Assembly (NCBI GenBank): GCA_937870915.1
Contig: CALMZQ010000219.1
Location: forward strand, 1 to 64,000
DNA length: 64,000 bases
Source: an uncultured Ignavibacteria bacterium
GTDB taxonomy: Bacteria; Bacteroidota; Ignavibacteria; Kapaibacteriales; Kapaibacteriaceae
Direction: 5' to 3'
Part shown: one piece after another, positions 1-64,000 of the stretch
Layout of the letters: the number at the start of each line of letters is the position of its first letter
Numbering within the stretch: the stretch's first letter is position 1
Notes under the pieces: model-generated
What the model saw: only the letters and a program-made list of their open reading frames with translations
The model's database searches: none
Told to the model about the DNA's origin: nothing
Program-made: the position numbers and the translations under genes

Positions 1-2175
1 TATTCGTCGAAGGATCTGCCCCTTCACCTGCTCATTGCCTGTTTCTATTCCGGCCAGGAGGGAAGTTTCTTGCTCTGGACGATGTTGGTTGCTCTGATCG
101 GTGTGTTCCTTACACCGTATGCCCGACGTCACAAGTATGAAGAACCCGTGATGATGTTCTACGGACTCATTCTTACGTTCTTAACATTGCTCTTAGTGGT
201 GAAGAATCCGTTTGCATTCTACTACGAAACGTTTGCAGCAGACGGTATTACGATGGCTGATGTGCCACTCAATGGTAGGGGACTTAACCCTCTCCTCCAT
301 AACGCTTGGATCACCATTCATCCGCCCATCCTCTTCACCGGTTTTGCTTCCATGAGCGTGAGTTTTGCCTTTGCAATGGCTGGACTTGTTCGCAAGGACT
401 ATCACAAATGGATATCCATTGCTCTACCGTGGACGTTGTTTGGTACGGCAGTCCTGGGCTTCGGAATCATGTTGGGTGGATTCTGGGCGTATGAAACTCT
501 TGGATGGGGTGGCTTCTGGGGTTGGGACCCTGTAGAGAACTCATCACTCATTCCATGGCTTGTTACCGTTGCATTGGTTCATGCAATGCTTGTGCAGAAG
601 CGCACGCATGGCCTGGTGAAGACCAATATGATCCTCGCTGTTGCAACATTTGTGATGGTGTTGTATTCAACATTCCTCACGCGTAGCGGTGTGTTGGGTG
701 ATACGTCTGTGCACTCCTTTGTAGACCCAGGCAAGTTTGCCTTCTGGATCCTCTTGCTCTTCATGTTGACCTTCACATCAATCGGTGTGGGAATGGTCCT
801 TGCCAGACGCAAGGATATGAACGTGAACCGAGAGGAGTTTGCTCCTACAACACGTGAATTCATGTTGTCGATAGGCTCTGCATTGATCATGGCCAGCGCC
901 ATCTTCGTAACAGTGGGCACGTCGTGGCCGGTGATCATGGAAGTGATCGGTCAGCCCAAGGTTGCTGTGGCCACGGACTTCTATAACAAGGTCCACCTTG
1001 TTCTTGTACCGGCCGTGCTGATTGTGAATGCTTTGGCGTTGATCGTTCAGTGGCGCGGAACACCCCGACATCTTCTCATTCGGCGTTCTGCGGAAGCAGC
1101 CGTGATCTCATTGGTGTGTACAGGCGGCATGATCGCGCTTGGTGTGCATGAGATAGGGCAGATCATCCTGAGCTTCTCTGCATGGTTCTCATTGGTCGTA
1201 AACATGCGCGTGGGTTGGAGTTTGATCACTCGGTCGTCCACAATGGCCGGCGCATATGTATCGCACACAGGTATTGGCCTCCTCATCTTTGGTGTGATCA
1301 CTACTTCGTCCTACACCGAAACGCACCATGCCATGCTCACACATGGAGTTCCAACCAAGGTTGGCGAGTACACGCTCACCTACCTTGGTAAGGAACAGAT
1401 CGAAAAGCACTTCGTTGATCGTGAAAAGCTACGCTATGATGTACGGATCGAAAAGGATGGTGAATCGCGCGTAGTAGCTCCGGTGTTGTATTGGAGTGAT
1501 TTCAATCAGCGTCAGTCTGCATTCCTAGAACCGGGCATCCGTTGGGGTGTGATGAACGATCTTTATGTGTCTCCCAAGGCAACGGAACGTGAAGATTTAT
1601 TCTTTGGCACAGACATTCAGAAGGGTGCTACGATCACATCACCCATTGATTCCTCAATGAACATCACACTCGATCGTTTCACTATGCCGATGGAAGAAGG
1701 GGCTTCTTCTGACGGTCGGATGCAAATGGCGGCAATGTTGCGCGTAACGATCAACGGCACGGTTCACGATATGAAAGCGCTGACAAAGATCGGGACGGGA
1801 TCCGGCGGGCCAACGTTTGAACCGGTCTGGGCAGATGTTCCCGGAACAACTACATCTATTGGCCTTTCGGAGATCGTTCGTAATAATGACGATCCATCGA
1901 AATCAAAAGGCCGTTTGCAATTCAGAGACACGTCCAAACCGATGAAGACTCCGCGCGAGATCTTCACGGTTGAATTCTCCGTAAAGCCTTTTATCTCTCT
2001 TGTGTGGATCGGTGTGATCACCATGGTAGCCGGTTTCGGCTTCTCCATAGTGCGCTATACTCGTCTACTCAAGCAACGCCCTACGGTGGTCAGAAGCAAG
2101 AACGCACCAGCTTTCAACGCCGAGGTTGAGACTAAACAGGTGCAACCCGCCGATCCGAACGCGGATCAGGCGTAG
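1..2175 (+). CDS. ccmF: Cytochrome c-type biogenesis protein CcmF (5' truncated by window edge)
   Basis: Heme lyase of the system I cytochrome c maturation pathway; it passes heme from CcmE to apocytochrome c at the periplasmic face of the inner membrane. The frame is open from base 1, and the first residues (KDLPLH, then GQEGSFLLW) match the inside of the family, so the true start lies upstream of the window. The tryptophan-rich WWD segment WGGFWGWDPVENSSLIPW lies near nt 504-560, and conserved histidines occur in ITIHPP and ALVHAM. Many hydrophobic helices follow, then a periplasmic part (about nt 1330-1970) and a last helix near nt 1987-2055. The 3' end overlaps the convergent RluE-like gene by 111 bp. 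Family assignment is firm. Confidence 0.95.
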   Translation, partial: YSSKDLPLHLLIACFYSGQEGSFLLWTMLVALIGVFLTPYARRHKYEEPVMMFYGLILTFLTLLLVVKNPFAFYYETFAADGITMADVPLNGRGLNPLLHNAWITIHPPILFTGFASMSVSFAFAMAGLVRKDYHKWISIALPWTLFGTAVLGFGIMLGGFWAYETLGWGGFWGWDPVENSSLIPWLVTVALVHAMLVQKRTHGLVKTNMILAVATFVMVLYSTFLTRSGVLGDTSVHSFVDPGKFAFWILLLFMLTFTSIGVGMVLARRKDMNVNREEFAPTTREFMLSIGSALIMASAIFVTVGTSWPVIMEVIGQPKVAVATDFYNKVHLVLVPAVLIVNALALIVQWRGTPRHLLIRRSAEAAVISLVCTGGMIALGVHEIGQIILSFSAWFSLVVNMRVGWSLITRSSTMAGAYVSHTGIGLLIFGVITTSSYTETHHAMLTHGVPTKVGEYTLTYLGKEQIEKHFVDREKLRYDVRIEKDGESRVVAPVLYWSDFNQRQSAFLEPGIRWGVMNDLYVSPKATEREDLFFGTDIQKGATITSPIDSSMNITLDRFTMPMEEGASSDGRMQMAAMLRVTINGTVHDMKALTKIGTGSGGPTFEPVWADVPGTTTSIGLSEIVRNNDDPSKSKGRLQFRDTSKPMKTPREIFTVEFSVKPFISLVWIGVITMVAGFGFSIVRYTRLLKQRPTVVRSKNAPAFNAEVETKQVQPADPNADQA

Positions 2176-2637
2176 AGTAGGAAACCCCGCTGCCGCGGTC
2201 ATGCGACGGACTTGACGGTTCTTACCTTCGGTCAACGTTAAGGCGATCCACGTGTCGGGGATGTTCCTGCGTACCCGAATAGGGGGCAGGCGATCTTCGA
2301 TCGCCGGTTGCGGGTGGAGCACCTCCACGGTACAAGGCAACGTGCGCCGTCCCTTGATCATCACACCGTCCTCTAGGACCGCCAATGTCTCCATCGTTGG
2401 CACACCCTCCACCTGCACCCAATAGGTGCGTTCATGCGCAGCATCTGGTTCAAGTAGGTAGGTAGGAAGCCCCTTTTCATCACTAAGGATCAAAAGTCCT
2501 TCACTATCCGCGTCGAGTCTCCCTACAGGATACACGTTCTCAGGAAAGCCAATCTCAGCCAGGGTCCTGTAAGAACTGCCTGGCTCTGGAGTGAACTGCG
2601 AGAGCATGCCATACGGTTTGTTGAAGGCGATGATCAT
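2065..2637 (-). CDS. rluE: RluE-like 23S rRNA pseudouridine synthase (RsuA/RluE family)
   Basis: Isomerises a specific uridine in 23S rRNA to pseudouridine. The catalytic motif GRLDADSEGLLIL is present with the presumed nucleophile at Asp42, and EGKNRQVRRM, typical of the RsuA/RluB/E/F branch, lies near the C-terminus. At 190 residues it has no N-terminal S4 domain, as in RluE. Its start overlaps the stop of the upstream secreted-protein gene by 4 bp (ATGA), so translation is probably coupled. The last 111 bp overlap the 3' end of ccmF on the other strand; both proteins look complete to their ends, so the overlap seems genuine. RluE rather than RluB/F is inferred from length. Confidence 0.88.
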   Translation of the reverse strand: MIIAFNKPYGMLSQFTPEPGSSYRTLAEIGFPENVYPVGRLDADSEGLLILSDEKGLPTYLLEPDAAHERTYWVQVEGVPTMETLAVLEDGVMIKGRRTLPCTVEVLHPQPAIEDRLPPIRVRRNIPDTWIALTLTEGKNRQVRRMTAAAGFPTLRLIRVRIGGLHLFSLNLGVESWCVLASDHRRALLE

Positions 2638-4625
2638 CGGCGGTAGTAGACTCCGGGTGGAAGGCCGTCTAATGTTGATCCAACGTATCGACCGCGTATA
2701 TCATAGTAGCGAAGACTGTGACGTGGAGCAGTCGGGGGCTGGGGATCAAATAGACGTGGCAGCTGCTCGAGGCAGACACCTTCTGTCACAACTCTGCCGT
2801 CGATGATCGTTGTTCTTACATCAATAGTATCACCGGCACCACTGGTCCAGATGATGTCCGTCAATGTTGAGCGCGTAACCGTGTCTCTGCCTAACGTGTG
2901 CCAACCAGGAACAATACAGATCGTGTCACCAACCCTCAACGTATCGAAGGCCAGGGTGAACGGGACGTCACCACGGAGCGTTACGGGATCACTCAGTGTT
3001 GACGTTGCAGGAACAAAGGTTGAGAGATCTAGTTCAAGTGAGCCCGCCAATTGAACAACACCCGAGAGCTGGAAGTTTGCAACGTTGTCAATGCTATCAA
3101 CAATGGCAGTTACGGTATCTGCATCACCCGGAAAACCCTTCACATCAAGCACGCGGAGAAATACAGTAGGGATATAGAGACGCTCGAAAGCCATCCCACC
3201 TGTATATCCGTATGATTCAGCAGGACCGTATCCGTAGACACAGATTCCAAATGCGCTGTCGCACAAGACTTCGTGTGGTCCGGCTGACACATTGAAATGT
3301 ACATAACCATACGTAGTGCCCACAATGGATGTAGCGGCGGGGGAAGGGGCTCCATCAAGCGTTAGGGAGGCCACAGCCACCATTGGCACAACACAGGTTA
3401 TCTGATGCTGCTTGAAGACTGGAGTGCCTGTAACCTGCGGCTCGGCATTTGCCACGCGATACCCGGTAAGGTATTGTTCCACTGGAGGCATCATGATCAA
3501 AGAAGGATCACCCGAATAGCGTGAACCTCCTGGTCTATTGGCAGAACGGTCGATGATCGTTACGAGAACAGGTTGGGTGGATACTACGTCAAGGGCCGTT
3601 GTCAATTGAACATCACGAAAGGCTCCTGCACCGAGAACAAATGGTGACTGTCCATTTACCTGAACCGATGTGTTGTTCACCTCAGCAACAATTCGGCACA
3701 CGGGTACATCGTTGGGTCCTGACGACTGAAAGTCGATTGTTCTACGTAGTGGCGGTGCGATGATGCGTTTACCCCACGTATCAGTGCTTGGCAGCTGTTC
3801 AACGAGGCAATCTCGAGATGCTCGTTCAGTGAGGATTGGGACTTGGGCGCGATAATGTGATGAGAGCAGCGCAATGGGTTTTGTGCTTGTGATCTTTGTA
3901 CCTGTTAGATCGTCGTTCTGCTGTGTTGCCGTTACACGGGCTTGGACCAGATAGCTTTGTCCACGTTGAAGTTGTACAGTGCGTCTCGGTCCGGTTGCAA
4001 CAGATGATTGTGAAACGCTCAAGTCAATTGTCACGTCGGTGTTGTCTTCGGAGGCAACAACAACAAACTGGCTCGGATACGCTTCTGAGAAGCGGTAGAT
4101 GGGGTTGCCGAGAAACGATGACGTGTCAGCAACAGCAGTTGACGCGTAGGTAGATACTCGATACGACGTACCGAGGGCATCAGTCGGCAACGACATCCAT
4201 GCATCACTCGTATTCACATCACGCAACACGGCGTATACCGTAACATCCGTTGTTGTAGTGACGTGGATACTCATTGGCATTGCCTTTTCGCAGTCTGCCG
4301 TAGATCCATTGGGCCCGGCCACACCTCGAAGTTCATATTGAGACGTAGCATACCGGGTTTCCCACATTGCAGCGCCGGGGACGGTAAACGTGCGGACATC
4401 AACCGAGCCATCACGAGCTCGTGCTTCGATACGAACGTCGGTTCTCGCGTCGCAGTTCAGAAATATCGAGAGGAATGATGACGTTGAGTCGCCTTGGCCA
4501 TGGTCGTTCGGCGGCACTGCTAACCAAAAGTCATTGCCCCGGCTGTCTCGAAGACCTTGTGCACTCGCAACATCAATGTCAAGAGCACAAAAAATCGTGA
4601 GAATGATGATCAGTCGGTAGGCCAT
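2634..4625 (-). CDS. Secreted IgGFc-binding-like protein
   Basis: Exported cell-surface or extracellular protein of unknown role. I chose the ATG at 4625 because it starts directly at a signal peptide (MAYRLIIILTIF, cleavage after ASA-Q); another ATG lies at 4646. The mature N-terminus has NDFWLAVPPND and a long run of beta-rich repeats like the IgGFc-binding N-terminal domain family, common in FCB-group secreted proteins. The C-terminus (YYDIRGRYVGSTLDGLPPGVYY) resembles the end of a T9SS sorting domain but is short. The gene overlaps the upstream glycosyltransferase by 16 bp and the downstream pseudouridine synthase by 4 bp, so it sits inside an operon. Domain assignment is by motif; ligand binding is not shown. 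Confidence 0.75.
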   Translation of the reverse strand: MAYRLIIILTIFCALDIDVASAQGLRDSRGNDFWLAVPPNDHGQGDSTSSFLSIFLNCDARTDVRIEARARDGSVDVRTFTVPGAAMWETRYATSQYELRGVAGPNGSTADCEKAMPMSIHVTTTTDVTVYAVLRDVNTSDAWMSLPTDALGTSYRVSTYASTAVADTSSFLGNPIYRFSEAYPSQFVVVASEDNTDVTIDLSVSQSSVATGPRRTVQLQRGQSYLVQARVTATQQNDDLTGTKITSTKPIALLSSHYRAQVPILTERASRDCLVEQLPSTDTWGKRIIAPPLRRTIDFQSSGPNDVPVCRIVAEVNNTSVQVNGQSPFVLGAGAFRDVQLTTALDVVSTQPVLVTIIDRSANRPGGSRYSGDPSLIMMPPVEQYLTGYRVANAEPQVTGTPVFKQHQITCVVPMVAVASLTLDGAPSPAATSIVGTTYGYVHFNVSAGPHEVLCDSAFGICVYGYGPAESYGYTGGMAFERLYIPTVFLRVLDVKGFPGDADTVTAIVDSIDNVANFQLSGVVQLAGSLELDLSTFVPATSTLSDPVTLRGDVPFTLAFDTLRVGDTICIVPGWHTLGRDTVTRSTLTDIIWTSGAGDTIDVRTTIIDGRVVTEGVCLEQLPRLFDPQPPTAPRHSLRYYDIRGRYVGSTLDGLPPGVYYRR

Positions 4626-5728
4626 GATGCGATCGTTTGTTCGCAAAGCGCTAGCATCTCGCGTGCACTACGCTCCCATGTGAATGATGATGCCCAGTGC
4701 ACAGCCCCCTCACTGAGACGGGAACGCAGATCTTCATCTTGTAGAACACGAATGATATTCTCTGCAAGATTCCCGAGATCTCCGTATGGATACAAAAGTC
4801 CGGAAACACCATTGCTCACTGAATCTCTGAGTCCCGGTACGTCGGCACTGATCACCGGTGTTCCGCAGGCATTGGCTTCCATGTTCGTGATGCCCCATCC
4901 CTCCTTGATCGAAGGATTCACAACAACATGAGCCTTACTTAGGAACTCAATCTTGTCGTCTCCGGAGACCCATCCACGGAATGTTACTGACTCTTGGAGT
5001 CCAGAAGTTCGAACAAGATCCTCAAGGAGCGGTAGATCATCGCCGCGACCAATGATCTGGAGCTGAGCCTGAGGTATGCGCTGTAGGACGATTTTGAATG
5101 CTTGTACGACGTGGTCTACGGACTTGTATCGCTTGAGCCGACCAAAGTACACCACCGTTGGTACTGTTGCCTTCTCACACACATGCATGGGAAACTCCGA
5201 TGGCTCAATGCCATTGTAGATCACATGCAAGTTGGTAGGGGGCAGACCAAGCGCGATACATTCCTTTTTTGTGCTTTCCGATACAACGGATATTGGTGTA
5301 GTACCATAGACGCGTGGAATACGTCGTTCAAAGAGGGAGACGTAGGCTGCGGAAAGTCTACCAACCTCGTTGATTAGGCTATCGCCAAAGAGGTGATGGA
5401 TGATACCAACAATCGGACGTTTGATGTAGAGGGGAGACATGAACGGGATCTTGTTGATGTCATCAATGACCACATCTACATCTAATGCGCGGCCTTCATT
5501 CCGCCACCAAAGCGGAACAGAATAATTGAACGTGGACCGAGACCCTCGGCGGATCACCTGGATACCGTCGAGGATCTCACGATCCGGAGCCCCTTCAAAA
5601 CCACAGGACAAGAGAGTGACGGAATGTCCCATCCGAGCAATACGTCCAAAGATCTCGTGCAGATGAGTCTCGGCGCCTCCAGCCTGCGGATGTTTTCTGT
5701 CCTGCCAGTTGAGAATGAGCAATCGCAT
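4610..5728 (-). CDS. GT4-family glycosyltransferase
   Basis: Probable retaining glycosyltransferase of the GT-B fold that moves a sugar from a nucleotide-sugar donor to a glycan or lipid. The N-terminal domain begins MRLLILNWQDRKHPQAGGAE, with the GGAE acceptor-side loop of the family. The C-terminal domain has VVYFGRLKRYK, LQIIGRGDDLPLL and the donor-binding motif KEGWGITNMEANACGTP with its paired glutamates. At 372 residues the length is normal. Its ATG shares one base with the stop codon of the upstream OmpA gene (TAATG), so translation is likely coupled. The location among surface proteins suggests surface glycan synthesis or glycosylation of secreted proteins, but this is inference from context. 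Confidence 0.88.
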   Translation of the reverse strand: MRLLILNWQDRKHPQAGGAETHLHEIFGRIARMGHSVTLLSCGFEGAPDREILDGIQVIRRGSRSTFNYSVPLWWRNEGRALDVDVVIDDINKIPFMSPLYIKRPIVGIIHHLFGDSLINEVGRLSAAYVSLFERRIPRVYGTTPISVVSESTKKECIALGLPPTNLHVIYNGIEPSEFPMHVCEKATVPTVVYFGRLKRYKSVDHVVQAFKIVLQRIPQAQLQIIGRGDDLPLLEDLVRTSGLQESVTFRGWVSGDDKIEFLSKAHVVVNPSIKEGWGITNMEANACGTPVISADVPGLRDSVSNGVSGLLYPYGDLGNLAENIIRVLQDEDLRSRLSEGAVHWASSFTWERSAREMLALCEQTIASWPTD

Positions 5729-7773
5729 TATCGGCGCGGCGTCTCCACCTGAACTTCAACCGTCCGCGAATAGAACCGGCCTTCCGGTGTTGTATTGTCA
5801 TACAGCGGTAGACGTTCTCCAAGACCGGTCACTGATGCATTCGAAAGTCCAAGTGCATTTGCTACCGAACGAGCGCGCTGTTCGCTCAACCGTTGATTAT
5901 AGTCGTCGGCACCTGAACGGTCCGTATACCCAACGATCTTTACCTGCGCATTCGGGTCGATTCTGCCCTTGATGCTATTAACAATCGTTTGATTTTCCGT
6001 CGACAGTTCGGCCTTATCAAAAGCAAAGAGGATGAGCGAGTACCGATCGATGGTTTTGTCTACACCACCGGAACGTTTCTTATCCTCGAGTGTCACCTCG
6101 CTGACTTGAATGACCTTTGTTTCCGACGGTACGATGTTGCCTGTTGAATCTTGCACAACAAGCATGTATTCGAGGTTGCGTGTGCCTCGTGGGATCACAC
6201 CACTTTGTTCAGACATACGCCAGTCTACCGATGCCGGAATTGGATCGCCAGCATGGAAGGTGCGAATGATGCGGTCGTCTTCAGATACGAATACCGTCCA
6301 CGAAGAGATCGGCACACGCGGATCAATGGTTGGCATAAAACGCATTCCGGCAGGTTCAAAGACACGCATAGTGTCATTGGACATAACAGGAGCAAGGATG
6401 GTAGCGTCAGAGGAAGAGATCTCTACACGTCGGTTTTCTTCGCGTCCATCGGCTTCATTAACATTGGAGGGGGCTGCGGGGAGTCCACGCGATTCAATGG
6501 AAATACGCGAAGAACTGATTCCCCACGTGTCCACGAGGTAGGATTTAACGGTTGCTGCACGTTGGCCCGAGAGGTCGCCGGCTGCCTTGTCTTCGGAGTC
6601 GTCCGTACACCCTGTAAGAGTAATCGTGGCCGACTCATTATCCGTCATCCTCTTGCCAATGATGTTGAGCATCTGGCGATACGTAACCATTGCATCGAGG
6701 TTGTAGAAGTTGTCAAGCGAATATTCGTCCACCTGCCCCTGACCGATCTGACGATATCGAGCCGGGAGGGCCGCGGAATTGTTGTCGAAGAACACGTATG
6801 GCAGGATCGGCCGTACACGTGTAGATGCAAACTCTTCGATCTTCACACCTTGTGTAGAACTTGTGCGGCCTTCTTCGGTGATGCCAGTAGAGGTGATATT
6901 GGCGACAAAGGCAACACCCGGAGCCCCTTTCACAGGGAGAGGTGTGCGGCGTGCTACATCATAGAGCTGATATTCATCGAGTGAATCTTCTACATCAGGC
7001 GGTACAAAGGTAAGTGCAAGTCCGGCACGGATATGTTGCACCTTCCACGAAACATCCTTTACGATATCGAACGGGGAGAGTGTGAAGAGCACTTCCGGAC
7101 TCAGAAACATTGTACGAGCTGCGTTCAGTGGCAGGTCATAGGATGCACCGATAGTTAACCCTAGTGCCAGAGCGTTTACACCCTCGATATCACCACTGAC
7201 GGCGTTACGCGTGCGACGTCCAGTTTCAAAGGTCGCATTCGTCGGATGAACCAAGGTCTCAGATTGCTCGTAGGTAGCTGTTACCCGGTAGCCAGCCATG
7301 ATCCCGGCACGGAGAGAGAGATCTGGTGTGAGACGATAACCGATCATGGGTTCTACGCTTATCTGCGTAAAAGAACCATTGAGATCATGCTGGATCTCTG
7401 CGTTTGTTGTTGTGCCGTCGCCAAGCACTGTTGGAAGGGTTTGCGAGGCTGTCATGTCTACCGAATACATTCCATAATGCATTCGCAGATCAAGCAACCA
7501 GGTTGGATCGATCGGTGCAACGTAGATAATGCCACCAAAGAATCCGATTCCAGATCCGCCCGTGAATTCGGGACAGCAGTTTGGTACATCCGGAAGTCGC
7601 GAAAACGAGGCACCGAAGATGTCGTAAGAAACATCACCAAAAATGCCGATCCGCGGTTTGTCTGTTGCGGCAGTGCCCTGTGCAAACGTGATCACACCGG
7701 GCATGAAGAGGAGAAGAGCTGCAATGAGAGTATTGCGCATGCTGCGAGATAGTAGGTTCATGTTCGGAGTCAT
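5728..7773 (-). CDS. OmpA-family outer membrane protein with two OmpA-like domains
   Basis: Likely outer-membrane protein that anchors to peptidoglycan. A signal peptide (hydrophobic LIAALLLFMPGVITFAQ) is followed by an N-terminal beta-barrel-like region with the motif NCCPEFTGGSG. Two OmpA-like domains follow: one starting at YVFFDNNSA and a C-terminal one with LILFAFDKAEL, GYTDRSGADDYNQRLSEQRA and the conserved Asp/Arg pair for diaminopimelate binding. The domain order and the CCPEFTGGSG motif recur in the protein at 12207-14216, so the two are paralogues. Both ends form TAATG junctions with the neighbours, giving a tight vWA protein-OmpA-GT4 operon. An inner ATG (MRNTLIAAL) is an alternative start. 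Confidence 0.85.
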   Translation of the reverse strand: MTPNMNLLSRSMRNTLIAALLLFMPGVITFAQGTAATDKPRIGIFGDVSYDIFGASFSRLPDVPNCCPEFTGGSGIGFFGGIIYVAPIDPTWLLDLRMHYGMYSVDMTASQTLPTVLGDGTTTNAEIQHDLNGSFTQISVEPMIGYRLTPDLSLRAGIMAGYRVTATYEQSETLVHPTNATFETGRRTRNAVSGDIEGVNALALGLTIGASYDLPLNAARTMFLSPEVLFTLSPFDIVKDVSWKVQHIRAGLALTFVPPDVEDSLDEYQLYDVARRTPLPVKGAPGVAFVANITSTGITEEGRTSSTQGVKIEEFASTRVRPILPYVFFDNNSAALPARYRQIGQGQVDEYSLDNFYNLDAMVTYRQMLNIIGKRMTDNESATITLTGCTDDSEDKAAGDLSGQRAATVKSYLVDTWGISSSRISIESRGLPAAPSNVNEADGREENRRVEISSSDATILAPVMSNDTMRVFEPAGMRFMPTIDPRVPISSWTVFVSEDDRIIRTFHAGDPIPASVDWRMSEQSGVIPRGTRNLEYMLVVQDSTGNIVPSETKVIQVSEVTLEDKKRSGGVDKTIDRYSLILFAFDKAELSTENQTIVNSIKGRIDPNAQVKIVGYTDRSGADDYNQRLSEQRARSVANALGLSNASVTGLGERLPLYDNTTPEGRFYSRTVEVQVETPRR

Positions 7774-10700
7774 TAGCGCACCACCTCGATTCTTTCTACG
7801 ATGCGTTGGGATGGAGTTGTAAGAATGAGGAAGTACGAACCATTTGGAATCGTCGTGAGATCGAGCGGGATGAACCAGGAGCCCCCTTGCATTACTCGGT
7901 CGGCAACTGTTCGTACAACACGACCTGTGAGATCTACCAGATCAACTGACGTTCGGCCTGCTTCCACGGTTGTTACAACGGCTGTTGTAGAGCCCGTGGC
8001 AGGCAATGGAGCAACACGAATGCCTGCGGCTTGCTGTGTTAGCTCGATAAGGCGAGGTCCACCTTCGCGACAGATGTCCGTTATCAACACTTCGCCATCA
8101 TGCGTGCGGATCTGAAGTGTATCTGTGAGGATGAGCGAGTCGATGTGGATCACTGACGATGTATCATTACCCCACGACGTACGGAAACGAAGCGTTGTTG
8201 CCAACGAATCTGTTGTTGGTATCGGAATCATCACTGCGATCTCTCGCATTCCATCGGAACGGAATGTCCCCAATGGAGTGGATCCGGTTGGAGTAAGGAT
8301 GGTTCCATTCACAAGAAGACGTGCATCGAGCTGCGTAACGGATGTCCGATCGAAGTTCACCTTATTGCTGATATAGATCGGCACATCGATCTCTTGTCCG
8401 ATCGCGGCATTGACACGAGCGATTCGGAGATCAGCGCCGATATAACTCTTCACCGTTGCGATCATGCGAAGGGGCTCTGCAGTTCCGCAAACGGAATCAA
8501 CAAAGGTGTAGGTTTCATCATAGACGGTGCCGGCTGTACCACCAAGGAATCGGATGGTCATGTCTGATTGCTGGCCCGGCTGAGTAACCTCAGGTGTGAT
8601 GTTCTCAATGCGGAATTGGCCAACAACGATCGACGTCTTTGGCCAACGTAGTGCCACTGTACCGGTGTTGAGCAGAAGGAGACGCTCGATCGACTCTTGA
8701 CCTTCATTGATGTTGTTGAAGTTCACTGTTGGACGTGAGAGCTCAAAACCAACGGAATCGCGACGGGCGGAGATGGGAACAACGCTTCGACCATTTACAG
8801 CATTAACGGCACTCGAAGAGATCACAACCTTAGCATCCTTAGGACCGTTCTGCGTAGGGTTAAAGGTCACATTCAGCGTGATCTGCTTTGTTGGATCGAT
8901 CTGAATCGGATAAGCCGATGGTGCGGTAACGGTGAACTCGCTTGCATTAGCCCCTTCCACACCTGCACTAAAGACTTGCAGTTGTGTGTTGCCATAGTTT
9001 GAAACAGTGATCGTTTGTGTGCTTGTTGGATCTGCGCAACGATCGGTGGGGAAGAGAATGGTTGCCGTTGTAGCTATCCGACCATCACCGGTTCCTTCGC
9101 CATAGAGACGAACACGGAATGGCGCACCACCCTGTATATCGAGAACAAGGTCTGCAGCAAATCTTCCAAAATCCGTCGGCTCAAATCGGACTTGGAGCTG
9201 TTTCTGTTGTCCTGGTGCAACGGTGAAGTTTCCACCACCAGCCTGAATGGAAAACTGACTTGATTGTGGGCCCGTGAGGGTTGTGGTGGTAACAGTTACC
9301 GGTTGTGTTGCCGTAGATGGAACGCGGAAGGTAATGACGGTATCAACAATGGCTTGATTGGCCACCCTACGTCCGTAATCAACAACGATCGGTGCAACAA
9401 AGGTTGGGTTCACTCCATTACCCGTTACACGAACACGCACCGTACCTGTGCCGGTTACCACATCCACATCAGCCGAACGTGGACCAAGCTGTGTTGGTAC
9501 AAAGGAGATATCAAGTGAAAGGGGCGATCCTGCTGTGATCTGATCCGGAAGGGTTGTTGTTACCAGACCAAAGTCGGTTACGTCTCCGCTCACGAAGGAT
9601 GCTCCAATGATCTTCAATGGAGCTGAGCCAACGGCAGTAACGGCATTGGCTACCTTGTCAGTGCCAGAGCCCAGTGCAACGTTGCCCATATCGATCGACG
9701 TGGCCGTTGCGGTTGCACCAAGGATTCGGAAGTTCTGATCGGAGGCGTCAGAGATAGACCCGATACCGTCCAAGGTCCAGACACGGGCCGTGAAGTCCAG
9801 TGATGCAGATGCTACACGTTTGCCATTCGGCGAATACACGGCACTGAAGATCTGCCCCTCATGTCCGGCAAGTGAAGATTGTAGAGCAAGGGTGTTTGCA
9901 TCGTAGATCTTTACAGTTCCGTCACCGCCCGAGGAAAGGAGGCCGGTTCCATCGGGTGAATAGTCGAGCCCAAGAATTGGTGCAATCACAGCCTGTGCCG
10001 TGCCGATCTGCGTTCCAGTTGCAGCATTGAATGTGGCAACGATGTAGTCCGTTCCACCGGTAGCCACACGGGTGGCTGCATTGTTGAGCGCAATGGAATA
10101 GATCTCACCAGAACGACCGCCAGATTCCAACGTCGCAGAGACCTCAAGGGTACTTGCATTGCGGATGGTGGCTGTCGTTCCTTCGGCAACGGCGATAACG
10201 GTACCATTGGCTGCCATGTCGATGTCATACACCGGACCGGTAGTGACAACTTTGACGGTCTCCGTGGACCACGTAGTGGTGGACACAACAGTGATGCTGC
10301 GGCGAGATCCGATGAAGAGTCTTCTACCATCTGGTGAGAACGCTACCGAGAATGCTTCGCCATCCATGGGAATGGTAGCGATGCGATTGCCGGTGGTGTA
10401 GTCCCAAACACGAACAGAACCATCAAAGCTGGCCGATGCAACGTTTGTGGTGTTTGGCATCACGGCGAGTGCCCAAACCCAGTTTCCATGGACGCCAACA
10501 AGACGGTCTTGTGTACCGTTGAAGGCGTTCCAAAGTCGAACCGTTCCGTCGTGACCTCCGGTGATCACCTTTTGTCCGTCTTCCGTAAAGACGGCAGCAT
10601 AAAGCGGTTGATCTGACCCTTTGAGTTCGACTATGTTGTCGGGATCAACAACTGTGCGCGAGACGCGAATGCGGCAGTTATCAGAGACTGTTGGTCCTGG

Positions 10701-12095
10701 CTTCCATGTGTATGAGAGGCCATTGGCAGATTCTGCCAGTGGTTTCCAAACATTTCCACCATCGGAACTGAATTCCAGACGAACAACATCTTGAGGAAGA
10801 ACGTTGGTCCACTCAATGATGGTGTCGGAACCGGCAACAAAGCTCTCTCCGCCATTTGGGCGCACCAGACGGAGCTCAGCTCCAACAAACGGTGAACCAC
10901 CGCGAAGCGAGATGATCGGTAGGTCACATGTGGCTGATGTAAACGACATCTGGCCGTATTGGCCATCAGTTGATGACGCAGAATATTGCACGTTGAGTTG
11001 TTGGCTCTGACCACGTCTGATCGTAAGTGGCAGACTTGGTGATGAGACCAATGAGAAACGTGTGTTACTGATTGTAATGTTGGTGATGATCACATCTTCG
11101 TTCCGTGCCGACAACGAAACTGTTCGCGAAACCACGTTGCCTGCAGACGGCTGGCCAAAGTGAAGACCAAGTGTTGATGCCTCAAGTACGCCGAGAGCGC
11201 TTGTTGGTAGCGTATAGGAGAGGGAACGATTCGTAGTGCCAACGGTAAAGTTCACCTTCCGAAGGGTAACACAAGAGGTAGTAGACGTCCAAGAAACATT
11301 ACATGACGGAAAGTTCTTGGCATCGGCGAGAAATCCGCGTGCAAAGGCCGTTGCATCTTCAATAGTCGACACGTTGTCTGCCCATGCACCACCACTCGAA
11401 TCAGCAAGGCGCTTCAGCTGATCCGAGGCCGTATTGTTCATACACACTACATAGACTCGAATACCAAAGGTGCGTGCGATGCCAATTGACGCAACGATAT
11501 CAAAGGAGGGGGCTCCATCGGTAAGGATGAGCAGTGCACGATTATTGCGAGCGTTCTGCAGATGTGTGAGTCCACCCATGGGCTGATCCATCAAGCCATT
11601 GTTGAAGTTCACGCCGGCAGATGTACGAACGTTATCTACAACGCTTGTATATGTGGCCCTATCTGTAGACAACCCGTAGAGGAGATTCGCCTGTGCATCA
11701 ATGGTCAATAATCCGATCTCATCAGACGTGGCCGTCAGGAGCTGCGTTACCCCGCGAGCGGCGTTCTTCATCAGATCCATCGACGATGGATTGCCCAATG
11801 AGGTTGACGCGGACGCATCGATCGCAACAACGAGCGAGAGATTACGCCCTGCATTCGATGGTTCACACGTGGTGGTGGCTGTTGCTTGAGTTCCGTTCTC
11901 GGTAACTGCAACATCATTTGCGCTGAGCGACTGGGGCATCCCTGTTGCATCTAACGCATAGATCTTTGCGGAAATGGATGGGTACTGACGTGTATCTGTT
12001 CGTATCGGAACAAACGTCTGAGCCAACGCTGTACTACAAATGGTGATACTAACAACTGCCAGTATACCGGCGATTATCGCCTGACGAACTCTCAT
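7773..12095 (-). CDS. Secreted multidomain protein: vWA, WD40-like propeller, Hydin-like repeats, T9SS end
   Basis: Very large (1440 aa) exported protein, probably a surface adhesin or scaffold. The signal peptide ends at STALAQ. Next is a von Willebrand A domain with a MIDAS-type DASAS motif (LVVAIDASAST) and ILTDGAP. A short choice-of-anchor (ASPM/SPD-2/Hydin-like) repeat follows, then WD40-like blades (for example ASASFDGSVRVWD and SSGGDGTVKIYD), then several more Hydin-like Ig repeats. The C-terminus (DLTGRVVRTVAD, then IPNGSYFLIL) fits a T9SS type A sorting domain. A strong Shine-Dalgarno (AGGGAGG) sits 6 bp before the ATG. The stop overlaps the ATG of the OmpA gene as TAATG. The domain mix is unusual; function is unknown. 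Confidence 0.85.
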   Translation of the reverse strand: MRVRQAIIAGILAVVSITICSTALAQTFVPIRTDTRQYPSISAKIYALDATGMPQSLSANDVAVTENGTQATATTTCEPSNAGRNLSLVVAIDASASTSLGNPSSMDLMKNAARGVTQLLTATSDEIGLLTIDAQANLLYGLSTDRATYTSVVDNVRTSAGVNFNNGLMDQPMGGLTHLQNARNNRALLILTDGAPSFDIVASIGIARTFGIRVYVVCMNNTASDQLKRLADSSGGAWADNVSTIEDATAFARGFLADAKNFPSCNVSWTSTTSCVTLRKVNFTVGTTNRSLSYTLPTSALGVLEASTLGLHFGQPSAGNVVSRTVSLSARNEDVIITNITISNTRFSLVSSPSLPLTIRRGQSQQLNVQYSASSTDGQYGQMSFTSATCDLPIISLRGGSPFVGAELRLVRPNGGESFVAGSDTIIEWTNVLPQDVVRLEFSSDGGNVWKPLAESANGLSYTWKPGPTVSDNCRIRVSRTVVDPDNIVELKGSDQPLYAAVFTEDGQKVITGGHDGTVRLWNAFNGTQDRLVGVHGNWVWALAVMPNTTNVASASFDGSVRVWDYTTGNRIATIPMDGEAFSVAFSPDGRRLFIGSRRSITVVSTTTWSTETVKVVTTGPVYDIDMAANGTVIAVAEGTTATIRNASTLEVSATLESGGRSGEIYSIALNNAATRVATGGTDYIVATFNAATGTQIGTAQAVIAPILGLDYSPDGTGLLSSGGDGTVKIYDANTLALQSSLAGHEGQIFSAVYSPNGKRVASASLDFTARVWTLDGIGSISDASDQNFRILGATATATSIDMGNVALGSGTDKVANAVTAVGSAPLKIIGASFVSGDVTDFGLVTTTLPDQITAGSPLSLDISFVPTQLGPRSADVDVVTGTGTVRVRVTGNGVNPTFVAPIVVDYGRRVANQAIVDTVITFRVPSTATQPVTVTTTTLTGPQSSQFSIQAGGGNFTVAPGQQKQLQVRFEPTDFGRFAADLVLDIQGGAPFRVRLYGEGTGDGRIATTATILFPTDRCADPTSTQTITVSNYGNTQLQVFSAGVEGANASEFTVTAPSAYPIQIDPTKQITLNVTFNPTQNGPKDAKVVISSSAVNAVNGRSVVPISARRDSVGFELSRPTVNFNNINEGQESIERLLLLNTGTVALRWPKTSIVVGQFRIENITPEVTQPGQQSDMTIRFLGGTAGTVYDETYTFVDSVCGTAEPLRMIATVKSYIGADLRIARVNAAIGQEIDVPIYISNKVNFDRTSVTQLDARLLVNGTILTPTGSTPLGTFRSDGMREIAVMIPIPTTDSLATTLRFRTSWGNDTSSVIHIDSLILTDTLQIRTHDGEVLITDICREGGPRLIELTQQAAGIRVAPLPATGSTTAVVTTVEAGRTSVDLVDLTGRVVRTVADRVMQGGSWFIPLDLTTIPNGSYFLILTTPSQRIVERIEVVR

Positions 12096-12206
12096 GGAAC
12101 CTCCCTGCTATCAAGATGATGCGTCTCGTTACCGAAACGAGGCACAATGATACCACAAACAGCAGGGCCAGCCAATGGTTACAAGGACTTAGATATCCCC
12201 ATCTGA
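12096..12206. other. Intergenic region with a possible hairpin
   Basis: This 111 bp gap separates two minus-strand envelope genes. It holds the Shine-Dalgarno AGGGAGG of the downstream vWA gene and an inverted repeat at 12123-12143 (GTCTCGTT, loop ACCGA, AACGAGGC; one G-T wobble). The hairpin could end or attenuate the transcript of the upstream OmpA gene, but no T-tract follows, so this is weak. Confidence 0.35.
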
Positions 12207-14216
12207 TCAACGAACGGGGCTAACGAGCTCGATAATGACCGTTCGGTTATAGGCTCGGCCCTCAGGAAGGTCGTTCGGGAAGTTCGGATCTGCTTCTCCA
12301 ATACCCTCTACAGTAGCCTCCGGAACGTTCAGGATCCTGGCAACCTCCCGGGCTCTGCGAAGTGAGAGATCCCGATTGTATTCGTCTGAGCCCATCACGT
12401 CAGTTGCGCCGATGACCTTTACCCGTGTACCCGGCTTCATCCGTGAGCGAACATAGTCGAGCAAACGAGCATTGTCTCCATTAATCGCCACATCGTTGAA
12501 ATCAAACAAGACCAATTCAAATCTCTCAACTTGAACGTCTCCAAGGTTCTCCACACGCTTCTTGGAGACGGTAAGGTGTTGAACTGCGATGGTGTCAAAT
12601 GCTTCAGATGTTTTTCCTAGACTGTCCGTAACACTAATGGAGGCCATGTAAGGACTCCCCGTGAGTTTTCTGATATCTGCTGTTTCCAGAGACACATCGC
12701 GAGTAGCCGTTAACGGGGTGCGATGATCCGCCATGTCTATGGTCTCCGTGCCCTGTCGTAACATGAATATCGCCGAACGTACACCGCCGGCAGCGTATAT
12801 CTCGGTCTGGATACGCAGGGTTGACGGTGATACTGATACGTCGATGGACCCTAGCGAGACCGGACCGCTTACAGCCGCATCATCTGACGTGATTTCCACA
12901 CGTCTGTTCTCTTCCGCTGCCAGGACAGCCATTTCTTGATCACTGGCCTTTGTAGCCTGTACGGGAACAACCCGTGCCTGTACCGTGATCCGAGATGGTG
13001 CAACCCCAAGTTCCACAAGCTTATCGCGGACGCTTTCAGCTCGAGCACGTGCAAGTGGGAGTCCGTTATCCAACGGTGTGCCCGAGGTATTCCCCGTTAC
13101 TTTGATCGTTGCTCGTGGCGAGGACGAGAGTCTCTGGGCGATGATAGCTAGTTCCCCGTGGGCAGCTTCAATCGGGCTGAGCCCAATAGTGTCTGCCCGA
13201 GCCCTCTCGATGCCGTTGAGGTATCGCTGCGGGATGGTGCTAGCCCCTTCGTCAAAGTAGACGTGACCCAACAATGGGTGTAGCGTAGTTACCTGTGTTT
13301 CTTCGATCTGGATCACGGGATCGGCAATCACCGTTCCGTCCGGCATGAGCCCACTTGCCAGCACCGAAACCACCGGAGCCGGAACTACTACCACCGGTGG
13401 AGGGGATGCAATAAAGGTAGGGGGCTGGGCAGGCACCTGTACCGACGTATCGGCCGAAGACGGCGCACTGAGCTGCCAGCCAAGGGCAATCCCAAATCGG
13501 ATCTGGGCCACATCCCACGAAACGTTTGAAGCAACTCCGGTAAGGGGCAGGTGGTAGGTGAATTCCGGAGCAAGGAATGTAGAACGTCCACGGCCGATGG
13601 GCAGAACGTATCGGAGTCCGCCAACGAGTGTTGCACGAATGCTGGTGGCATCGGGTATATCAGCTTCGGTATCGACCCAAACGCGGTCATCACCGAGGTA
13701 GGTGCCGTAATCTTCGGGCTTCGTGAGAGTTTCGGTCTGATGGAAGGACGACGTAAGCGTCACACCAAGACGCGCCCCAAGCATGAGATCCAATCCGCCA
13801 AACACACGAAAAGCCACGAGGGGTTCAATGCCGATGCTTGATAATGTAGCATCGAGTTGATGGGTGAATGTGGCTTCAACGACCTTGGCGGTGTCTCGCA
13901 GGTCGGCAACAAACGACTGTTCATCATCGGTCATACCGCCGTTTTCTGTGGAGTACGTCAGGCGACCCAACAAACGGAATCGATCATTGAGGGCTACACC
14001 ATACCAGCCCCCTACATAGAATCCCATCCCAGAGCCACCGGTAAACTCCGGACAACATGACGGAAAAGATCCAAGCTTCCCAAACGCTGCCGTGTGGTTG
14101 TTGTACGCTCCTCCTGCTACGACGCCCACCTCGTTTTGAGCAAGGAGGGGGGTAGATCCAGGCAGAATTCCGAGGAAGACATACGTGGCAATGAATAGGC
14201 GAGCGAGAAGTGTCAT
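12207..14216 (-). CDS. OmpA-family outer membrane protein (paralogue of the 5728-7773 product)
   Basis: Predicted outer-membrane, peptidoglycan-associated protein of 669 residues. A signal peptide (LLARLFIATYVFLGILPGSTPLLAQ) is followed by a barrel-like region with SCCPEFTGGSGMGFY, the same motif as its paralogue. The first OmpA-like domain (HVYFDEGAS onwards) looks degenerate: the segment TGNTSGTP lacks the usual Asp. The C-terminal domain is intact (LVLFDFNDVAI, GATDVMGSDEYNRDLSLRRAREV). A proline-rich linker with PAQPP and SPPPVVVVPAP lies between barrel and first domain. It sits 63 bp after nth and 111 bp before the vWA gene on the same strand, so it may be the first gene of the surface operon. 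It probably tethers surface structures to the cell wall. Confidence 0.84.
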   Translation of the reverse strand: MTLLARLFIATYVFLGILPGSTPLLAQNEVGVVAGGAYNNHTAAFGKLGSFPSCCPEFTGGSGMGFYVGGWYGVALNDRFRLLGRLTYSTENGGMTDDEQSFVADLRDTAKVVEATFTHQLDATLSSIGIEPLVAFRVFGGLDLMLGARLGVTLTSSFHQTETLTKPEDYGTYLGDDRVWVDTEADIPDATSIRATLVGGLRYVLPIGRGRSTFLAPEFTYHLPLTGVASNVSWDVAQIRFGIALGWQLSAPSSADTSVQVPAQPPTFIASPPPVVVVPAPVVSVLASGLMPDGTVIADPVIQIEETQVTTLHPLLGHVYFDEGASTIPQRYLNGIERARADTIGLSPIEAAHGELAIIAQRLSSSPRATIKVTGNTSGTPLDNGLPLARARAESVRDKLVELGVAPSRITVQARVVPVQATKASDQEMAVLAAEENRRVEITSDDAAVSGPVSLGSIDVSVSPSTLRIQTEIYAAGGVRSAIFMLRQGTETIDMADHRTPLTATRDVSLETADIRKLTGSPYMASISVTDSLGKTSEAFDTIAVQHLTVSKKRVENLGDVQVERFELVLFDFNDVAINGDNARLLDYVRSRMKPGTRVKVIGATDVMGSDEYNRDLSLRRAREVARILNVPEATVEGIGEADPNFPNDLPEGRAYNRTVIIELVSPVR

Positions 14217-14279
14217 AGGTGTGCGAACATAGAGAATAGGAGGTACATCTATGTGGCGTGGGAGGGAAAAAACGTGACG

Positions 14280-14927
14280 CTAGAGTGCCGAAGGGCAAAG
14301 TGCATTGATGGGGCATATTCCACATTGTGGCCGGCGAGCGATACACGTTCTCCGTCCATGCGTGATGATGACGTGATTCATGTCGTTCCAACGGTCCTTT
14401 GGAACAAGCTCCATCAGGGCGTATTCGATCTTGACGGCATCCGTAGTATCCACCATGCCAAGAAGATTCATAATACGTGTCACATGGGTATCAACCGTAA
14501 TCCCGGGAATGTTGAAGCAATTGGACAGAACACAGTTTGCGGTCTTTCTTCCAACCCCGGGAAGCGTTATGAGCTCATCGAGACTTGTAGGCACCGTACA
14601 ACTGAATTCGTCAATAAGGCGCTGGCAACAGCCCCGAATGCTCTTGGCCTTGTTCCTATAGAAGCCCGTAGAGTGGATATCACCTTCAAGTTCTTCTTGA
14701 GGAACAAGCAGGTAGTCCTGTGGTGAGCGATACTTTACAAAGAGGCTCTGAGTAACGATGTTCACCCGGTCATCTGTGCACTGGGCCGAGAGGATGGTGG
14801 CGATCAAAAGTTCAAACGGCGTTGTAAAGTTGAGGCCAACCTTAGCATCCGTGTATGCAGCCTGAAGTTTGTCAATGATCAGGTTCATTCTCGCGGACTT
14901 TGCCGCCCTCGATTCATGTTTGGCCAT
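14280..14927 (-). CDS. nth: Endonuclease III (base-excision DNA glycosylase/AP lyase)
   Basis: Removes oxidised pyrimidines and cuts abasic sites. All hallmarks are visible in 215 residues: helix-hairpin-helix LPGVGRKTA with the catalytic lysine, the catalytic aspartate in VDTHVTRI, and a C-terminal iron-sulfur motif with spacing C-x6-C-x2-C-x5-C (CIARRPQCGICPINALC). Length and domain order are standard for Nth. The start overlaps the end of the upstream GT2 glycosyltransferase by 14 bp, suggesting co-transcription, though the two have no obvious functional link. A shared leaderless promoter may lie in front of the GT2 gene. Confidence 0.97.
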   Translation of the reverse strand: MAKHESRAAKSARMNLIIDKLQAAYTDAKVGLNFTTPFELLIATILSAQCTDDRVNIVTQSLFVKYRSPQDYLLVPQEELEGDIHSTGFYRNKAKSIRGCCQRLIDEFSCTVPTSLDELITLPGVGRKTANCVLSNCFNIPGITVDTHVTRIMNLLGMVDTTDAVKIEYALMELVPKDRWNDMNHVIITHGRRTCIARRPQCGICPINALCPSAL

Positions 14928-15546
14928 AGGTGCTTGTCAGCGTATCCGGTGAGTCGCGATAATAGATGTACGTAGGATGATCCGTCCGCGCGATCACCAC
15001 GCCTCGTCGAGTACACCGCTCATAGAACAGTGTGTCTTCTGCATAGGGGACTTCATCAAAACCGCCCACCTTGTCAAAAAGAGCGCGTCTGATCACAAAG
15101 GTTCCACCAACCACACAATCGTTCACATGAATCTTTTTTGTAGGGTCATCCTTATCGATCACCATTTCGTCTCCCACTACTCGAACTCCACCGTGGAGGA
15201 GTTGTACCATTGAATAGGCCAGGAGCATGGACCTGCGAGACGAGAGATGGTCGCGCTCATATTCATCGTCACTATCAAGGAAGGTCACAAAAAGCCCCCT
15301 AGCAAGATCTATCCCGTGATTTCGGGCCGACGCAGATCCTTGATGGTCTTTTGTGACATACCGTATTCGTGGGTCGGCCTCTCCGTACCTTTGTACGATA
15401 TGGTCCGTTCCGTCCGTCGATCCGTCATCGATCACCAGTGCCTCCCAATCTTCCTCCACCTGTTGTTGGAGGGATGTGAGCGCACGTTCGATCAGGTGCG
15501 CACGCTGGTAGGTGCAAATGATCACGGTAAAAAAGGGAATGGTCAT
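14914..15546 (-). CDS. GT2-family glycosyltransferase
   Basis: Inverting GT-A glycosyltransferase that likely adds a sugar to a surface glycan or lipid carrier. It has the family motifs: FFTVIICTYQR at the N-terminus, nucleotide-binding LVIDDGSTDGT, and the metal-binding FLDSDDEYE. Near the C-terminus GGFDEVPYAEDTLFYER fits the ED catalytic region. At about 210 residues it is short but complete for the core domain. I chose the ATG at 15546 because a -7 type box (TAGTTTTG, 15553-15560) lies just upstream and would place the transcript start at or next to that ATG; an upstream TTG at 15555 overlaps the box. Confidence 0.88.
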   Translation of the reverse strand: MTIPFFTVIICTYQRAHLIERALTSLQQQVEEDWEALVIDDGSTDGTDHIVQRYGEADPRIRYVTKDHQGSASARNHGIDLARGLFVTFLDSDDEYERDHLSSRRSMLLAYSMVQLLHGGVRVVGDEMVIDKDDPTKKIHVNDCVVGGTFVIRRALFDKVGGFDEVPYAEDTLFYERCTRRGVVIARTDHPTYIYYRDSPDTLTSTYGQT

Positions 15547-15552
15547 CACACG

Positions 15553-15560
15553 CAAAACTA
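15553..15560 (-). promoter_or_regulatory. Candidate -7 box (TAnnTTTG) of the GT2-nth genes
   Basis: TAGTTTTG on the minus strand matches the Bacteroidota -7 consensus and ends six bases before the ATG at 15546, implying a leaderless or nearly leaderless mRNA. No clear -33 TTTG is seen at the right distance. Confidence 0.4.
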
Positions 15561-15599
15561 CGCAACGGCTATGAGCATAGGTTCATTCGGAGGGCGTTT

Positions 15600-16259
15600 A
15601 TGACGCCCGTAGATTTCTGGACAACGTGCAGTGCGAACAACATCGTGATCGATAAGGCGCAGGTAGATGCCCTAAAGAGGTATCACGACGAGTTGTTGTA
15701 TTGGAACAAGAAGGTAAACATGATATCCCGTAAGGACGAAGAAAACGTCTGGGAACGCCATATCCTTCATTCACTCACACTGCTCAAGTATGTTACCTTT
15801 CCACAAAAGGCCCGCGTCTTGGATGTTGGTACGGGAGGGGGCTTACCCGGCATCCCAATTAAGATCGCCCGCCCGGATCTGAAGATGCTCCTCGTGGACT
15901 CTATTCGTAAAAAGACGTCGATGACGGACATGTTCGCCCAACACACCGGTCTCAAGGATATTACGGTCCTCAACACCCGTGCAGAAGATCTTGCCGGGGA
16001 ACCGCACTATCAGCACGCCTTTGACGTTATCATATCGCGAGCTGTTGCCAAGGTTGATCTTTTAGTGGACTGGGTCTACCCGATGATGAAACCCAATGCA
16101 GTTTGTGCCTTCCTAAAGGGTGGGGATTTATCGGAGGAGATCGCCGAAGCAATTGCCAATCACCCTGGACTTTCTGTGCAAGAGATCCAGATTGAAATGT
16201 TCGGAATTCCGTGGTTCGTTGAGGATCAAAAGAAGGTTGTGTTGTGTCGATTCGCCTGA
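15600..16259 (+). CDS. rsmG: 16S rRNA (guanine-N7)-methyltransferase RsmG
   Basis: Methylates N7 of G527 of 16S rRNA using S-adenosylmethionine. The SAM-binding motif VLDVGTGGGLPGIPIKI lies near residues 75-95, followed by LLVDSIRKKTSMT and the downstream SRAVAKVD segment, all typical of RsmG/GidB. The length (219 aa) is normal. A Shine-Dalgarno-like GGAGGG precedes the ATG. The last 16 bp overlap the GTG start of the DUF4159 gene, so the two are likely translated together. Divergent from the GT2 gene. Confidence 0.96.
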   Translation: MTPVDFWTTCSANNIVIDKAQVDALKRYHDELLYWNKKVNMISRKDEENVWERHILHSLTLLKYVTFPQKARVLDVGTGGGLPGIPIKIARPDLKMLLVDSIRKKTSMTDMFAQHTGLKDITVLNTRAEDLAGEPHYQHAFDVIISRAVAKVDLLVDWVYPMMKPNAVCAFLKGGDLSEEIAEAIANHPGLSVQEIQIEMFGIPWFVEDQKKVVLCRFA

Positions 16260-16957
16260 TCACATCAGTCCTTGTTCTTCTTTGTGCAGCAGTTCTTGCT
16301 TTTGCGCAACGTATGCCCGCACCTACTCAACCACGTACGGTGCAGCAGCCAAATGCTCAGCAGTCGGCAGTAAAACTTGCTCGAGTGAAATATTCAGGTG
16401 GGGGAGATTGGTACAACGACCCAAGCGCTGAGGTTAATCTTCTCCGGTATGTACGTGCGCACACAAACATCCTCGTTGATGCCGTATATGAATTTGTTGA
16501 TCTGGGAACTGACAATCTCTTTCTCTATCCGATCATCTTTATGACCGGTCACGGAACGGTGAATCTGACAGAAAATGAAGTGCGAAATCTCCGAGCTTAT
16601 CTGCAGAACGGTGGCTTCCTGTACATCGATGATGATTATGGAATGGATGCATCGGTTCGTAAGGAGCTCAAACGCGTCCTGCCAGACCAAGAGTTGAGAG
16701 AACTACCGTTCGATCACCCGATCTATCACAGTCATTTCGATTTTCCCAACGGACTACCAAAGATCCACGAACACGATGCCAAGCCACCGGAAGGTCTCGG
16801 ACTGTTTCTTGACGGAAAACTCTGCGTGTTCTACACCGTTGAAACAAACCCAAGTGATGGCTGGGCAGACCCCGAAGTCCACCACGATCCTCCGGAGAAG
16901 CGCGAAGCTTCACTAAAGATCGGTACGAACATTGTTGTTTATGCATTGACGAGATAA
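16244..16957 (+). CDS. Exported DUF4159-domain protein
   Basis: Periplasmic protein of the DUF4159 family, whose biochemical role is not known. I use the GTG at 16244: it gives a good signal peptide (LITSVLVLLCAAVLAFAQ). The family segments VKYSGGGDWYNDPSAEVNLLRYV, YPIIFMTGHG and GGFLYIDDDYGMD follow. In Bacteroidota the family is usually encoded near MoxR ATPases, DUF58 and BatA-like proteins; here only a DUF4175-like gene follows, six bases downstream. The overlap with rsmG suggests shared transcription. Loss of the wider MoxR cluster cannot be judged from this window. Confidence 0.85.
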   Translation: MSIRLITSVLVLLCAAVLAFAQRMPAPTQPRTVQQPNAQQSAVKLARVKYSGGGDWYNDPSAEVNLLRYVRAHTNILVDAVYEFVDLGTDNLFLYPIIFMTGHGTVNLTENEVRNLRAYLQNGGFLYIDDDYGMDASVRKELKRVLPDQELRELPFDHPIYHSHFDFPNGLPKIHEHDAKPPEGLGLFLDGKLCVFYTVETNPSDGWADPEVHHDPPEKREASLKIGTNIVVYALTR

Positions 16958-16963
16958 GACCAC

Positions 16964-19900
16964 GTGACCAGACAACAGATTATAGCTCGACTCCACGCCA
17001 CCGCCCGCTCCGAGCAGGCTTGGGCTGTAGTGCGTGGCCTAGGATATGCCTCAATCGTTGTTTCCGGCGTGGTCCTCATCTTCCTCCTCACCGAAGCCAT
17101 CCTTAATGGCTCAATGCAGGTGCGTACAATTCTGTGGTGGTCCATGGTTGCCGTTGCTCTTGGTACACTTGGGTACTGGGTAGCGCCGGGACTATTGCGC
17201 ATGTTGGGTCTCCTTCCCCTTGAATCGGCAACGGACACATCCCTTCGAGTTGGTGAAGAATACGCCGACGTTGGGGATATGCTTTGCAATGTATTGCAGC
17301 TCACGGATGACGGCGCAGGGAAATCGGACCTAGCAACAGCGGCATTCACATCTGTTGCACAGTCGGTTGAGAACAAAGACTTTGGTGTTATCATCGATAA
17401 GCGTCGGCCACGTTTTGCTGCTCTTATTGGCCTTGCAAGTATTGTAGGCCTCGTCGGTATCACGGCCCTTACGCCCGGCATCCTGGGTGCCGCGTGGGCA
17501 AGGATCGTGAATCACAACGTGTCCTATGTACCACCAGCCCCCTTCACACTCAAGATCTCACCGAAGAATACATCGGTGATGCGGGGGACGGCTACCCGGA
17601 TCGAAGTAACGGCAACGGGTGTTGCACCGGCGGAGATCACGGTTCACATACGAGAGGCCGGTTCGGACAGATACCAGCCGTTTGTGATCAGAAGAGATAC
17701 AGGCTCTACCTATCACTATCAGCTGCCGGGACTCGCACAGACCGTGCAGTTCTATGCCGAAGCAGCGTGGCTCGAAGATGGTGTTCGAACTGATACAGGC
17801 ATGATCTCGGTGATCGACAGACCACTGGTGAGAACCCTTACCGGAAGAGTGTTGCCCCCTTCGTACACGCGTATGCCACCAACGGATATCAGTGAACAAC
17901 AAGCGGATATCACGGCACTCACGGGATCGAATGTTGATGTGTCGATTGTTGCCAACAAGGAGCTTGCAGAAGCACGAATCGTGATCATCTCCACGTCCGG
18001 CGATTCATCATCCGCGGATACTTCTGTGGTTAAGCTTGAATCGCGAGGCACCCTTGCCAAGGGGAGATTTACCGTTGCACGTACTGGAACGTATCACATC
18101 GAACTGCGCGACCGTAACGGGCAGGTTAATGCCGAGCCGGTGAAGTACGGGATTGTTGCTCTCAGCGATGCCTATCCAATGATCTCCTTACTAGAACCAA
18201 CGCAAAACGTTGAGCTCGATAAGGAGGCCTTGGTGCCGATCGTTGCCTCCATTGCCGACGATTATGGATTCTCTAGACTACGTCTGTATTACCGTCTCAC
18301 AGCATCACGGTATGCAGAACCTGAAAAGAATTTCCGATCCTTCGATATTCCCATTACAGGGGAAGGGGCTGTTCTGGATGTGCCGTATATGTGGAACATG
18401 GCCAAGGTGGATATCACGCCTGAAGATGCCTATGAGTTCTATCTGGAGGTTGCAGATAACGATCAGTTCGGTGGACCAAAAACAGCGCGTACGGCTACGC
18501 TGACCGTTCGTATGCCGTCACTGGACGAAGTGTTTGCTGAATCTGATAAAACACAGGAGAGTGCACAACGCGAACTGAAAAACCTTGCCAAGGAAGCAGA
18601 AGAGGTAAAACGCGAAGCAGAACAACTACAGCGTGAGTTGCAGAAGCAACAGTCGCAGCAGAAACAAGAAGCATCGTGGTCCGAAAAGAAGAAGGCAGAA
18701 GAACTGATGCAACGTCAAGAAGAGCTGCAGAAGCGCATGGACCAGGTTGTGCAGAAAATGGAAGAGATGACGGAAAATCTTCAACAGAACCAAGCCATTT
18801 CTCCGGAGACCCTCAAGAAGTATCAAGAGCTGCAGAAGCTCATGAAGGAAGTGAAGTCGCCCGAGCTCGCCCGTATGCAGGAGCAGCTCAAGAAGGCCAT
18901 GGACCAAGTTTCTCCCGAAGAACTCCAAAAGATGATGAAGGAGTTTAAGTTCAACGAGGAAGAATTCAAGAAGAACCTGGAACGTCAGCTCAATCTGTTA
19001 AAGCGCATGCAGGCAGAGCAGAAGACTGACGAATTGCAGAAGCGTGCAGAAGAGCTTGCTCGCAAGCAAGACGAACTGCAGCAGCGCACAGAACAGTCAA
19101 ATCCGAACAACAAGGAAGAGAACAAGAAGCTCGCAGAAGAGCAACGAAGACTCGAAGAAGATCTTAAGCGCTTAGCAGAAGAGGCCAAGGAGCTCGAGAA
19201 GCTCATGAAGGAAGTAGGCCAAGACATGCCGCAGGAGAAGATGGAGCAGGCTCAGAAGGATCTCGATCCGCAGGGCACACAGGAGAAGATGGACCAGGCC
19301 AGTGACCAGATGGAGAAGGGCGAGAAGCAAGAAGCGTCGCAGAAGCAACAACAAGCCTCACAGAATCTTCAGCGATTTGCCCAGCAAATGAAGAACATGA
19401 AGCGCGAAATGAAGCGCAACAGTCAAAAGGAAGCCATGCGTCAGATGCAGAAGGGGATCAACGATCTTCTCGATGTATCCAAGCAACAGGAGGCCTTGCG
19501 GGAGCAGATGAAGAACATGGATCCTAATTCATCGCAATATCCGCAGATGGCGCAAAAGCAGCAGAAGTTGCAAGAGGCCATGCAGAGCATTGCGAACAAT
19601 ATGATGCAGCTCGGTCAGAAGTCGACGAGTGTTTCACCCGAAATGGCGCAAGATCTCGGTGATGCATTGCAAGGAATGAAGGATGCCATGCAATCGCTTT
19701 CCGACCGCAATGGATCGAAGGCGCAACAAAGTCAGTCCGGAGCGATGAGCTCCATGAACAGCGCTGCCTCCCGCATGAGCGAGTCCCTTTCATCAATGAT
19801 GCAGGGGGAAGGGGCTGGTCAGGGCGGACAAGGCCAGATGCCGGGTCAAGGCGAAGGACGAGGGATGAGCCCCTTCCAACGACTCCAACAACTGGCAGAT

Positions 19901-20425
19901 CAACAGCAATCCATCGGCGAAGGCATGAATCGTGTGGGTCAGGGTGGACAGCAGATGGACGAGAAACAAAAAGGTGAACTTGGGCGGCTTGCCGGACAAC
20001 AGGGTAGAGCACTTAAAGCACTGCAGGAGCTAGAGCAAGAGCGCAAGAAGATTGTGGGAGATAAGAAGCAGCTTGGTGACCTCAATCAGATAGCACAAGA
20101 CATGCAAGAAGTGATGTCCGACATGCAGTCCGGCACCATCACTCCTGAAACACGTCAGCGTCAAGACCGAATCCTCTCTCGTTTGCTCGATGCATCTCGT
20201 TCGATGAACGATCGTGACTACGAGAAGTCCAGAGAGTCCAACAGCGGTCAAGACGTCACACGTCGTTCCCCAGGCGCCATCGATCTACCCGAGCAGCAAC
20301 GTCAGTCCATGCGCACAATGATGCAGCAGCTTCATCAGGGCTACTCCAAGGACTACGAAAACCTCATTCGACAGTACTTCGAAGCCCTGCAACGTCAGCG
20401 TCTCTCACCGGGTGGTAAACAATGA
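16964..20425 (+). CDS. DUF4175-like inner-membrane protein with a long Gln/Lys/Glu coiled coil
   Basis: 1153-residue membrane protein of unknown function. The GTG start lies six bases after the DUF4159 stop. Three hydrophobic segments occur near residues 25-50, 55-75 and 148-170, then a beta-rich periplasmic region with repeated Ig-like stretches to about residue 520. From there to about 1010 the sequence is almost pure charged heptads rich in Q, K, E and M (for example ELQKRMDQVVQKMEEMTENL), a strong coiled-coil signature, followed by a Gly/Gln/Met-rich linker. The family pairs with DUF4159 in Bacteroidota and is thought to act in envelope structure. The 3' end overlaps the next gene by 4 bp. 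Confidence 0.8.
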   Translation: MTRQQIIARLHATARSEQAWAVVRGLGYASIVVSGVVLIFLLTEAILNGSMQVRTILWWSMVAVALGTLGYWVAPGLLRMLGLLPLESATDTSLRVGEEYADVGDMLCNVLQLTDDGAGKSDLATAAFTSVAQSVENKDFGVIIDKRRPRFAALIGLASIVGLVGITALTPGILGAAWARIVNHNVSYVPPAPFTLKISPKNTSVMRGTATRIEVTATGVAPAEITVHIREAGSDRYQPFVIRRDTGSTYHYQLPGLAQTVQFYAEAAWLEDGVRTDTGMISVIDRPLVRTLTGRVLPPSYTRMPPTDISEQQADITALTGSNVDVSIVANKELAEARIVIISTSGDSSSADTSVVKLESRGTLAKGRFTVARTGTYHIELRDRNGQVNAEPVKYGIVALSDAYPMISLLEPTQNVELDKEALVPIVASIADDYGFSRLRLYYRLTASRYAEPEKNFRSFDIPITGEGAVLDVPYMWNMAKVDITPEDAYEFYLEVADNDQFGGPKTARTATLTVRMPSLDEVFAESDKTQESAQRELKNLAKEAEEVKREAEQLQRELQKQQSQQKQEASWSEKKKAEELMQRQEELQKRMDQVVQKMEEMTENLQQNQAISPETLKKYQELQKLMKEVKSPELARMQEQLKKAMDQVSPEELQKMMKEFKFNEEEFKKNLERQLNLLKRMQAEQKTDELQKRAEELARKQDELQQRTEQSNPNNKEENKKLAEEQRRLEEDLKRLAEEAKELEKLMKEVGQDMPQEKMEQAQKDLDPQGTQEKMDQASDQMEKGEKQEASQKQQQASQNLQRFAQQMKNMKREMKRNSQKEAMRQMQKGINDLLDVSKQQEALREQMKNMDPNSSQYPQMAQKQQKLQEAMQSIANNMMQLGQKSTSVSPEMAQDLGDALQGMKDAMQSLSDRNGSKAQQSQSGAMSSMNSAASRMSESLSSMMQGEGAGQGGQGQMPGQGEGRGMSPFQRLQQLADQQQSIGEGMNRVGQGGQQMDEKQKGELGRLAGQQGRALKALQELEQERKKIVGDKKQLGDLNQIAQDMQEVMSDMQSGTITPETRQRQDRILSRLLDASRSMNDRDYEKSRESNSGQDVTRRSPGAIDLPEQQRQSMRTMMQQLHQGYSKDYENLIRQYFEALQRQRLSPGGKQ

Positions 20426-20775
20426 TCAAGTTGCTTGCACTTACAACACTGCAAGCCATCCTTGGCGTAGGCGGAATTGCCATGCTCACGCGTGCCCTAC
20501 ATGGCAAGCCCATGGGACTGCGTGAGATCACGACTGCACTCTTTACTGTTGAAGGTATGATCGGCGCTGTGATCCTCTTCGGCTCCTTCATCGTGATGAG
20601 TGTTATCCTATCCTTTGCGAAAATGAGCGTCTACATACCGCTCAATACGGCACTGACATTCCTCGTTACCATTATCCTCACCTTTGTGATTGGACAGGAA
20701 CGCGTGACCCTCACCACGGCGCTGGGCATGGTCCTCATCGTAGCCGGCGTAGCCTTGGTGAGTGCCAAGAGCTAG
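20422..20775 (+). CDS. Small four-helix membrane protein, EamA/SMR-like
   Basis: 117-residue protein with four predicted membrane helices (ALTTLQAILGVGGIAML; VEGMIGAVILFGSFIVMSVIL; YIPLNTALTFLVTIILTFVIG; TTALGMVLIVAGVALVSA). Size and the last two helices resemble half of an EamA transporter or a small multidrug resistance protein, which act as dimers. The conserved membrane Glu of SMR proteins near the N-terminus is not seen, so substrate cannot be assigned. Its ATG overlaps the preceding stop (ATGA), and a hairpin follows the stop, marking the operon end. Confidence 0.65.
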   Translation: MIKLLALTTLQAILGVGGIAMLTRALHGKPMGLREITTALFTVEGMIGAVILFGSFIVMSVILSFAKMSVYIPLNTALTFLVTIILTFVIGQERVTLTTALGMVLIVAGVALVSAKS

Positions 20776-20796
20776 TCACGCTGGTCTAGCGTGACT
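20774..20796 (+). terminator. Hairpin after the rsmG-DUF4159-DUF4175 operon
   Basis: A perfect 9-bp stem, AGTCACGCT then loop GGTCT then AGCGTGACT, begins within the stop codon of the small membrane protein gene. There is no T-tract, so whether it ends transcription on its own is uncertain, but its position suits a terminator. Confidence 0.55.
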
Positions 20797-20863
20797 TAGT
20801 TACCATTGAGCCGACGAGAACTTCATAGAATGCACGATTCCCGAAATCTGCATTGAGGTATGT

Positions 20864-22456
20864 ATGCGTTGGTTCATGACGTCACTTGTATTCCTGGTCT
20901 CCATTATGACAACGCAGGCTCAGTGGACCTTGCAGTTGACGTCACGGTCAATCATGGGGATGCCCGGTTTGCAGTCGTTTGCAGCGGCCGAGTTCTCTGG
21001 ACGCTGGATCTTCGTTGGTGGTAGGACTGACGGATTACATCAACGCCAACCACCGAGGTCGTTTCTTGCTTCAGAACGTAATGACCGAATTTGGCTAGTT
21101 GACCCCGTCAGCGGATCAGTGAAAAGTGCACCCACAAGTACGTTGCCGGTGGATCTTGCAGACCAGCTCAGTTCAACAAATGTTGAGTTTGAACATATCG
21201 GTACCAAACTCTACGTCGTTGGCGGATATGGTTACTCTCGGACAGCAGGGGATCACGCAACCTTCAATGCAATGATCATCGTCGATCTGCCAAAACTCGT
21301 TCAAGAGATCGAAAAGGGGGCGTTAACAGAAGCCCCATTCAAACGAGTTGTTGATGACCGACTTGCCGTAACTGGTGGCGGACTCGGCGTGCTTGGTGAT
21401 GAGCTCGTGCTTGCCGGGGGACAAAGATTCGACGGTCGATACAATCCCATGAATGGACCGTCTTTTACACAGAAGTATACCGATGAAGTGCGACTATACA
21501 GGATCGATACCTCGGGTCCGGTTGCTCGTATCACAGACTACCGAACGTATACCAACGCTGTTGAGCTCCATCGCCGTGACTACAACTTTGTTCCGATGGT
21601 AAATCGTGACGGGACGTATGGCTACACAATGTTTTCAGGAGTCTTCCAGATACCTGATGACAGTCCGTATCTCACGGTAGTGGATGTTGATGATTCAGGA
21701 TACATTGTTCGTAACGGTGCTCGTCAATATTTGAGTCACTACCACAGTGCCGTATTGCCAATGGTCGACTCTACGGAGGGGGCGATGCATACCGTCTTCT
21801 TCGGCGGAATGAGTCAGTATGATATCGATGGCACCGGAACCCTCACTCGTAATGACAGTGTACCGTTCAGGCGCACCATCAGCAGGATGTCGGCGTATGC
21901 AGACGGTACAACACGCGAAACAAAACTCACTGTCTCGATGCCCGACCTCCTTGGTGCAGGAGCAGAGTTCATGATCGATCCGGGTATGCCAATCACATCG
22001 CATGGAGTGGTGTTGTTGCATCGAATGACTGGTGACACGCTGAAGATAGGTTCCATCGTTGGCGGTATACGAAGCAGTGCGCCCAACATCTTCTGGGTCA
22101 ATGACGGAACACAGAGTACCACCAATGCTACGATCTATGATGTATCGTTGATCAGAACACCAACAACAATTACAGACGATGTTGTTGTACGGTCGCAAAC
22201 TGCGCTTTCAGCACGGATCGCTGGTCAGACATCAACTCACATCACCGTTGCCTTTTCGCTTGCAGACAGAACCGACATCTATGCCATCATCCACACCATC
22301 GGAGGCGAGATCCTTGCCGAATACCGTAGAGGTCCGTTCGATACCGGCAAGTATGATCTTCGGTTGGATGTTCAGAACATTGCTACTCAGCCCCTGTACA
22401 TATCGATCCATGCAGCAGGAGAAGTGGTGACGTTGCCTGTTGGTCATATACGCTAA
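20864..22456 (+). CDS. Secreted Kelch-like propeller protein
   Basis: Exported protein of 530 residues, function unknown. The signal peptide is MRWFMTSLVFLVSIMTTQAQ, and a GAGGT Shine-Dalgarno precedes the ATG by four to five bases. Repeated blocks with Gly-Gly pairs and aromatic residues (WIFVGGRTDG, LYVVGGYGYS, ELVLAGGQRFDG, HTVFFGGMSQYD) are typical of Kelch-type beta-propeller blades. The C-terminus (YAIIHTIGGEILAEY ... YISIHAAGE) vaguely resembles a T9SS-type end domain but lacks the clear consensus. It starts 88 bp after the hairpin that closes the previous operon. Confidence 0.72.
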   Translation: MRWFMTSLVFLVSIMTTQAQWTLQLTSRSIMGMPGLQSFAAAEFSGRWIFVGGRTDGLHQRQPPRSFLASERNDRIWLVDPVSGSVKSAPTSTLPVDLADQLSSTNVEFEHIGTKLYVVGGYGYSRTAGDHATFNAMIIVDLPKLVQEIEKGALTEAPFKRVVDDRLAVTGGGLGVLGDELVLAGGQRFDGRYNPMNGPSFTQKYTDEVRLYRIDTSGPVARITDYRTYTNAVELHRRDYNFVPMVNRDGTYGYTMFSGVFQIPDDSPYLTVVDVDDSGYIVRNGARQYLSHYHSAVLPMVDSTEGAMHTVFFGGMSQYDIDGTGTLTRNDSVPFRRTISRMSAYADGTTRETKLTVSMPDLLGAGAEFMIDPGMPITSHGVVLLHRMTGDTLKIGSIVGGIRSSAPNIFWVNDGTQSTTNATIYDVSLIRTPTTITDDVVVRSQTALSARIAGQTSTHITVAFSLADRTDIYAIIHTIGGEILAEYRRGPFDTGKYDLRLDVQNIATQPLYISIHAAGEVVTLPVGHIR

Positions 22457-25261
<2,805 letters not shown>

Positions 25262-25290
<29 letters not shown>

Positions 25291-25741
25291 CCGCATCCTT
25301 CATCAAGAAATACGCACCGATTCCCATTAGCAACGTAGCAGGAAAGGCAGAGCCGATGCCGAGTGGCATCACAGCAACGAAGAAGGTCATAGCACCGATG
25401 GCTGCGAATCGTTGCCATCTGCCGCCGAGCATCATACCGATGGCGATAAGGCCTTGACCGATTGCTACTGGGATGATGACTGTAAGTGTATTACTCGCGA
25501 ACCATCCGTCGATGAAGTCTACGAGGAAGGGGAATACGGCAAAATAGGCGTAGTCTGCATACACCTCCGGCGTATCGAGAGCTGTTGAGATGTTGAACCA
25601 ACAGGCCCAGCCAAAGAGAGCAGTAAAAAGGTAGCGAGAGACCTTTGGCCACCTTGCTGCGGTAAGTGCGAGGATGGCCCCTCCGGCGTTTGAAACACCA
25701 TAGGCAATCCAGAAGGTAGAGTCATCGTAGACGATCTGCAT
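25262..25741 (-). CDS. Small four-helix membrane protein of unknown function
   Basis: 159-residue protein with about four hydrophobic helices (for example GVSNAGGAILALTAARW, YLFTALFGWACWF, TLTVIIPVAIGQGLIAIGMML, AIGAMTFFVAVMPLGIGSAF). I do not recognise a family with confidence; layout resembles DoxX-like or DUF-type membrane proteins. It starts 8 bp after the stop of the CHAD gene on the same strand, so the two are likely co-transcribed. Its end overlaps the convergent tnaA by 29 bp. Confidence 0.65.
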
Positions 25742-25749
25742 GGTTCAAT

Positions 25750-26517
25750 CTACCAATCCCGGCACAATGAAGCTACCGTTGTACGTGCCGAGCGTACATC
25801 GGTTCTGATCATGTTCTTGAGATGAAGGCGAAAGGTGTGTCGCGTATCTTCGTTGACGGTTCCGTTCGGAAGGTCGCCGATCCATACCCGAGTAATGGCA
25901 TGATCATGGATCGCACCAAGAAAGGACTCAACGTCTTGCACAAGTGAGCGCCTTCGCAACTGCGCCCTGTCGAGTGATGGAGTAAGGGCCAACAGATAGG
26001 TGATATCTTTTAGATCTCTACGAATCCTATGAAGGATGTCCATATCGTCGAGGTCTCTGCTGATTTTACAAACATGTTTGTACCGACCCTTGATGTAGTG
26101 CTCCCGCGCACGCTCCATGGTGGTCTCTGTCATACTAAGAAGTACATGCTCAGCGGCCGACTGAATAGTAGCCAATGCAGCATCATCCAGTATAGTGAGT
26201 TCATGCTTGAGTGCACGAATAGACGAGGCGCGTATCGCCCGTAACCGACGTAGGATGGGCGATACATCACCCCCGATTTGCTTGGAAACAGCCGTCATGA
26301 TCGCCATCATGATTTCCGGTTCTCGAACTCGTCCACACACGTGATACAGCGGCCGTAGCGCCTCCATGGTCTCCTTCTGGCCCAATGACCTCATCACCGC
26401 CATCACCTTCTTCGTGGCTACTCGCATCTCATGAACATGTAAACTCAAAACAGAGATGCGCAGTGTCCCAACCTCCGTAAGAAGTCGCTGCCACTGCGCA
26501 TCATAAAACGTTTTCAT
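25750..26517 (-). CDS. CHAD-domain protein
   Basis: 255-residue protein of the CHAD (conserved histidine alpha-helical) family, whose domain is known to bind inorganic polyphosphate. The family-defining segment VHEMRVATKKVMAVMRSL with spaced His, Arg and Lys is near residues 28-45, and basic repeats (HYIKGRYKHV, LHRIRRDLKDI) follow. There is no CYTH domain, so it is a stand-alone CHAD protein. It is preceded by a repeat array with three hairpins and followed within 8 bp by a membrane protein gene. A role in polyphosphate handling is inferred from the family. Confidence 0.82.
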   Translation of the reverse strand: MKTFYDAQWQRLLTEVGTLRISVLSLHVHEMRVATKKVMAVMRSLGQKETMEALRPLYHVCGRVREPEIMMAIMTAVSKQIGGDVSPILRRLRAIRASSIRALKHELTILDDAALATIQSAAEHVLLSMTETTMERAREHYIKGRYKHVCKISRDLDDMDILHRIRRDLKDITYLLALTPSLDRAQLRRRSLVQDVESFLGAIHDHAITRVWIGDLPNGTVNEDTRHTFRLHLKNMIRTDVRSARTTVASLCRDW

Positions 26518-26534
26518 TTCATTCTGAATTCGCT

Positions 26535-26636
26535 ATTCGGTCGAGGCGGGGCCTCGACTATTCAATACTCGCATTCGGTCGAGGCGGGGCCTCGACTATT
26601 CAATACTCGCATTCGGTCGAGGCGGGGCCTCGACCC
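26535..26636. repeat. 38-bp tandem direct repeat (2 full copies + 1 partial), each with a GC-rich hairpin
   Basis: Copies start at 26535, 26573 and 26611; the third ends at the stop codon of the PD40-OmpA gene. Each contains the perfect 8-bp stem GTCGAGGC with loop GGG and GCCTCGAC, followed by CTATTCAATACTCGC as spacer. The array follows that gene in the direction of its transcription, so it could serve as a multi-hairpin terminator. It also looks like a REP/BIME-type repeat. No T-tract is present. Confidence 0.85.
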
Positions 26637-28096
26637 TACTCTACGACTTTCATTTCGACGCGGCGGTTTGCGGCGCGTGCTTCATCGGTTGCACCTTGCA
26701 CTGCGGGTTGACGTTTGCCGAATCCCTTTGCTTCGAGGCGGGTTGCTGGCACGCCCCCTGCAACAACATAGTCCAGAACTGACTGTGCTCTGCGGAGTGA
26801 AAGGCCGTCGTTGTATTCATCCGAGCCCTGATCGTCCGTGTGTCCATCAAACCGCAGGCGGATGTTTGGGTTCTCGCGTAGGAGTTCGATAACGCGTTCC
26901 AGCTCGGGAGTTGATTCGCTTTTGAGTTCTGACTTGTCGTAATCAAAGAACACTAAGAGTCGGTCTCCACCTTTTGTAAGTGGCGAGAGATCGATATCCT
27001 TCTTGACGGTTGTTCCCTTTGCACCTGGTGGAACTTCGTAGCGTTCAGTGTGGAAGACGTAGCCCGGGGCACTGGCCGTGATGGAATAGATCCGTCCCGG
27101 AGTGAGCGTAACGTAGTATTGACCGGATTGATCATCACTGCGAAGCGAGGCGATCTTCTTTCCTGTTGCAAGATCCGTTACGGTGATCGTGGATCCGATG
27201 GCAACCTTTGATGTTGCATCGGAAACAATACCCTCTACTAAGGTAACAGGTTCCGATGGGAACGGGTTAGGCGTAACGGTGTAGTTATCATAATCACCAT
27301 TGGACGTTGTTCTGCTGAGAAGTGCCTGATCTGAATTAGGAAGTGCAGAATAGAACATCTCATCAGCGGCTGTATTCACTGGATCGGCAAGTCTGCGGAT
27401 ATCTGTTACCGCCGAGCCCGAGATTTTAGCAACATAGATGTCAAAGCCCCCGGCACCACCTGCACGGTCGCTGGAGAAATAGATTGTCTTACCGTCCGAA
27501 GCAATCACAGGAGACATCTCACTCTTTGCTGTATTGATCCCAGCAAGGGGCTTAGCAGCACTCCACGATGATCCACCCCACGTAGCAACATAGATGTCGG
27601 TTTCACCATTGCCGCCGGGACGGTCGGAGACAAAGTAGAGCGTGCGGCCATCGGAGGTGATGGACGGATGTGCGTCGTAGAAATCGGAGTTGATTGAAGT
27701 ACCGAGATTGGTTACTTCCGTCCATTTGCCGTTGACCTTGCGTGCCGAGTACAGGTCTGTGCGCCCACGTCCGTCCACATCGTTTTCATACGAAGCAAAG
27801 ACGATGGACTGGCCGTCCGGTGTGAGTGTGCCCGAGCCGCTATGGGTTGCGTCGTTCACATCACCAAGGAGCTCCGTAGAAGCTGTCCAACCGCCGCTGG
27901 TGCGTTCCATGGTTCGCAGGCGCTGTCCATCGCCCCCTTCGTCTGAGGTAAAGATGATAACCCTGCCATGATTTGTGTAGGCCGGTGCAAAGTCGTCCTT
28001 TGACGTGTTGTTGTCGAGTGGTTCAATCCGAACGTTCTGCGCCGATGCCATTGTGCAGGCAATCAGGAGCAGGACAGGCAGAATGCGTGATACCAT
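26636..28096 (-). CDS. PD40 beta-propeller protein with carboxypeptidase-regulatory and OmpA domains (PorE-like layout)
   Basis: Exported envelope protein. I use the ATG at 28096 with AAGGAG 6 bp upstream and signal peptide MVSRILPVLLLIACTMASAQ; an upstream frame extension to 28126 looks spurious. A WD40-like/PD40 propeller (TLYFVSDRPGGNGETDIYV, TIYFSSDRAGGAGGFDIYV) is followed by a carboxypeptidase-regulatory-like beta sandwich (VSDATSKVAIGSTITV onwards) and a C-terminal OmpA domain (LLVFFDYDKSELK, FDGHTDDQGSDEYNDGLSLRRA). The order matches PorE of T9SS except that the N-terminal TPR is missing. It may link an envelope machine to peptidoglycan; the PorE role is inference. Confidence 0.85.
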   Translation of the reverse strand: MVSRILPVLLLIACTMASAQNVRIEPLDNNTSKDDFAPAYTNHGRVIIFTSDEGGDGQRLRTMERTSGGWTASTELLGDVNDATHSGSGTLTPDGQSIVFASYENDVDGRGRTDLYSARKVNGKWTEVTNLGTSINSDFYDAHPSITSDGRTLYFVSDRPGGNGETDIYVATWGGSSWSAAKPLAGINTAKSEMSPVIASDGKTIYFSSDRAGGAGGFDIYVAKISGSAVTDIRRLADPVNTAADEMFYSALPNSDQALLSRTTSNGDYDNYTVTPNPFPSEPVTLVEGIVSDATSKVAIGSTITVTDLATGKKIASLRSDDQSGQYYVTLTPGRIYSITASAPGYVFHTERYEVPPGAKGTTVKKDIDLSPLTKGGDRLLVFFDYDKSELKSESTPELERVIELLRENPNIRLRFDGHTDDQGSDEYNDGLSLRRAQSVLDYVVAGGVPATRLEAKGFGKRQPAVQGATDEARAANRRVEMKVVE

Positions 28097-28110
28097 TACG
28101 TGCTCCTTTC

Positions 28111-28995
28111 TTACAGCGAAAACCAAAGTGAGAGAGATGCCTGAAGGCTGTGTAGCGTGGGCGCAGTAGCAGTGTACGTGCGCTCGGGTGGACTCATGAT
28201 GGCATTGGACGCGTCTATGCCTGCCTCCTCTTTGCCGTATGGCGTAAACATGAATTGGTAGCCAACGCGGGGAACAAGATCAATGGTCTTCGTAAGAGGA
28301 ATTCGATATCCCAAACCAAGATCGAGTCCAACGCGGAATGATGGGTCTGCCGGATCCGTACCCGTCGATGTAAACGTTGTAGAGGAATCGGGGGTGCCGA
28401 AATTGAATCGACAGATCTCGCCATCATCCATGGTCTGAACGATCTTGGTTTCGATATCCGATGTGGCAAATTGTAGAACAGGTCCCAGGTGAACAAAGAA
28501 CCGATCAGCTACCGACCAGCGGATTAAAGGATTGATCGTCACGTAGTTGACGGTCTGTGTGTATTCTGCATTAAGATTTGCAGTGGACGCGTTAACAACA
28601 ACGCCATATTCATCAAGTATGATGCAGTCGAGCGTGGCGTCCGTCTTCGTGTTTCCAAACGACTTCATATCATACAACACTCGTGTACCGATGGCGATGG
28701 ACGGAGTCAGTTCCACCTCGGCATAGATGCCGAACAATGGTGAGATTCCTGATCCGGTTGAGAAGGCAAGAAGGGGAGACGTTTCAATTGGACCCGTGAT
28801 ATCTCGTGAGGCCATCGAATAATTGATACCGGCTTCGAGACCGAGGCGCCAGGTAAGCCCCTTACCTTTTTTTGACCTGCCGGATGACGAAGAAGCATCA
28901 CCCGGCCTTCCATTGGGCCGAAGTACGTCTTCTTGTGCCGCAATGCCGACACATCCAACAACGAACATGATCATGAACCACGAACCAGTATTCAC
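28111..28995 (-). CDS. Outer-membrane beta-barrel protein (paralogue of the 29036-29965 product)
   Basis: Predicted porin-like barrel of 294 residues. The GTG at 28995 is preferred because GGAGG lies 5 bp upstream and the resulting N-terminus is a signal peptide (WFMIMFVVGCVGIAAQ); a longer reading to 29136 would run into the upstream gene's end. The mature part starts EDVLRPNGRPGD, as in the paralogue (EDILRPSGKGRS), then alternates polar and aromatic residues as in beta strands, with shared QTMDDGEICRF and DLVPRVGYQFMFTPY. The C-terminal residue is a hydrophobic Leu (LSLWFSL), near the usual aromatic end of outer-membrane proteins. Two cysteines and the TMDDGE motif are conserved in both copies. 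Confidence 0.8.
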   Translation of the reverse strand: MNTGSWFMIMFVVGCVGIAAQEDVLRPNGRPGDASSSSGRSKKGKGLTWRLGLEAGINYSMASRDITGPIETSPLLAFSTGSGISPLFGIYAEVELTPSIAIGTRVLYDMKSFGNTKTDATLDCIILDEYGVVVNASTANLNAEYTQTVNYVTINPLIRWSVADRFFVHLGPVLQFATSDIETKIVQTMDDGEICRFNFGTPDSSTTFTSTGTDPADPSFRVGLDLGLGYRIPLTKTIDLVPRVGYQFMFTPYGKEEAGIDASNAIMSPPERTYTATAPTLHSLQASLSLWFSL

Positions 28996-29035
28996 GGATC
29001 CCTCCAAGACATTGGTAGACAAGAGAAGGCGCAAT

Positions 29036-29965
29036 CTACAACACAAACCAAAGAGAGAGAGTGGCTTGAAGGCTTTGTAATACACCAGGTGATATAGTGT
29101 ACGTAACAAGTCCGGCACTATACTGGCTGGAATCATCGAGACCCGTGCCGGTATTGGTGTAAGGGGTGAACATCCACTGATAACCTATGCGTGGAACCAG
29201 ATCCAGCCACGAGGTCAAAGGGATCTGATAACCCAGAGCAAGGTCTATTCCAAATCGAGCCGTAGGATCTACGGGGCTTGTACTCTTCTCTGTCCGTGTT
29301 TGGCTTGTGACTGTTCCATCAGTGAACCGGCAAAACTCGCCATCGTCCATCGTTTCTGTGAGGGTAGTGGAGTTGTTGCCTAAGCCTACCTGCAGAACGG
29401 GTCCGAACTGGATAAAGAGTCGGGCAAAGGGGCTCCAACGAACAACCGGTGAAACGGTGATATATGATACCGACGTTTCATATGCCGAGGAAAGTGACGC
29501 AAACGTATAGCCGATGACGTATCCGGAGAGTAGATCACGCACGGGGCAGTCTTCGATCACATCGTCTTTTTGTCCGCTGAACACCTTAGCATCATAGAGT
29601 ATTCGTAGTCCAATCGAGATCGTGCGAGTTACTTCTATCTCGGCATAGAGTCCGGCAATGGGCGATACACCACTGCCACTCTCATACACCATGTAGGGTG
29701 ATGTAGCGAGTGTCCCAGTTACGTCGTGCGATGTACTATTGTGATTGATGCCGCCTTCAAAACCTATGCGGATGACAATTGGTTTCGAGCTCGCTTTACC
29801 GCGTGGTTGAGTGGTTGCAGATGTGTCGCCTGAAGATGGGACCTTATCCGCAGACCTACCCTTTCCGCTCGGACGAAGGATATCTTCTTGGGCCAGCACA
29901 GGTGAGGCAATGGTTACGAGAGTAACAAGAATGACGATAGTTACCATAGGTACTCTAGTCACCAT
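29036..29965 (-). CDS. Outer-membrane beta-barrel protein with repeat-derived signal peptide
   Basis: Paralogue of the downstream gene; about 309 residues. The ATG at 29965 starts a signal peptide (MVTRVPMVTIVILVTLVTIAS) and has GGAG 6 bp upstream; a TTG at 30001 is a less likely start. The mature region begins EDILRPSGKG and shares ETMDDGEFCRF, LDLVPRIGYQWMFTPY and the C-terminal LSLWFVL with its neighbour. The signal-peptide code repeats GTNAC pentamers (four Val-Thr pairs), continuing the GTTAC repeat of the short gap before it. The two genes probably arose by tandem duplication. Function unknown; likely a small surface or adhesion barrel. Confidence 0.8.
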   Translation of the reverse strand: MVTRVPMVTIVILVTLVTIASPVLAQEDILRPSGKGRSADKVPSSGDTSATTQPRGKASSKPIVIRIGFEGGINHNSTSHDVTGTLATSPYMVYESGSGVSPIAGLYAEIEVTRTISIGLRILYDAKVFSGQKDDVIEDCPVRDLLSGYVIGYTFASLSSAYETSVSYITVSPVVRWSPFARLFIQFGPVLQVGLGNNSTTLTETMDDGEFCRFTDGTVTSQTRTEKSTSPVDPTARFGIDLALGYQIPLTSWLDLVPRIGYQWMFTPYTNTGTGLDDSSQYSAGLVTYTISPGVLQSLQATLSLWFVL

Positions 29966-29997
29966 GGTAACTCCGTAACTGTGTAACTGAGTAACTA
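29966..29997 (-). repeat. Stop-anchored octamer array (AGTTAC family) after the aldehyde dehydrogenase gene
   Basis: Reading on the minus strand from the stop, eight-base units TGATAGTT, ACTCAGTT, ACACAGTT, ACGGAGTT and ACC follow; the first contains the TGA stop (and TAG). The fourth unit yields the GGAG used as ribosome binding site by the next gene. Confidence 0.7.
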
Positions 29998-31470
29998 TCA
30001 ATAGTTATCGATCTGCGCACGTTGCAGCTTTCCGCTGAAGTCAACGTAGACCGTTTTCCATTCCGTGAAGATGTCGAACACTGTCCAGCCCCCTTCACGA
30101 TGTCCATTACCTGTGCCCTTGATGCCACCGAACGGCATGTGTGCTTCTGCACCGATTGTTGGTGCGTTGATATAGGTAATACCGGCCTCGATATCACGGA
30201 TGGCGGTGAAGGCAGCGTTCACATCGCGTGTGTAGATGCTAGAGGAGAGACCGTAGGCAGAGTCGTTTGCAAGTTCGAGGGCGTGTTCGAACGACGTGGC
30301 TTTTGCAACACTCAGGACAGGACCGAAGATCTCTTCTTGGAAGATGCGATCTGTGCGTTCCACATCGGTGAAGATGGTTGGTTTCACGAAGAAGCCGTTT
30401 GCCTTTGATCCGTCAACATCACGTTCGCCGCCAAGTACGCACGTGGCTTCTCCCTTACCGATCTCGATGTAGGACAGGATTTTATCGAGCTGACGTTGGT
30501 TGATCACAGGTCCCACCTGAGCATCGGCATTGGAGAGACCGTTACCAAGGATCAACTCGGATGATTGTTTCACTAGTTCAGCGATGAATATATCGTGGAT
30601 GGCTTCGTGCAGGATGAGTCGGGATGTTGCTGTGCAGCGTTGACCTGTTGTTCCAAACGCACCCCAAAGCACGCCGTGGAGAGCGAGGTCCATATCGGCA
30701 TCCGGCATCACGATCTGGGCATTCTTCCCGCCCATTTCAAGCGAGACCTTTTTGTTGAGAGCACCACATCGAGCAGCGATGGCATTGCCCGTTGTTGTTG
30801 AGCCTGTAAAGCCCACCACACGTACGTCCGGATGTTCAACAATAGCAGAGCCGGCTTCTCCATTTCCATGGATCACATTGAACACACCGGCGGGGAGTCC
30901 GGCTTCTTGCAAGATCTCCGCAAAGATGTTCGCGCTGTGTGGTGAATCATCGCTAGGTTTAAACACCACCGTATTCCCGCAGGCCAATGCCGGAATGATC
31001 TTCCACGACGGAACGGCGATAGGGAAGTTCCATGCAGTGATGATCCCGCAGACACCGATCGGCATACGGAAGGACATGTTCATCTTGTTATTCATCTCGG
31101 AGGGGGCGTTGTAGCCAAACAACCTCCTTGTTTCCGTAGCGGCGTAGTAACACGTGTCGATCGCCTCTTGGATATCACCCTTCGTTTCAGCGAGCGTTTT
31201 TCCCATTTCCCGCGTCATGATCGCAGCAAGTTCATCTTTCCTGCGCGTGAAGATGTCGCCTGCAACACGTAGAATATCTCCGCGTTTCGGTGCCGGAAGA
31301 AGGCGCCACTGCTTGTAGGCAACAGAAGCAGCATCAACTGCAGCTGCAACATCATCAGCCGACGAAAGCGGAAACGCCCCGATCACATCTGTGGCGTCGG
31401 CCGGATTCAGGTTGTTGAATGTGCGTCCGGTAGAGGATGGAAGCCATTGATTTGAGACGAAGTTCTTCAT
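29998..31470 (-). CDS. Aldehyde dehydrogenase (NAD(P)-dependent)
   Basis: Oxidises an aldehyde to a carboxylate with NAD(P). All family motifs are present in 490 residues: nucleotide-binding VGFTGSTTTGNAI, the catalytic Glu in SLEMGGKNAQ, and the nucleophile Cys in GTTGQRCTATSR; EEIFGPVLSV follows. The tail (GIKGTGNGHREGG, then TVYVDFSGKLQRAQIDNY) is like the ALDH7-like or succinate/alpha-ketoglutarate semialdehyde branch, but substrate cannot be fixed. The gene is flanked on both sides by GTTAC-type octamer arrays. No partner pathway gene is adjacent. Confidence 0.93.
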   Translation of the reverse strand: MKNFVSNQWLPSSTGRTFNNLNPADATDVIGAFPLSSADDVAAAVDAASVAYKQWRLLPAPKRGDILRVAGDIFTRRKDELAAIMTREMGKTLAETKGDIQEAIDTCYYAATETRRLFGYNAPSEMNNKMNMSFRMPIGVCGIITAWNFPIAVPSWKIIPALACGNTVVFKPSDDSPHSANIFAEILQEAGLPAGVFNVIHGNGEAGSAIVEHPDVRVVGFTGSTTTGNAIAARCGALNKKVSLEMGGKNAQIVMPDADMDLALHGVLWGAFGTTGQRCTATSRLILHEAIHDIFIAELVKQSSELILGNGLSNADAQVGPVINQRQLDKILSYIEIGKGEATCVLGGERDVDGSKANGFFVKPTIFTDVERTDRIFQEEIFGPVLSVAKATSFEHALELANDSAYGLSSSIYTRDVNAAFTAIRDIEAGITYINAPTIGAEAHMPFGGIKGTGNGHREGGWTVFDIFTEWKTVYVDFSGKLQRAQIDNY

Positions 31471-31527
31471 AGTTACAGAGTTACGGAGTTACGGAGATAC
31501 GGAGATACGGAGATACGGTGTTACGTT
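31471..31527. repeat. Octamer array upstream of the aldehyde dehydrogenase gene
   Basis: About seven 8-bp units on the plus strand: GTTACAGA, GTTACGGA (x2), GATACGGA (x2), GATACGGT, GTTACGTT. It lies between the secreted-protein gene at 31591 and the ATG of the aldehyde dehydrogenase, touching that ATG. It differs from the other arrays by lying about 65 bp after a stop rather than at it. Confidence 0.8.
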
Positions 31528-31590
31528 CTCTTTCTCTGTGGAGGCACAAAGATCGTGAAAAGGACATTGTGGAACTCCGAGCTCTACATG

Positions 31591-32931
31591 CTACATCGCA
31601 AGAATGGTGATAAGCCCCGTATCGAACTTTAGAATGTACAGTCCTGGGGGTTGGGGAAGTGATACCGTTGTTCCGGTGCCTTCCTTACATATGCGACCGA
31701 GGGCGTCGAGTACGGTCCAAGAAGGTGTATCTGAGGTAGAGGCATGTTTGGTGAGATCGATGCTTCTCGAGGTTGTAGCGAAGCGTTCGGTATGCAGTGT
31801 TAGTGTGTTGTCATCAACAGAGGTAGTTGCATCGAACTCAAAGAAGAAGACCCCGCTATTTGAGCCTATGAGCCATTCTGTGGATGATGTGCGATGCACG
31901 GAATAGAAACTTGGAACCCATGGTAGATCAGTGATCTGGTCCATAATGCGATAGGTGGACACGGAATTCTCGCGGACTACGTGGACTGTGCCATCGCCTA
32001 CAACCAAAGCAAGGGTGTCGCCACTCCATCCACCACGAGCGGATCGGCTATCAATGATGTGTCGCGTAGACGTTTGGGTTCGGCGATCATATCGTACGTA
32101 ACAGGCTGGGTTAAATACTCCCTCCATTTGCGTAGCACCATAGAATACGTATACCACGTGTTGACCAACTCGGACGATAACCGGTGATTGGTATCCGGAG
32201 GTGAGTCCGGCAGGGGGCGGAATAGTGTGTACATCGCCATCAGATTCCACTTCAAACATCAGTGATTGATTAGCAGAGCCACGATACGTACTGAGGTAGG
32301 TCGTTCCATCAGGCATGGTTGCACCAGGCATGTACATATCAGAGCTTCCAAGTTCTGCTTCGGTCTCTATCTCGTTAAACATCAAACCATTGAGGTAGCC
32401 AAGGTGGACCTTTGCTGAGTCGATTAATGTCCCTATGGTTCCGTTTGATGTATCCCGATGTAGTACGATGTAGCTAAAAGCAGTTGCAAGAATCTGCCCG
32501 TTCGGCAATGGATTCAGCGATGATATAATCATTTCCCGACTGCCTCTCTGTATGCCCTCGCTCTCCCACATACCCCAGGCGCTTGACAAGTACGTTGCTT
32601 GGCGCGAAGCGAGATACATAGTGTCTCGTAGTATAAGCGTCTGTGCATACCCCATTCTTGTAGTTGGTAACACAGCTCCTGCACCCGTGATGGATGAACA
32701 GGTGAGAGAGTCAGGTGTTCGTAAAAATCTATGTACAGATACAGGAGCAGAAAGGTCGTACTGCGCGTAAGCATAGAACTCAGGTCCGTCTTCTGATCTG
32801 ATCACGGAGGAGAATCCACTGCGCGTACACAAGGTAGAGTCCTTGTAAACGGTAAATCGTTGCGCCAACACGTCAATACATGATGCAGTAGCAAGAACGA
32901 TAAGGAGGACGAGGCGAATACCTGTAAGCAT
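31591..32931 (-). CDS. Secreted protein with T9SS-like C-terminal domain
   Basis: 446-residue exported protein of unknown function. The ATG at 32931 is preferred (AAGGGGT 7 bp upstream; signal peptide MLTGIRLVLLIVLATASCIDVLAQ). The body shows irregular beta-propeller-like repeats with Gly-Gly and aromatic residues (QSPVIVRVGQHVVYVFYGA, GGWSGDTLALVVGDGTVHV). The C-terminal 80 residues (SWTVLDALGRICKEG ... LPQPPGLYILKF) match the T9SS type A sorting-domain pattern. The stop codon lies in ATGTAG, which is repeated once directly after it. Confidence 0.74.
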   Translation of the reverse strand: MLTGIRLVLLIVLATASCIDVLAQRFTVYKDSTLCTRSGFSSVIRSEDGPEFYAYAQYDLSAPVSVHRFLRTPDSLTCSSITGAGAVLPTTRMGYAQTLILRDTMYLASRQATYLSSAWGMWESEGIQRGSREMIISSLNPLPNGQILATAFSYIVLHRDTSNGTIGTLIDSAKVHLGYLNGLMFNEIETEAELGSSDMYMPGATMPDGTTYLSTYRGSANQSLMFEVESDGDVHTIPPPAGLTSGYQSPVIVRVGQHVVYVFYGATQMEGVFNPACYVRYDRRTQTSTRHIIDSRSARGGWSGDTLALVVGDGTVHVVRENSVSTYRIMDQITDLPWVPSFYSVHRTSSTEWLIGSNSGVFFFEFDATTSVDDNTLTLHTERFATTSRSIDLTKHASTSDTPSWTVLDALGRICKEGTGTTVSLPQPPGLYILKFDTGLITILAM

Positions 32932-33018
32932 TGTATACCCCTTATTTGTGGTGACCGATGTCACGAACATACGGCCTGAAAGCACAAAGACGTGTTGACC
33001 CATTTTCACACGTTCTGA

Positions 33019-33288
33019 GTGATCAAAGTGCCTACCATTTCAGTATTTTTCGGAATCGTGATCACGATGTTTTGGGAAGACCATAACGCGCCGCACATCC
33101 ATGCGTTTTATGGCGAACATTCAGCTTCGATCATGATAGAGTCGGCAGAGATATCCGCCGGTGCGTTACCACCTCGAGTGACGAAGTTAGTCAGGGAATG
33201 GATAGAGCTCCACCGAGAGGAATTGAGGGAGAACTGGGATCTATGCCGAAGGCATGAGAATCCAAAGCGCATTCCTCCTCTAACGTAA
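33019..33288 (+). CDS. DUF4160 protein (probable toxin-antitoxin-like partner)
   Basis: 89-residue protein of the DUF4160 family. The GTG start gives MIKVPTISVFFGIVITMFWEDHNAPHIHA; the run FWEDHNAPHIHAFYGEH and the tail RENWDLCRRHENPKRIPPL are typical. The next gene, a DUF2442 protein, begins nine bases after the stop. This pair is recurrent in bacteria and is suspected to be a toxin-antitoxin module, but I cannot say which member is the toxin. Location between a secreted-protein gene and def suggests a mobile small module. Confidence 0.8.
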   Translation: MIKVPTISVFFGIVITMFWEDHNAPHIHAFYGEHSASIMIESAEISAGALPPRVTKLVREWIELHREELRENWDLCRRHENPKRIPPLT

Positions 33289-33297
33289 GGTCATACA

Positions 33298-33570
33298 ATG
33301 TATACGGTAGAACCATGGATCGTAACCGGTGTCCGACCGCTCATGGGCAGAACATTGGAAGTAGAGTTCCGGGACGGAACAACGGGATCAGTCGATCTGC
33401 AAGAGCTGATCTACAGCAGCGATGCCGGAGTCTTTGAAGCGTTGCGTGATGATGACGAGTTCGCTCGTGTCTTCATAGAGCACGGGGCCGTTACGTGGCC
33501 ATGCGGAGTTGATCTAGCGCCGGACGGGATGTGGGCGGAGATAACGGGGAAAGACCCCTTTGAAGTATGA
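33298..33570 (+). CDS. DUF2442 protein (partner of DUF4160)
   Basis: 90-residue protein with the DUF2442 layout: VTGVRPLMGRTLEVEFRDGTTGSVDLQELI, then FARVFIEHGAVTWPCGVDLAPDGMW. It follows the DUF4160 gene by nine bases and is likely co-transcribed. The family is often linked to toxin-antitoxin pairs; function unknown. The TGA stop lies inside the first unit (GTATGACA) of a long octamer array. Confidence 0.8.
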   Translation: MYTVEPWIVTGVRPLMGRTLEVEFRDGTTGSVDLQELIYSSDAGVFEALRDDDEFARVFIEHGAVTWPCGVDLAPDGMWAEITGKDPFEV

Positions 33571-33692
33571 CATCATTACGTTATGACGTTATGACGTTAT
33601 GAGATTATGACGTTATGACATTATGACGTTATGACGTAATCGTGTCATACTGTCATAATGGTCATAATCGTCATATCGTCATACCGTCACAA
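33565..33692. repeat. Double octamer array (TTATGACG / CGTCATAA) between convergent genes
   Basis: The left half reads GTATGACA, TCATTACG, then about seven units of TTATGACG or a close variant; the right half reads units of CGTCATAA type. Read on the minus strand the right half starts TTGTGACG, GTATGACG, ATATGACG, and the first of these holds the TGA stop of def. The left half starts with the TGA of the DUF2442 gene. The two halves can fold into a stem of roughly 50-60 bp. Confidence 0.9.
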
Positions 33693-34232
33693 TCGAAAGA
33701 TTTCATATTCCGGCTCTATATCGCCCCTTGCAATACGTTTGAGTTTGCCTTGGGCTAGAGTGCGTCTGATAGGAGAGAGGCGTTCGTAGAAGTAGATGCC
33801 GTTGAGATGGTCGATCTCATGTTGCATTACGCGTGAGAGGAGTCCGCCTACTTCCATTCGTTGTTCCTTCATGTGACGGTCCAGGAAGCGGACTTGAATC
33901 TCGCTTGGACGGATCACAACATCCCGAAAGTCCGGAAGACTTAGGCAGCCTTCTTCGAATTCCTCTTCGTTATCAGAGAAGGCTTCGATTACTGGATTGA
34001 TAAGAACGAGTGGACCTTCTGCGTCATCGTCTTCTTCAACATCGGAGATATCGATAACGGTAAGGGAGAGCCCCTTACCAACTTGATTTGCTGCAAGGCC
34101 GATGCCGTTGGCATTGTACATCGTTGCAAACATATCATCGATCAACGCGTTGAGTTCATCACTCAGATCGGGGATCTCGATGGTTCGTTGTTTGAGGACG
34201 GGGTGGTTATATGTGTAGACGGGGAGGATCAT
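33687..34232 (-). CDS. def: Peptide deformylase
   Basis: Removes the formyl group from the N-terminal methionine of new proteins. All three metal-site motifs are present: GIGLAANQVG, EGCLSLP with the Cys ligand, and QHEIDHLNG with the two His ligands and catalytic Glu. Length (181 aa) is normal. The start codon overlaps the stop of the upstream HAD hydrolase gene by 4 bp (ATGA). The TGA stop lies inside the first unit of the minus-strand octamer array. Confidence 0.97.
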   Translation of the reverse strand: MILPVYTYNHPVLKQRTIEIPDLSDELNALIDDMFATMYNANGIGLAANQVGKGLSLTVIDISDVEEDDDAEGPLVLINPVIEAFSDNEEEFEEGCLSLPDFRDVVIRPSEIQVRFLDRHMKEQRMEVGGLLSRVMQHEIDHLNGIYFYERLSPIRRTLAQGKLKRIARGDIEPEYEIFRL

Positions 34233-34900
34233 GCAACGATATCGAGGAGCTGTTTGATATCCTCGAGGACATAGTCCACATCCTTGAGGTCTTGGTTTCC
34301 AAAAGAATCACCGTATTGCGCAAAGGCAGTCTTCATCCCGGCATTTCGTGCACCGAGCATATCGCGTTCTGCCCAGTCACCAACCATGATGGCATTTTCC
34401 GGGGCTACATCCAATCTGCTCAGTACGGTCTTGAATGGTAGGGGGCTTGGCTTGCGCTCGCCTGTATCGTCAAAGGTCACAACCACATCGAAGAAATGGT
34501 GGTAGTTAATAAAGCACAGTCGAAGCCATGCTTCGCGTGTAGGTGCATCACTGAGGATGCCAAGCTTGATCCCTCTCCGATTGAGCTGCATAAGAGTTGC
34601 CGTTACATGCGGATACGGCTTGAGTGCTGCTTCGCGTGCTCTGCGGTAGGCGATGATGCCGGCAGAAATGATACGCGGATCTACGTGACCTAACACGTCC
34701 GTAAGGAGTCGGTCGAAGACCTGTTGGTACTCAATCCCTAACTCCTTGTAAATGCTGTCGATATGCTCCTTCACCTGATCATACGTCAGGTTCAGGCCGG
34801 CATCCATCATGGCGCCGATCGCAGCATCCACAGCCTGACGTTTCATGGCCATGAAGTCCACAAGCGTGTTGTCGAGGTCGAATACAACGGCTTTAATCAT
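34229..34900 (-). CDS. HAD-superfamily hydrolase (HAD-IA, phosphatase-like)
   Basis: Probable small-molecule phosphatase. The ATG at 34900 gives MIKAVVFDLDNTLVDF directly at motif I (DLDNT); the sequence upstream to 34939 looks non-coding. Motif II is ILSDAP, motif III the Lys in GERKPSPLPF, motif IV VGDWAERDMLGARNAGM. A helical cap domain lies between residues 15 and 80. Its end overlaps the start of def by 4 bp, so the two genes are likely one transcript. Substrate is not predictable. Confidence 0.87.
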   Translation of the reverse strand: MIKAVVFDLDNTLVDFMAMKRQAVDAAIGAMMDAGLNLTYDQVKEHIDSIYKELGIEYQQVFDRLLTDVLGHVDPRIISAGIIAYRRAREAALKPYPHVTATLMQLNRRGIKLGILSDAPTREAWLRLCFINYHHFFDVVVTFDDTGERKPSPLPFKTVLSRLDVAPENAIMVGDWAERDMLGARNAGMKTAFAQYGDSFGNQDLKDVDYVLEDIKQLLDIVA

Positions 34901-34966
34901 AGCGCAAGATACGTACACGTCACGTTTCGACCCTCCCAATACACTCTATACTAGTTCAAAGAAGCA

Positions 34967-34998
34967 GTTGTGAACAGGTAAAGAATGTATTACCTTTG
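34967..34998 (+). promoter_or_regulatory. Promoter of hicAB (Bacteroidota -33/-7 type)
   Basis: TTG at 34968-34970 and TACCTTTG at 34991-34998 are separated by 20 bp, matching the TTTG/TAnnTTTG consensus and spacing. The hicA ATG follows 10 bp after the -7 box. It is the best-supported promoter in the window. Confidence 0.6.
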
Positions 34999-35008
34999 TA
35001 AGTCGGTC

Positions 35009-35209
35009 ATGTCCTTCAACGATGTATTACGAATCTTGCTGCGTGATGGTTGGTATGAGGTGCGACATACGGGGGGACACATGAAGCTGCGTCATCCGAC
35101 CAAGAACGGTCAGATCGTCCTTCCCCGACACGGAAAACGTGAGATTGGCAAAGGTCTCTTACAACGTATTCTAAAAGATGCCAACATTGTGACAAAGGGT
35201 GATGCATGA
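35009..35209 (+). CDS. hicA: HicA-type toxin (mRNA interferase family)
   Basis: 66-residue YcfA/HicA fold protein with a double-stranded RNA-binding-like core. The ATG at 35009 gives MSFNDVLRILLRDGWYEVRHTGG; the segment GGHMKLRHP carries the catalytic His, and the tail LPRHGKREIGKGLLQRILKDANI is typical. The family cleaves mRNA in a translation-independent way. The stop overlaps the hicB start (ATGA). An ATG at 34985 overlaps the promoter and is not used here. Confidence 0.85.
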   Translation: MSFNDVLRILLRDGWYEVRHTGGHMKLRHPTKNGQIVLPRHGKREIGKGLLQRILKDANIVTKGDA

Positions 35210-35586
35210 AACCTTACACGTTTATCGTTGAGAGAACAAACACGGGATATTCGGGGTTTTGCGAGGAATATGCTGTCTATACGGCCGCAGATGATGTGTT
35301 ATCCCTACGCAAGAATGCAGTTGAGGCACTCGAGCTGTATTTCAGTGAAGAGCCACGCGTGATCAAACCACAACAGATCGGACTTCAACTAGAATTGACG
35401 CAATTGTTCGCTTTCTACAACGTGATCAACTCAAGCGCCTTTGCCCGTCGTATCGGAATGAACGAAAGTCTATTGGCACAATATGTACTCGGTCTCAAAC
35501 GCCCGAGTGAAAAACAAACACGTCGCATTGTTCAAGGACTTCGAGATCTCGGGGCCGAACTCCTGAAGCTCGACGTAACCCCGTAA
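35206..35586 (+). CDS. hicB: HicB-type antitoxin with C-terminal helix-turn-helix
   Basis: 126-residue partner of HicA. The N-terminal half (YTFIVERTNTGYSGFCEEYAVYTAADDVLSLRKNAVEALELYF) is the partly degenerate RNase H-like HicB fold; the C-terminal part (FARRIGMNESLLAQYVLGLKRPSEKQTRRIVQGL) is a Cro/C1-type DNA-binding domain, so it likely represses its own promoter. The final codons GTA ACC CCG TAA lie inside an octamer array (ACGTAACC, CCGTAACC, TCGTAACT, CCGTAATT). Confidence 0.85.
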   Translation: MKPYTFIVERTNTGYSGFCEEYAVYTAADDVLSLRKNAVEALELYFSEEPRVIKPQQIGLQLELTQLFAFYNVINSSAFARRIGMNESLLAQYVLGLKRPSEKQTRRIVQGLRDLGAELLKLDVTP

Positions 35587-35603
35587 CCTCGTAACTCCGT
35601 AAT
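35578..35603 (+). repeat. Short stop-anchored octamer array (CGTAACNN) at the hicB end
   Basis: Three to four units (ACGTAACC, CCGTAACC, TCGTAACT, CCGTAATT). The stop TAA of hicB is in the second unit, so the repeat begins inside the coding region. Confidence 0.65.
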
Positions 35604-35611
35604 TTCCCCAC

Positions 35612-36064
35612 ATGACACTTACAGAAAACATCGTTGAGCAGATCAAGACTGCCATGAAATCTGGCGACAAGATTCGCCTGGAAACACTTCGCTCGTTGCG
35701 AGCGGGAATCCTTGAGTTTGAAAAGAGCGGCATTGGACGCGAAATGACGCCGGATGATGAGTTCAAGATCTTGAATTCGGCGGCCAAGAAGCGCAAGGAT
35801 TCCATTGAACAATTCGAAGCGGTTGGATATACGGACCGTGCGAATACGGAACGCACAGAGCTTGCGATTATCATGGAGTTCCTTCCGGCACAGATGTCGG
35901 AGGATGAAGTGCGTGCTGCGGTGAAAGAGCTCGCTGCTTCGATCGGTGCAACACAACAAAGTGACTTCGGAAAGCTCATGGGCGCGGCAACAAAGGCGCT
36001 GAAAGGCAAGGCTGATGGATCGTTGATCCAAGCCATTGCCAAACAGCTTTTGAGCGGTACCTGA
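35612..36064 (+). CDS. yqeY: GatB/YqeY-domain protein
   Basis: 150-residue protein of the GatB/YqeY family, related to the tail domain of the tRNA amidotransferase subunit GatB; a free-standing role in tRNA metabolism is suspected but not proven. Family segments ENIVEQIKTAMKSGDKIRLETLRSLRAGI, DDEFKILNSAAKKRKDSIEQF and MEFLPAQMSEDE are clear. It ends 2 bp before mutS2, a neighbour also seen in other bacteria. Confidence 0.92.
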   Translation: MTLTENIVEQIKTAMKSGDKIRLETLRSLRAGILEFEKSGIGREMTPDDEFKILNSAAKKRKDSIEQFEAVGYTDRANTERTELAIIMEFLPAQMSEDEVRAAVKELAASIGATQQSDFGKLMGAATKALKGKADGSLIQAIAKQLLSGT

Positions 36065-36066
36065 AG

Positions 36067-38448
36067 ATGATCACATCGGAACGTGAACTGCTGGAAACGG
36101 CTCTCGAAGAACTAGAGTTTCCGCGCGTACTCGAGGCGATCGCTCGTAATTGTGTGTCTGATGCGGGATCAGAGCGGATGTTGCAACTGCGTCCTTCAAT
36201 GGATGCAGAGATACTGCGGGCCGACCTCGATCGCGTTGGTGAGATCCTTGATATGATCGCAATGGGAGAAACCATCCCGTTCGGTCGCATGTCGGATGTA
36301 AGGGGGCTCCTGTCTCGCACCCGCATCGAGGGTAACTTCCTCTCCGCGCCGGACATGCTTAAGGTACTGGAGGCTCTCCAGACATCACGGAACTTGAAGT
36401 CGTACTTCCGAGAACGTCACGCCCGCTGCGAGCAGGTGCTTGCGTTCTGTGAGCCCCTTGTCGAAGATCGTGTCCTTGAAAAACATATCACCGACGCCAT
36501 CGATGATACCGGCAACGTTCGAGATAATGCAAGCAGAGAACTGCTAAACATCCGCCGAGAGATCCATGAGCTCAGTGCCCGGCTGCGACTCAGACTTCAG
36601 CGTATGCTGAAGAAGTTCGGTGAAGAAGAGCTGCTGCAGGAGGATTTCATCACACAGCGCGACGGACGATTCGTTCTACCGTTGCGCGTTGAAACAAAAC
36701 GCAGCGTAGAAGGCATCATCCACGGCGTATCGGCATCGGGTCAGACCGTGTTTATGGAGCCCGCCGAAACCTACGAGATGAATAACGATCTCGCCATTCT
36801 CAACGGACGTGAACAGCGAGAGATCATTCGCATCCTCACCACCATCACGAGTGAGGTTGGTGCTGTGTCGTATGGTATTGAGTCGGCTGTGGCGGTCCTA
36901 ACGGAACTCGATACAATCCTAGCACGCGCCCGTTTCGCCCTAGACCATGGCGGCATCAAGCCTGTGATCGTCGATGATGAAGAGATTGAGCTGACGAATG
37001 TGTATCACCCCATTCTTGCCATCAACGCGAAACGCACGCGCGATGTGGTGATACCTCTAAGTGTGCGGTTTGATGCAACAACCCGCGGCATCCTTATCTC
37101 CGGACCCAATGCTGGTGGGAAGACCGTTGCGATGAAAGCCATCGGACTCACAATGTCGATGGCAATGAGCGGCATCTTTCCTCTAGGCATGTGTTCGATG
37201 CGACCTCGCAGAATCACCACGGCCATTGGCGACCATCAGAGCATCGAGTCGAACCTCTCTACCTTCTCATCACAGATCATCCGACTTCGCGATGTACTCT
37301 CACATTGCGACGGTAACGCCCTTGTCCTGATCGATGAGATCTGTGCCGGTACTGATCCGGCGGAAGGGGGCGCCTTGGCTGCCGGGATCCTCGACTCCCT
37401 CATTGAGCGTGGTGCATGTTTTGTTGTAACCACTCACCAGTCCTCGCTCAAACAATACGCTCTCACGCGTTCATCGATCACTAACGCATCGTTGGAATTT
37501 GATGATCAAAAGATGCAACCAACGTTCCGGTTTCTGTATGGTGTGCCGGGGAACTCCTATGCGTTTCATCTAGCAAAGGCCGTTGGATTGCCCGACATCG
37601 TCATTGAACGTGCCACCGGCTATCTTGGCGACCGTCACGGCGAACTTGAGAAGAGCATCAACGCGATGCAGCAGTTTCGTAGCGAGGCAGAGGCTGCCCA
37701 TCGCGCAGCTGCCGAAGAACACGCAAAGGCCGAACGCATTCGCAAAGACTACGAAGAACGTCTCGCAGCTGTGAAACAGAAACGTAGCAGTGTGGTGGAA
37801 GATGCCCGCGAAGAAGCACGCGAGATCCTGCGTAAGGCAAACGCTCTTGTAGAGAACACCATTCGCGAGGTCCGTGAGCAGCAGAAATCCGCTGCCGAGA
37901 TCAAACGCGAGTTCGAGTCCGGCAGGTCCGCTTTATCGTCCGAAACATCCACAACCTCTACGCCGGAAGGTTCGCACGAACAATCACCCCGTAAGGGAGC
38001 AATGAATCCCGGATCAACGGTCACCGTCCGCGGTACCACATCTTCCGGCACCATCATCAGCATCGACGAGAAGAGCACAACCGCCATGATCGACGTCAAC
38101 GGCATTAAGTTCAAGGTGCCCCTTGACCAACTCGAACATGGGGGTCAGCCTGCACCCAAGGAACGACGTCGCGAGGCAAGTGTGGTGGACCATCTCAAGC
38201 TCGACTCCAGCACGTCACTCGATCTGCGTGGCCTGCGCGCCGATGAAGGACTGCGCGCCCTCGAAGATTTCATCAACGACGGAATCCTTGGCACACTTAC
38301 TCACGCTACCATCATCCACGGCAAGGGCACCGGCGCCATGCGCAAGGTTGTGCACGAATACCTCCACGAACATCCGCAGATCAAATCATGGCGCATCGGT
38401 ACCATCCATGAAGGGGGCGACGGGATAACGGTGGTGGAGTTTCGTTAG
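36067..38448 (+). CDS. mutS2: Endonuclease MutS2 (MutS-like ATPase with Smr domain)
   Basis: 793-residue MutS paralogue, known to suppress recombination and, in some bacteria, to act on stalled ribosomes. The ATPase has Walker A GPNAGGKT near residue 346 and Walker B ALVLIDEICAGTDP. A long coiled coil follows, and the C-terminal Smr nuclease domain starts at LDLRGLRADEGL (about residue 718), with HGKGTGAMRKV. Its stop codon TAG lies inside the first unit (GTTAGATG) of an octamer array. Confidence 0.96.
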   Translation: MITSERELLETALEELEFPRVLEAIARNCVSDAGSERMLQLRPSMDAEILRADLDRVGEILDMIAMGETIPFGRMSDVRGLLSRTRIEGNFLSAPDMLKVLEALQTSRNLKSYFRERHARCEQVLAFCEPLVEDRVLEKHITDAIDDTGNVRDNASRELLNIRREIHELSARLRLRLQRMLKKFGEEELLQEDFITQRDGRFVLPLRVETKRSVEGIIHGVSASGQTVFMEPAETYEMNNDLAILNGREQREIIRILTTITSEVGAVSYGIESAVAVLTELDTILARARFALDHGGIKPVIVDDEEIELTNVYHPILAINAKRTRDVVIPLSVRFDATTRGILISGPNAGGKTVAMKAIGLTMSMAMSGIFPLGMCSMRPRRITTAIGDHQSIESNLSTFSSQIIRLRDVLSHCDGNALVLIDEICAGTDPAEGGALAAGILDSLIERGACFVVTTHQSSLKQYALTRSSITNASLEFDDQKMQPTFRFLYGVPGNSYAFHLAKAVGLPDIVIERATGYLGDRHGELEKSINAMQQFRSEAEAAHRAAAEEHAKAERIRKDYEERLAAVKQKRSSVVEDAREEAREILRKANALVENTIREVREQQKSAAEIKREFESGRSALSSETSTTSTPEGSHEQSPRKGAMNPGSTVTVRGTTSSGTIISIDEKSTTAMIDVNGIKFKVPLDQLEHGGQPAPKERRREASVVDHLKLDSSTSLDLRGLRADEGLRALEDFINDGILGTLTHATIIHGKGTGAMRKVVHEYLHEHPQIKSWRIGTIHEGGDGITVVEFR

Positions 38449-38508
38449 ATGGTTAGATTGTTAGAGTGCTAGAATGTTAGATTGTTAGAGTGCTAGATTG
38501 TTAGAGTG
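38444..38508 (+). repeat. Stop-anchored octamer array (GTTAGANT family) at the mutS2 end
   Basis: Eight units in perfect 8-bp phase: GTTAGATG, GTTAGATT, GTTAGAGT, GCTAGAAT, GTTAGATT, GTTAGAGT, GCTAGATT, GTTAGAGT. The first holds the mutS2 stop TAG, and every unit carries TAG. No inverted half. The same unit types recur after mnmA. Confidence 0.92.
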
Positions 38509-38535
38509 TATTCATTGATGTTTAACGAGGTGAGG

Positions 38536-39018
38536 ATGAAGCGGCTCATTTCGATTGGGGTTCTGTTTGGCAGCATTGCTTGCACCACGGTGATGTTTGC
38601 AGGTAACGATGATGTTGCAACGGATTCGGCGCGCTCATTATCATCAGCTTCTATACCTACTGATGAGATAGCCGATGTGCATTTTGCTATGATCTCGCGG
38701 CTTACTAGGCGTACCAATGTTCATGACGCGTCTCCCGGTCCAATCAGGGTAGTGCCAACGGCGACGGAGTGCGGAACACCAACGATGATTAAGGTCGCGA
38801 GTTCTGTGGGTGGTACTGTGTCCGTAACCCTAGTAACCTTCACTACGAATGACAACAGATCGATTGTTGAAAGCAGCACGATAGCTTCTTTTGTAGTTGC
38901 TGCAGGCGAAACGCATCTGCCAGTTCAACTAGGGTACCTTCGTGAAGGTAGATACCAACTGCGTGTTTCTAACGGCAGAGAACACGATGTTGTGCCATTT
39001 GTGGTGACGGGAAACTAG
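38536..39018 (+). CDS. Secreted protein of unknown function
   Basis: 160-residue exported protein. The ATG at 38536 is preceded by GAGG and starts a signal peptide (MKRLISIGVLFGSIACTTVMFAGN). The mature part is Ser/Thr-rich with beta character (TMIKVASSVGGTVSVTLVTFTTND; LPVQLGYLREGRYQLRVSNG). One cysteine remains in the mature chain (ATECGTP). I do not recognise a family; the C-terminal part might be a small beta sandwich. It follows the mutS2 octamer array and precedes another small exported gene. Confidence 0.6.
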   Translation: MKRLISIGVLFGSIACTTVMFAGNDDVATDSARSLSSASIPTDEIADVHFAMISRLTRRTNVHDASPGPIRVVPTATECGTPTMIKVASSVGGTVSVTLVTFTTNDNRSIVESSTIASFVVAAGETHLPVQLGYLREGRYQLRVSNGREHDVVPFVVTGN

Positions 39019-39044
39019 ATTGCTGTTTTGACCTAGGTTGAACC

Positions 39045-39464
39045 ATGAAAATTCTAACCTTACCCTTTGTAGTGCTGGCTACGATTGCATTCTGTTTTGT
39101 TCTGCAACCCTTGGAAGGGGCTTGGCAACAAGGTGAAAGTGCTATCGTTTGTCGTTTGTTTCCGCAGTCACCAGTGGAAGGGTCATGGCTAACAGGTGAA
39201 GACAATACTATCATTAAGATCTATCAAAAGGACGGAGCGTTGTATGGGAAGATTTTGTCATCAGACAATCCAAACGTGAAGATCGGAACGGAGATCCTTC
39301 AGGGTTTTCGGCTGGTTAAAGGGGTATGGACGGGAAAACTATGGGAGGCTAAGCGTGAAGAGCTCCTCGATGCTACTCTCGAGCTTCATACGAAGGTGCT
39401 TGAGATCGCAGTGCCTTCTGGCTATATGTTCAAGAAGCTTGTTTGGAAGAGAACATCTTCTTGA
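39045..39464 (+). CDS. Small exported DUF2147-like protein
   Basis: 139-residue protein with N-terminal hydrophobic signal (MKILTLPFVVLATIAFCFVLQPLEGAW). The segment VEGSWLTGEDNTIIKIYQKDGALYGKIL matches the start of the DUF2147 domain (GxWxT, then I..DG.LYGKI), and the rest is shortened compared with the usual 120-140 residue domain. Function unknown. It stands alone, with the Fic gene 172 bp downstream. Confidence 0.6.
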   Translation: MKILTLPFVVLATIAFCFVLQPLEGAWQQGESAIVCRLFPQSPVEGSWLTGEDNTIIKIYQKDGALYGKILSSDNPNVKIGTEILQGFRLVKGVWTGKLWEAKREELLDATLELHTKVLEIAVPSGYMFKKLVWKRTSS

Positions 39465-39636
39465 GTCTGGATTGCCGCCACGTTGCATTTTTCTCACAGA
39501 CATGCGCGGATGTAAGGAACGTAAAATGCTATTTTAGTACGGATGCGGAAGCAATTTAGATGAAGCTGCAATAAGTCTAATAAATAAAGGACTTAGCGTC
39601 GTTACTGAACTTTGCCTATTTTAGCATTCGTAAAAT
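39465..39636. promoter_or_regulatory. A/T-rich gap with two related palindromes before the Fic gene
   Basis: Two near-copies of an inverted repeat occur: TAAAAT GCT ATTTTA at 39522-39536 and TAAAATG TG CATTTTA at 39631-39646, both preceded by CG and followed by G. A related half-site (CTATTTTAG) is at 39617-39625. The second palindrome covers the Fic start codon, so the pair could be operators for autoregulation. Inference only. Confidence 0.45.
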
Positions 39637-40830
39637 GTGCATTTTAGAAAACGTGTTGTGAAGCCCCTTCATTTAACGATACCAACCCCTGGATTCGACC
39701 ACCCGATCGTTGAGGATATTATTGCTCTCGAGCGGTGGAAATCTAAGACGCTTGGTGGTACGACGCACCCTGCGGTGTTCGCAGATATCAAGCAGGTCTA
39801 CCACCTGCTGGAGAGTTTAGGGTCAGCTCGTATCGAGGGGAACCGCACCACAATCGATGAGCTTGTTGATGCAGCCGTGAATGGTGTTTCCGACTCTACA
39901 GAAGGGCTTAGGGAGATCTCCAATCTTGAAGACGCGATGTCTTGGATCGAATCGGTTTTTGCAGAGGAAAGCCATCGCAGAATTGATCATTCCTTTCTGC
40001 AGGAACTTCATCGACTCACCGTGAAGAATCTACGTCCCCCTGAGGTAGGGGGCGAGGGAGATCCTGACCCAGGACGATACCGTAGCAGTAACGTGGCGAT
40101 CACGGGAACGTCGTTCGTACCACCACCCGGATGGGAGGTGCAAGAGTTGATGGATCGATTCATAACGTTCATCAATGAACCGATAGATGTACGGCGTTCC
40201 CTGATGCGTATCGCAATTGCACATCATCGTTGTGCAGCTATTCACCCGTTTCGCAACGGTAACGGACGACTGGTTCGCCTACTTACCTATGCAATGCTCA
40301 TTCGAGACGGGTATCGCATTGATCAGGGTCGGATCATCAACCCAACGGCTGTCTTCTGTCATAACCGAGCTGACTACATGGACGGGCTGAGCGACGCAGA
40401 CGACGGAACCGAAGCGTCAAGTCTCCGTTGGTGTGCGTTTGTTCTTTCGGGATTGCGACGTGAACTGGAGAAGGTCGGAACACTCCTGGATGCCAACATC
40501 CTTGGTCCGCGTATTCTTCAGCCGACAATACGATTTGCCGTACAATCTGGACATATCACCGATGAAATGGCGCAGGTACTGAGTCGTATAGCTAAGTACG
40601 GCGATGGTGATGCATCAACATATCGATCCGTTTACCCCGGAAAGTCCGCAGCCAGCATCTCCCATATCATTGCCGATCACAAACAGATAGGAATCATCGC
40701 TGCCTATCCAACCATCCGCTCCCGTCGTTATGTAGCGCGCTTCAGCGGCCCGGCACTGTTAACCGCGTTGATCCATACGATGGACGCCGAGGGATACCTG
40801 CCGTTTCGCCGTGATGATCGTGGGGCGTAG
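39637..40830 (+). CDS. Fic-family adenylyltransferase with N-terminal inhibitory helix
   Basis: 397-residue Fic protein that likely AMPylates a target protein. The core motif HPFRNGNGRLVR (catalytic His about residue 203) is complete. The inhibitory motif S-A-R-I-E-G near residue 63 fits (S/T)xxxE(G/N), so it is a class II Fic enzyme with intramolecular inhibition. A C-terminal region of about 130 residues ends with a probable winged-helix part (HIIADHKQIGIIAAYPTIRSRR). The frame is closed upstream by a TAA at 39631, so the GTG at 39637 is the first possible start. No antitoxin gene adjoins. Confidence 0.88.
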   Translation: MHFRKRVVKPLHLTIPTPGFDHPIVEDIIALERWKSKTLGGTTHPAVFADIKQVYHLLESLGSARIEGNRTTIDELVDAAVNGVSDSTEGLREISNLEDAMSWIESVFAEESHRRIDHSFLQELHRLTVKNLRPPEVGGEGDPDPGRYRSSNVAITGTSFVPPPGWEVQELMDRFITFINEPIDVRRSLMRIAIAHHRCAAIHPFRNGNGRLVRLLTYAMLIRDGYRIDQGRIINPTAVFCHNRADYMDGLSDADDGTEASSLRWCAFVLSGLRRELEKVGTLLDANILGPRILQPTIRFAVQSGHITDEMAQVLSRIAKYGDGDASTYRSVYPGKSAASISHIIADHKQIGIIAAYPTIRSRRYVARFSGPALLTALIHTMDAEGYLPFRRDDRGA

Positions 40831-40833
40831 GGC

Positions 40834-40867
40834 ACGGCACTTCGACTCCGCTCAGAGTGACCGCACT
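40834..40867. repeat. REP-like element (CTTCGACTCCGCTCAGAGTGAC)
   Basis: A dispersed intergenic element with the core CTTCGACTCCGCTCAG followed by AGTGAC, of a kind seen between genes of many Bacteroidota and Chlorobiota. It lies between fic and accC and resembles the 59911 repeats when read on the other strand. Confidence 0.6.
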
Positions 40868-40871
40868 TCCG

Positions 40872-40879
40872 TAACTTTG
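40872..40879 (+). promoter_or_regulatory. Candidate -7 box (TAnnTTTG) of accC
   Basis: TAACTTTG ends four bases before the accC ATG at 40884, so the transcript would begin at or next to the start codon (leaderless). No -33 element is certain. Confidence 0.4.
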
Positions 40880-40883
40880 CCCC

Positions 40884-42326
40884 ATGTTCAAACGAGTCCT
40901 GATCGCCAATCGCGGCGAAATTGCCCTGCGTGTTATGCGCACCTGCAAACGTATGGGGATTGCCACGGTGGCTATCTATTCGGATGCGGATGTTCGGGCG
41001 CCACACGTGGCGGAGGCTGATGTAGCTATTGGGATAGGGGGCTTTACACCGCGGGAATCGTATCTGGTGGTGGAAAAGGTCCTGGCGGCTGCAAAGGAGT
41101 CGGGAGCCGATGCGGTGCACCCAGGCTATGGCTTCCTTTCAGAGAACGCCGAATTCGCACGGGCAGTGGCCGAGGCGGGCATGACGTTTATTGGGCCAAC
41201 GCCTGAGGCGATTGCGATGTTGGGTGATAAAACAGCAGCACGCGACCTTGCAATTGCATCAAAAGTGCCGATTTCACCAGGGAGTGACGGAGCCGTTGCT
41301 TCCTTTGAAGATGCACGCGCAGTTGTTGAGCGTATCGGCTATCCGGTGATCATCAAGGCTGCTGCAGGTGGTGGCGGCAAGGGCATGCGAATCGTTGAAG
41401 AAGCATCGGAGATTGAGTCAGCGTTTCATGCTGCACAAAACGAAGCGCTCACCTCGTTCAATGATGGACGGGTCTTTATTGAGCGGTATATCGTGGAGCC
41501 CCGTCACATCGAAATTCAGATCTTGGCAGATCATCACGGGACGGTGTTGTATTTCCCGGAACGGGAATGTTCAATTCAACGCCGACATCAAAAGGTGGTC
41601 GAAGAGTCGCCGTCAACAGCTGTAACACCGGCCATCCGCAAGGCTATGGGAGAAGCGGCTGCCCGACTCGTTCAAGCGGCATCGTATACGAATGCCGGTA
41701 CGTTGGAGTTCTTGTTGGATGCACGAGGTGAGTTCTACTTTATGGAAGTCAATACCCGACTCCAAGTAGAACACCCGGTAACAGAAATGGTCACGGGTAT
41801 CGATTTCGTTGAACAACAACTGCGCATTGCCTCAGGCGAAAAGCTCACATACAATCAGGCAGATGTTGCAAAACCAAAAGGTGCTGCAATTGAGTGTCGT
41901 GTCTGCGCGGAAGATGTCTTCAATGACTTCCTTCCCGATACCGGAATCGTGTCCTTCATGCAGTTGCCGGAAGGTGAGGGCGTCCGCAATGACACAGCTC
42001 TCTACGAAGGGTATGAAGTAAGCGTCCACTACGATCCAATGGTCGCAAAACTCATCGTACACGCCAAAGACCGCGAAACGTGCATCGAACGCACGCTTGA
42101 AGCGCTCGACAACTATCAGATCGTTGGTTTTAAAACAACCATCCCGTTCTGCCGACTCGTTATTGATTCAGCCCCCTTCAGAACCGGTGCCTACAGCACA
42201 TTCTATGTGAAGGAACATTGGCCGATCTCCCAACCCGAACACTTCCTTTCGTCACTTGCTGCGATAGCCGCGGCAGGGTTCACAGCAGAAGAGCAACGTA
42301 GACAACCACTACCATCCCATGACTGA
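40884..42326 (+). CDS. accC: Biotin carboxylase (acetyl-CoA or related carboxylase subunit)
   Basis: ATP-grasp enzyme that carboxylates biotin on a carrier protein. All motifs are present: N-terminal FKRVLIANRGEIALRVMR, HPGYGFLSENAEFA, glycine-rich KAAAGGGGKGM, the metal-binding MEVNTRLQVEHPVTE, and a C-terminal biotin carboxylase domain. No accB or carboxyltransferase gene adjoins, so whether it serves acetyl-CoA, propionyl-CoA or pyruvate carboxylase is open. Its end overlaps purL by 8 bp, an unusual pairing. Confidence 0.93.
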   Translation: MFKRVLIANRGEIALRVMRTCKRMGIATVAIYSDADVRAPHVAEADVAIGIGGFTPRESYLVVEKVLAAAKESGADAVHPGYGFLSENAEFARAVAEAGMTFIGPTPEAIAMLGDKTAARDLAIASKVPISPGSDGAVASFEDARAVVERIGYPVIIKAAAGGGGKGMRIVEEASEIESAFHAAQNEALTSFNDGRVFIERYIVEPRHIEIQILADHHGTVLYFPERECSIQRRHQKVVEESPSTAVTPAIRKAMGEAAARLVQAASYTNAGTLEFLLDARGEFYFMEVNTRLQVEHPVTEMVTGIDFVEQQLRIASGEKLTYNQADVAKPKGAAIECRVCAEDVFNDFLPDTGIVSFMQLPEGEGVRNDTALYEGYEVSVHYDPMVAKLIVHAKDRETCIERTLEALDNYQIVGFKTTIPFCRLVIDSAPFRTGAYSTFYVKEHWPISQPEHFLSSLAAIAAAGFTAEEQRRQPLPSHD

Positions 42327-44556
42327 TACCACACCTGTCAGCGAGATCTCGGTGACCACCGAGACGGCACGCGAACTTGGACTCACCGACGCGGAGTTCG
42401 ATCTGATCTGCGACAAATTAGGTCGCACACCAACCTACACGGAACTTGGCGTGTATTCGGTGATGTGGAGTGAACACTGTTCCTACAAGAACTCGATCCT
42501 GCAACTCAAGACCCTTCCACGCAGCGGCGGGAGAATGCTTGTTGCGGCGGGTGAAGAAAATGCCGGTGTGATCGATGTAGGAGAAGGCTATGGCGTTGCC
42601 TTCAAGATCGAATCTCACAACCACCCTAGTGCCGTTGAGCCGTTCCAAGGAGCTGCAACGGGAGTAGGTGGCATCCTGCGCGATATCTTCACGATGGGTG
42701 CACGTCCAATAGCTGCGTTGAATTCCCTTCGCTTCGGTGAACCCGACACGGAGCGCACAAAGTATCTCGTCAAGGGCGTTGTGCACGGCATCGGCCACTA
42801 TGGCAATTGTTTTGGTGTCCCTACGGTAGGGGGCGAGATCTACTTCGATCGTTGCTACACAGACAACCCACTCGTGAATGCCATGGCTGTTGGTGTCTTA
42901 CGCGCCGACCGTATGGCGTCTGCTACAGCACTTGGCGAAGGCAACCCGGTATTCATCATGGGATCGAGCACCGGACGTGATGGTATCCATGGCGCGTCGC
43001 TCCTGGCTTCGCGAGAGTTCGATGCCCAGACCGAGAACATGCGTCCAACGGTTCAAGTGGGCGACCCATTCGCAGAAAAACTGCTGCTCGAGGCCTCGCT
43101 AGAACTCATCGAAGCAGGCGTTGTTGTAGGCATGCAGGACATGGGTGCTGCAGGCATCTCTTGTTCGACAGCCGAGATGAGTGCAAAGGGCGAAGTAGGC
43201 ATGCGTATCGATCTCGATAAGGTACCACTGCGCGAAGCAGGGATGAGTGCCTATGAGATCATGCTTTCGGAATCGCAAGAACGTATGCTTGTTGTTGTGC
43301 AAAAGGGCATGGAAGCACGTGCTGCCGAAGTCTGTGAAAAATGGGACGTGCCGTTTGTGCAGATCGGCGAAGTCACGTCAGATGGACATGTCAACGTATC
43401 ACGTCATGGCAAGGTTGTTGCCAACATCCCTGCACAGTCGCTTGTATTAGGGGGCGATGCACCGGTCTATGTTCGTGAACAAAAGAAGCCCGAATACTTG
43501 GAGCTCACCAACCGTCCGGTTGATCAAGGTCCAAACCTCCACGAAAAAGAATGCACGGAGATCCTCACCAAACTGCTCGCATCGCCGACTATTGCAAGCA
43601 AGCGTTGGGTGTATGAGCAGTACGATTCACAAGTAGGAGACAACACCGTTATCCGCACCGGTGGTGATGCTGCCGTGTTGCGCATCAAGGAACTGCCTGG
43701 CAAGGCCGTGGCGGTCACAACCGACTGTAACAGTCGCTTCGTCTATCTCAATCCCTATCGCGGTGCTATGTCGGCCGTGGCCGAAGCTGCCCGCAACTGC
43801 GTCTGCGTAGGTGCCGAGCCTGTTGCCATCACCAACTGTCTCAACTTCGGCAATCCATACGATCCCGAGGTCTACTACCAATTCGCCGAAGCCATCCGTG
43901 GCATGGGCGATATGTGCAGAGCCCTCAACACCCCCGTCACAGGCGGCAACGTGAGCTTCCACAACGAATCACAACAACACGCCGTGTTCCCAACTCCAAC
44001 CATTGGCATGTTGGGACTCATCGATGACATCACAACTGTTATCGGCAATGCCTTTGTGAATGAGAACGAACATGTACTCATGCTCGGATGGCAGCGCAGT
44101 GAACTTGGTGGTAGTGAATATCTCAAGACCATCAAGGGTAGGGTGACTGGGGAAGCCCCCTACATCGACATTGATGAAGAGGTTCGTCTGCAGCGTGCTA
44201 CACTTCTTGCCATACGTTCCGGACTCATCACCGCTGCACACGATTGTTCCGAAGGCGGACTACTCGTTGCGTTGTCTGAGATGACATTTGGGAAGGGGCT
44301 TGGGGCAACCATCAACGTCCCATTCGATCACAACGCCGGCAACGTCTTTGGCGAAGCACAGAGTCGGATCATCGTAAGCGTCCCTTCTACAGCGCTTGAT
44401 GCTGTACGTGATCTTTGTGCTGCAAATGAAGTCCCGTTGACCGTGCTTGGCACAACCGGCGGAGACACACTCAACATCAAGGGTCTCGTCAACCAACCCG
44501 TCACCGACCTGCGTGCTATCTTCGAAGGCGCACTTCCATCGATCATGGCATCCTGA
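42319..44556 (+). CDS. purL: Phosphoribosylformylglycinamidine synthase subunit PurL (small type)
   Basis: Purine synthesis enzyme that converts FGAR to FGAM with ATP and ammonia supplied by PurQ. The 745-residue length is that of the PurL of the PurSQL system. Clear segments: YSVMWSEHCSYKNS, VGEGYGVAFKIESHNHPSAVEPFQGAATGVGGI, and MGAAGISCSTAEM, with the duplicated half in the C-terminal region (TDCNSRFVYLNPYRG). It overlaps accC by 8 bp and is followed by a DoxX gene 17 bp later. PurQ and PurS are not in the window. Confidence 0.96.
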   Translation: MTDTTPVSEISVTTETARELGLTDAEFDLICDKLGRTPTYTELGVYSVMWSEHCSYKNSILQLKTLPRSGGRMLVAAGEENAGVIDVGEGYGVAFKIESHNHPSAVEPFQGAATGVGGILRDIFTMGARPIAALNSLRFGEPDTERTKYLVKGVVHGIGHYGNCFGVPTVGGEIYFDRCYTDNPLVNAMAVGVLRADRMASATALGEGNPVFIMGSSTGRDGIHGASLLASREFDAQTENMRPTVQVGDPFAEKLLLEASLELIEAGVVVGMQDMGAAGISCSTAEMSAKGEVGMRIDLDKVPLREAGMSAYEIMLSESQERMLVVVQKGMEARAAEVCEKWDVPFVQIGEVTSDGHVNVSRHGKVVANIPAQSLVLGGDAPVYVREQKKPEYLELTNRPVDQGPNLHEKECTEILTKLLASPTIASKRWVYEQYDSQVGDNTVIRTGGDAAVLRIKELPGKAVAVTTDCNSRFVYLNPYRGAMSAVAEAARNCVCVGAEPVAITNCLNFGNPYDPEVYYQFAEAIRGMGDMCRALNTPVTGGNVSFHNESQQHAVFPTPTIGMLGLIDDITTVIGNAFVNENEHVLMLGWQRSELGGSEYLKTIKGRVTGEAPYIDIDEEVRLQRATLLAIRSGLITAAHDCSEGGLLVALSEMTFGKGLGATINVPFDHNAGNVFGEAQSRIIVSVPSTALDAVRDLCAANEVPLTVLGTTGGDTLNIKGLVNQPVTDLRAIFEGALPSIMAS

Positions 44557-44573
44557 ATCACCACGGAACACCT

Positions 44574-45002
44574 ATGAACCTTCAACGCTTCGCAACACTC
44601 TTCACGCAGCCGTGGGCAACGGATGCACTGCCAACACTTATTCGCATCATGCTTGGTGTGTTGCTTGTGTATCATGGAAGTTCCAAGGTCTTTGATGGTA
44701 TGGGTGACATGATACAAGGCATTACTGATCGCGGATGGCCATTCCCAATGATCCAGGCATTTATGGCCGCCTACATCGAGTTTGCTGGGGGCGTCCTCCT
44801 CATCGTAGGCCTCATGACACGTCCCGTGGCTCTTATGACCATTGGCCTCTTCAGCATCATCTTCTTCGTGTTTTCTGCTACAGATCCGTTCGCCAAGAAA
44901 GAAAAGGCACTGCTCTTTCTCTTCCTTGCCATCTATGTGTTTTTGTCGGGTCCGGGCAAGGCAAGTGTGGATGCGTTGTTGTTCCGAAAAGAAGCCAAAT
45001 GA
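44574..45002 (+). CDS. DoxX-family membrane protein
   Basis: 142-residue inner-membrane protein with four helices; the first carries the family signature TLIRIMLGVLLVYHGSSKVFDG, then AAYIEFAGGVLLIVGLMTRPVALM and a C-terminal LFLAIYVFLSGPGKASVDALL. DoxX proteins are linked to redox or oxidative stress but roles vary. It follows purL by 17 bp and may share its transcript. Its TGA stop lies inside the first unit of an octamer array. Confidence 0.9.
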   Translation: MNLQRFATLFTQPWATDALPTLIRIMLGVLLVYHGSSKVFDGMGDMIQGITDRGWPFPMIQAFMAAYIEFAGGVLLIVGLMTRPVALMTIGLFSIIFFVFSATDPFAKKEKALLFLFLAIYVFLSGPGKASVDALLFRKEAK

Positions 45003-45095
45003 CTTTATGACAATTATGACGTTATGACAATTATGACGTTATGACTGTTATGACGTCATAGTCGTCATAATTGTCATAATCGTCATAATCTTCAA
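44997..45095. repeat. Stop-anchored octamer array (TTATGACG family) after doxX, with inverted half
   Basis: The array starts at the stop (AAATGACT) and continues TTATGACA, ATTATGACG, TTATGACA, ATTATGACG, TTATGACTG, TTATGACG; then the inverted half TCATAGTCG, TCATAATTG, TCATAATCG, TCATAATC. Stem length about 40 bp. The right half is not next to a minus-strand gene end here, unlike the arrays at 33565 and 46626. Confidence 0.9.
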
Positions 45096-45146
45096 TTAAG
45101 GTTTTGTCAAGGTTCCTCCTTGCTCCTTTCCCCCGAGATTGCGCCT

Positions 45147-46628
45147 ATGAGAAACTGCAAAACAGCTCGGGGGCTTTCGATGAGTGGCGCGAATCAACGA
45201 TGTCGAGCATTGCTATTGATGCTTGCAGTGTGCGCGTTTGCCCTGCCCTCAGCGTCACATGCCCAAGGCCGCATCCCGCCGATCGTGAGCGACACGACGT
45301 GGACGTATACGAATCGCAACGTGAGGTTAGAACCGCCGTCAGAAGGCCCCTCTATTGCATTCTCAGGAAGCTCAAATAGAGTGTTTTATGCGGCCGATTT
45401 CTCATCCATTCTTGTACATGACGGAACGGATGGATTGATTGTTGATACGTTAGATCTTGGAAGGATTCTTGCAGACGGATCTATACGTCCTAAGAGAGTT
45501 TACTGTAATGCCGACGGATCTATGATGCTGGCCTTATGGCTTCAGGGCGGCTCAGCTCATTGGGGAGCGTTTTCTTATCCCGAAAAGCAGCTCATACAAG
45601 AGTTCCCATTCGATGTTGGAGGTACTCCGTGGGAGGAATTCCACCTTGCCATTTCTCCAAGTGGACGCTACGTTGTTGGACCATGGGAGAGAGAACAAGA
45701 ACGCAACTACGGAATCTATGACCTCGAGCGCGACACCGTTTATCAACTAGCCGCAGATGGGTACGAGGTTGTACTCAACTCAACCTTCGATTTTGATGAT
45801 GATGAAACAGCCCTGGTTTTCTGGGAGGCTAAGATCGAAAGAGGAGGCTCCAGAGTTGTTGTAGTGCATCTCAACAATGCCCCCTTCACCCGAACGAATT
45901 TCGAGGGTCGTTATTCAAGCCCAATGTTGTCTGGAGATGGAAAGCGTATTGCTGTCTCGAGTACCACCGGAGGTAGCGCTGCATACTACCCGGGCGTCAC
46001 AGTGCTCGATGTAGCCACAAAGGAGGTTGTCTGGACAATGAAGGGGAGTCAGAAGTCGAACCTGGACGAGTTCCTTGATCTCAACTTCTACCGTCTCTCC
46101 TACGACGGTAGCAAGATTTTTGTGAACCGCCATGACACAGCAATGTCTGCCGAGTTTCATACAGGTCTGTTCTACCGCATACCTGAAACAACTCCATTTG
46201 CCCGTACCCTACCGCGCACGTTTGGACCGTATGCCAATGAGCGAGGAATGATGATCATCTCATCGGATCTGACGCATGGATTTGTTGCGACAAAGTTTGG
46301 GGGCGGTTACGAAGAACCTCGCTACATCAAGACCTTGTACGCCGGAAGGTTCGACCTCGACGCGCCGAATGATGTGAGTGAAGAACATGTTCAGCAGACC
46401 CTTCCCGTGTATCCGAACCCAACATCAGGTACGGTTCACGTTCCCTGGGCAGGTCGGTCGGAGGCTGTATTATGGACGCTCTTTGATGCAACCGGACGAA
46501 CCGTTGAAACCGGTACAACCAACGGCTCAACCGAAACGATCACTCTGCATCTTGGTTCTGCACTGCCGGCAGGGGTTTATAGTTTGCGTTTGAATGGTGT
46601 GGAGCAACGAACGATCGTTGTGAAATGA
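45147..46628 (+). CDS. Secreted protein with T9SS type A sorting domain
   Basis: Exported protein of unknown function, about 493 residues. The signal peptide is CRALLLMLAVCAFALPSASHAQ; starts at ATG 45147 or ATG 45180 (GGGGG 6 bp upstream) both fit, and the true start is uncertain. The body shows propeller-like beta repeats (HLAISPSGRYVVG, YSSPMLSGDGKRIAVSS). The C-terminal sorting domain is clear: LPVYPNPTSGTVHV, WTLFDATGRTVETG, LPAGVYSLRL and a basic tail TIVVK. The stop TGA lies in the first unit of an octamer array. Confidence 0.82.
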   Translation: MRNCKTARGLSMSGANQRCRALLLMLAVCAFALPSASHAQGRIPPIVSDTTWTYTNRNVRLEPPSEGPSIAFSGSSNRVFYAADFSSILVHDGTDGLIVDTLDLGRILADGSIRPKRVYCNADGSMMLALWLQGGSAHWGAFSYPEKQLIQEFPFDVGGTPWEEFHLAISPSGRYVVGPWEREQERNYGIYDLERDTVYQLAADGYEVVLNSTFDFDDDETALVFWEAKIERGGSRVVVVHLNNAPFTRTNFEGRYSSPMLSGDGKRIAVSSTTGGSAAYYPGVTVLDVATKEVVWTMKGSQKSNLDEFLDLNFYRLSYDGSKIFVNRHDTAMSAEFHTGLFYRIPETTPFARTLPRTFGPYANERGMMIISSDLTHGFVATKFGGGYEEPRYIKTLYAGRFDLDAPNDVSEEHVQQTLPVYPNPTSGTVHVPWAGRSEAVLWTLFDATGRTVETGTTNGSTETITLHLGSALPAGVYSLRLNGVEQRTIVVK

Positions 46629-46708
46629 CCAACATCACTGTTGTGACGTTATGACTCTTATGACGTCATAGTCGTCATAAACGTCATAGTCGTCATAAAG
46701 ACTTTTCA
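46624..46708. repeat. Double octamer array (TTATGACG / CGTCATAA) between convergent genes
   Basis: From the plus-strand stop: AAATGACC, AACATCAC, TGTTGTGACG, TTATGACTC, TTATGACG. From the minus-strand stop of the LolE-like gene: TCATGAAA, AGTC, TTTATGACG, ACTATGACG, TTTATGACG, ACTATGACG. The halves meet at TATGACGTCATA, a palindrome, and can form one long stem. Confidence 0.88.
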
Positions 46709-47905
46709 TGAGAATCTGAGTGCGCTTGCCGGACGTATCCGTGCTGCCATGATCATCGGCACAACGGCTACGATGATGCACAGCCCGATGCTGATCGCCG
46801 GGACGATGAGGAAGGGGGCGGGGGAGAAGCTCACGGGGAGCACGGAGACGTAGTAGATCGCTCCGTCGAGTCGGATGAGGTGCCAGGTGGATTGGATCCA
46901 CACAAAGGCAAGGGCAATGAGTGCGCCAAGTGCAGAGCCGATGGCTCCAATGGTGATACTGCGCACAAGGAAGATCATCATGATCCGCATCGGGGTCATG
47001 CCTATGGTCATGAGGATAGCAATTGACCGGGTCTTCTCAACAACGGCGATGAGTAATGTGGAGATAACGGTGAACACGGCAACGATGCTGATGAGTCCAA
47101 GTACGATAGGGATGGGTTCCTTCTGCAACTCGATCCAGGCAGTGATGGCTTGGAAGGTGTCGAGGTAGGTGAGGACGTAGGCACGTGGACCCAGCACATC
47201 ACGCACACGCGATGCAACACGACGAGCACGTGTCTTGTCGGTACAGGTGATGAGGAGACTCGACGCTACGTCGTCAGGCAACCGAAGCTTCTGCCGTATG
47301 ATGTGAAGGGGCATTACAACTACGGTATTGTCGTAGGTGGCCATGCCGGATCGCAACACGCCCCCTACACGAAGGGTGAAGAGGATGGGCTGTGTTGACT
47401 CTGCATTGGCAGCGTAGATAACGATGGTATCTCCCACATCTACACCAAGGTTTGCAGCTATGCTCTCTCCTAACACAGCACCGTTGGCACTTACTCCATC
47501 GCCACGTATGATCATGGGGCGTATAAAGTCCGTAGCCCTATGCTCCGTAACGCCGGATAGGACAATGCCGTCCACGCCGGATCGCGTACGAGCCAACGCC
47601 TCACGGTTTAGAACGATGTCAACGGACGCAACACCTTCTACGGCGGCCACTCGTTCCATAGACCCGCGTGCGTTGCCGATCACATCACCAAGAATGGGCT
47701 TTGCCTCCACATGCGATGTGAATCGCATAGCTGTCTCTTCGATCTTCTCTTCATAACCGCGCAAGACGCTGATGGCGATGATCAACGCAAGACTTCCCAA
47801 CGCAACACTGAACACCGAAACGATGGTAGTGAAACGCGCAAAACCTTCTGCTCGGAGTGATCGAGCAAAACGACTGGCAAGTAAGACTGTTATCGGCATT
47901 TGCAT
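46706..47905 (-). CDS. LolC/LolE-family ABC transporter permease
   Basis: 399-residue membrane permease of the FtsX/MacB type, likely the lipoprotein-releasing LolCE type. An N-terminal helix (FTTIVSVFSVALGSLALIIAISVL) is followed by a periplasmic MacB-PCD-like region and three C-terminal helices (LGLISIVAVFTVISTLLIAVVEK; IMMIFLVRSITIGAIGSALGALIALAFVWIQ; FLIVPAISIGLCIIVAVVPMIMAARI). RPASALRFS closes the protein, as in LolC/E. The ATPase LolD is not adjacent, and the Lol assignment is inference. Its stop lies in the first unit of the minus-strand octamer array. Confidence 0.87.
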   Translation of the reverse strand: MQMPITVLLASRFARSLRAEGFARFTTIVSVFSVALGSLALIIAISVLRGYEEKIEETAMRFTSHVEAKPILGDVIGNARGSMERVAAVEGVASVDIVLNREALARTRSGVDGIVLSGVTEHRATDFIRPMIIRGDGVSANGAVLGESIAANLGVDVGDTIVIYAANAESTQPILFTLRVGGVLRSGMATYDNTVVVMPLHIIRQKLRLPDDVASSLLITCTDKTRARRVASRVRDVLGPRAYVLTYLDTFQAITAWIELQKEPIPIVLGLISIVAVFTVISTLLIAVVEKTRSIAILMTIGMTPMRIMMIFLVRSITIGAIGSALGALIALAFVWIQSTWHLIRLDGAIYYVSVLPVSFSPAPFLIVPAISIGLCIIVAVVPMIMAARIRPASALRFS

Positions 47906-47907
47906 CT

Positions 47908-47993
47908 ACTAGAAAGGTACTAGTTACTAAGTACTAGTTACTAGTTACAGGATAATTGAAAGGGGTAACTAGTAACCAGTAACTAGTAACTAA
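47908..47993. repeat. Stop-anchored array (AGTTACT family) after hbd, with inverted half
   Basis: Read on the minus strand, hbd ends with codons AGT TAC TAG, and these are the first units: AGTTACT, AGTTACT, GGTTACT, AGTTACC. After a loop-like stretch the inverted half GTAACTAGTAACTAGTAC follows. Period 7. Stop TAG is part of the repeat. Confidence 0.88.
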
Positions 47994-48822
47994 AGAATCC
48001 CCCCGAGGTTTTCTTTCCATGAAGACCTGCATCAACATACTGTTGTTGCAAGAGTGATGGAGTGAAGCGGGGTTCGTGGAAGAACTGTTCCCATTGCGAC
48101 TTCGTAACGTCGAGGTTGACGTCGACACCGATGAGATCCATGAGTTCAAACGGACCCATCTTGAATCCGATGCCCTTCATCAGGGTATCTACTTGGGAGA
48201 TGGATGCAGCCCCCTCCATCACAATGCGTTGGGACTCGTTGTAGTAGTTGCGGGCGATGCGGTTCACAATGAAGCCGGGGGCATCGGCAGCAACGACTGG
48301 GGTCTTGCCGAGGCCTTTTGCGAATTCTACGCAGGTGGTTACCACGTCAGCGGAGGTGCGCGGACCCTTGATCACTTCCACCAACTTCATGATGTGGGCA
48401 GGGTTGAAGAAGTGGAGTCCGGCGAACCGCGATGGGTTTACCAGACAACGCGCAAGGGAGGCGATGCTGATGGAGCTGGTGTTGCTTGCGAGGATGGCGT
48501 CCGGACGGCACACACGTTCCAGCTCGGTAAACAACGCGTGTTTGATATCGAGACGTTCTGCAATGGCTTCGATAACGATATCGGCGGTCGACATCACATC
48601 GATGCTCGATCCGGTAACGATGTTCTGCTCTGCTATAGCGCATGCAGCGGCATCGAGTTTGCCTTTTTCAACGGCCTTGCGGAGTTGCTCAATCACGTTG
48701 TTGCGTGCGGCGGTCAGTGCTTCGTCGCTGATATCGAATATCACCACACCGTGACCAGCCGTTAGCGAGGCAATAGCAATGCCCCTTCCCATTGTCCCTG
48801 CACCACAGATGCCGATGATCAT
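47983..48822 (-). CDS. hbd: 3-hydroxybutyryl-CoA dehydrogenase (3-hydroxyacyl-CoA dehydrogenase)
   Basis: NAD(P)-dependent oxidation of 3-hydroxyacyl-CoA, in beta-oxidation, PHB or butyrate pathways. Rossmann motif [10 protein letters not shown] at the N-terminus, active-site segment [16 protein letters not shown] with the catalytic His, and [11 protein letters not shown]. Length (279 aa) is normal. Its start overlaps the stop of kbl (ATGA), so the two are likely one transcript. The final codons are shared with an array of 7-bp repeats. Physiological role not clear. Confidence 0.93.
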
Positions 48823-50018
48823 TGGATCACTCCCAGTTCCTTGCCTACGGAGCCGAATGCAGCAATGGCTTTATCGAGATGTGCACGTGTATGTGCAGCA
48901 GAAACCTGCACACGGATACGTGCCTTGCCCTTTGGAACAACAGGGAAGAAGAAGCCGATCACGTAGATGCCATGATCGAGGAGTTTCTCAGCCATTGATT
49001 GAGCAAGGGGCGCATCATACAACATCACCGGTGTGATTGGGTGAGTGCCGGGTACGATGTCAAAACCAAGCTTCGACATACCATCGCGGAAATATGTGGT
49101 GTTCTCTTCAAGCGTGTCGCGCAATTGAGTTGTGGAGCTCAACAGATCCATCACCGCAATGCCTGCACCAACGATTGACGGCGGGAGGGAGTTGGAGAAG
49201 AGGTATGGGCGTGAGCGCTGACGGAGCATGTCTATGATCTCTTGACGTCCGGTTGTGAAGCCCCCAATGCCCCCTCCCAATGCCTTACCGAGAGTGCCGG
49301 TGATAATGTCTACGCGACCAGTAACACCACAGTGTTCCACAACCCCTCGACCATGTGCACCCATGAATCCCATGGAGTGACATTCATCCACCATTACCAG
49401 TGCCTGATACTGATCTGCAAGGTCACAGATTTTGTCAAGGGGCGCAATGGTTCCATCCATGGAAAAAACAGCATCCGTGGCAATCAGAATAGTGCGTGCA
49501 CCATCTGCTCGTGCTTGTTTGAGTTGAGATTCCAACTCATCCATGTTGCACGATTCATACCGATAGCGTTTTGCCTTACATAGACGAACGCCATCGATGA
49601 TCGACGCGTGATTGAGAGAGTCGGAGATGATCGCATCTTCTTCACCAAGGAGAGGCTCGAATACACCGCCATTGGCATCGAAACAGGCAGCGTAGAGGAT
49701 GGTGTCATCCGTACCACAGAAAGCAGCTACTTTTTGTTCGAGTTCCTTGTGGATGTCCTGTGTTCCGCAGATGAATCGCACGCTAGACATACCAAAACCA
49801 TGAGAGTCGAGGTATTGTTTAGCGGCCGAGATCACATCCGGATGTGAGGAAAGACCAAGGTAATTGTTTGCGCAAAAGTTCAGGACCGGCTCGTTTCTGC
49901 CTGCCACGGTTATCTCAGGACCCTGATGCGAGGTGATGATACGCTCCCGCTTGTAGAGGCCCGCTTCATCAATTGTGGATAGTTCGGAACGTAGTCTGTC
50001 GAGAAATGCCGAATCCAT
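48819..50018 (-). CDS. kbl: 2-amino-3-ketobutyrate CoA ligase (glycine C-acetyltransferase)
   Basis: PLP enzyme that splits 2-amino-3-oxobutyrate and CoA into glycine and acetyl-CoA in threonine breakdown. The ATG at 50018 ([13 protein letters not shown]) fits E. coli Kbl, with GGAG 6 bp upstream; the extension to 50069 looks like non-coding leader. Shared segments with E. coli: [62 protein letters not shown], and [10 protein letters not shown] with the PLP lysine. Threonine dehydrogenase is not in the window. Confidence 0.94.
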
Positions 50019-50162
50019 GTATTCTCCATGTTCATAAGGTTGACACAAATATCGGTCGTAATTTGCCATGCTCTAGCATTACGTGCGGAAACAAAGTACC
50101 TGCTCGTGTGTCATGCAGTCAGAACAGTGAACTTCAATCGTCAGACCAGTGTTTACAACAGT
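50019..50162. promoter_or_regulatory. Divergent promoter region between kbl and the BNR-protein gene
   Basis: This 144 bp region must contain both promoters. I see no clear -33/-7 pair; nearest matches are TAATTTG near 50059 on the plus strand and TACTTTG near 50100 on the minus strand, each one base short of the TAnnTTTG spacing. Confidence 0.3.
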
Positions 50163-53100
50163 ATGAAACGTACCCTCGTTCTCCTCCTTGTCATTTCTTC
50201 CACACTCACCTTTCTGCACGGAGCGGATAGTACGGTCTTTGAGCGTACACGTGCCAGGATGCAACAGGCGCTGGAACGTACAGCTCCCGACGGGTCGGTC
50301 AAAATCAATAAGCAGTTCCGTCGGTGGGAATGGTTCTGGCAGGGAAGACTCAACGACGACGGTACGTTCCCCACGCCGGCTCACTATCAACAAGAGCTGA
50401 AGAAACTCCAGCGGGCCAAGCCGCTGGATGATGTGCAAGCACCCAAAACATGGAAAGAGCTCGGTCCAACGGCACCGGATCTTTCTGGACAAAGTGCACA
50501 GTGGAATGGCATTGGACGGGTCAATGTGGTGGAATTCTCACGGCAGAACCCAAATCTGATGTATGCAGGCGCAGCATCAGGTGGTCTATGGAAGAGCACG
50601 GACGGCGGATCGAATTGGGCGCCGGTCAACATATCCATCATCCCCGTTGTGGGAGTGAGTGACGTGGCCGTGTCTGCGCAGGACGATAAGGTGATCTATG
50701 TTGCTACAGGTGATGCCGATGCTGCCATCTTCGGAGACTTTACCGGATATCCGTCGTTTACCTACGGCATTGTAAAGAGTACTGATGGTGGACTTACCTG
50801 GACGCAGACCAAACTTTCGTACGATCCATCGCAAGGTTCGCTTGTTGCCAGGCTCTGGGTTGATCCACGTGATGCTAACGTTGTTGTGGCCGCCACCTAT
50901 GGCGGAATGATGCGCTCAACGGATGGTGGAGAAACATGGGCGCGGACCCAGAATGGGGTCTTCCGCGACCTGATTGGAAATCCCGCAAATCCACAGATCG
51001 TTTACGCATCCACGTTCTCCGAAACGGGTAATGCCGGGGTTTATCGCTCAACCGATAATGGTGTTACCTGGACGCAAACATTCGTGATCGAAGAGGCTAA
51101 CCGTATCCGCCTTGCCGTGACAAAGGCCAATGGAAACATTGTGGGTGCAGTTGCATCACGTGCATTTCGGTTCAATGGAGACGCATCAGCCAACGGCTTA
51201 GAGGGCGTCTACAAGTCTTCTGACGCCGGAACAAGTTTTGAGAATCTCTCTACCTCATTGAATCTTTTGCATTGGAATGCAAGTGGTCAGGGTAATGGTG
51301 GACAAGGGTTTTATGACCTCGCAATGGAGATCTCACCAACAAATGCAAATCACATCTTCATTGGTGGCATCAACATTTGGCGCACCACCACAAACGGTCA
51401 AACATGGATCCTTTCCGCTCATTGGACGGGTGATGGAGCCCCTTGGGTGCATGCGGATCATCACTACTTTAAGTTCCATCCAACCCAGAACAAATTGTTT
51501 GCCGGACATGACGGCGGCATTGCTCGTTCTACTGACCAAGGGATCTCGTGGCGCGATGCAAGTAATGGCCTGCGTATCCAACAGTATTATGGCCTTTCAA
51601 CATCAAACATCAATCCAAGCATAACACTCTCCGGATCGCAGGACAATGGTACTGCGCTGTCGAAGAACAATGGTTCAACGTTTAGTCATACGCTTGATGG
51701 TGATGGTATGATGTCGGCCATCGACTACATCGATCCCCAGCTTCTTTACGGTAGCCAATACAACGGAACGTTCTTCCGCTCAACCAATCAAGGGAACAAT
51801 TGGATCTTTTCCTCGAGCAGAACACAACGAGGAGAGAGTATGGCTGCCTGGGTTTCACCAATCGCTGCAGATCCTACCAATCAAAATGTGGCCTATATCG
51901 GTTATTCACAGATCTACAAAACAACAACGGGTGGGGCATTCTGGACGAAGATCTCATCCAATCCAACAAACGTACCGTGTAGGTGGATTGCCGTTGCTCC
52001 ATCGGACTCCAGATACATTTATGCGGCCTATAACACCGCACTCTGGTACACCACAAATGGCGGAACAAACTGGACACAACAAACCGGGCTTTCAAGTGTG
52101 ATCATGGGTATTGAAGTCCATCCTACGGATCCCAAGAAAATCTATGTGGCTATAGGGGGCTATTCCGGCGGACAAAAGGTACTTCAGGTTTCGAACGGAG
52201 TTGTGACAAACATCACCGGTAGTGGCCTTCCAAACGTACCGTGTAATTCTGTTGTCTATCAGCGTGGCACTACGAATCGTTTGTACGCGGGTACAGACCT
52301 TGGCGTATTCTTCTCCGATGAAGGCTCCGGTTTCTGGCAGCCGTATGGAACCGGTATGCCAGCGGCCTTGATCAGTGCTATGCGACTCATTCCAACATCG
52401 AACATTCTCCGTGTGTCAACCTACGGGAGAGGCATTTGGGAAATCGACGTTCGTCAATGCACGGCAAACATGCCTACCATCACCAAAGTAACTCCAACAA
52501 CGGCATGTTTTGGAGATTCCGTAGTCCTCGAAGCTTCGTCCGGATATGCTTCGTATCGCTGGTCAAGCGGCGACACTACACGTAGGGTTGTCTTCCAATC
52601 CATCGCTCAAACAGGATCGTATACCGTAAGCGTAGAAGACAACAACGGGTGTAGGGCAACATCGGCTGCTACTTCCATCACCATTCTCCAATCACCTTCA
52701 AAGCCTCTTGTTACGCAGCGTGGCAAGGACACACTTCGTTCTTCGGCAGTGGGTGGGATCACAAGATTCCAATGGGCTCGCGATGGCGTTGACATCCCGG
52801 GTGCTACGTCCCGCGACCTTTTCACGCAAACAAATGGTACGTACACCGTCCGCGTTGAGAACAATGCAAGTTGTACGAGTGTTTCAAATCCGTTCGCGTT
52901 TACCTACGATCCAACGAGCGTTGAAGAGGACGTTGCTGCAGGACGCACTATCGGTATCAGTCCAAACCCAAGCAGTGATGTGGCTGTTGTAACGATGCCA
53001 CTTGGTACGGCACGAACATTGGACGTGATCAATATCACGGGTCAGGTTGTTTTTTCATTGCCTATGGCCGATGGAACAAGCGAATACCGACTTGATCTTT

Positions 53101-53180
53101 CGACCTTTGCTCGTGGCACCTACATTGTGCGTCTCAGCGCCGGTACCTCAGTGTGGATGGCACAGCTTTCACGAAATTGA
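50163..53180 (+). CDS. Large secreted BNR/sortilin-like repeat protein with T9SS sorting domain
   Basis: 1005-residue exported protein. The ATG at 50163 opens a signal peptide (MKRTLVLLLVISSTLTFLHGADS). The body contains many BNR/sialidase or VPS10-type blades with the S-T-D-G-G-x-x-W core (SGGLWKSTDGGSNW, GGMMRSTDGGETW, AGVYRSTDNGVTW, IARSTDQGISW, FFRSTNQGNNW). After an Ig-like segment (YRWSSGDTTRRVVF, YTVSVEDNNGC) the C-terminal T9SS domain follows: SPNPSSDVAVVTM, DVINITGQVVF, FARGTYIVRL. Role could be glycan binding or degradation; not shown. The stop overlaps the convergent small gene by 12 bp. Confidence 0.86.
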   Translation: MKRTLVLLLVISSTLTFLHGADSTVFERTRARMQQALERTAPDGSVKINKQFRRWEWFWQGRLNDDGTFPTPAHYQQELKKLQRAKPLDDVQAPKTWKELGPTAPDLSGQSAQWNGIGRVNVVEFSRQNPNLMYAGAASGGLWKSTDGGSNWAPVNISIIPVVGVSDVAVSAQDDKVIYVATGDADAAIFGDFTGYPSFTYGIVKSTDGGLTWTQTKLSYDPSQGSLVARLWVDPRDANVVVAATYGGMMRSTDGGETWARTQNGVFRDLIGNPANPQIVYASTFSETGNAGVYRSTDNGVTWTQTFVIEEANRIRLAVTKANGNIVGAVASRAFRFNGDASANGLEGVYKSSDAGTSFENLSTSLNLLHWNASGQGNGGQGFYDLAMEISPTNANHIFIGGINIWRTTTNGQTWILSAHWTGDGAPWVHADHHYFKFHPTQNKLFAGHDGGIARSTDQGISWRDASNGLRIQQYYGLSTSNINPSITLSGSQDNGTALSKNNGSTFSHTLDGDGMMSAIDYIDPQLLYGSQYNGTFFRSTNQGNNWIFSSSRTQRGESMAAWVSPIAADPTNQNVAYIGYSQIYKTTTGGAFWTKISSNPTNVPCRWIAVAPSDSRYIYAAYNTALWYTTNGGTNWTQQTGLSSVIMGIEVHPTDPKKIYVAIGGYSGGQKVLQVSNGVVTNITGSGLPNVPCNSVVYQRGTTNRLYAGTDLGVFFSDEGSGFWQPYGTGMPAALISAMRLIPTSNILRVSTYGRGIWEIDVRQCTANMPTITKVTPTTACFGDSVVLEASSGYASYRWSSGDTTRRVVFQSIAQTGSYTVSVEDNNGCRATSAATSITILQSPSKPLVTQRGKDTLRSSAVGGITRFQWARDGVDIPGATSRDLFTQTNGTYTVRVENNASCTSVSNPFAFTYDPTSVEEDVAAGRTIGISPNPSSDVAVVTMPLGTARTLDVINITGQVVFSLPMADGTSEYRLDLSTFARGTYIVRLSAGTSVWMAQLSRN

Positions 53181-53408
53181 TGCACGTACGCGTTTCGCGT
53201 AATCGCGAATTGCCGTCATCGTATCCGTTCCATTCGCCTTTTGTTCATGCACGTACAGGGCAGCCAGTACGTGCGTGAGCTGTTCTCCTTCGTCCTCGCC
53301 GGGTACAGAAATCAATGGCGTTTGTTCATTCAACAACGCCTCTTCAGCAGTGCGTAGTTCATCAGGAGTGGTGGCTTCAACAAGCCCCTTAATCATGGCG
53401 ATGTTCAT
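53169..53408 (-). CDS. DUF6952-like small protein next to thioredoxin
   Basis: 79-residue acidic protein resembling the DUF6952 family, which in Bacteroidota usually adjoins a thioredoxin gene. The segment LISVPGEDEGEQLTHVLAALYVHEQ is the recognisable part. It overlaps the thioredoxin stop by 4 bp (ATGA). Function unknown; a helper in the thioredoxin or peroxiredoxin system is plausible from context. Family name recalled from memory, so moderate confidence. Confidence 0.7.
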   Translation of the reverse strand: MNIAMIKGLVEATTPDELRTAEEALLNEQTPLISVPGEDEGEQLTHVLAALYVHEQKANGTDTMTAIRDYAKRVRASIS

Positions 53409-53725
53409 AACGAAAGTCGTTCGAGCATTGCAACAACGGTTTCTTCCTTGGCCGTAGCCATACCCTCAACTAGCTGTCCGTTCTTAAACGTTGCAAAGAA
53501 GGGCAGGTTGTCAACACCTGCAAGCGCACGGGCCTCGGGATTTGTCTCAGCATTCACATCCAGGAATGTAATGCCTGCAAAACGTTCATCATTACTCAGA
53601 CGGTTGTACTTCGGTGCAAACAACTTGCACGATCCACACCAATCGGCGTAATACTTGATGATGATCTTTTCCGTGCTTTCGAGCATCGGACGGAATTCTT
53701 CGATGGATGGTTGGGTGACGCTCAT
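53405..53725 (-). CDS. Thioredoxin-family protein
   Basis: 106-residue protein with active site WCGSCK (Cys30 and Cys33) and thioredoxin-fold segments IIIKYYADWCGSC, ITFLDVNAETNPEARALAGVDNLPFFATFKNGQ with the cis-Pro in NLPFF. The CGSC rather than CGPC active site is a Bacteroidota variant. Likely reduces disulfides in the cytoplasm; a peroxiredoxin gene lies 2 kb downstream. No signal peptide. Overlaps the DUF6952 start by 4 bp. Confidence 0.9.
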   Translation of the reverse strand: MSVTQPSIEEFRPMLESTEKIIIKYYADWCGSCKLFAPKYNRLSNDERFAGITFLDVNAETNPEARALAGVDNLPFFATFKNGQLVEGMATAKEETVVAMLERLSL

Positions 53726-53742
53726 GTGTTACGAGATTACGG

Positions 53743-54450
53743 TTATCGAAAGAGAGACGTGTACAAGGATGGGTCTTCTGCCTGGGCGTTTGTGCGGTTG
53801 GTTGACGAAACAATATTGAGTGCATTGGATACATCCGCGCCTATGCCGGACACAGTGGAAACGGGATCCCAATCCACAATCTGGGGTGGACCGAACAGAG
53901 CCCAGCATGTGGGCTTCTTGTTTCGTAGAAGCTCATAACGGATGGAAAGGGGCAGGATGCGGACCCGTCCGAGTTTGCGAACAAGGATTCCGATTCCGGG
54001 TTCGGCAACGATGGGCAGGTCTTGATGGATGAGCGTGCCTTGTGGAAACATCCAGAGGAACCTGTCTGAATTGCGGAGTCGGGAGGCCGCATAGTCCAAT
54101 GAGCGGACGGCGCTACGAGGATCTTCGCGTACCACACTGAACATGCCGATGCGTGAAAAGAACCGGTATTTCGTCAACTGGCGATATTCCATCATGCCAT
54201 CGGCATCGAGGTGATACCGTCGGAGTGACAAAACAATCGTCACTGCGGCGTCCCACCACGATCCATGAGTACAGACAATGATCGTGGGGCATGGGGCTGA
54301 GGAGCCCCGTTCCAAGATCGGTACAATGTGCTCTTCTCCGGCTACGAGACACTGTGCAAACGTGCGTTTGAGGGACTGCTCGAAGTAGTAGCCCCAGAAG
54401 GCCTTACTCAGTGGATTTGGTCGGGCAGGGATGAACGGTTCAGACATCAT
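53743..54450 (-). CDS. Lysophospholipid-type acyltransferase (PlsC-like)
   Basis: 235-residue acyltransferase with the HX4D motif (HGSWWD, about residue 62) and the FPQGT block III motif. IPILEFG-like context and the basic patch RILPLSIRYELLRNKKPTCW fit the family. It may acylate lysophosphatidate or an unusual lipid such as ornithine lipid or a carotenoid. The stop codon TAA is in CGATAACC, which is followed by similar units GTAATCT and CGTAACAC, a small stop-anchored array. Confidence 0.82.
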   Translation of the reverse strand: MMSEPFIPARPNPLSKAFWGYYFEQSLKRTFAQCLVAGEEHIVPILERGSSAPCPTIIVCTHGSWWDAAVTIVLSLRRYHLDADGMMEYRQLTKYRFFSRIGMFSVVREDPRSAVRSLDYAASRLRNSDRFLWMFPQGTLIHQDLPIVAEPGIGILVRKLGRVRILPLSIRYELLRNKKPTCWALFGPPQIVDWDPVSTVSGIGADVSNALNIVSSTNRTNAQAEDPSLYTSLFR

Positions 54451-54458
54451 TACTTTTG
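54451..54458 (+). promoter_or_regulatory. Candidate -7 box (TAnnTTTG) of mnmA
   Basis: TACTTTTG sits 22 bp before the GTG start of mnmA and abuts the ATG of the divergent acyltransferase gene at 54448-54450. A -33 TTTG is not at the usual distance. Confidence 0.35.
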
Positions 54459-54480
54459 TGCTTTCCCGAAAGCTACCACA

Positions 54481-55575
54481 GTGGAACGAAATCCAAATCG
54501 CGTTATCGTTGGAATGTCCGGCGGAGTAGACAGCAGTGTTGCAACCGGACTGCTCGTAGAGCAGGGTTATGACGTGATCGGCATCACCATCAAGACCTAC
54601 AAATACGAAGATGTAGGGGGCAATGTGGGTAACGATTCCACATGTTGTTCCCTCGATGGTATCAATGATGCTCGCAGAATTGCATTAAATCTAGGTGTAC
54701 CTCACTACACGGTGGATTTCACAGAAACCTTCAAAAAGAAGATCATCGACTACTTTGTTGAAGACTATCTGGCCGGCAACACACCTAATCCGTGTGTGCG
54801 TTGTAACAGAGAGATCAAATGGGGCGAGATGTTGCGCAAGGCAGATTCGTTAGGCGCTGAGTATATCGCCACCGGACACTACGCACGTATCATGTACGAT
54901 GAGCACAGTGGCAGGCGATGGATTCGCAGAAGTCCGGACGCAAAGAAAGACCAATCCTACATGTTGTGGAGTGTACGTCAGGAACACTTAGCACGCACCA
55001 TCTTCCCACTAGCCGGATTCACCAAACCACAGTCGCGCAGTGAAGGTGAGCGGTTGAACCTTTCGTTGCAAAACAAACCGGAATCGTACGAGATCTGCTT
55101 CATCCCCGACAACGATTACCGACGGTTCCTCAAGGACGCAGTACCCGATCTTGACCAACGCATTGGTAAGGGCAACATCGTGATGGACGGCGAAGTTATC
55201 GGTCAGCACGACGGGTATCCATTCTACACCATCGGTCAACGCAAAGGCCTTGGTGTTAGCAACCCCGACCCACTCTTTGTCCTCAACGTGTTACCCTTCG
55301 AGAACATCATTGAACTAGGCACTGCTGATAAACTCGACGCCATCTCCCTCACGGCTCACAATGTTAACCTCCAGAAGTACGCAGACCTCAACGACCCACG
55401 TCGGTTCATAGTAAAGGTCCGCTACAAGGACGAAGGCGCACCCGCTACGTGCCACACCGATGCTAACGGCATCCTCCACGTCACCTTCGATGAACCACGT
55501 AAAGCCATCGCCCGCGGTCAAAGCGTTGTGATGTATGAAGATGATGATGTGGTAGGGGGCGGGATCATTGGTTAG
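54481..55575 (+). CDS. mnmA: tRNA-specific 2-thiouridylase MnmA
   Basis: Adds sulfur at position 2 of wobble uridine-34 of Lys, Glu and Gln tRNAs. The GTG at 54481 is preferred because the protein then begins ERNPNRVIVGMSGGVDSSVA, as in the family; an upstream ATG at 54328 would run through the divergent gene. The ATP pyrophosphatase P-loop SGGVDSS, the catalytic Cys segment NTPNPCVRCNREIKWG, IATGHYARI, and the second Cys in EICFIPDNDYRRFL are all present. The stop TAG is inside the first unit of an octamer array. Confidence 0.95.
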   Translation: MERNPNRVIVGMSGGVDSSVATGLLVEQGYDVIGITIKTYKYEDVGGNVGNDSTCCSLDGINDARRIALNLGVPHYTVDFTETFKKKIIDYFVEDYLAGNTPNPCVRCNREIKWGEMLRKADSLGAEYIATGHYARIMYDEHSGRRWIRRSPDAKKDQSYMLWSVRQEHLARTIFPLAGFTKPQSRSEGERLNLSLQNKPESYEICFIPDNDYRRFLKDAVPDLDQRIGKGNIVMDGEVIGQHDGYPFYTIGQRKGLGVSNPDPLFVLNVLPFENIIELGTADKLDAISLTAHNVNLQKYADLNDPRRFIVKVRYKDEGAPATCHTDANGILHVTFDEPRKAIARGQSVVMYEDDDVVGGGIIG

Positions 55576-55672
55576 AGTGCTAGATTGTTAGAGTGCTAGT
55601 GTGTCAGAGATTGTTAGAGTGCTAGATTGGTAGAGTGCTAGATTGGTAGAGTGCTAGATTGGTAGAGAAGAG
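55571..55672 (+). repeat. Stop-anchored octamer array (GTTAGAGT / GCTAGATT) after mnmA
   Basis: Twelve units, mostly GTTAGAGT, GCTAGATT and GGTAGAGT, with one 10-bp and a GCTAGTGT variant. The first unit contains the mnmA stop TAG. Same unit family as after mutS2, 17 kb away. Every full unit carries TAG. Confidence 0.92.
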
Positions 55673-55709
55673 TTATAACGTCATAACGTAATGGTGATGT
55701 ATCATAAAT

Positions 55710-55750
55710 GAAGACGCGAGCACCATCGATGACAGAGCTCGCGTTTCTTC
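55710..55750. terminator. Strong hairpin between mnmA and the peroxiredoxin gene
   Basis: GAAG, then ACGCGAGC, a 15-bp loop region and GCTCGCGT, then TT and CTTC: an 8-bp perfect stem extended by four more pairs after a bulge. It lies between the convergent mnmA and prx genes and could end transcription from either side. T residues after the stem on the plus strand support this. Confidence 0.65.
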
Positions 55751-55767
55751 ATGTAGAAGCAAAATTG

Positions 55768-55830
55768 CTAATGTGCTAATGTGCTAGTGTGCTAATGTGC
55801 TAGTGTGCTAGTGTGCTAGTGTGCTAATGA
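55768..55830 (+). repeat. Octamer array GCTARTGT (8 units)
   Basis: Units GCTAATGT, GCTAATGT, GCTAGTGT, GCTAATGT, GCTAGTGT (x3), GCTAATGA in perfect 8-bp phase; each has TAA or TAG. Lies in the mnmA/prx convergent gap, not at a stop codon. Confidence 0.92.
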
Positions 55831-55850
55831 TCCAGGGCGAATCGACTGTC

Positions 55851-55902
55851 CTTAGTCATCAGTCATTTGTCATCAGTCCTTAGTCATCAGTCATCAGTAA
55901 TC
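55851..55902. repeat. Stop-anchored 7-bp array (TGATGAC family) after the peroxiredoxin gene
   Basis: On the minus strand, from the stop: TGATTAC, TGATGAC, TGATGAC, TAAGGAC, TGATGAC, AAATGAC, TGATGAC, TAAGGAC. The first unit begins with the TGA stop of the peroxiredoxin gene. Nearly every unit carries TGA or TAA. Confidence 0.9.
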
Positions 55903-56533
55903 AATGCGACGCCAGATAGCTTGCAACGCCGGCGTGAGATTCTTGCATGCCGTCCTTGCCGGCTTGCCAGTTGGCTGGGCAGACTTCGCCGCGTTCTTCG
56001 AAGAATTGGAGGGCGTCTACCATGCGCATGGCTTCCTCTACACTACGGCCAAGGGGCATGTTGTTTACTACTTGGTGTTGCACAACACCGTGTTTGTCGA
56101 TGAGGAAGAGTCCACGGTAGGCAACAAGTTCACCTGTTGCCGTGAGTTCACCGTCATCATTGTATTCATAGTTCCCGTCGAGCACGTCGTAGTTTGATGC
56201 GATGGTCTTGTTGGTGTCTGCAACGATTGGATAGGTGATACCCTGTATGCCACCCTGTGCCTTTGTGAGTTGAAGCCATCCCCAATGCGATTGTTCAGAG
56301 TCTGTAGAGCATGCAACTATGGCCACGTTCTTTTTCTCGAAATCGGCCAAACGTTCTTGAAATGCATGAAGCTCCGTTGGACAGACAAAGGTGAAGTCTT
56401 TTGGGTAAAAGAAGAGAATCACATGCTTCTTGCCGAGATATTGGTCGAGCGAAAAGTTGTCAACGATCTCTTCTCCGTTGATCACTGCCTTGCAATTGAA
56501 ACGGGGTGCTGATTTTCCTACGAGTACTGCCAT
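55901..56533 (-). CDS. 2-Cys peroxiredoxin (AhpC/Prx1 type)
   Basis: Reduces peroxides using its peroxidatic cysteine. FYPKDFTFVCPTE places the peroxidatic Cys at residue 51; the resolving Cys is in GEVCPANW (about residue 185), so it is a typical 2-Cys enzyme of 210 residues. WLQLTKAQGGIQGITYPIVADTN is also typical. It probably takes electrons from the thioredoxin encoded 2 kb upstream. The Shine-Dalgarno AAGGAAAAC precedes its ATG. Its stop anchors a 7-bp repeat array. Confidence 0.95.
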   Translation of the reverse strand: MAVLVGKSAPRFNCKAVINGEEIVDNFSLDQYLGKKHVILFFYPKDFTFVCPTELHAFQERLADFEKKNVAIVACSTDSEQSHWGWLQLTKAQGGIQGITYPIVADTNKTIASNYDVLDGNYEYNDDGELTATGELVAYRGLFLIDKHGVVQHQVVNNMPLGRSVEEAMRMVDALQFFEERGEVCPANWQAGKDGMQESHAGVASYLASH

Positions 56534-56612
56534 TGTCGAAGTTTTCCTTTGTCGTTATGAAGCTATGACGGTATGTCTTTTGTGTCGAGATGACGGGTTG
56601 ACGAAAAGACGG

Positions 56613-56620
56613 TAGTTTTG
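56613..56620 (+). promoter_or_regulatory. Candidate -7 box (TAnnTTTG) of the tgt-yajC-ribBA-greA cluster
   Basis: TAGTTTTG ends 7 bp before the ATG of tgt (56628), again suggesting a leaderless transcript. Confidence 0.4.
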
Positions 56621-56627
56621 TTGGTAT

Positions 56628-57773
56628 ATGACTCCTCCAAATCCATTCTTTACGCTCACAGCAACTGATCAACAAAGCTCAGCTCGAGCCGGCGTAGTAC
56701 ATACAGATCATGGGGATATTCCCACTCCTGTGTTTATGCCTGTTGGTACGCAAGGGGCTGTAAAGGCTATGGATCATCGGTCTCTGCGTGAACTGGATAC
56801 GCCGATCATTCTGGGAAATACGTATCACCTGTATTTGCGACCGGGGGTGGAGACGTTAACGGCTATGGGTGGACTCCACAAGTTCAGTACTTGGGAGCGC
56901 CCCATTCTGACCGACAGTGGTGGATTTCAGGTGTTCTCGCTCCGCGAACTACGGAAGATGAGCGAGGAAGGCGTGGAGTTCCGATCACATCTGGACGGAT
57001 CGAAACACCTCTTTACGGCCGAAAATGTTGTCGACACACAGCGGGCAATTGGTAGCGACATATTCATGGTGCTCGATGAATGCACGGCTCACCCTGCTAC
57101 CTATACCGAGGCGCGCACGTCCATGGAGCTCACTACGCGCTGGGCACAACGGTCAAGAACACACCACGTGCAAAGCCCCTTTCTCTACGGACACAAACAG
57201 GCACAATTCGCTATCGGACAAGGAAGTACGTATGCCGACCTACGTCGCGGATGTATGGAGGAGCTGGTAGGTATGGACTTTGAAGGTTATGCCATTGGCG
57301 GACTTAGCGTAGGGGAATCTGCCGAGGACATGTATGCCATGACCGAGGTTTCTACGGCTGTGATGCCCCCTACCAAACCACGGTATTTGATGGGTGTGGG
57401 CACGCCGGAGAACATCCTGAGGGCTATTGAGCTGGGTGTGGATATGTTCGACTGTGTGATGCCCACCCGAAATGCGCGGAATGGGACGTTGTTCACCACG
57501 TCCGGACGGGTCAATATCAAGAATGCGCGGTGGAAACAGTGTGACGAGCCCATCGACCTCATGGTGGGGGCTGAAAGCAGTCAGAACTACAGCATGGCGT
57601 ATCTTCGTCATCTCATCCATGCCGGAGAGATTTTGGGACTGATGCTGGCAACCATCCAGAACGTGGCCCTCTACCTTTGGCTGGTAAAAACAGCTCGGGA
57701 GAAAATTCTCGAGGGCACATTCCGTCCTTGGGCTGCTGAGACAATAGAACGACTCAATCAACAACGATCATAA
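56628..57773 (+). CDS. tgt: Queuine tRNA-ribosyltransferase without the zinc site
   Basis: Exchanges guanine-34 of Asp, Asn, His and Tyr tRNAs for a queuine precursor. The TIM-barrel motifs are intact: PTPVFMPVGTQGAVKA, LTDSGGFQVFSL with the catalytic Asp, GYAIGGLSVGE, and DMFDCVMPTRNARNG with the nucleophile Asp. But the zinc-binding CxCxxC-H site of E. coli (Cys302, Cys304, Cys307, His333) is gone: aligned positions are Val313, Ala315, Ser318 and Gln344. The barrel and the C-terminus are otherwise complete at 381 residues, so it is not a truncated copy. Bacteroidota Tgt proteins may share the loss of the cysteines; whether it is active is untested here. Confidence 0.92.
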   Translation: MTPPNPFFTLTATDQQSSARAGVVHTDHGDIPTPVFMPVGTQGAVKAMDHRSLRELDTPIILGNTYHLYLRPGVETLTAMGGLHKFSTWERPILTDSGGFQVFSLRELRKMSEEGVEFRSHLDGSKHLFTAENVVDTQRAIGSDIFMVLDECTAHPATYTEARTSMELTTRWAQRSRTHHVQSPFLYGHKQAQFAIGQGSTYADLRRGCMEELVGMDFEGYAIGGLSVGESAEDMYAMTEVSTAVMPPTKPRYLMGVGTPENILRAIELGVDMFDCVMPTRNARNGTLFTTSGRVNIKNARWKQCDEPIDLMVGAESSQNYSMAYLRHLIHAGEILGLMLATIQNVALYLWLVKTAREKILEGTFRPWAAETIERLNQQRS

Positions 57774-57797
57774 ACGACCTTTTCGAACGGAGAACCA

Positions 57798-58115
57798 ATG
57801 CTTGCACTCTTTCTGATGTCACCCGCGCCTGCTGGCGGTGGTGGTGGTGATACAACCGGACAACTCATCCAGACGGTTGTGATGTTCGGCGCCGTGATCG
57901 CCATTTTCTATTTCATGATGATCCGCCCGCAACAAAAACGCGCCAAGGAACACCAGAAGTTGCTTGCAAGCATCAAGAAGGGCGACTCCGTGGTTACATC
58001 CAGCGGCATCCATGGTACGGTTTATGAGGTTGACGAGACCACGATCACCGTTACCATCGCTTCCAACACCAACGTAAAGTTCGACAAGAGCTCCGTTGGT
58101 ACCGTTAAAGCATAA
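57798..58115 (+). CDS. yajC: Preprotein translocase accessory subunit YajC
   Basis: 105-residue single-pass membrane protein of the SecDF-YajC complex. An N-terminal helix ([19 protein letters not shown]) is followed by the signature [38 protein letters not shown] Shine-Dalgarno lies 7 bp before the ATG. The tgt-yajC order is common in bacteria, where secD and secF often follow; here ribBA follows instead. Confidence 0.96.
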
Positions 58116-58132
58116 TAATCGGTCAACCCTCG

Positions 58133-59332
58133 ATGCTCGACTCAATCGAATCAGCTGTCAAAGACCTCCAAGCCGGTAAATGTATCATCGTTGTTGATGA
58201 TGAAGACCGCGAGAATGAGGGTGATCTGATCTGCGCAGCGGAGCTATGCACAGAACAGAACATCAACTTCATGGCAACGGAGGGTAGGGGGCTTATCTGC
58301 ACCAGCCTTACGGAAGATCGTGCGCGTGCGCTAGATCTTCCATTGATGGTGAGTGATAACACCGCTTTGCACGGGACGCGGTTCACGATCAGCATCGACT
58401 ACGTGCATGGCACGGCCAGTGGAATTTCTGTCAGCGACCGAACGGCAACTGTTCGCGCCATGGCAGAGGATACCGTGCGCCCTGAAGACTTTGCACGTCC
58501 GGGTCACATCTTCCCGCTCATCGCCGTTGAGGGTGGTGTGCTCCGAAGAGCAGGGCATACAGAGGCAACGGTTGACCTCATGAAACTTGCCGGACTTAAG
58601 CCTGTGGGTGTGTTGTGTGAGATCCTCAAGGTTGATGGATCCATGGCGCGTGTACCCGATCTGTTGGAGATGGCAAAGCAGCATGATCTCAAGATGATCT
58701 CTGTGCAGGATCTCATTGCGTATCGACGCAAACATGAGACCCTTATACGCATGGTTGCCGAGGCAAAACTGCCAAGCGATCACGGCGATTTTGTGCTTCG
58801 CATCTATGAGAACAGTCTCGATGGCAAAGAACACGTAGCCATCATCAAGGGCGATATCACAACACCTGAACCCGTCCTCGTGCGTGTTCATAGTGAGTGT
58901 CTTACCGGCGATATCTTTGGGTCGCGTAGGTGTGATTGTGGTCCGCAACTCCATGCCGCTCTCGATCAAATCGAAAAAGAAGGCAGGGGAGTTGTCCTGT
59001 ATATGCGTCAAGAGGGAAGGGGCATTGGGCTTGTGAATAAGATCAAGGCCTATGCCTTGCAGGAGCAGGGTATGGATACCGTTGAGGCCAACACCCATCT
59101 CGGATTCCCGCCCGACCCTCGTGATTATGGAATAGGCGCGCAGATCTTGCACCACTTGGGAGTGCGAAAAATGCGTTTGATGACGAATAATCCCAAGAAG
59201 CGCGTCGGTTTGCAGTCGCACGGACTCGAAGTAGTGGACCTCGTTTCCCTCGAACTTCCTGCAACAGCAGAAAATCAGGGTTATCTTGAGACCAAACGCG
59301 ATAAGATGGGGCATCTGCTCCGTCACCTCTAA
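58133..59332 (+). CDS. ribBA: Bifunctional DHBP synthase / GTP cyclohydrolase II
   Basis: Two-domain riboflavin enzyme. The N-terminal RibB half has [16 protein letters not shown] (metal and substrate binding) and RPGHIFPL. The C-terminal RibA half has the zinc-binding [20 protein letters not shown] and [12 protein letters not shown]. Length (399 aa) is normal. It starts 17 bp after yajC, with no FMN riboswitch between. The products feed flavin synthesis. Confidence 0.96.
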
Positions 59333-59369
59333 TCCTTCCTTCCGAAATCGATCTCTTCAAGGTTCAGTC

Positions 59370-59846
59370 ATGGCCAGCGAATCCGTATACGTCACCAAGG
59401 AGTTCTTCCACGAACTTCAAGCCGAAGTCCACGAACTCAAAACCGTTGGACGCAGAGACATCGCGCAAAAGATCGCCGATGCACGCGCTCACGGAGACCT
59501 CTCCGAGAATGCTGACTACGATGCAGCCAAGAACGCCCAAGAACTCCTCGAGATCCGCATCTCGCGCATACAGACCATTCTTGGTAAGGCACAAGTAATC
59601 AGTGCCAGTGACTTCCCCGACGACAAGGTCTACATCTTGAGCCGAGTAACACTCCTCAACAAAAAGACAAAACGCGAGATCGAATACCTCCTCGTGTCCC
59701 CTGAAGAGGCAGACTTCGAAAAGGCCAAACTCTCCGTAACAAGCCCCCTCGGAAAAGCCCTCCTCGGCAAGGTGGTAGGAGACATCATCGAGACCAAGGT
59801 CCCGGCCGGTGTGATCCAGTATGAGGTGTTGAAGATCGGGAAGTAG
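59370..59846 (+). CDS. greA: Transcription elongation factor GreA
   Basis: Rescues stalled RNA polymerase by stimulating transcript cleavage. The ATG at 59370 gives MASESVYVTKEFFHEL as in the family, with AAGG upstream; an upstream ATG at 59286 lies inside ribBA. The N-terminal coiled coil with acidic tip (DLSENADYDAAK) and the C-terminal FKBP-like domain (SVTSPLGKALLGKVVGD) are clear in 158 residues. Last gene of the tgt cluster. Confidence 0.96.
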   Translation: MASESVYVTKEFFHELQAEVHELKTVGRRDIAQKIADARAHGDLSENADYDAAKNAQELLEIRISRIQTILGKAQVISASDFPDDKVYILSRVTLLNKKTKREIEYLLVSPEEADFEKAKLSVTSPLGKALLGKVVGDIIETKVPAGVIQYEVLKIGK

Positions 59847-60196
59847 GAAGTTACTTCGCTCGCTGCGCTCGCAATGACGTAGTGACAAAATGACGGTATG
59901 ACATCAGCACCGTCATGCCGAGCGTAGTCGAGGCACAAGTCGAAAGGGCGAAGAGGCGAAGTGGCACGTCCGTCATGCCGAGCGTAGTCGAGGCACAAGG
60001 CGACAGGGCGAAGAGGCGAAGTGGCACGTCCGTCATGCCGAGCGTAGTCGAGGCACATTTTAACGTCAAGAACTCTCCCCCCGGCCCCCTCCCTCACGCT
60101 TCGCTAGGGAGGGGGTGCCAGTGCGTGAAGTCGGTCATAGACCTTCATGCTAGTCATACTTGCAATGACTGATGCTAGTTTGCAGCAGTCGAGACA
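59847..60196. repeat. Repeat-rich intergenic region: REP copies, 60-bp tandem repeat and GC-rich palindrome
   Basis: No gene is seen. After greA comes CGCTCGCTGCGCTCGC then AATGACG, a widespread REP-type element, and a short run of 8-bp units. From 59911 a 60-bp tandem repeat occurs in two full copies and one partial; each copy begins with an imperfect palindrome GTCATGCCGAGCG, TAG, TCGAGGCAC. From 60066 a palindrome CCCCCTCCCT, loop, AGGGAGGGGG follows, and a stretch to 60196 is near-identical to 62375-62505. Confidence 0.85.
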
Positions 60197-60207
60197 GGCG
60201 GGGTTAC

Positions 60208-60768
60208 ATGAAAATGTCGCTGTATAAACATACCATCGTGCTCTTTCTTCTCTTGTGTCAACCAATGGTTGCGCTTTCACAAGTGAAAGTTCGTAATCAA
60301 TATGACACTGTTTACCCTGTGGTTTCTTCGCTATTCAACACACACGCGGAGTTAGGTGGAACGCCTTTTTCGTGGCTTGCCATTCATGCAGAAGGTACCG
60401 TGTTTCGATTTGATGAAGTACAGGGAGAGATAGGATTACACCATTCTATACGAGTTTCAGTTGGTGCAACTGTTATTCCATTCAGTGGGTATTACGTGCC
60501 AGTGAACGTTAAGTATCTGATGCTTGATTCTGATCATCATATCGAAGTAGGAACCGGTGCTTCATTTCTTGTAGCGGATGCAGACAGCACATCAGAAATT
60601 GCACTGCATATTCCTCGGAGCTCAGTTCTCTTGAATTTCATTTGTGGCTACCGCTATGAGCCTCGTCGAGGAGGGTTCCAATTTCGAATCGGGTACTCGC
60701 CATACTATGAAGCTGCGACAGGTGAATTCTGGTTTGGTTTTGGAATTTCCTTGGGTAAGGCTCTCTGA
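60208..60768 (+). CDS. Small outer-membrane beta-barrel protein
   Basis: About 186 residues. The ATG at 60208 gives signal peptide MKMSLYKHTIVLFLLLCQPMVALSQ. The rest alternates polar and hydrophobic residues in short strands (AELGGTPFSWLAIHAEGTVFRF, FQFRIGYSPYYEAATGEFWFGFGISLGKAL) as in small outer-membrane barrels. No family assigned. A and T are more common than in its neighbours, and it lies between repeat-rich gaps, so it may be an accessory cassette. Confidence 0.6.
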   Translation: MKMSLYKHTIVLFLLLCQPMVALSQVKVRNQYDTVYPVVSSLFNTHAELGGTPFSWLAIHAEGTVFRFDEVQGEIGLHHSIRVSVGATVIPFSGYYVPVNVKYLMLDSDHHIEVGTGASFLVADADSTSEIALHIPRSSVLLNFICGYRYEPRRGGFQFRIGYSPYYEAATGEFWFGFGISLGKAL

Positions 60769-60800
60769 TCGTCATTCCCAAACCTAACCCAAGCATTCAT

Positions 60801-62147
60801 ATGCTCGCACACGATATGCAGAGCCCCTTCACCAGCACAGAAGCAATGTGCACTAAGCTGCCTTTGTTGCGACTCGCCTTGCTCGCAGTTGTTGGAATGT
60901 TGTGCCAGTTGCCGGCAATGGCACAATGGCAGCGTGCTGTGATCGTGCCTTCGCAGTATCTGGATGTCACGGAGATCCAGATTGCAAATCCTATGGCTGT
61001 GGTTGTCGGGGGGCTTCGTAATGATACTCTCGTTATTGCCCGCTCTTCAGACCGTGGTGCGACGTTTACAATTGTCTACGAAGCGTTAACATTCGGGGGC
61101 GGAAGTGGCATTCTTACCATGACGAGTGTCAATGATTCGGTGCTATTCGCATGTGGAGAAAGAGTATTCGTTGTTTCAAGCGATACCGGAAAGAGCTGGT
61201 CAGACGCTACACCGCTCTTACCTGATTCAATTCTGTCGCGATTAGGAACATTTTACAATTTGACTTCATCTGCATCATATCGAGGTCAGTACACAGTCAT
61301 CAGTGGCTACGTGGGGGGTAACTTCAAGCCGATCTATCTACGATACTATCCTCGTACCGGCACATGGCAAGTTCTTGAATCACTAAGAACATATGACGGA
61401 ATGACAGCAGTCAGTGAAAATGATGTATATGCCCACGTGTGGGAAGGGGATATATACAAAAGCACCGACGCAGGAAGTACATATTCTGACATTACGAAAT
61501 ACCCATTCGATGGAGCCTACGATATATGCTTTCTTGATTCTCTCAATGGAAACGCAGCCGGCGGTTTGTTGCATTCAACAAATGATGGAGGATCGACGTG
61601 GTCAAGTAAGGACGTGTGCAGGTTCGGATGTTCTTCCGTCGTGTTCGTCGACACGTTGTACGGCTGGACGAGTGGTAGTAAAGCTCTGCATCGTACAACC
61701 GATGGTGGCCTGACATGGCAGGATCAAACTAGCTTCATCGACACTCGACCTGAGCCAGCGAATTGGTGGAAAGCTACGCACTTAGTCGCCATCGATTCAA
61801 ACAATGCAATCTTTGGTGGTAGTTACGGTCTCTGGGTGACCTTCAACGGTGGGGTAGGTTCAACATCCGTAGATCCGAGCGGTGATCGACCGCATCCCAA
61901 TGGCCTACAACTCTCTCCGAATCCTGCCATTGACGACATAACGATAACAACACCTACAGCTTCCGCTGGTCGTGTACTGATCGTTGATCAAGCAGGGCGA
62001 ACTGTCTTTGAGCGTGTCGTAGAGTCCGCAAGTTCTACTGTTCATACGCTCCGAGTTTCAACAGATCAATTCCAGCGCGGCGTCTATCTGGTGCTGTTCC
62101 AATCCGCCAATGGGGTTGTGGCTGAGAAACTCCTTGTCTCGTGGTGA
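60801..62147 (+). CDS. Secreted BNR-repeat protein with T9SS sorting domain
   Basis: 448-residue exported protein. Start is uncertain: ATG 60801, or ATG 60846 directly before the signal peptide (LPLLRLALLAVVGMLCQLPAMAQ). BNR-type blades (ARSSDRGATF, VSSDTGKSW, YKSTDAGSTY, LHSTNDGGSTW, HRTTDGGLTW) make a photosynthesis-system-II-assembly-factor-like or sialidase-like propeller. The C-terminal T9SS domain is clear: LSPNPAIDDITI, LIVDQAGRTVFE, FQRGVYLVLFQ. Smaller relative of the 50163 product. TGA stop is followed by weak 8-bp repetition (GTGGTGAG, GTGGGGAA, GTGAGAAG). Confidence 0.82.
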   Translation: MLAHDMQSPFTSTEAMCTKLPLLRLALLAVVGMLCQLPAMAQWQRAVIVPSQYLDVTEIQIANPMAVVVGGLRNDTLVIARSSDRGATFTIVYEALTFGGGSGILTMTSVNDSVLFACGERVFVVSSDTGKSWSDATPLLPDSILSRLGTFYNLTSSASYRGQYTVISGYVGGNFKPIYLRYYPRTGTWQVLESLRTYDGMTAVSENDVYAHVWEGDIYKSTDAGSTYSDITKYPFDGAYDICFLDSLNGNAAGGLLHSTNDGGSTWSSKDVCRFGCSSVVFVDTLYGWTSGSKALHRTTDGGLTWQDQTSFIDTRPEPANWWKATHLVAIDSNNAIFGGSYGLWVTFNGGVGSTSVDPSGDRPHPNGLQLSPNPAIDDITITTPTASAGRVLIVDQAGRTVFERVVESASSTVHTLRVSTDQFQRGVYLVLFQSANGVVAEKLLVSW

Positions 62148-62632
62148 GGTGGGGAAGTGAGAAGAGACTCGGCTCGCTACGCTCGCAATGACGAAATGAC
62201 GGTATGACGTCATCAATGTCTAACCGAGCGATGACGAGATGCCGCATCATCTTCGGGCGACTTCCCAACGTAACGCAAGAACTCTCCCCCCATCCCCCTC
62301 CCTCACGCTTCGCTAGGGAGGGGGTGCCAGTGTGTAAACTGTCATCAGTTATTAGTCACCCAACGTTACGCAAGAACTCTCCCCCCATCCCCCTCCCTCA
62401 CGCTTCGCTAGGGAGGGGGTGCCAGTGTGTGTAGTCGGTCATAACCTTCATACCCGTCATACCGTCATACTTGCAAAGACCGATGCTAGTTTGCAGCTGT
62501 CAGGACGATGGAATGAGATCTCAAGTCCTCGCGGCAATGTGGATTCTAGTGGGCATGGAAGGCCGGGGTTCCTACGGAAAAATTATCTCGTTGGATTAAC
62601 AAGCAATGTTGACTCTAGTATTTAGTGAGATT
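62148..62632. repeat. Repeat-rich intergenic region with two GC-rich palindromes and a ~130-bp duplicate
   Basis: No gene is supported. It holds a REP-type element (CTCGGCTCGCTACGCTCGC, 62168-62190), a short 8-bp TGACGNNA run, and two copies of the palindrome CCCCCTCCCT ... AGGGAGGGGG at 62294-62326 and 62388-62418. Bases 62375-62505 duplicate 60066-60196, where that stretch leads into the 60208 gene; here it leads into non-coding sequence, so a deleted gene start is possible. Confidence 0.8.
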
Positions 62633-63142
62633 TCATCGTGATGACAGCGATACCCGTACTCCACTCTTTGCGGTCATCCAGAGGATCACATCTTGCCGGT
62701 CCTTCCCTAAGCTGGGCGCAAGCTCGACGAATACATCGACTCGATCTGTGGCAGGCACCAGGAGGCCAATGCCGGCGTTCAGAGTTTCTTGCCAGCTCTT
62801 ACCTGTGATCCACTGGATCGAGACCCGGAGATACGGTCGAACTTTGGATTCGTCCCTCAGGAACGGTGCAAGGAAACCAAGACGGAAGAGCCATTCGTCG
62901 GGGCTACCAGTCATTAACCCTCGAGTTTCATACTCGAAGCCCAAAGTGAACCTGAAACCGACACGGTCGTGTGTAAGGTCGAGATCGAGTGCCGCACACG
63001 ACCCAAACCCAACGCCGTTAGGCGAATCAATGGAATATGTCAGCCCTGCTCCTGGTGCTAAGAACAGTCGCTGCGACAGTACGTCTTGGCAACAAGCAAA
63101 CACCGCAATCACGGCAAGAACGAACAGATATCTTGATTCCAT
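62633..63142 (-). CDS. Small outer-membrane beta-barrel protein
   Basis: About 169 residues. The ATG at 63142 has GAAGGAG 4-5 bp upstream and starts the signal peptide MESRYLFVLAVIAVFACCQDVLSQ; the extension to 63220 is probably leader. Strand-like repeats (FRFTLGFEYETRG, WLFRLGFLAPF, VFVELAPSL) fit a small barrel (OmpW/OMP_b-brl-like). No family assigned. Confidence 0.6.
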   Translation of the reverse strand: MESRYLFVLAVIAVFACCQDVLSQRLFLAPGAGLTYSIDSPNGVGFGSCAALDLDLTHDRVGFRFTLGFEYETRGLMTGSPDEWLFRLGFLAPFLRDESKVRPYLRVSIQWITGKSWQETLNAGIGLLVPATDRVDVFVELAPSLGKDRQDVILWMTAKSGVRVSLSSR

Positions 63143-63421
63143 AAACTCCTTCGTAATGTCTAGGTCACTCAATTTAGTCGAGCGTGACACCGTGAACAGT
63201 ATACTAGCAAAAGTCGTCATGTTGCAGCACCTAGCAGCGAGTTGCCCCTTGTCTGTTCTTCTTACCAGTCCTTAGAATAAGGTTACCTCATCGTCATTAT
63301 GCCGAGCGATGTCTAGACAAAAGGCGAAAGGGCGAAGGGGCTCGTCATTATGCAAAAAATTGAGAACCTTCAGTAGGTAGTCTAATTGCAATCGTTTCTC
63401 AGACAGAAAGCGGTCACGACC
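63143..63421. other. Divergent gap with decayed REP copy
   Basis: Lies between the barrel gene and the lipoprotein gene. It contains a diverged REP copy at 63288-63330 (GTCATTATGCCGAGCG, then GGCGAAAGGGCGAAG) like the 59911 repeats, one AAGGGGCT word at 63336, and probably both promoters. No clear -7 box is visible. Confidence 0.5.
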
Positions 63422-64000
63422 ATGAAGTATCGCAAATTCACGTTTTCGGCAACCAGGCGGGGAATGTGCTTGACGATGATACTCTGTGCGCTTGTTGTCA
63501 TCAGTCATTCGTTGTGTGGGTGCGCACGGGGTCACAACGAAAAGGAGGAACCGGAAAAAAGTGAAACATCAAGATCAACGTGGCGCTTTGGCGAACAGGA
63601 GATCCGAGAATACCTACATTTTGATATCGAAGACAGCAAGGAAGGAACGATAGCGCACGTAGACTTAGGCCGTAAGGTCTATGGTGACTCTATCTGGGTA
63701 ACCTTGAATGGGTCGGGTTTTGGAATCTGTAGTGTGCAAGGTTACGATACAGCATATGTTCTCAATCGGAAGATGCTAGTTGTGGAGGGTATACGACCAC
63801 GATCAAGTGCATCGGTTACTCGGATCACGTATCTATTCCGGGTTCTAAACGGAAAGCTCGTTCATAGCTCAATACTAGACCGCCACGTACAAGTGCTTGA
63901 GTTTTGGACGGGGACTTCAGAGCTACGAGCTGGATTTTTACGTTTTGGTCAGATGACATACGGAGGATTTACGTCCGATCTAACGATTTCGAAAGACTTG
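63422..64000 (+). CDS. Lipoprotein of unknown function (3' truncated by window edge)
   Basis: The frame is open from the ATG at 63422 to the window end (193 codons). The N-terminus (MKYRKFTFSATRRGMCLT, hydrophobic core, then SHSLCGC) has a lipoprotein signal with lipobox LCGC. The mature chain starts charged (RGHNEKEEPEKSE) and continues with beta-like stretches (GDSIWVTLNGSGFGIC; KMLVVEGIRPRSSASVTRITYLFRV). Family unknown. This gene is cut off and so easily missed. Confidence 0.65.
   Translation, partial: MKYRKFTFSATRRGMCLTMILCALVVISHSLCGCARGHNEKEEPEKSETSRSTWRFGEQEIREYLHFDIEDSKEGTIAHVDLGRKVYGDSIWVTLNGSGFGICSVQGYDTAYVLNRKMLVVEGIRPRSSASVTRITYLFRVLNGKLVHSSILDRHVQVLEFWTGTSELRAGFLRFGQMTYGGFTSDLTISKDL

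Follow-up and report, generated by a model that had tools for sequence, protein, structure and literature searches.

Can a tRNA-guanine transglycosylase (Tgt) in which every ligand of the structural zinc has been replaced still be a working enzyme, and is such a loss peculiar to one genome? The question is raised by a tgt gene in the 64,000-nucleotide stretch of DNA analyzed here (the window), which derives from an uncultured Ignavibacteria bacterium of the family Kapaibacteriaceae. A zinc domain is named as a hallmark of TGTs in the accessible part of PMC6165067. The open reading frame is free of internal stops, and its product matched the TIGR00430 equivalog over its full length (residues 9 to 379; 465.4 bits versus a cut-off of 306.75), which makes it a member of this family. 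It was the single PF01702 match in the whole 3.3-Mb genome, which thus carries one copy. Among the matches listed, the nearest named relative was a Candidatus Kapaibacterium MAG (L002; 87%). In that record, the Tgt frame (positions 3001 to 4140) contains one in-frame TGA, with the protein otherwise well conserved; the TGA is likely a sequencing or assembly error.

Alignment to the reference, E. coli K-12 Tgt (L112; 370 columns, 46.8% identity), reproduced exactly the four residue pairs that an earlier sequence-only reading had matched by eye at the zinc ligands (Table 1). The window Tgt does not have the combination of CxCxxC and His, and it lies outside the zinc-binding Cys3His subset. The same replacement recurs across many separate genomes, which removes chance and sequencing error as concerns. 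That reading had also held the catalytic Asp motifs and the barrel to be intact, and this was borne out: D96, D150 and D275 are conserved, with D150 matching E. coli D143, and the predicted model shows a TGT fold. E. coli D89 and D264, the counterparts of D96 and D275, form the catalytic Asp pair. For the TGT of Z. mobilis, Asp102 and Asp280 are given as the active residues in the accessible part of PMC6165067.

Table 1. Positions in the window of tgt, of residues discussed in the text and of the adjacent gene
Feature	Position	Strand	Basis
tgt, tRNA-guanine(34) transglycosylase, 381 aa	56628..57773	+	PF01702, 490 bits; TIGR00430, 465.4 bits
D96 codon, aligned with E. coli D89	56913..56915	+	Alignment; invariant in alignment A1
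D275 codon, aligned with E. coli D264	57450..57452	+	Alignment; invariant in alignment A1
V313, replaces zinc ligand Cys302 (E. coli)	57564..57566	+	Alignment
A315, replaces zinc ligand Cys304 (E. coli)	57570..57572	+	Alignment
S318, replaces zinc ligand Cys307 (E. coli)	57579..57581	+	Alignment
Y321...Y325...H328, aligned with the Z. mobilis dimer-interface aromatic cluster	57588..57611	+	Alignment
Q344, replaces zinc ligand His333 (E. coli)	57657..57659	+	Alignment
yajC-like ORF, directly downstream of tgt	57798..58115	+	Identified by eye

Structure prediction of the C-terminal region, which had been proposed as a check, yielded a TGT fold with confidently placed subdomain helices. The AlphaFold model of the window Tgt (pLDDT 89.3, pTM 0.90) is metal-free and therefore silent on the stability of the site. 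It superimposed on Z. mobilis TGT (1q2r_A) with a Z score of 50.2 and an rmsd of 1.9 Å over 374 residues, and both the TIM barrel and the C-terminal subdomain are predicted to be present. In the model, what used to be the zinc subdomain retains its helices at high confidence (pLDDT of 95, 89, 96, 94 and 95 in the ten-residue blocks from 301 to 350); a Cys3His relative (L012), modeled with the same 48 sequences, showed the same three helices (94, 92, 97, 94 and 95). The aromatic cluster at the Z. mobilis dimer interface consists of Trp326, Tyr330 and His333, according to the part of PMC5395182 available. At the aligned positions, Y325 and H328 were invariant in the Tgts of the window's order (59/59), and position 321 was Tyr or Phe in 43 of the 59 and neither in the other 16.

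Zinc might still be bound at a shifted site through different Cys/His residues: the window Tgt retains C305, H328 and H331 in its C-terminal segment, and C209 is common in the order (42/55 rows counted) but missing in all 33 Cys3His rows. However, inspection of columns 295 to 381 of the order's Tgts revealed no conserved candidate for a substitute Cys/His set near the former site. Column 344 aside, Cys or His predominates in the order at column 328 only, and this His is shared without exception by 29 zinc-type rows (the Cys3His rows of the entropy comparison, picked because they have the zinc site). The columns of C305 and H331 hold Cys or His in less than 20% of the order, and C209 is a lone residue. 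A takeover of zinc binding by another residue set, which the sequence-only reading had itself raised as an objection, is thus very unlikely. Even less credible is that tgt is decaying or has lost its tRNA modification activity. A structural hallmark is gone and the tgt frame of one near relative (L002) is interrupted by a TGA, but dN/dS was well below 0.1 (0.036 to 0.069 in the four of nine comparisons with relatives for which dS was computable, at dS of 2.8 to 3.7, near saturation), the catalytic residues are intact, and tgt was found in 59 of 60 relatives (G052 gave no match). Moreover, four other enzymes of the Q pathway scored over the cut-off in the genome, namely QueA (340 bits), QueG (319), QueC (184) and QueF-II (155); among the 60 relatives, QueA did so in 58 and QueG in 56.

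Taken together, the equivalog match, the intact catalytic Asps, purifying selection, the presence of QueA/C/F/G and the confidently predicted TGT fold make the window Tgt look functional, as judged from sequence and model. With high probability, it is a working preQ1-specific bacterial Tgt that no longer binds structural zinc and in which metal-free packing would have replaced the zinc clamp. The small C-terminal subdomain, once clamped by zinc, would be held by the hydrophobic side chain at position 313, and a polar pair of Ser318 and Gln or His344, putatively in contact with each other, may help to hold it. Like the zinc enzymes, it would still exchange the base at G34 and form homodimers.

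Beside QueA on contig C165, the genome contains another open frame that resembles QueA (460 codons; C177:32185-33018; 283.4 bits, pieces joined), which lies ∼2.2 kb from the QueF-II gene (C177:29671-30000). Similar second QueA-like frames occur in most relatives.

To determine how widespread the loss is, we counted residues at the four positions in 208 Bacteroidota Tgts. The window's order contributed 59 of these, its own sequence among them, the remaining orders of its class 30, other classes 40 and a set drawn from genome contigs 79. The last set (L003 to L081) is what remains of the 80 best matches, out of at least 589, once L002 is removed, and it is biased to query-like sequences. Rows L001 (the window) and L002 (taken as the same record as L140) were left out of the counts. 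Six of the order's 59 rows (L135 to L140) are fragments or TGA bearing; all of them span the four positions and were counted, and the trees were built without the five fragments. Of 198 genomes of the phylum, 3 were without a Tgt match, and part of the other 195 were sampled.

The full Cys3His set was found in none of the 59 Tgts of the window's order, versus 29 of 30 in the other orders of the class, where the exception (L181) has FSNH; the suggestion that the loss may be a lineage trait thus held. Other classes had the full set in 2/40 cases, and the query-biased genome-contig set had it in 2/79. Over all rows, it was present in 33 and lacking in 175 of 208. On this sequence evidence, loss of the zinc ligands is a lineage trait and not peculiar to the window genome, because most relatives in this bacterial branch have lost the ligands too. 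The view that losing the His as well makes for a more extreme case was only partly right. Gln occupies position 344 in all 23 Tgts of the window's family and in 40 of 59 in the order (His in the other 19), and 52 of 208 Bacteroidota Tgts have it. Nor does the window Tgt stand out as an extreme case, as had been hinted: none of the four residues is present in 32/59 Tgts of the order and in 41/208 overall, among them three from Bacteroidia (Spirosoma, L060; Sediminibacterium, L068; and Cytophagaceae, L078). Zinc-ligand mutants of E. coli Tgt were reportedly studied in the 1990s. A description of a zinc-less or Bacteroidota Tgt was not found in the titles and abstract beginnings of the open-licence literature, and as for solved zinc-less structures, the best five of 55 distinct PDB matches to the Phocaeicola coprocola Tgt (L079) were all Cys3His.

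Cys3His is probably the ancestral state, judging by its presence in E. coli, Z. mobilis and human QTRT1 (PMC6165067, accessible part). The whole order would have inherited the zinc loss, with parallel losses in Bacteroidia and further classes of Bacteroidota. In our careful tree (59 rows, zinc columns omitted, E. coli as the sole outgroup, bootstrap not fully settled), the window's order formed one clade (100/97), Cys3His groups branched between it and Bacteroidia (94/86 and 87/81), and the zinc site needed four changes, as it did on a quick 128-row tree. The FSNH row L181 was sister to a CCCH row of the same family, f15 (L143; 93/87), and by sequence this pair likely reflects a local, seemingly recent loss. 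The same working zinc-free enzyme could alternatively go back to one loss common to the order and Bacteroidia, shared by descent or gene transfer, in place of independent losses. A tree joining the order to the Bacteroidia-side rows was not rejected in the 59-row set (AU p 0.312), and in the quick 128-row set, the likelihood rose by 70.9 units when all zinc-less rows were grouped together (p 0.911), although a constrained tree that scores higher means that this tree search was poor. The separate clade of the order, the Cys3His groups lying between it and Bacteroidia, the rejection of a single zinc-less clade in the 59-row set (p 0.0104) and the local loss suggested by L181 and L143 argue against a common loss, which we consider rather unlikely.

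At the former site, exactly two of the three Cys occurred in 0/208 rows. Position 344 was His in 156 rows, Gln in 52 and nothing else, and Gln344 was never found together with the three Cys in the 208 rows. On the 59-row tree, column 344 underwent 10 changes between these two letters; just 7 of 381 columns changed at least 8 times while using no more than two letters. Many changes restricted to two letters point to continued constraint on residue 344 after zinc loss. Within the order, position 313 was Leu, Val, Ile, Trp or Phe in 57/59 rows, and Ser318 was present in 51/59. Whether His or Gln at 344 goes along with Asp or another residue at 318 was examined by a sign test over 7 independent pairs. 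Residue 318 differed in fewer than 1 of the 7 on average, the p value was 1, and the idea of coupling was dropped. As a tentative proposal, to which we give somewhat less than an even chance, zinc loss in Bacteroidota Tgt would be both recurrent and concerted: the Cys would go together, residue 344 would then toggle between His and Gln, and a conserved metal-free lock at the old metal site would make queuosine insertion independent of zinc supply.

In predicted fold, length, catalytic Asps and pathway context, the window Tgt resembles the E. coli and Z. mobilis enzymes of TIGR00430 and has most of the dimer aromatic cluster in common with them; they possess the zinc ligands, whereas all four are replaced in the window Tgt. 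Among Bacteroidia, Phocaeicola coprocola Tgt is likewise without the three Cys, with GSDH at the four positions, but unlike the window Tgt it has kept the His and carries Asp at the third Cys position. The fold is shared by human QTRT1 and mouse QTRT2, which, unlike the window Tgt, bind zinc through three Cys and a His and form a heterodimer. A parallel, though in a protein unrelated to Tgt, is provided by ribosomal protein S4, a conserved protein that occurs across bacteria both with and without zinc, according to the part of PMC3087516 available.

In 175 of the 208 sampled Bacteroidota Tgts, the ligand set is incomplete or missing. This suggests that the fold can do without zinc, and it calls for caution in annotation or inhibitor work that assumes zinc; beyond this, the significance is modest. 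If the losses are as proposed, the sets CCCH, FNCH, FSNH, GTDH and VASQ would form a natural series on the evolutionary replacement of a structural zinc site.

The yajC-like ORF starts 24 bases 3' of tgt, and the same order, tgt-yajC, is found in E. coli. Further along the window, an intergenic segment between two genes (positions 59910 to 60089) holds three consecutive copies of a 60-base direct repeat with 100, 97 and 63% identity, the third copy matching in its first half only.
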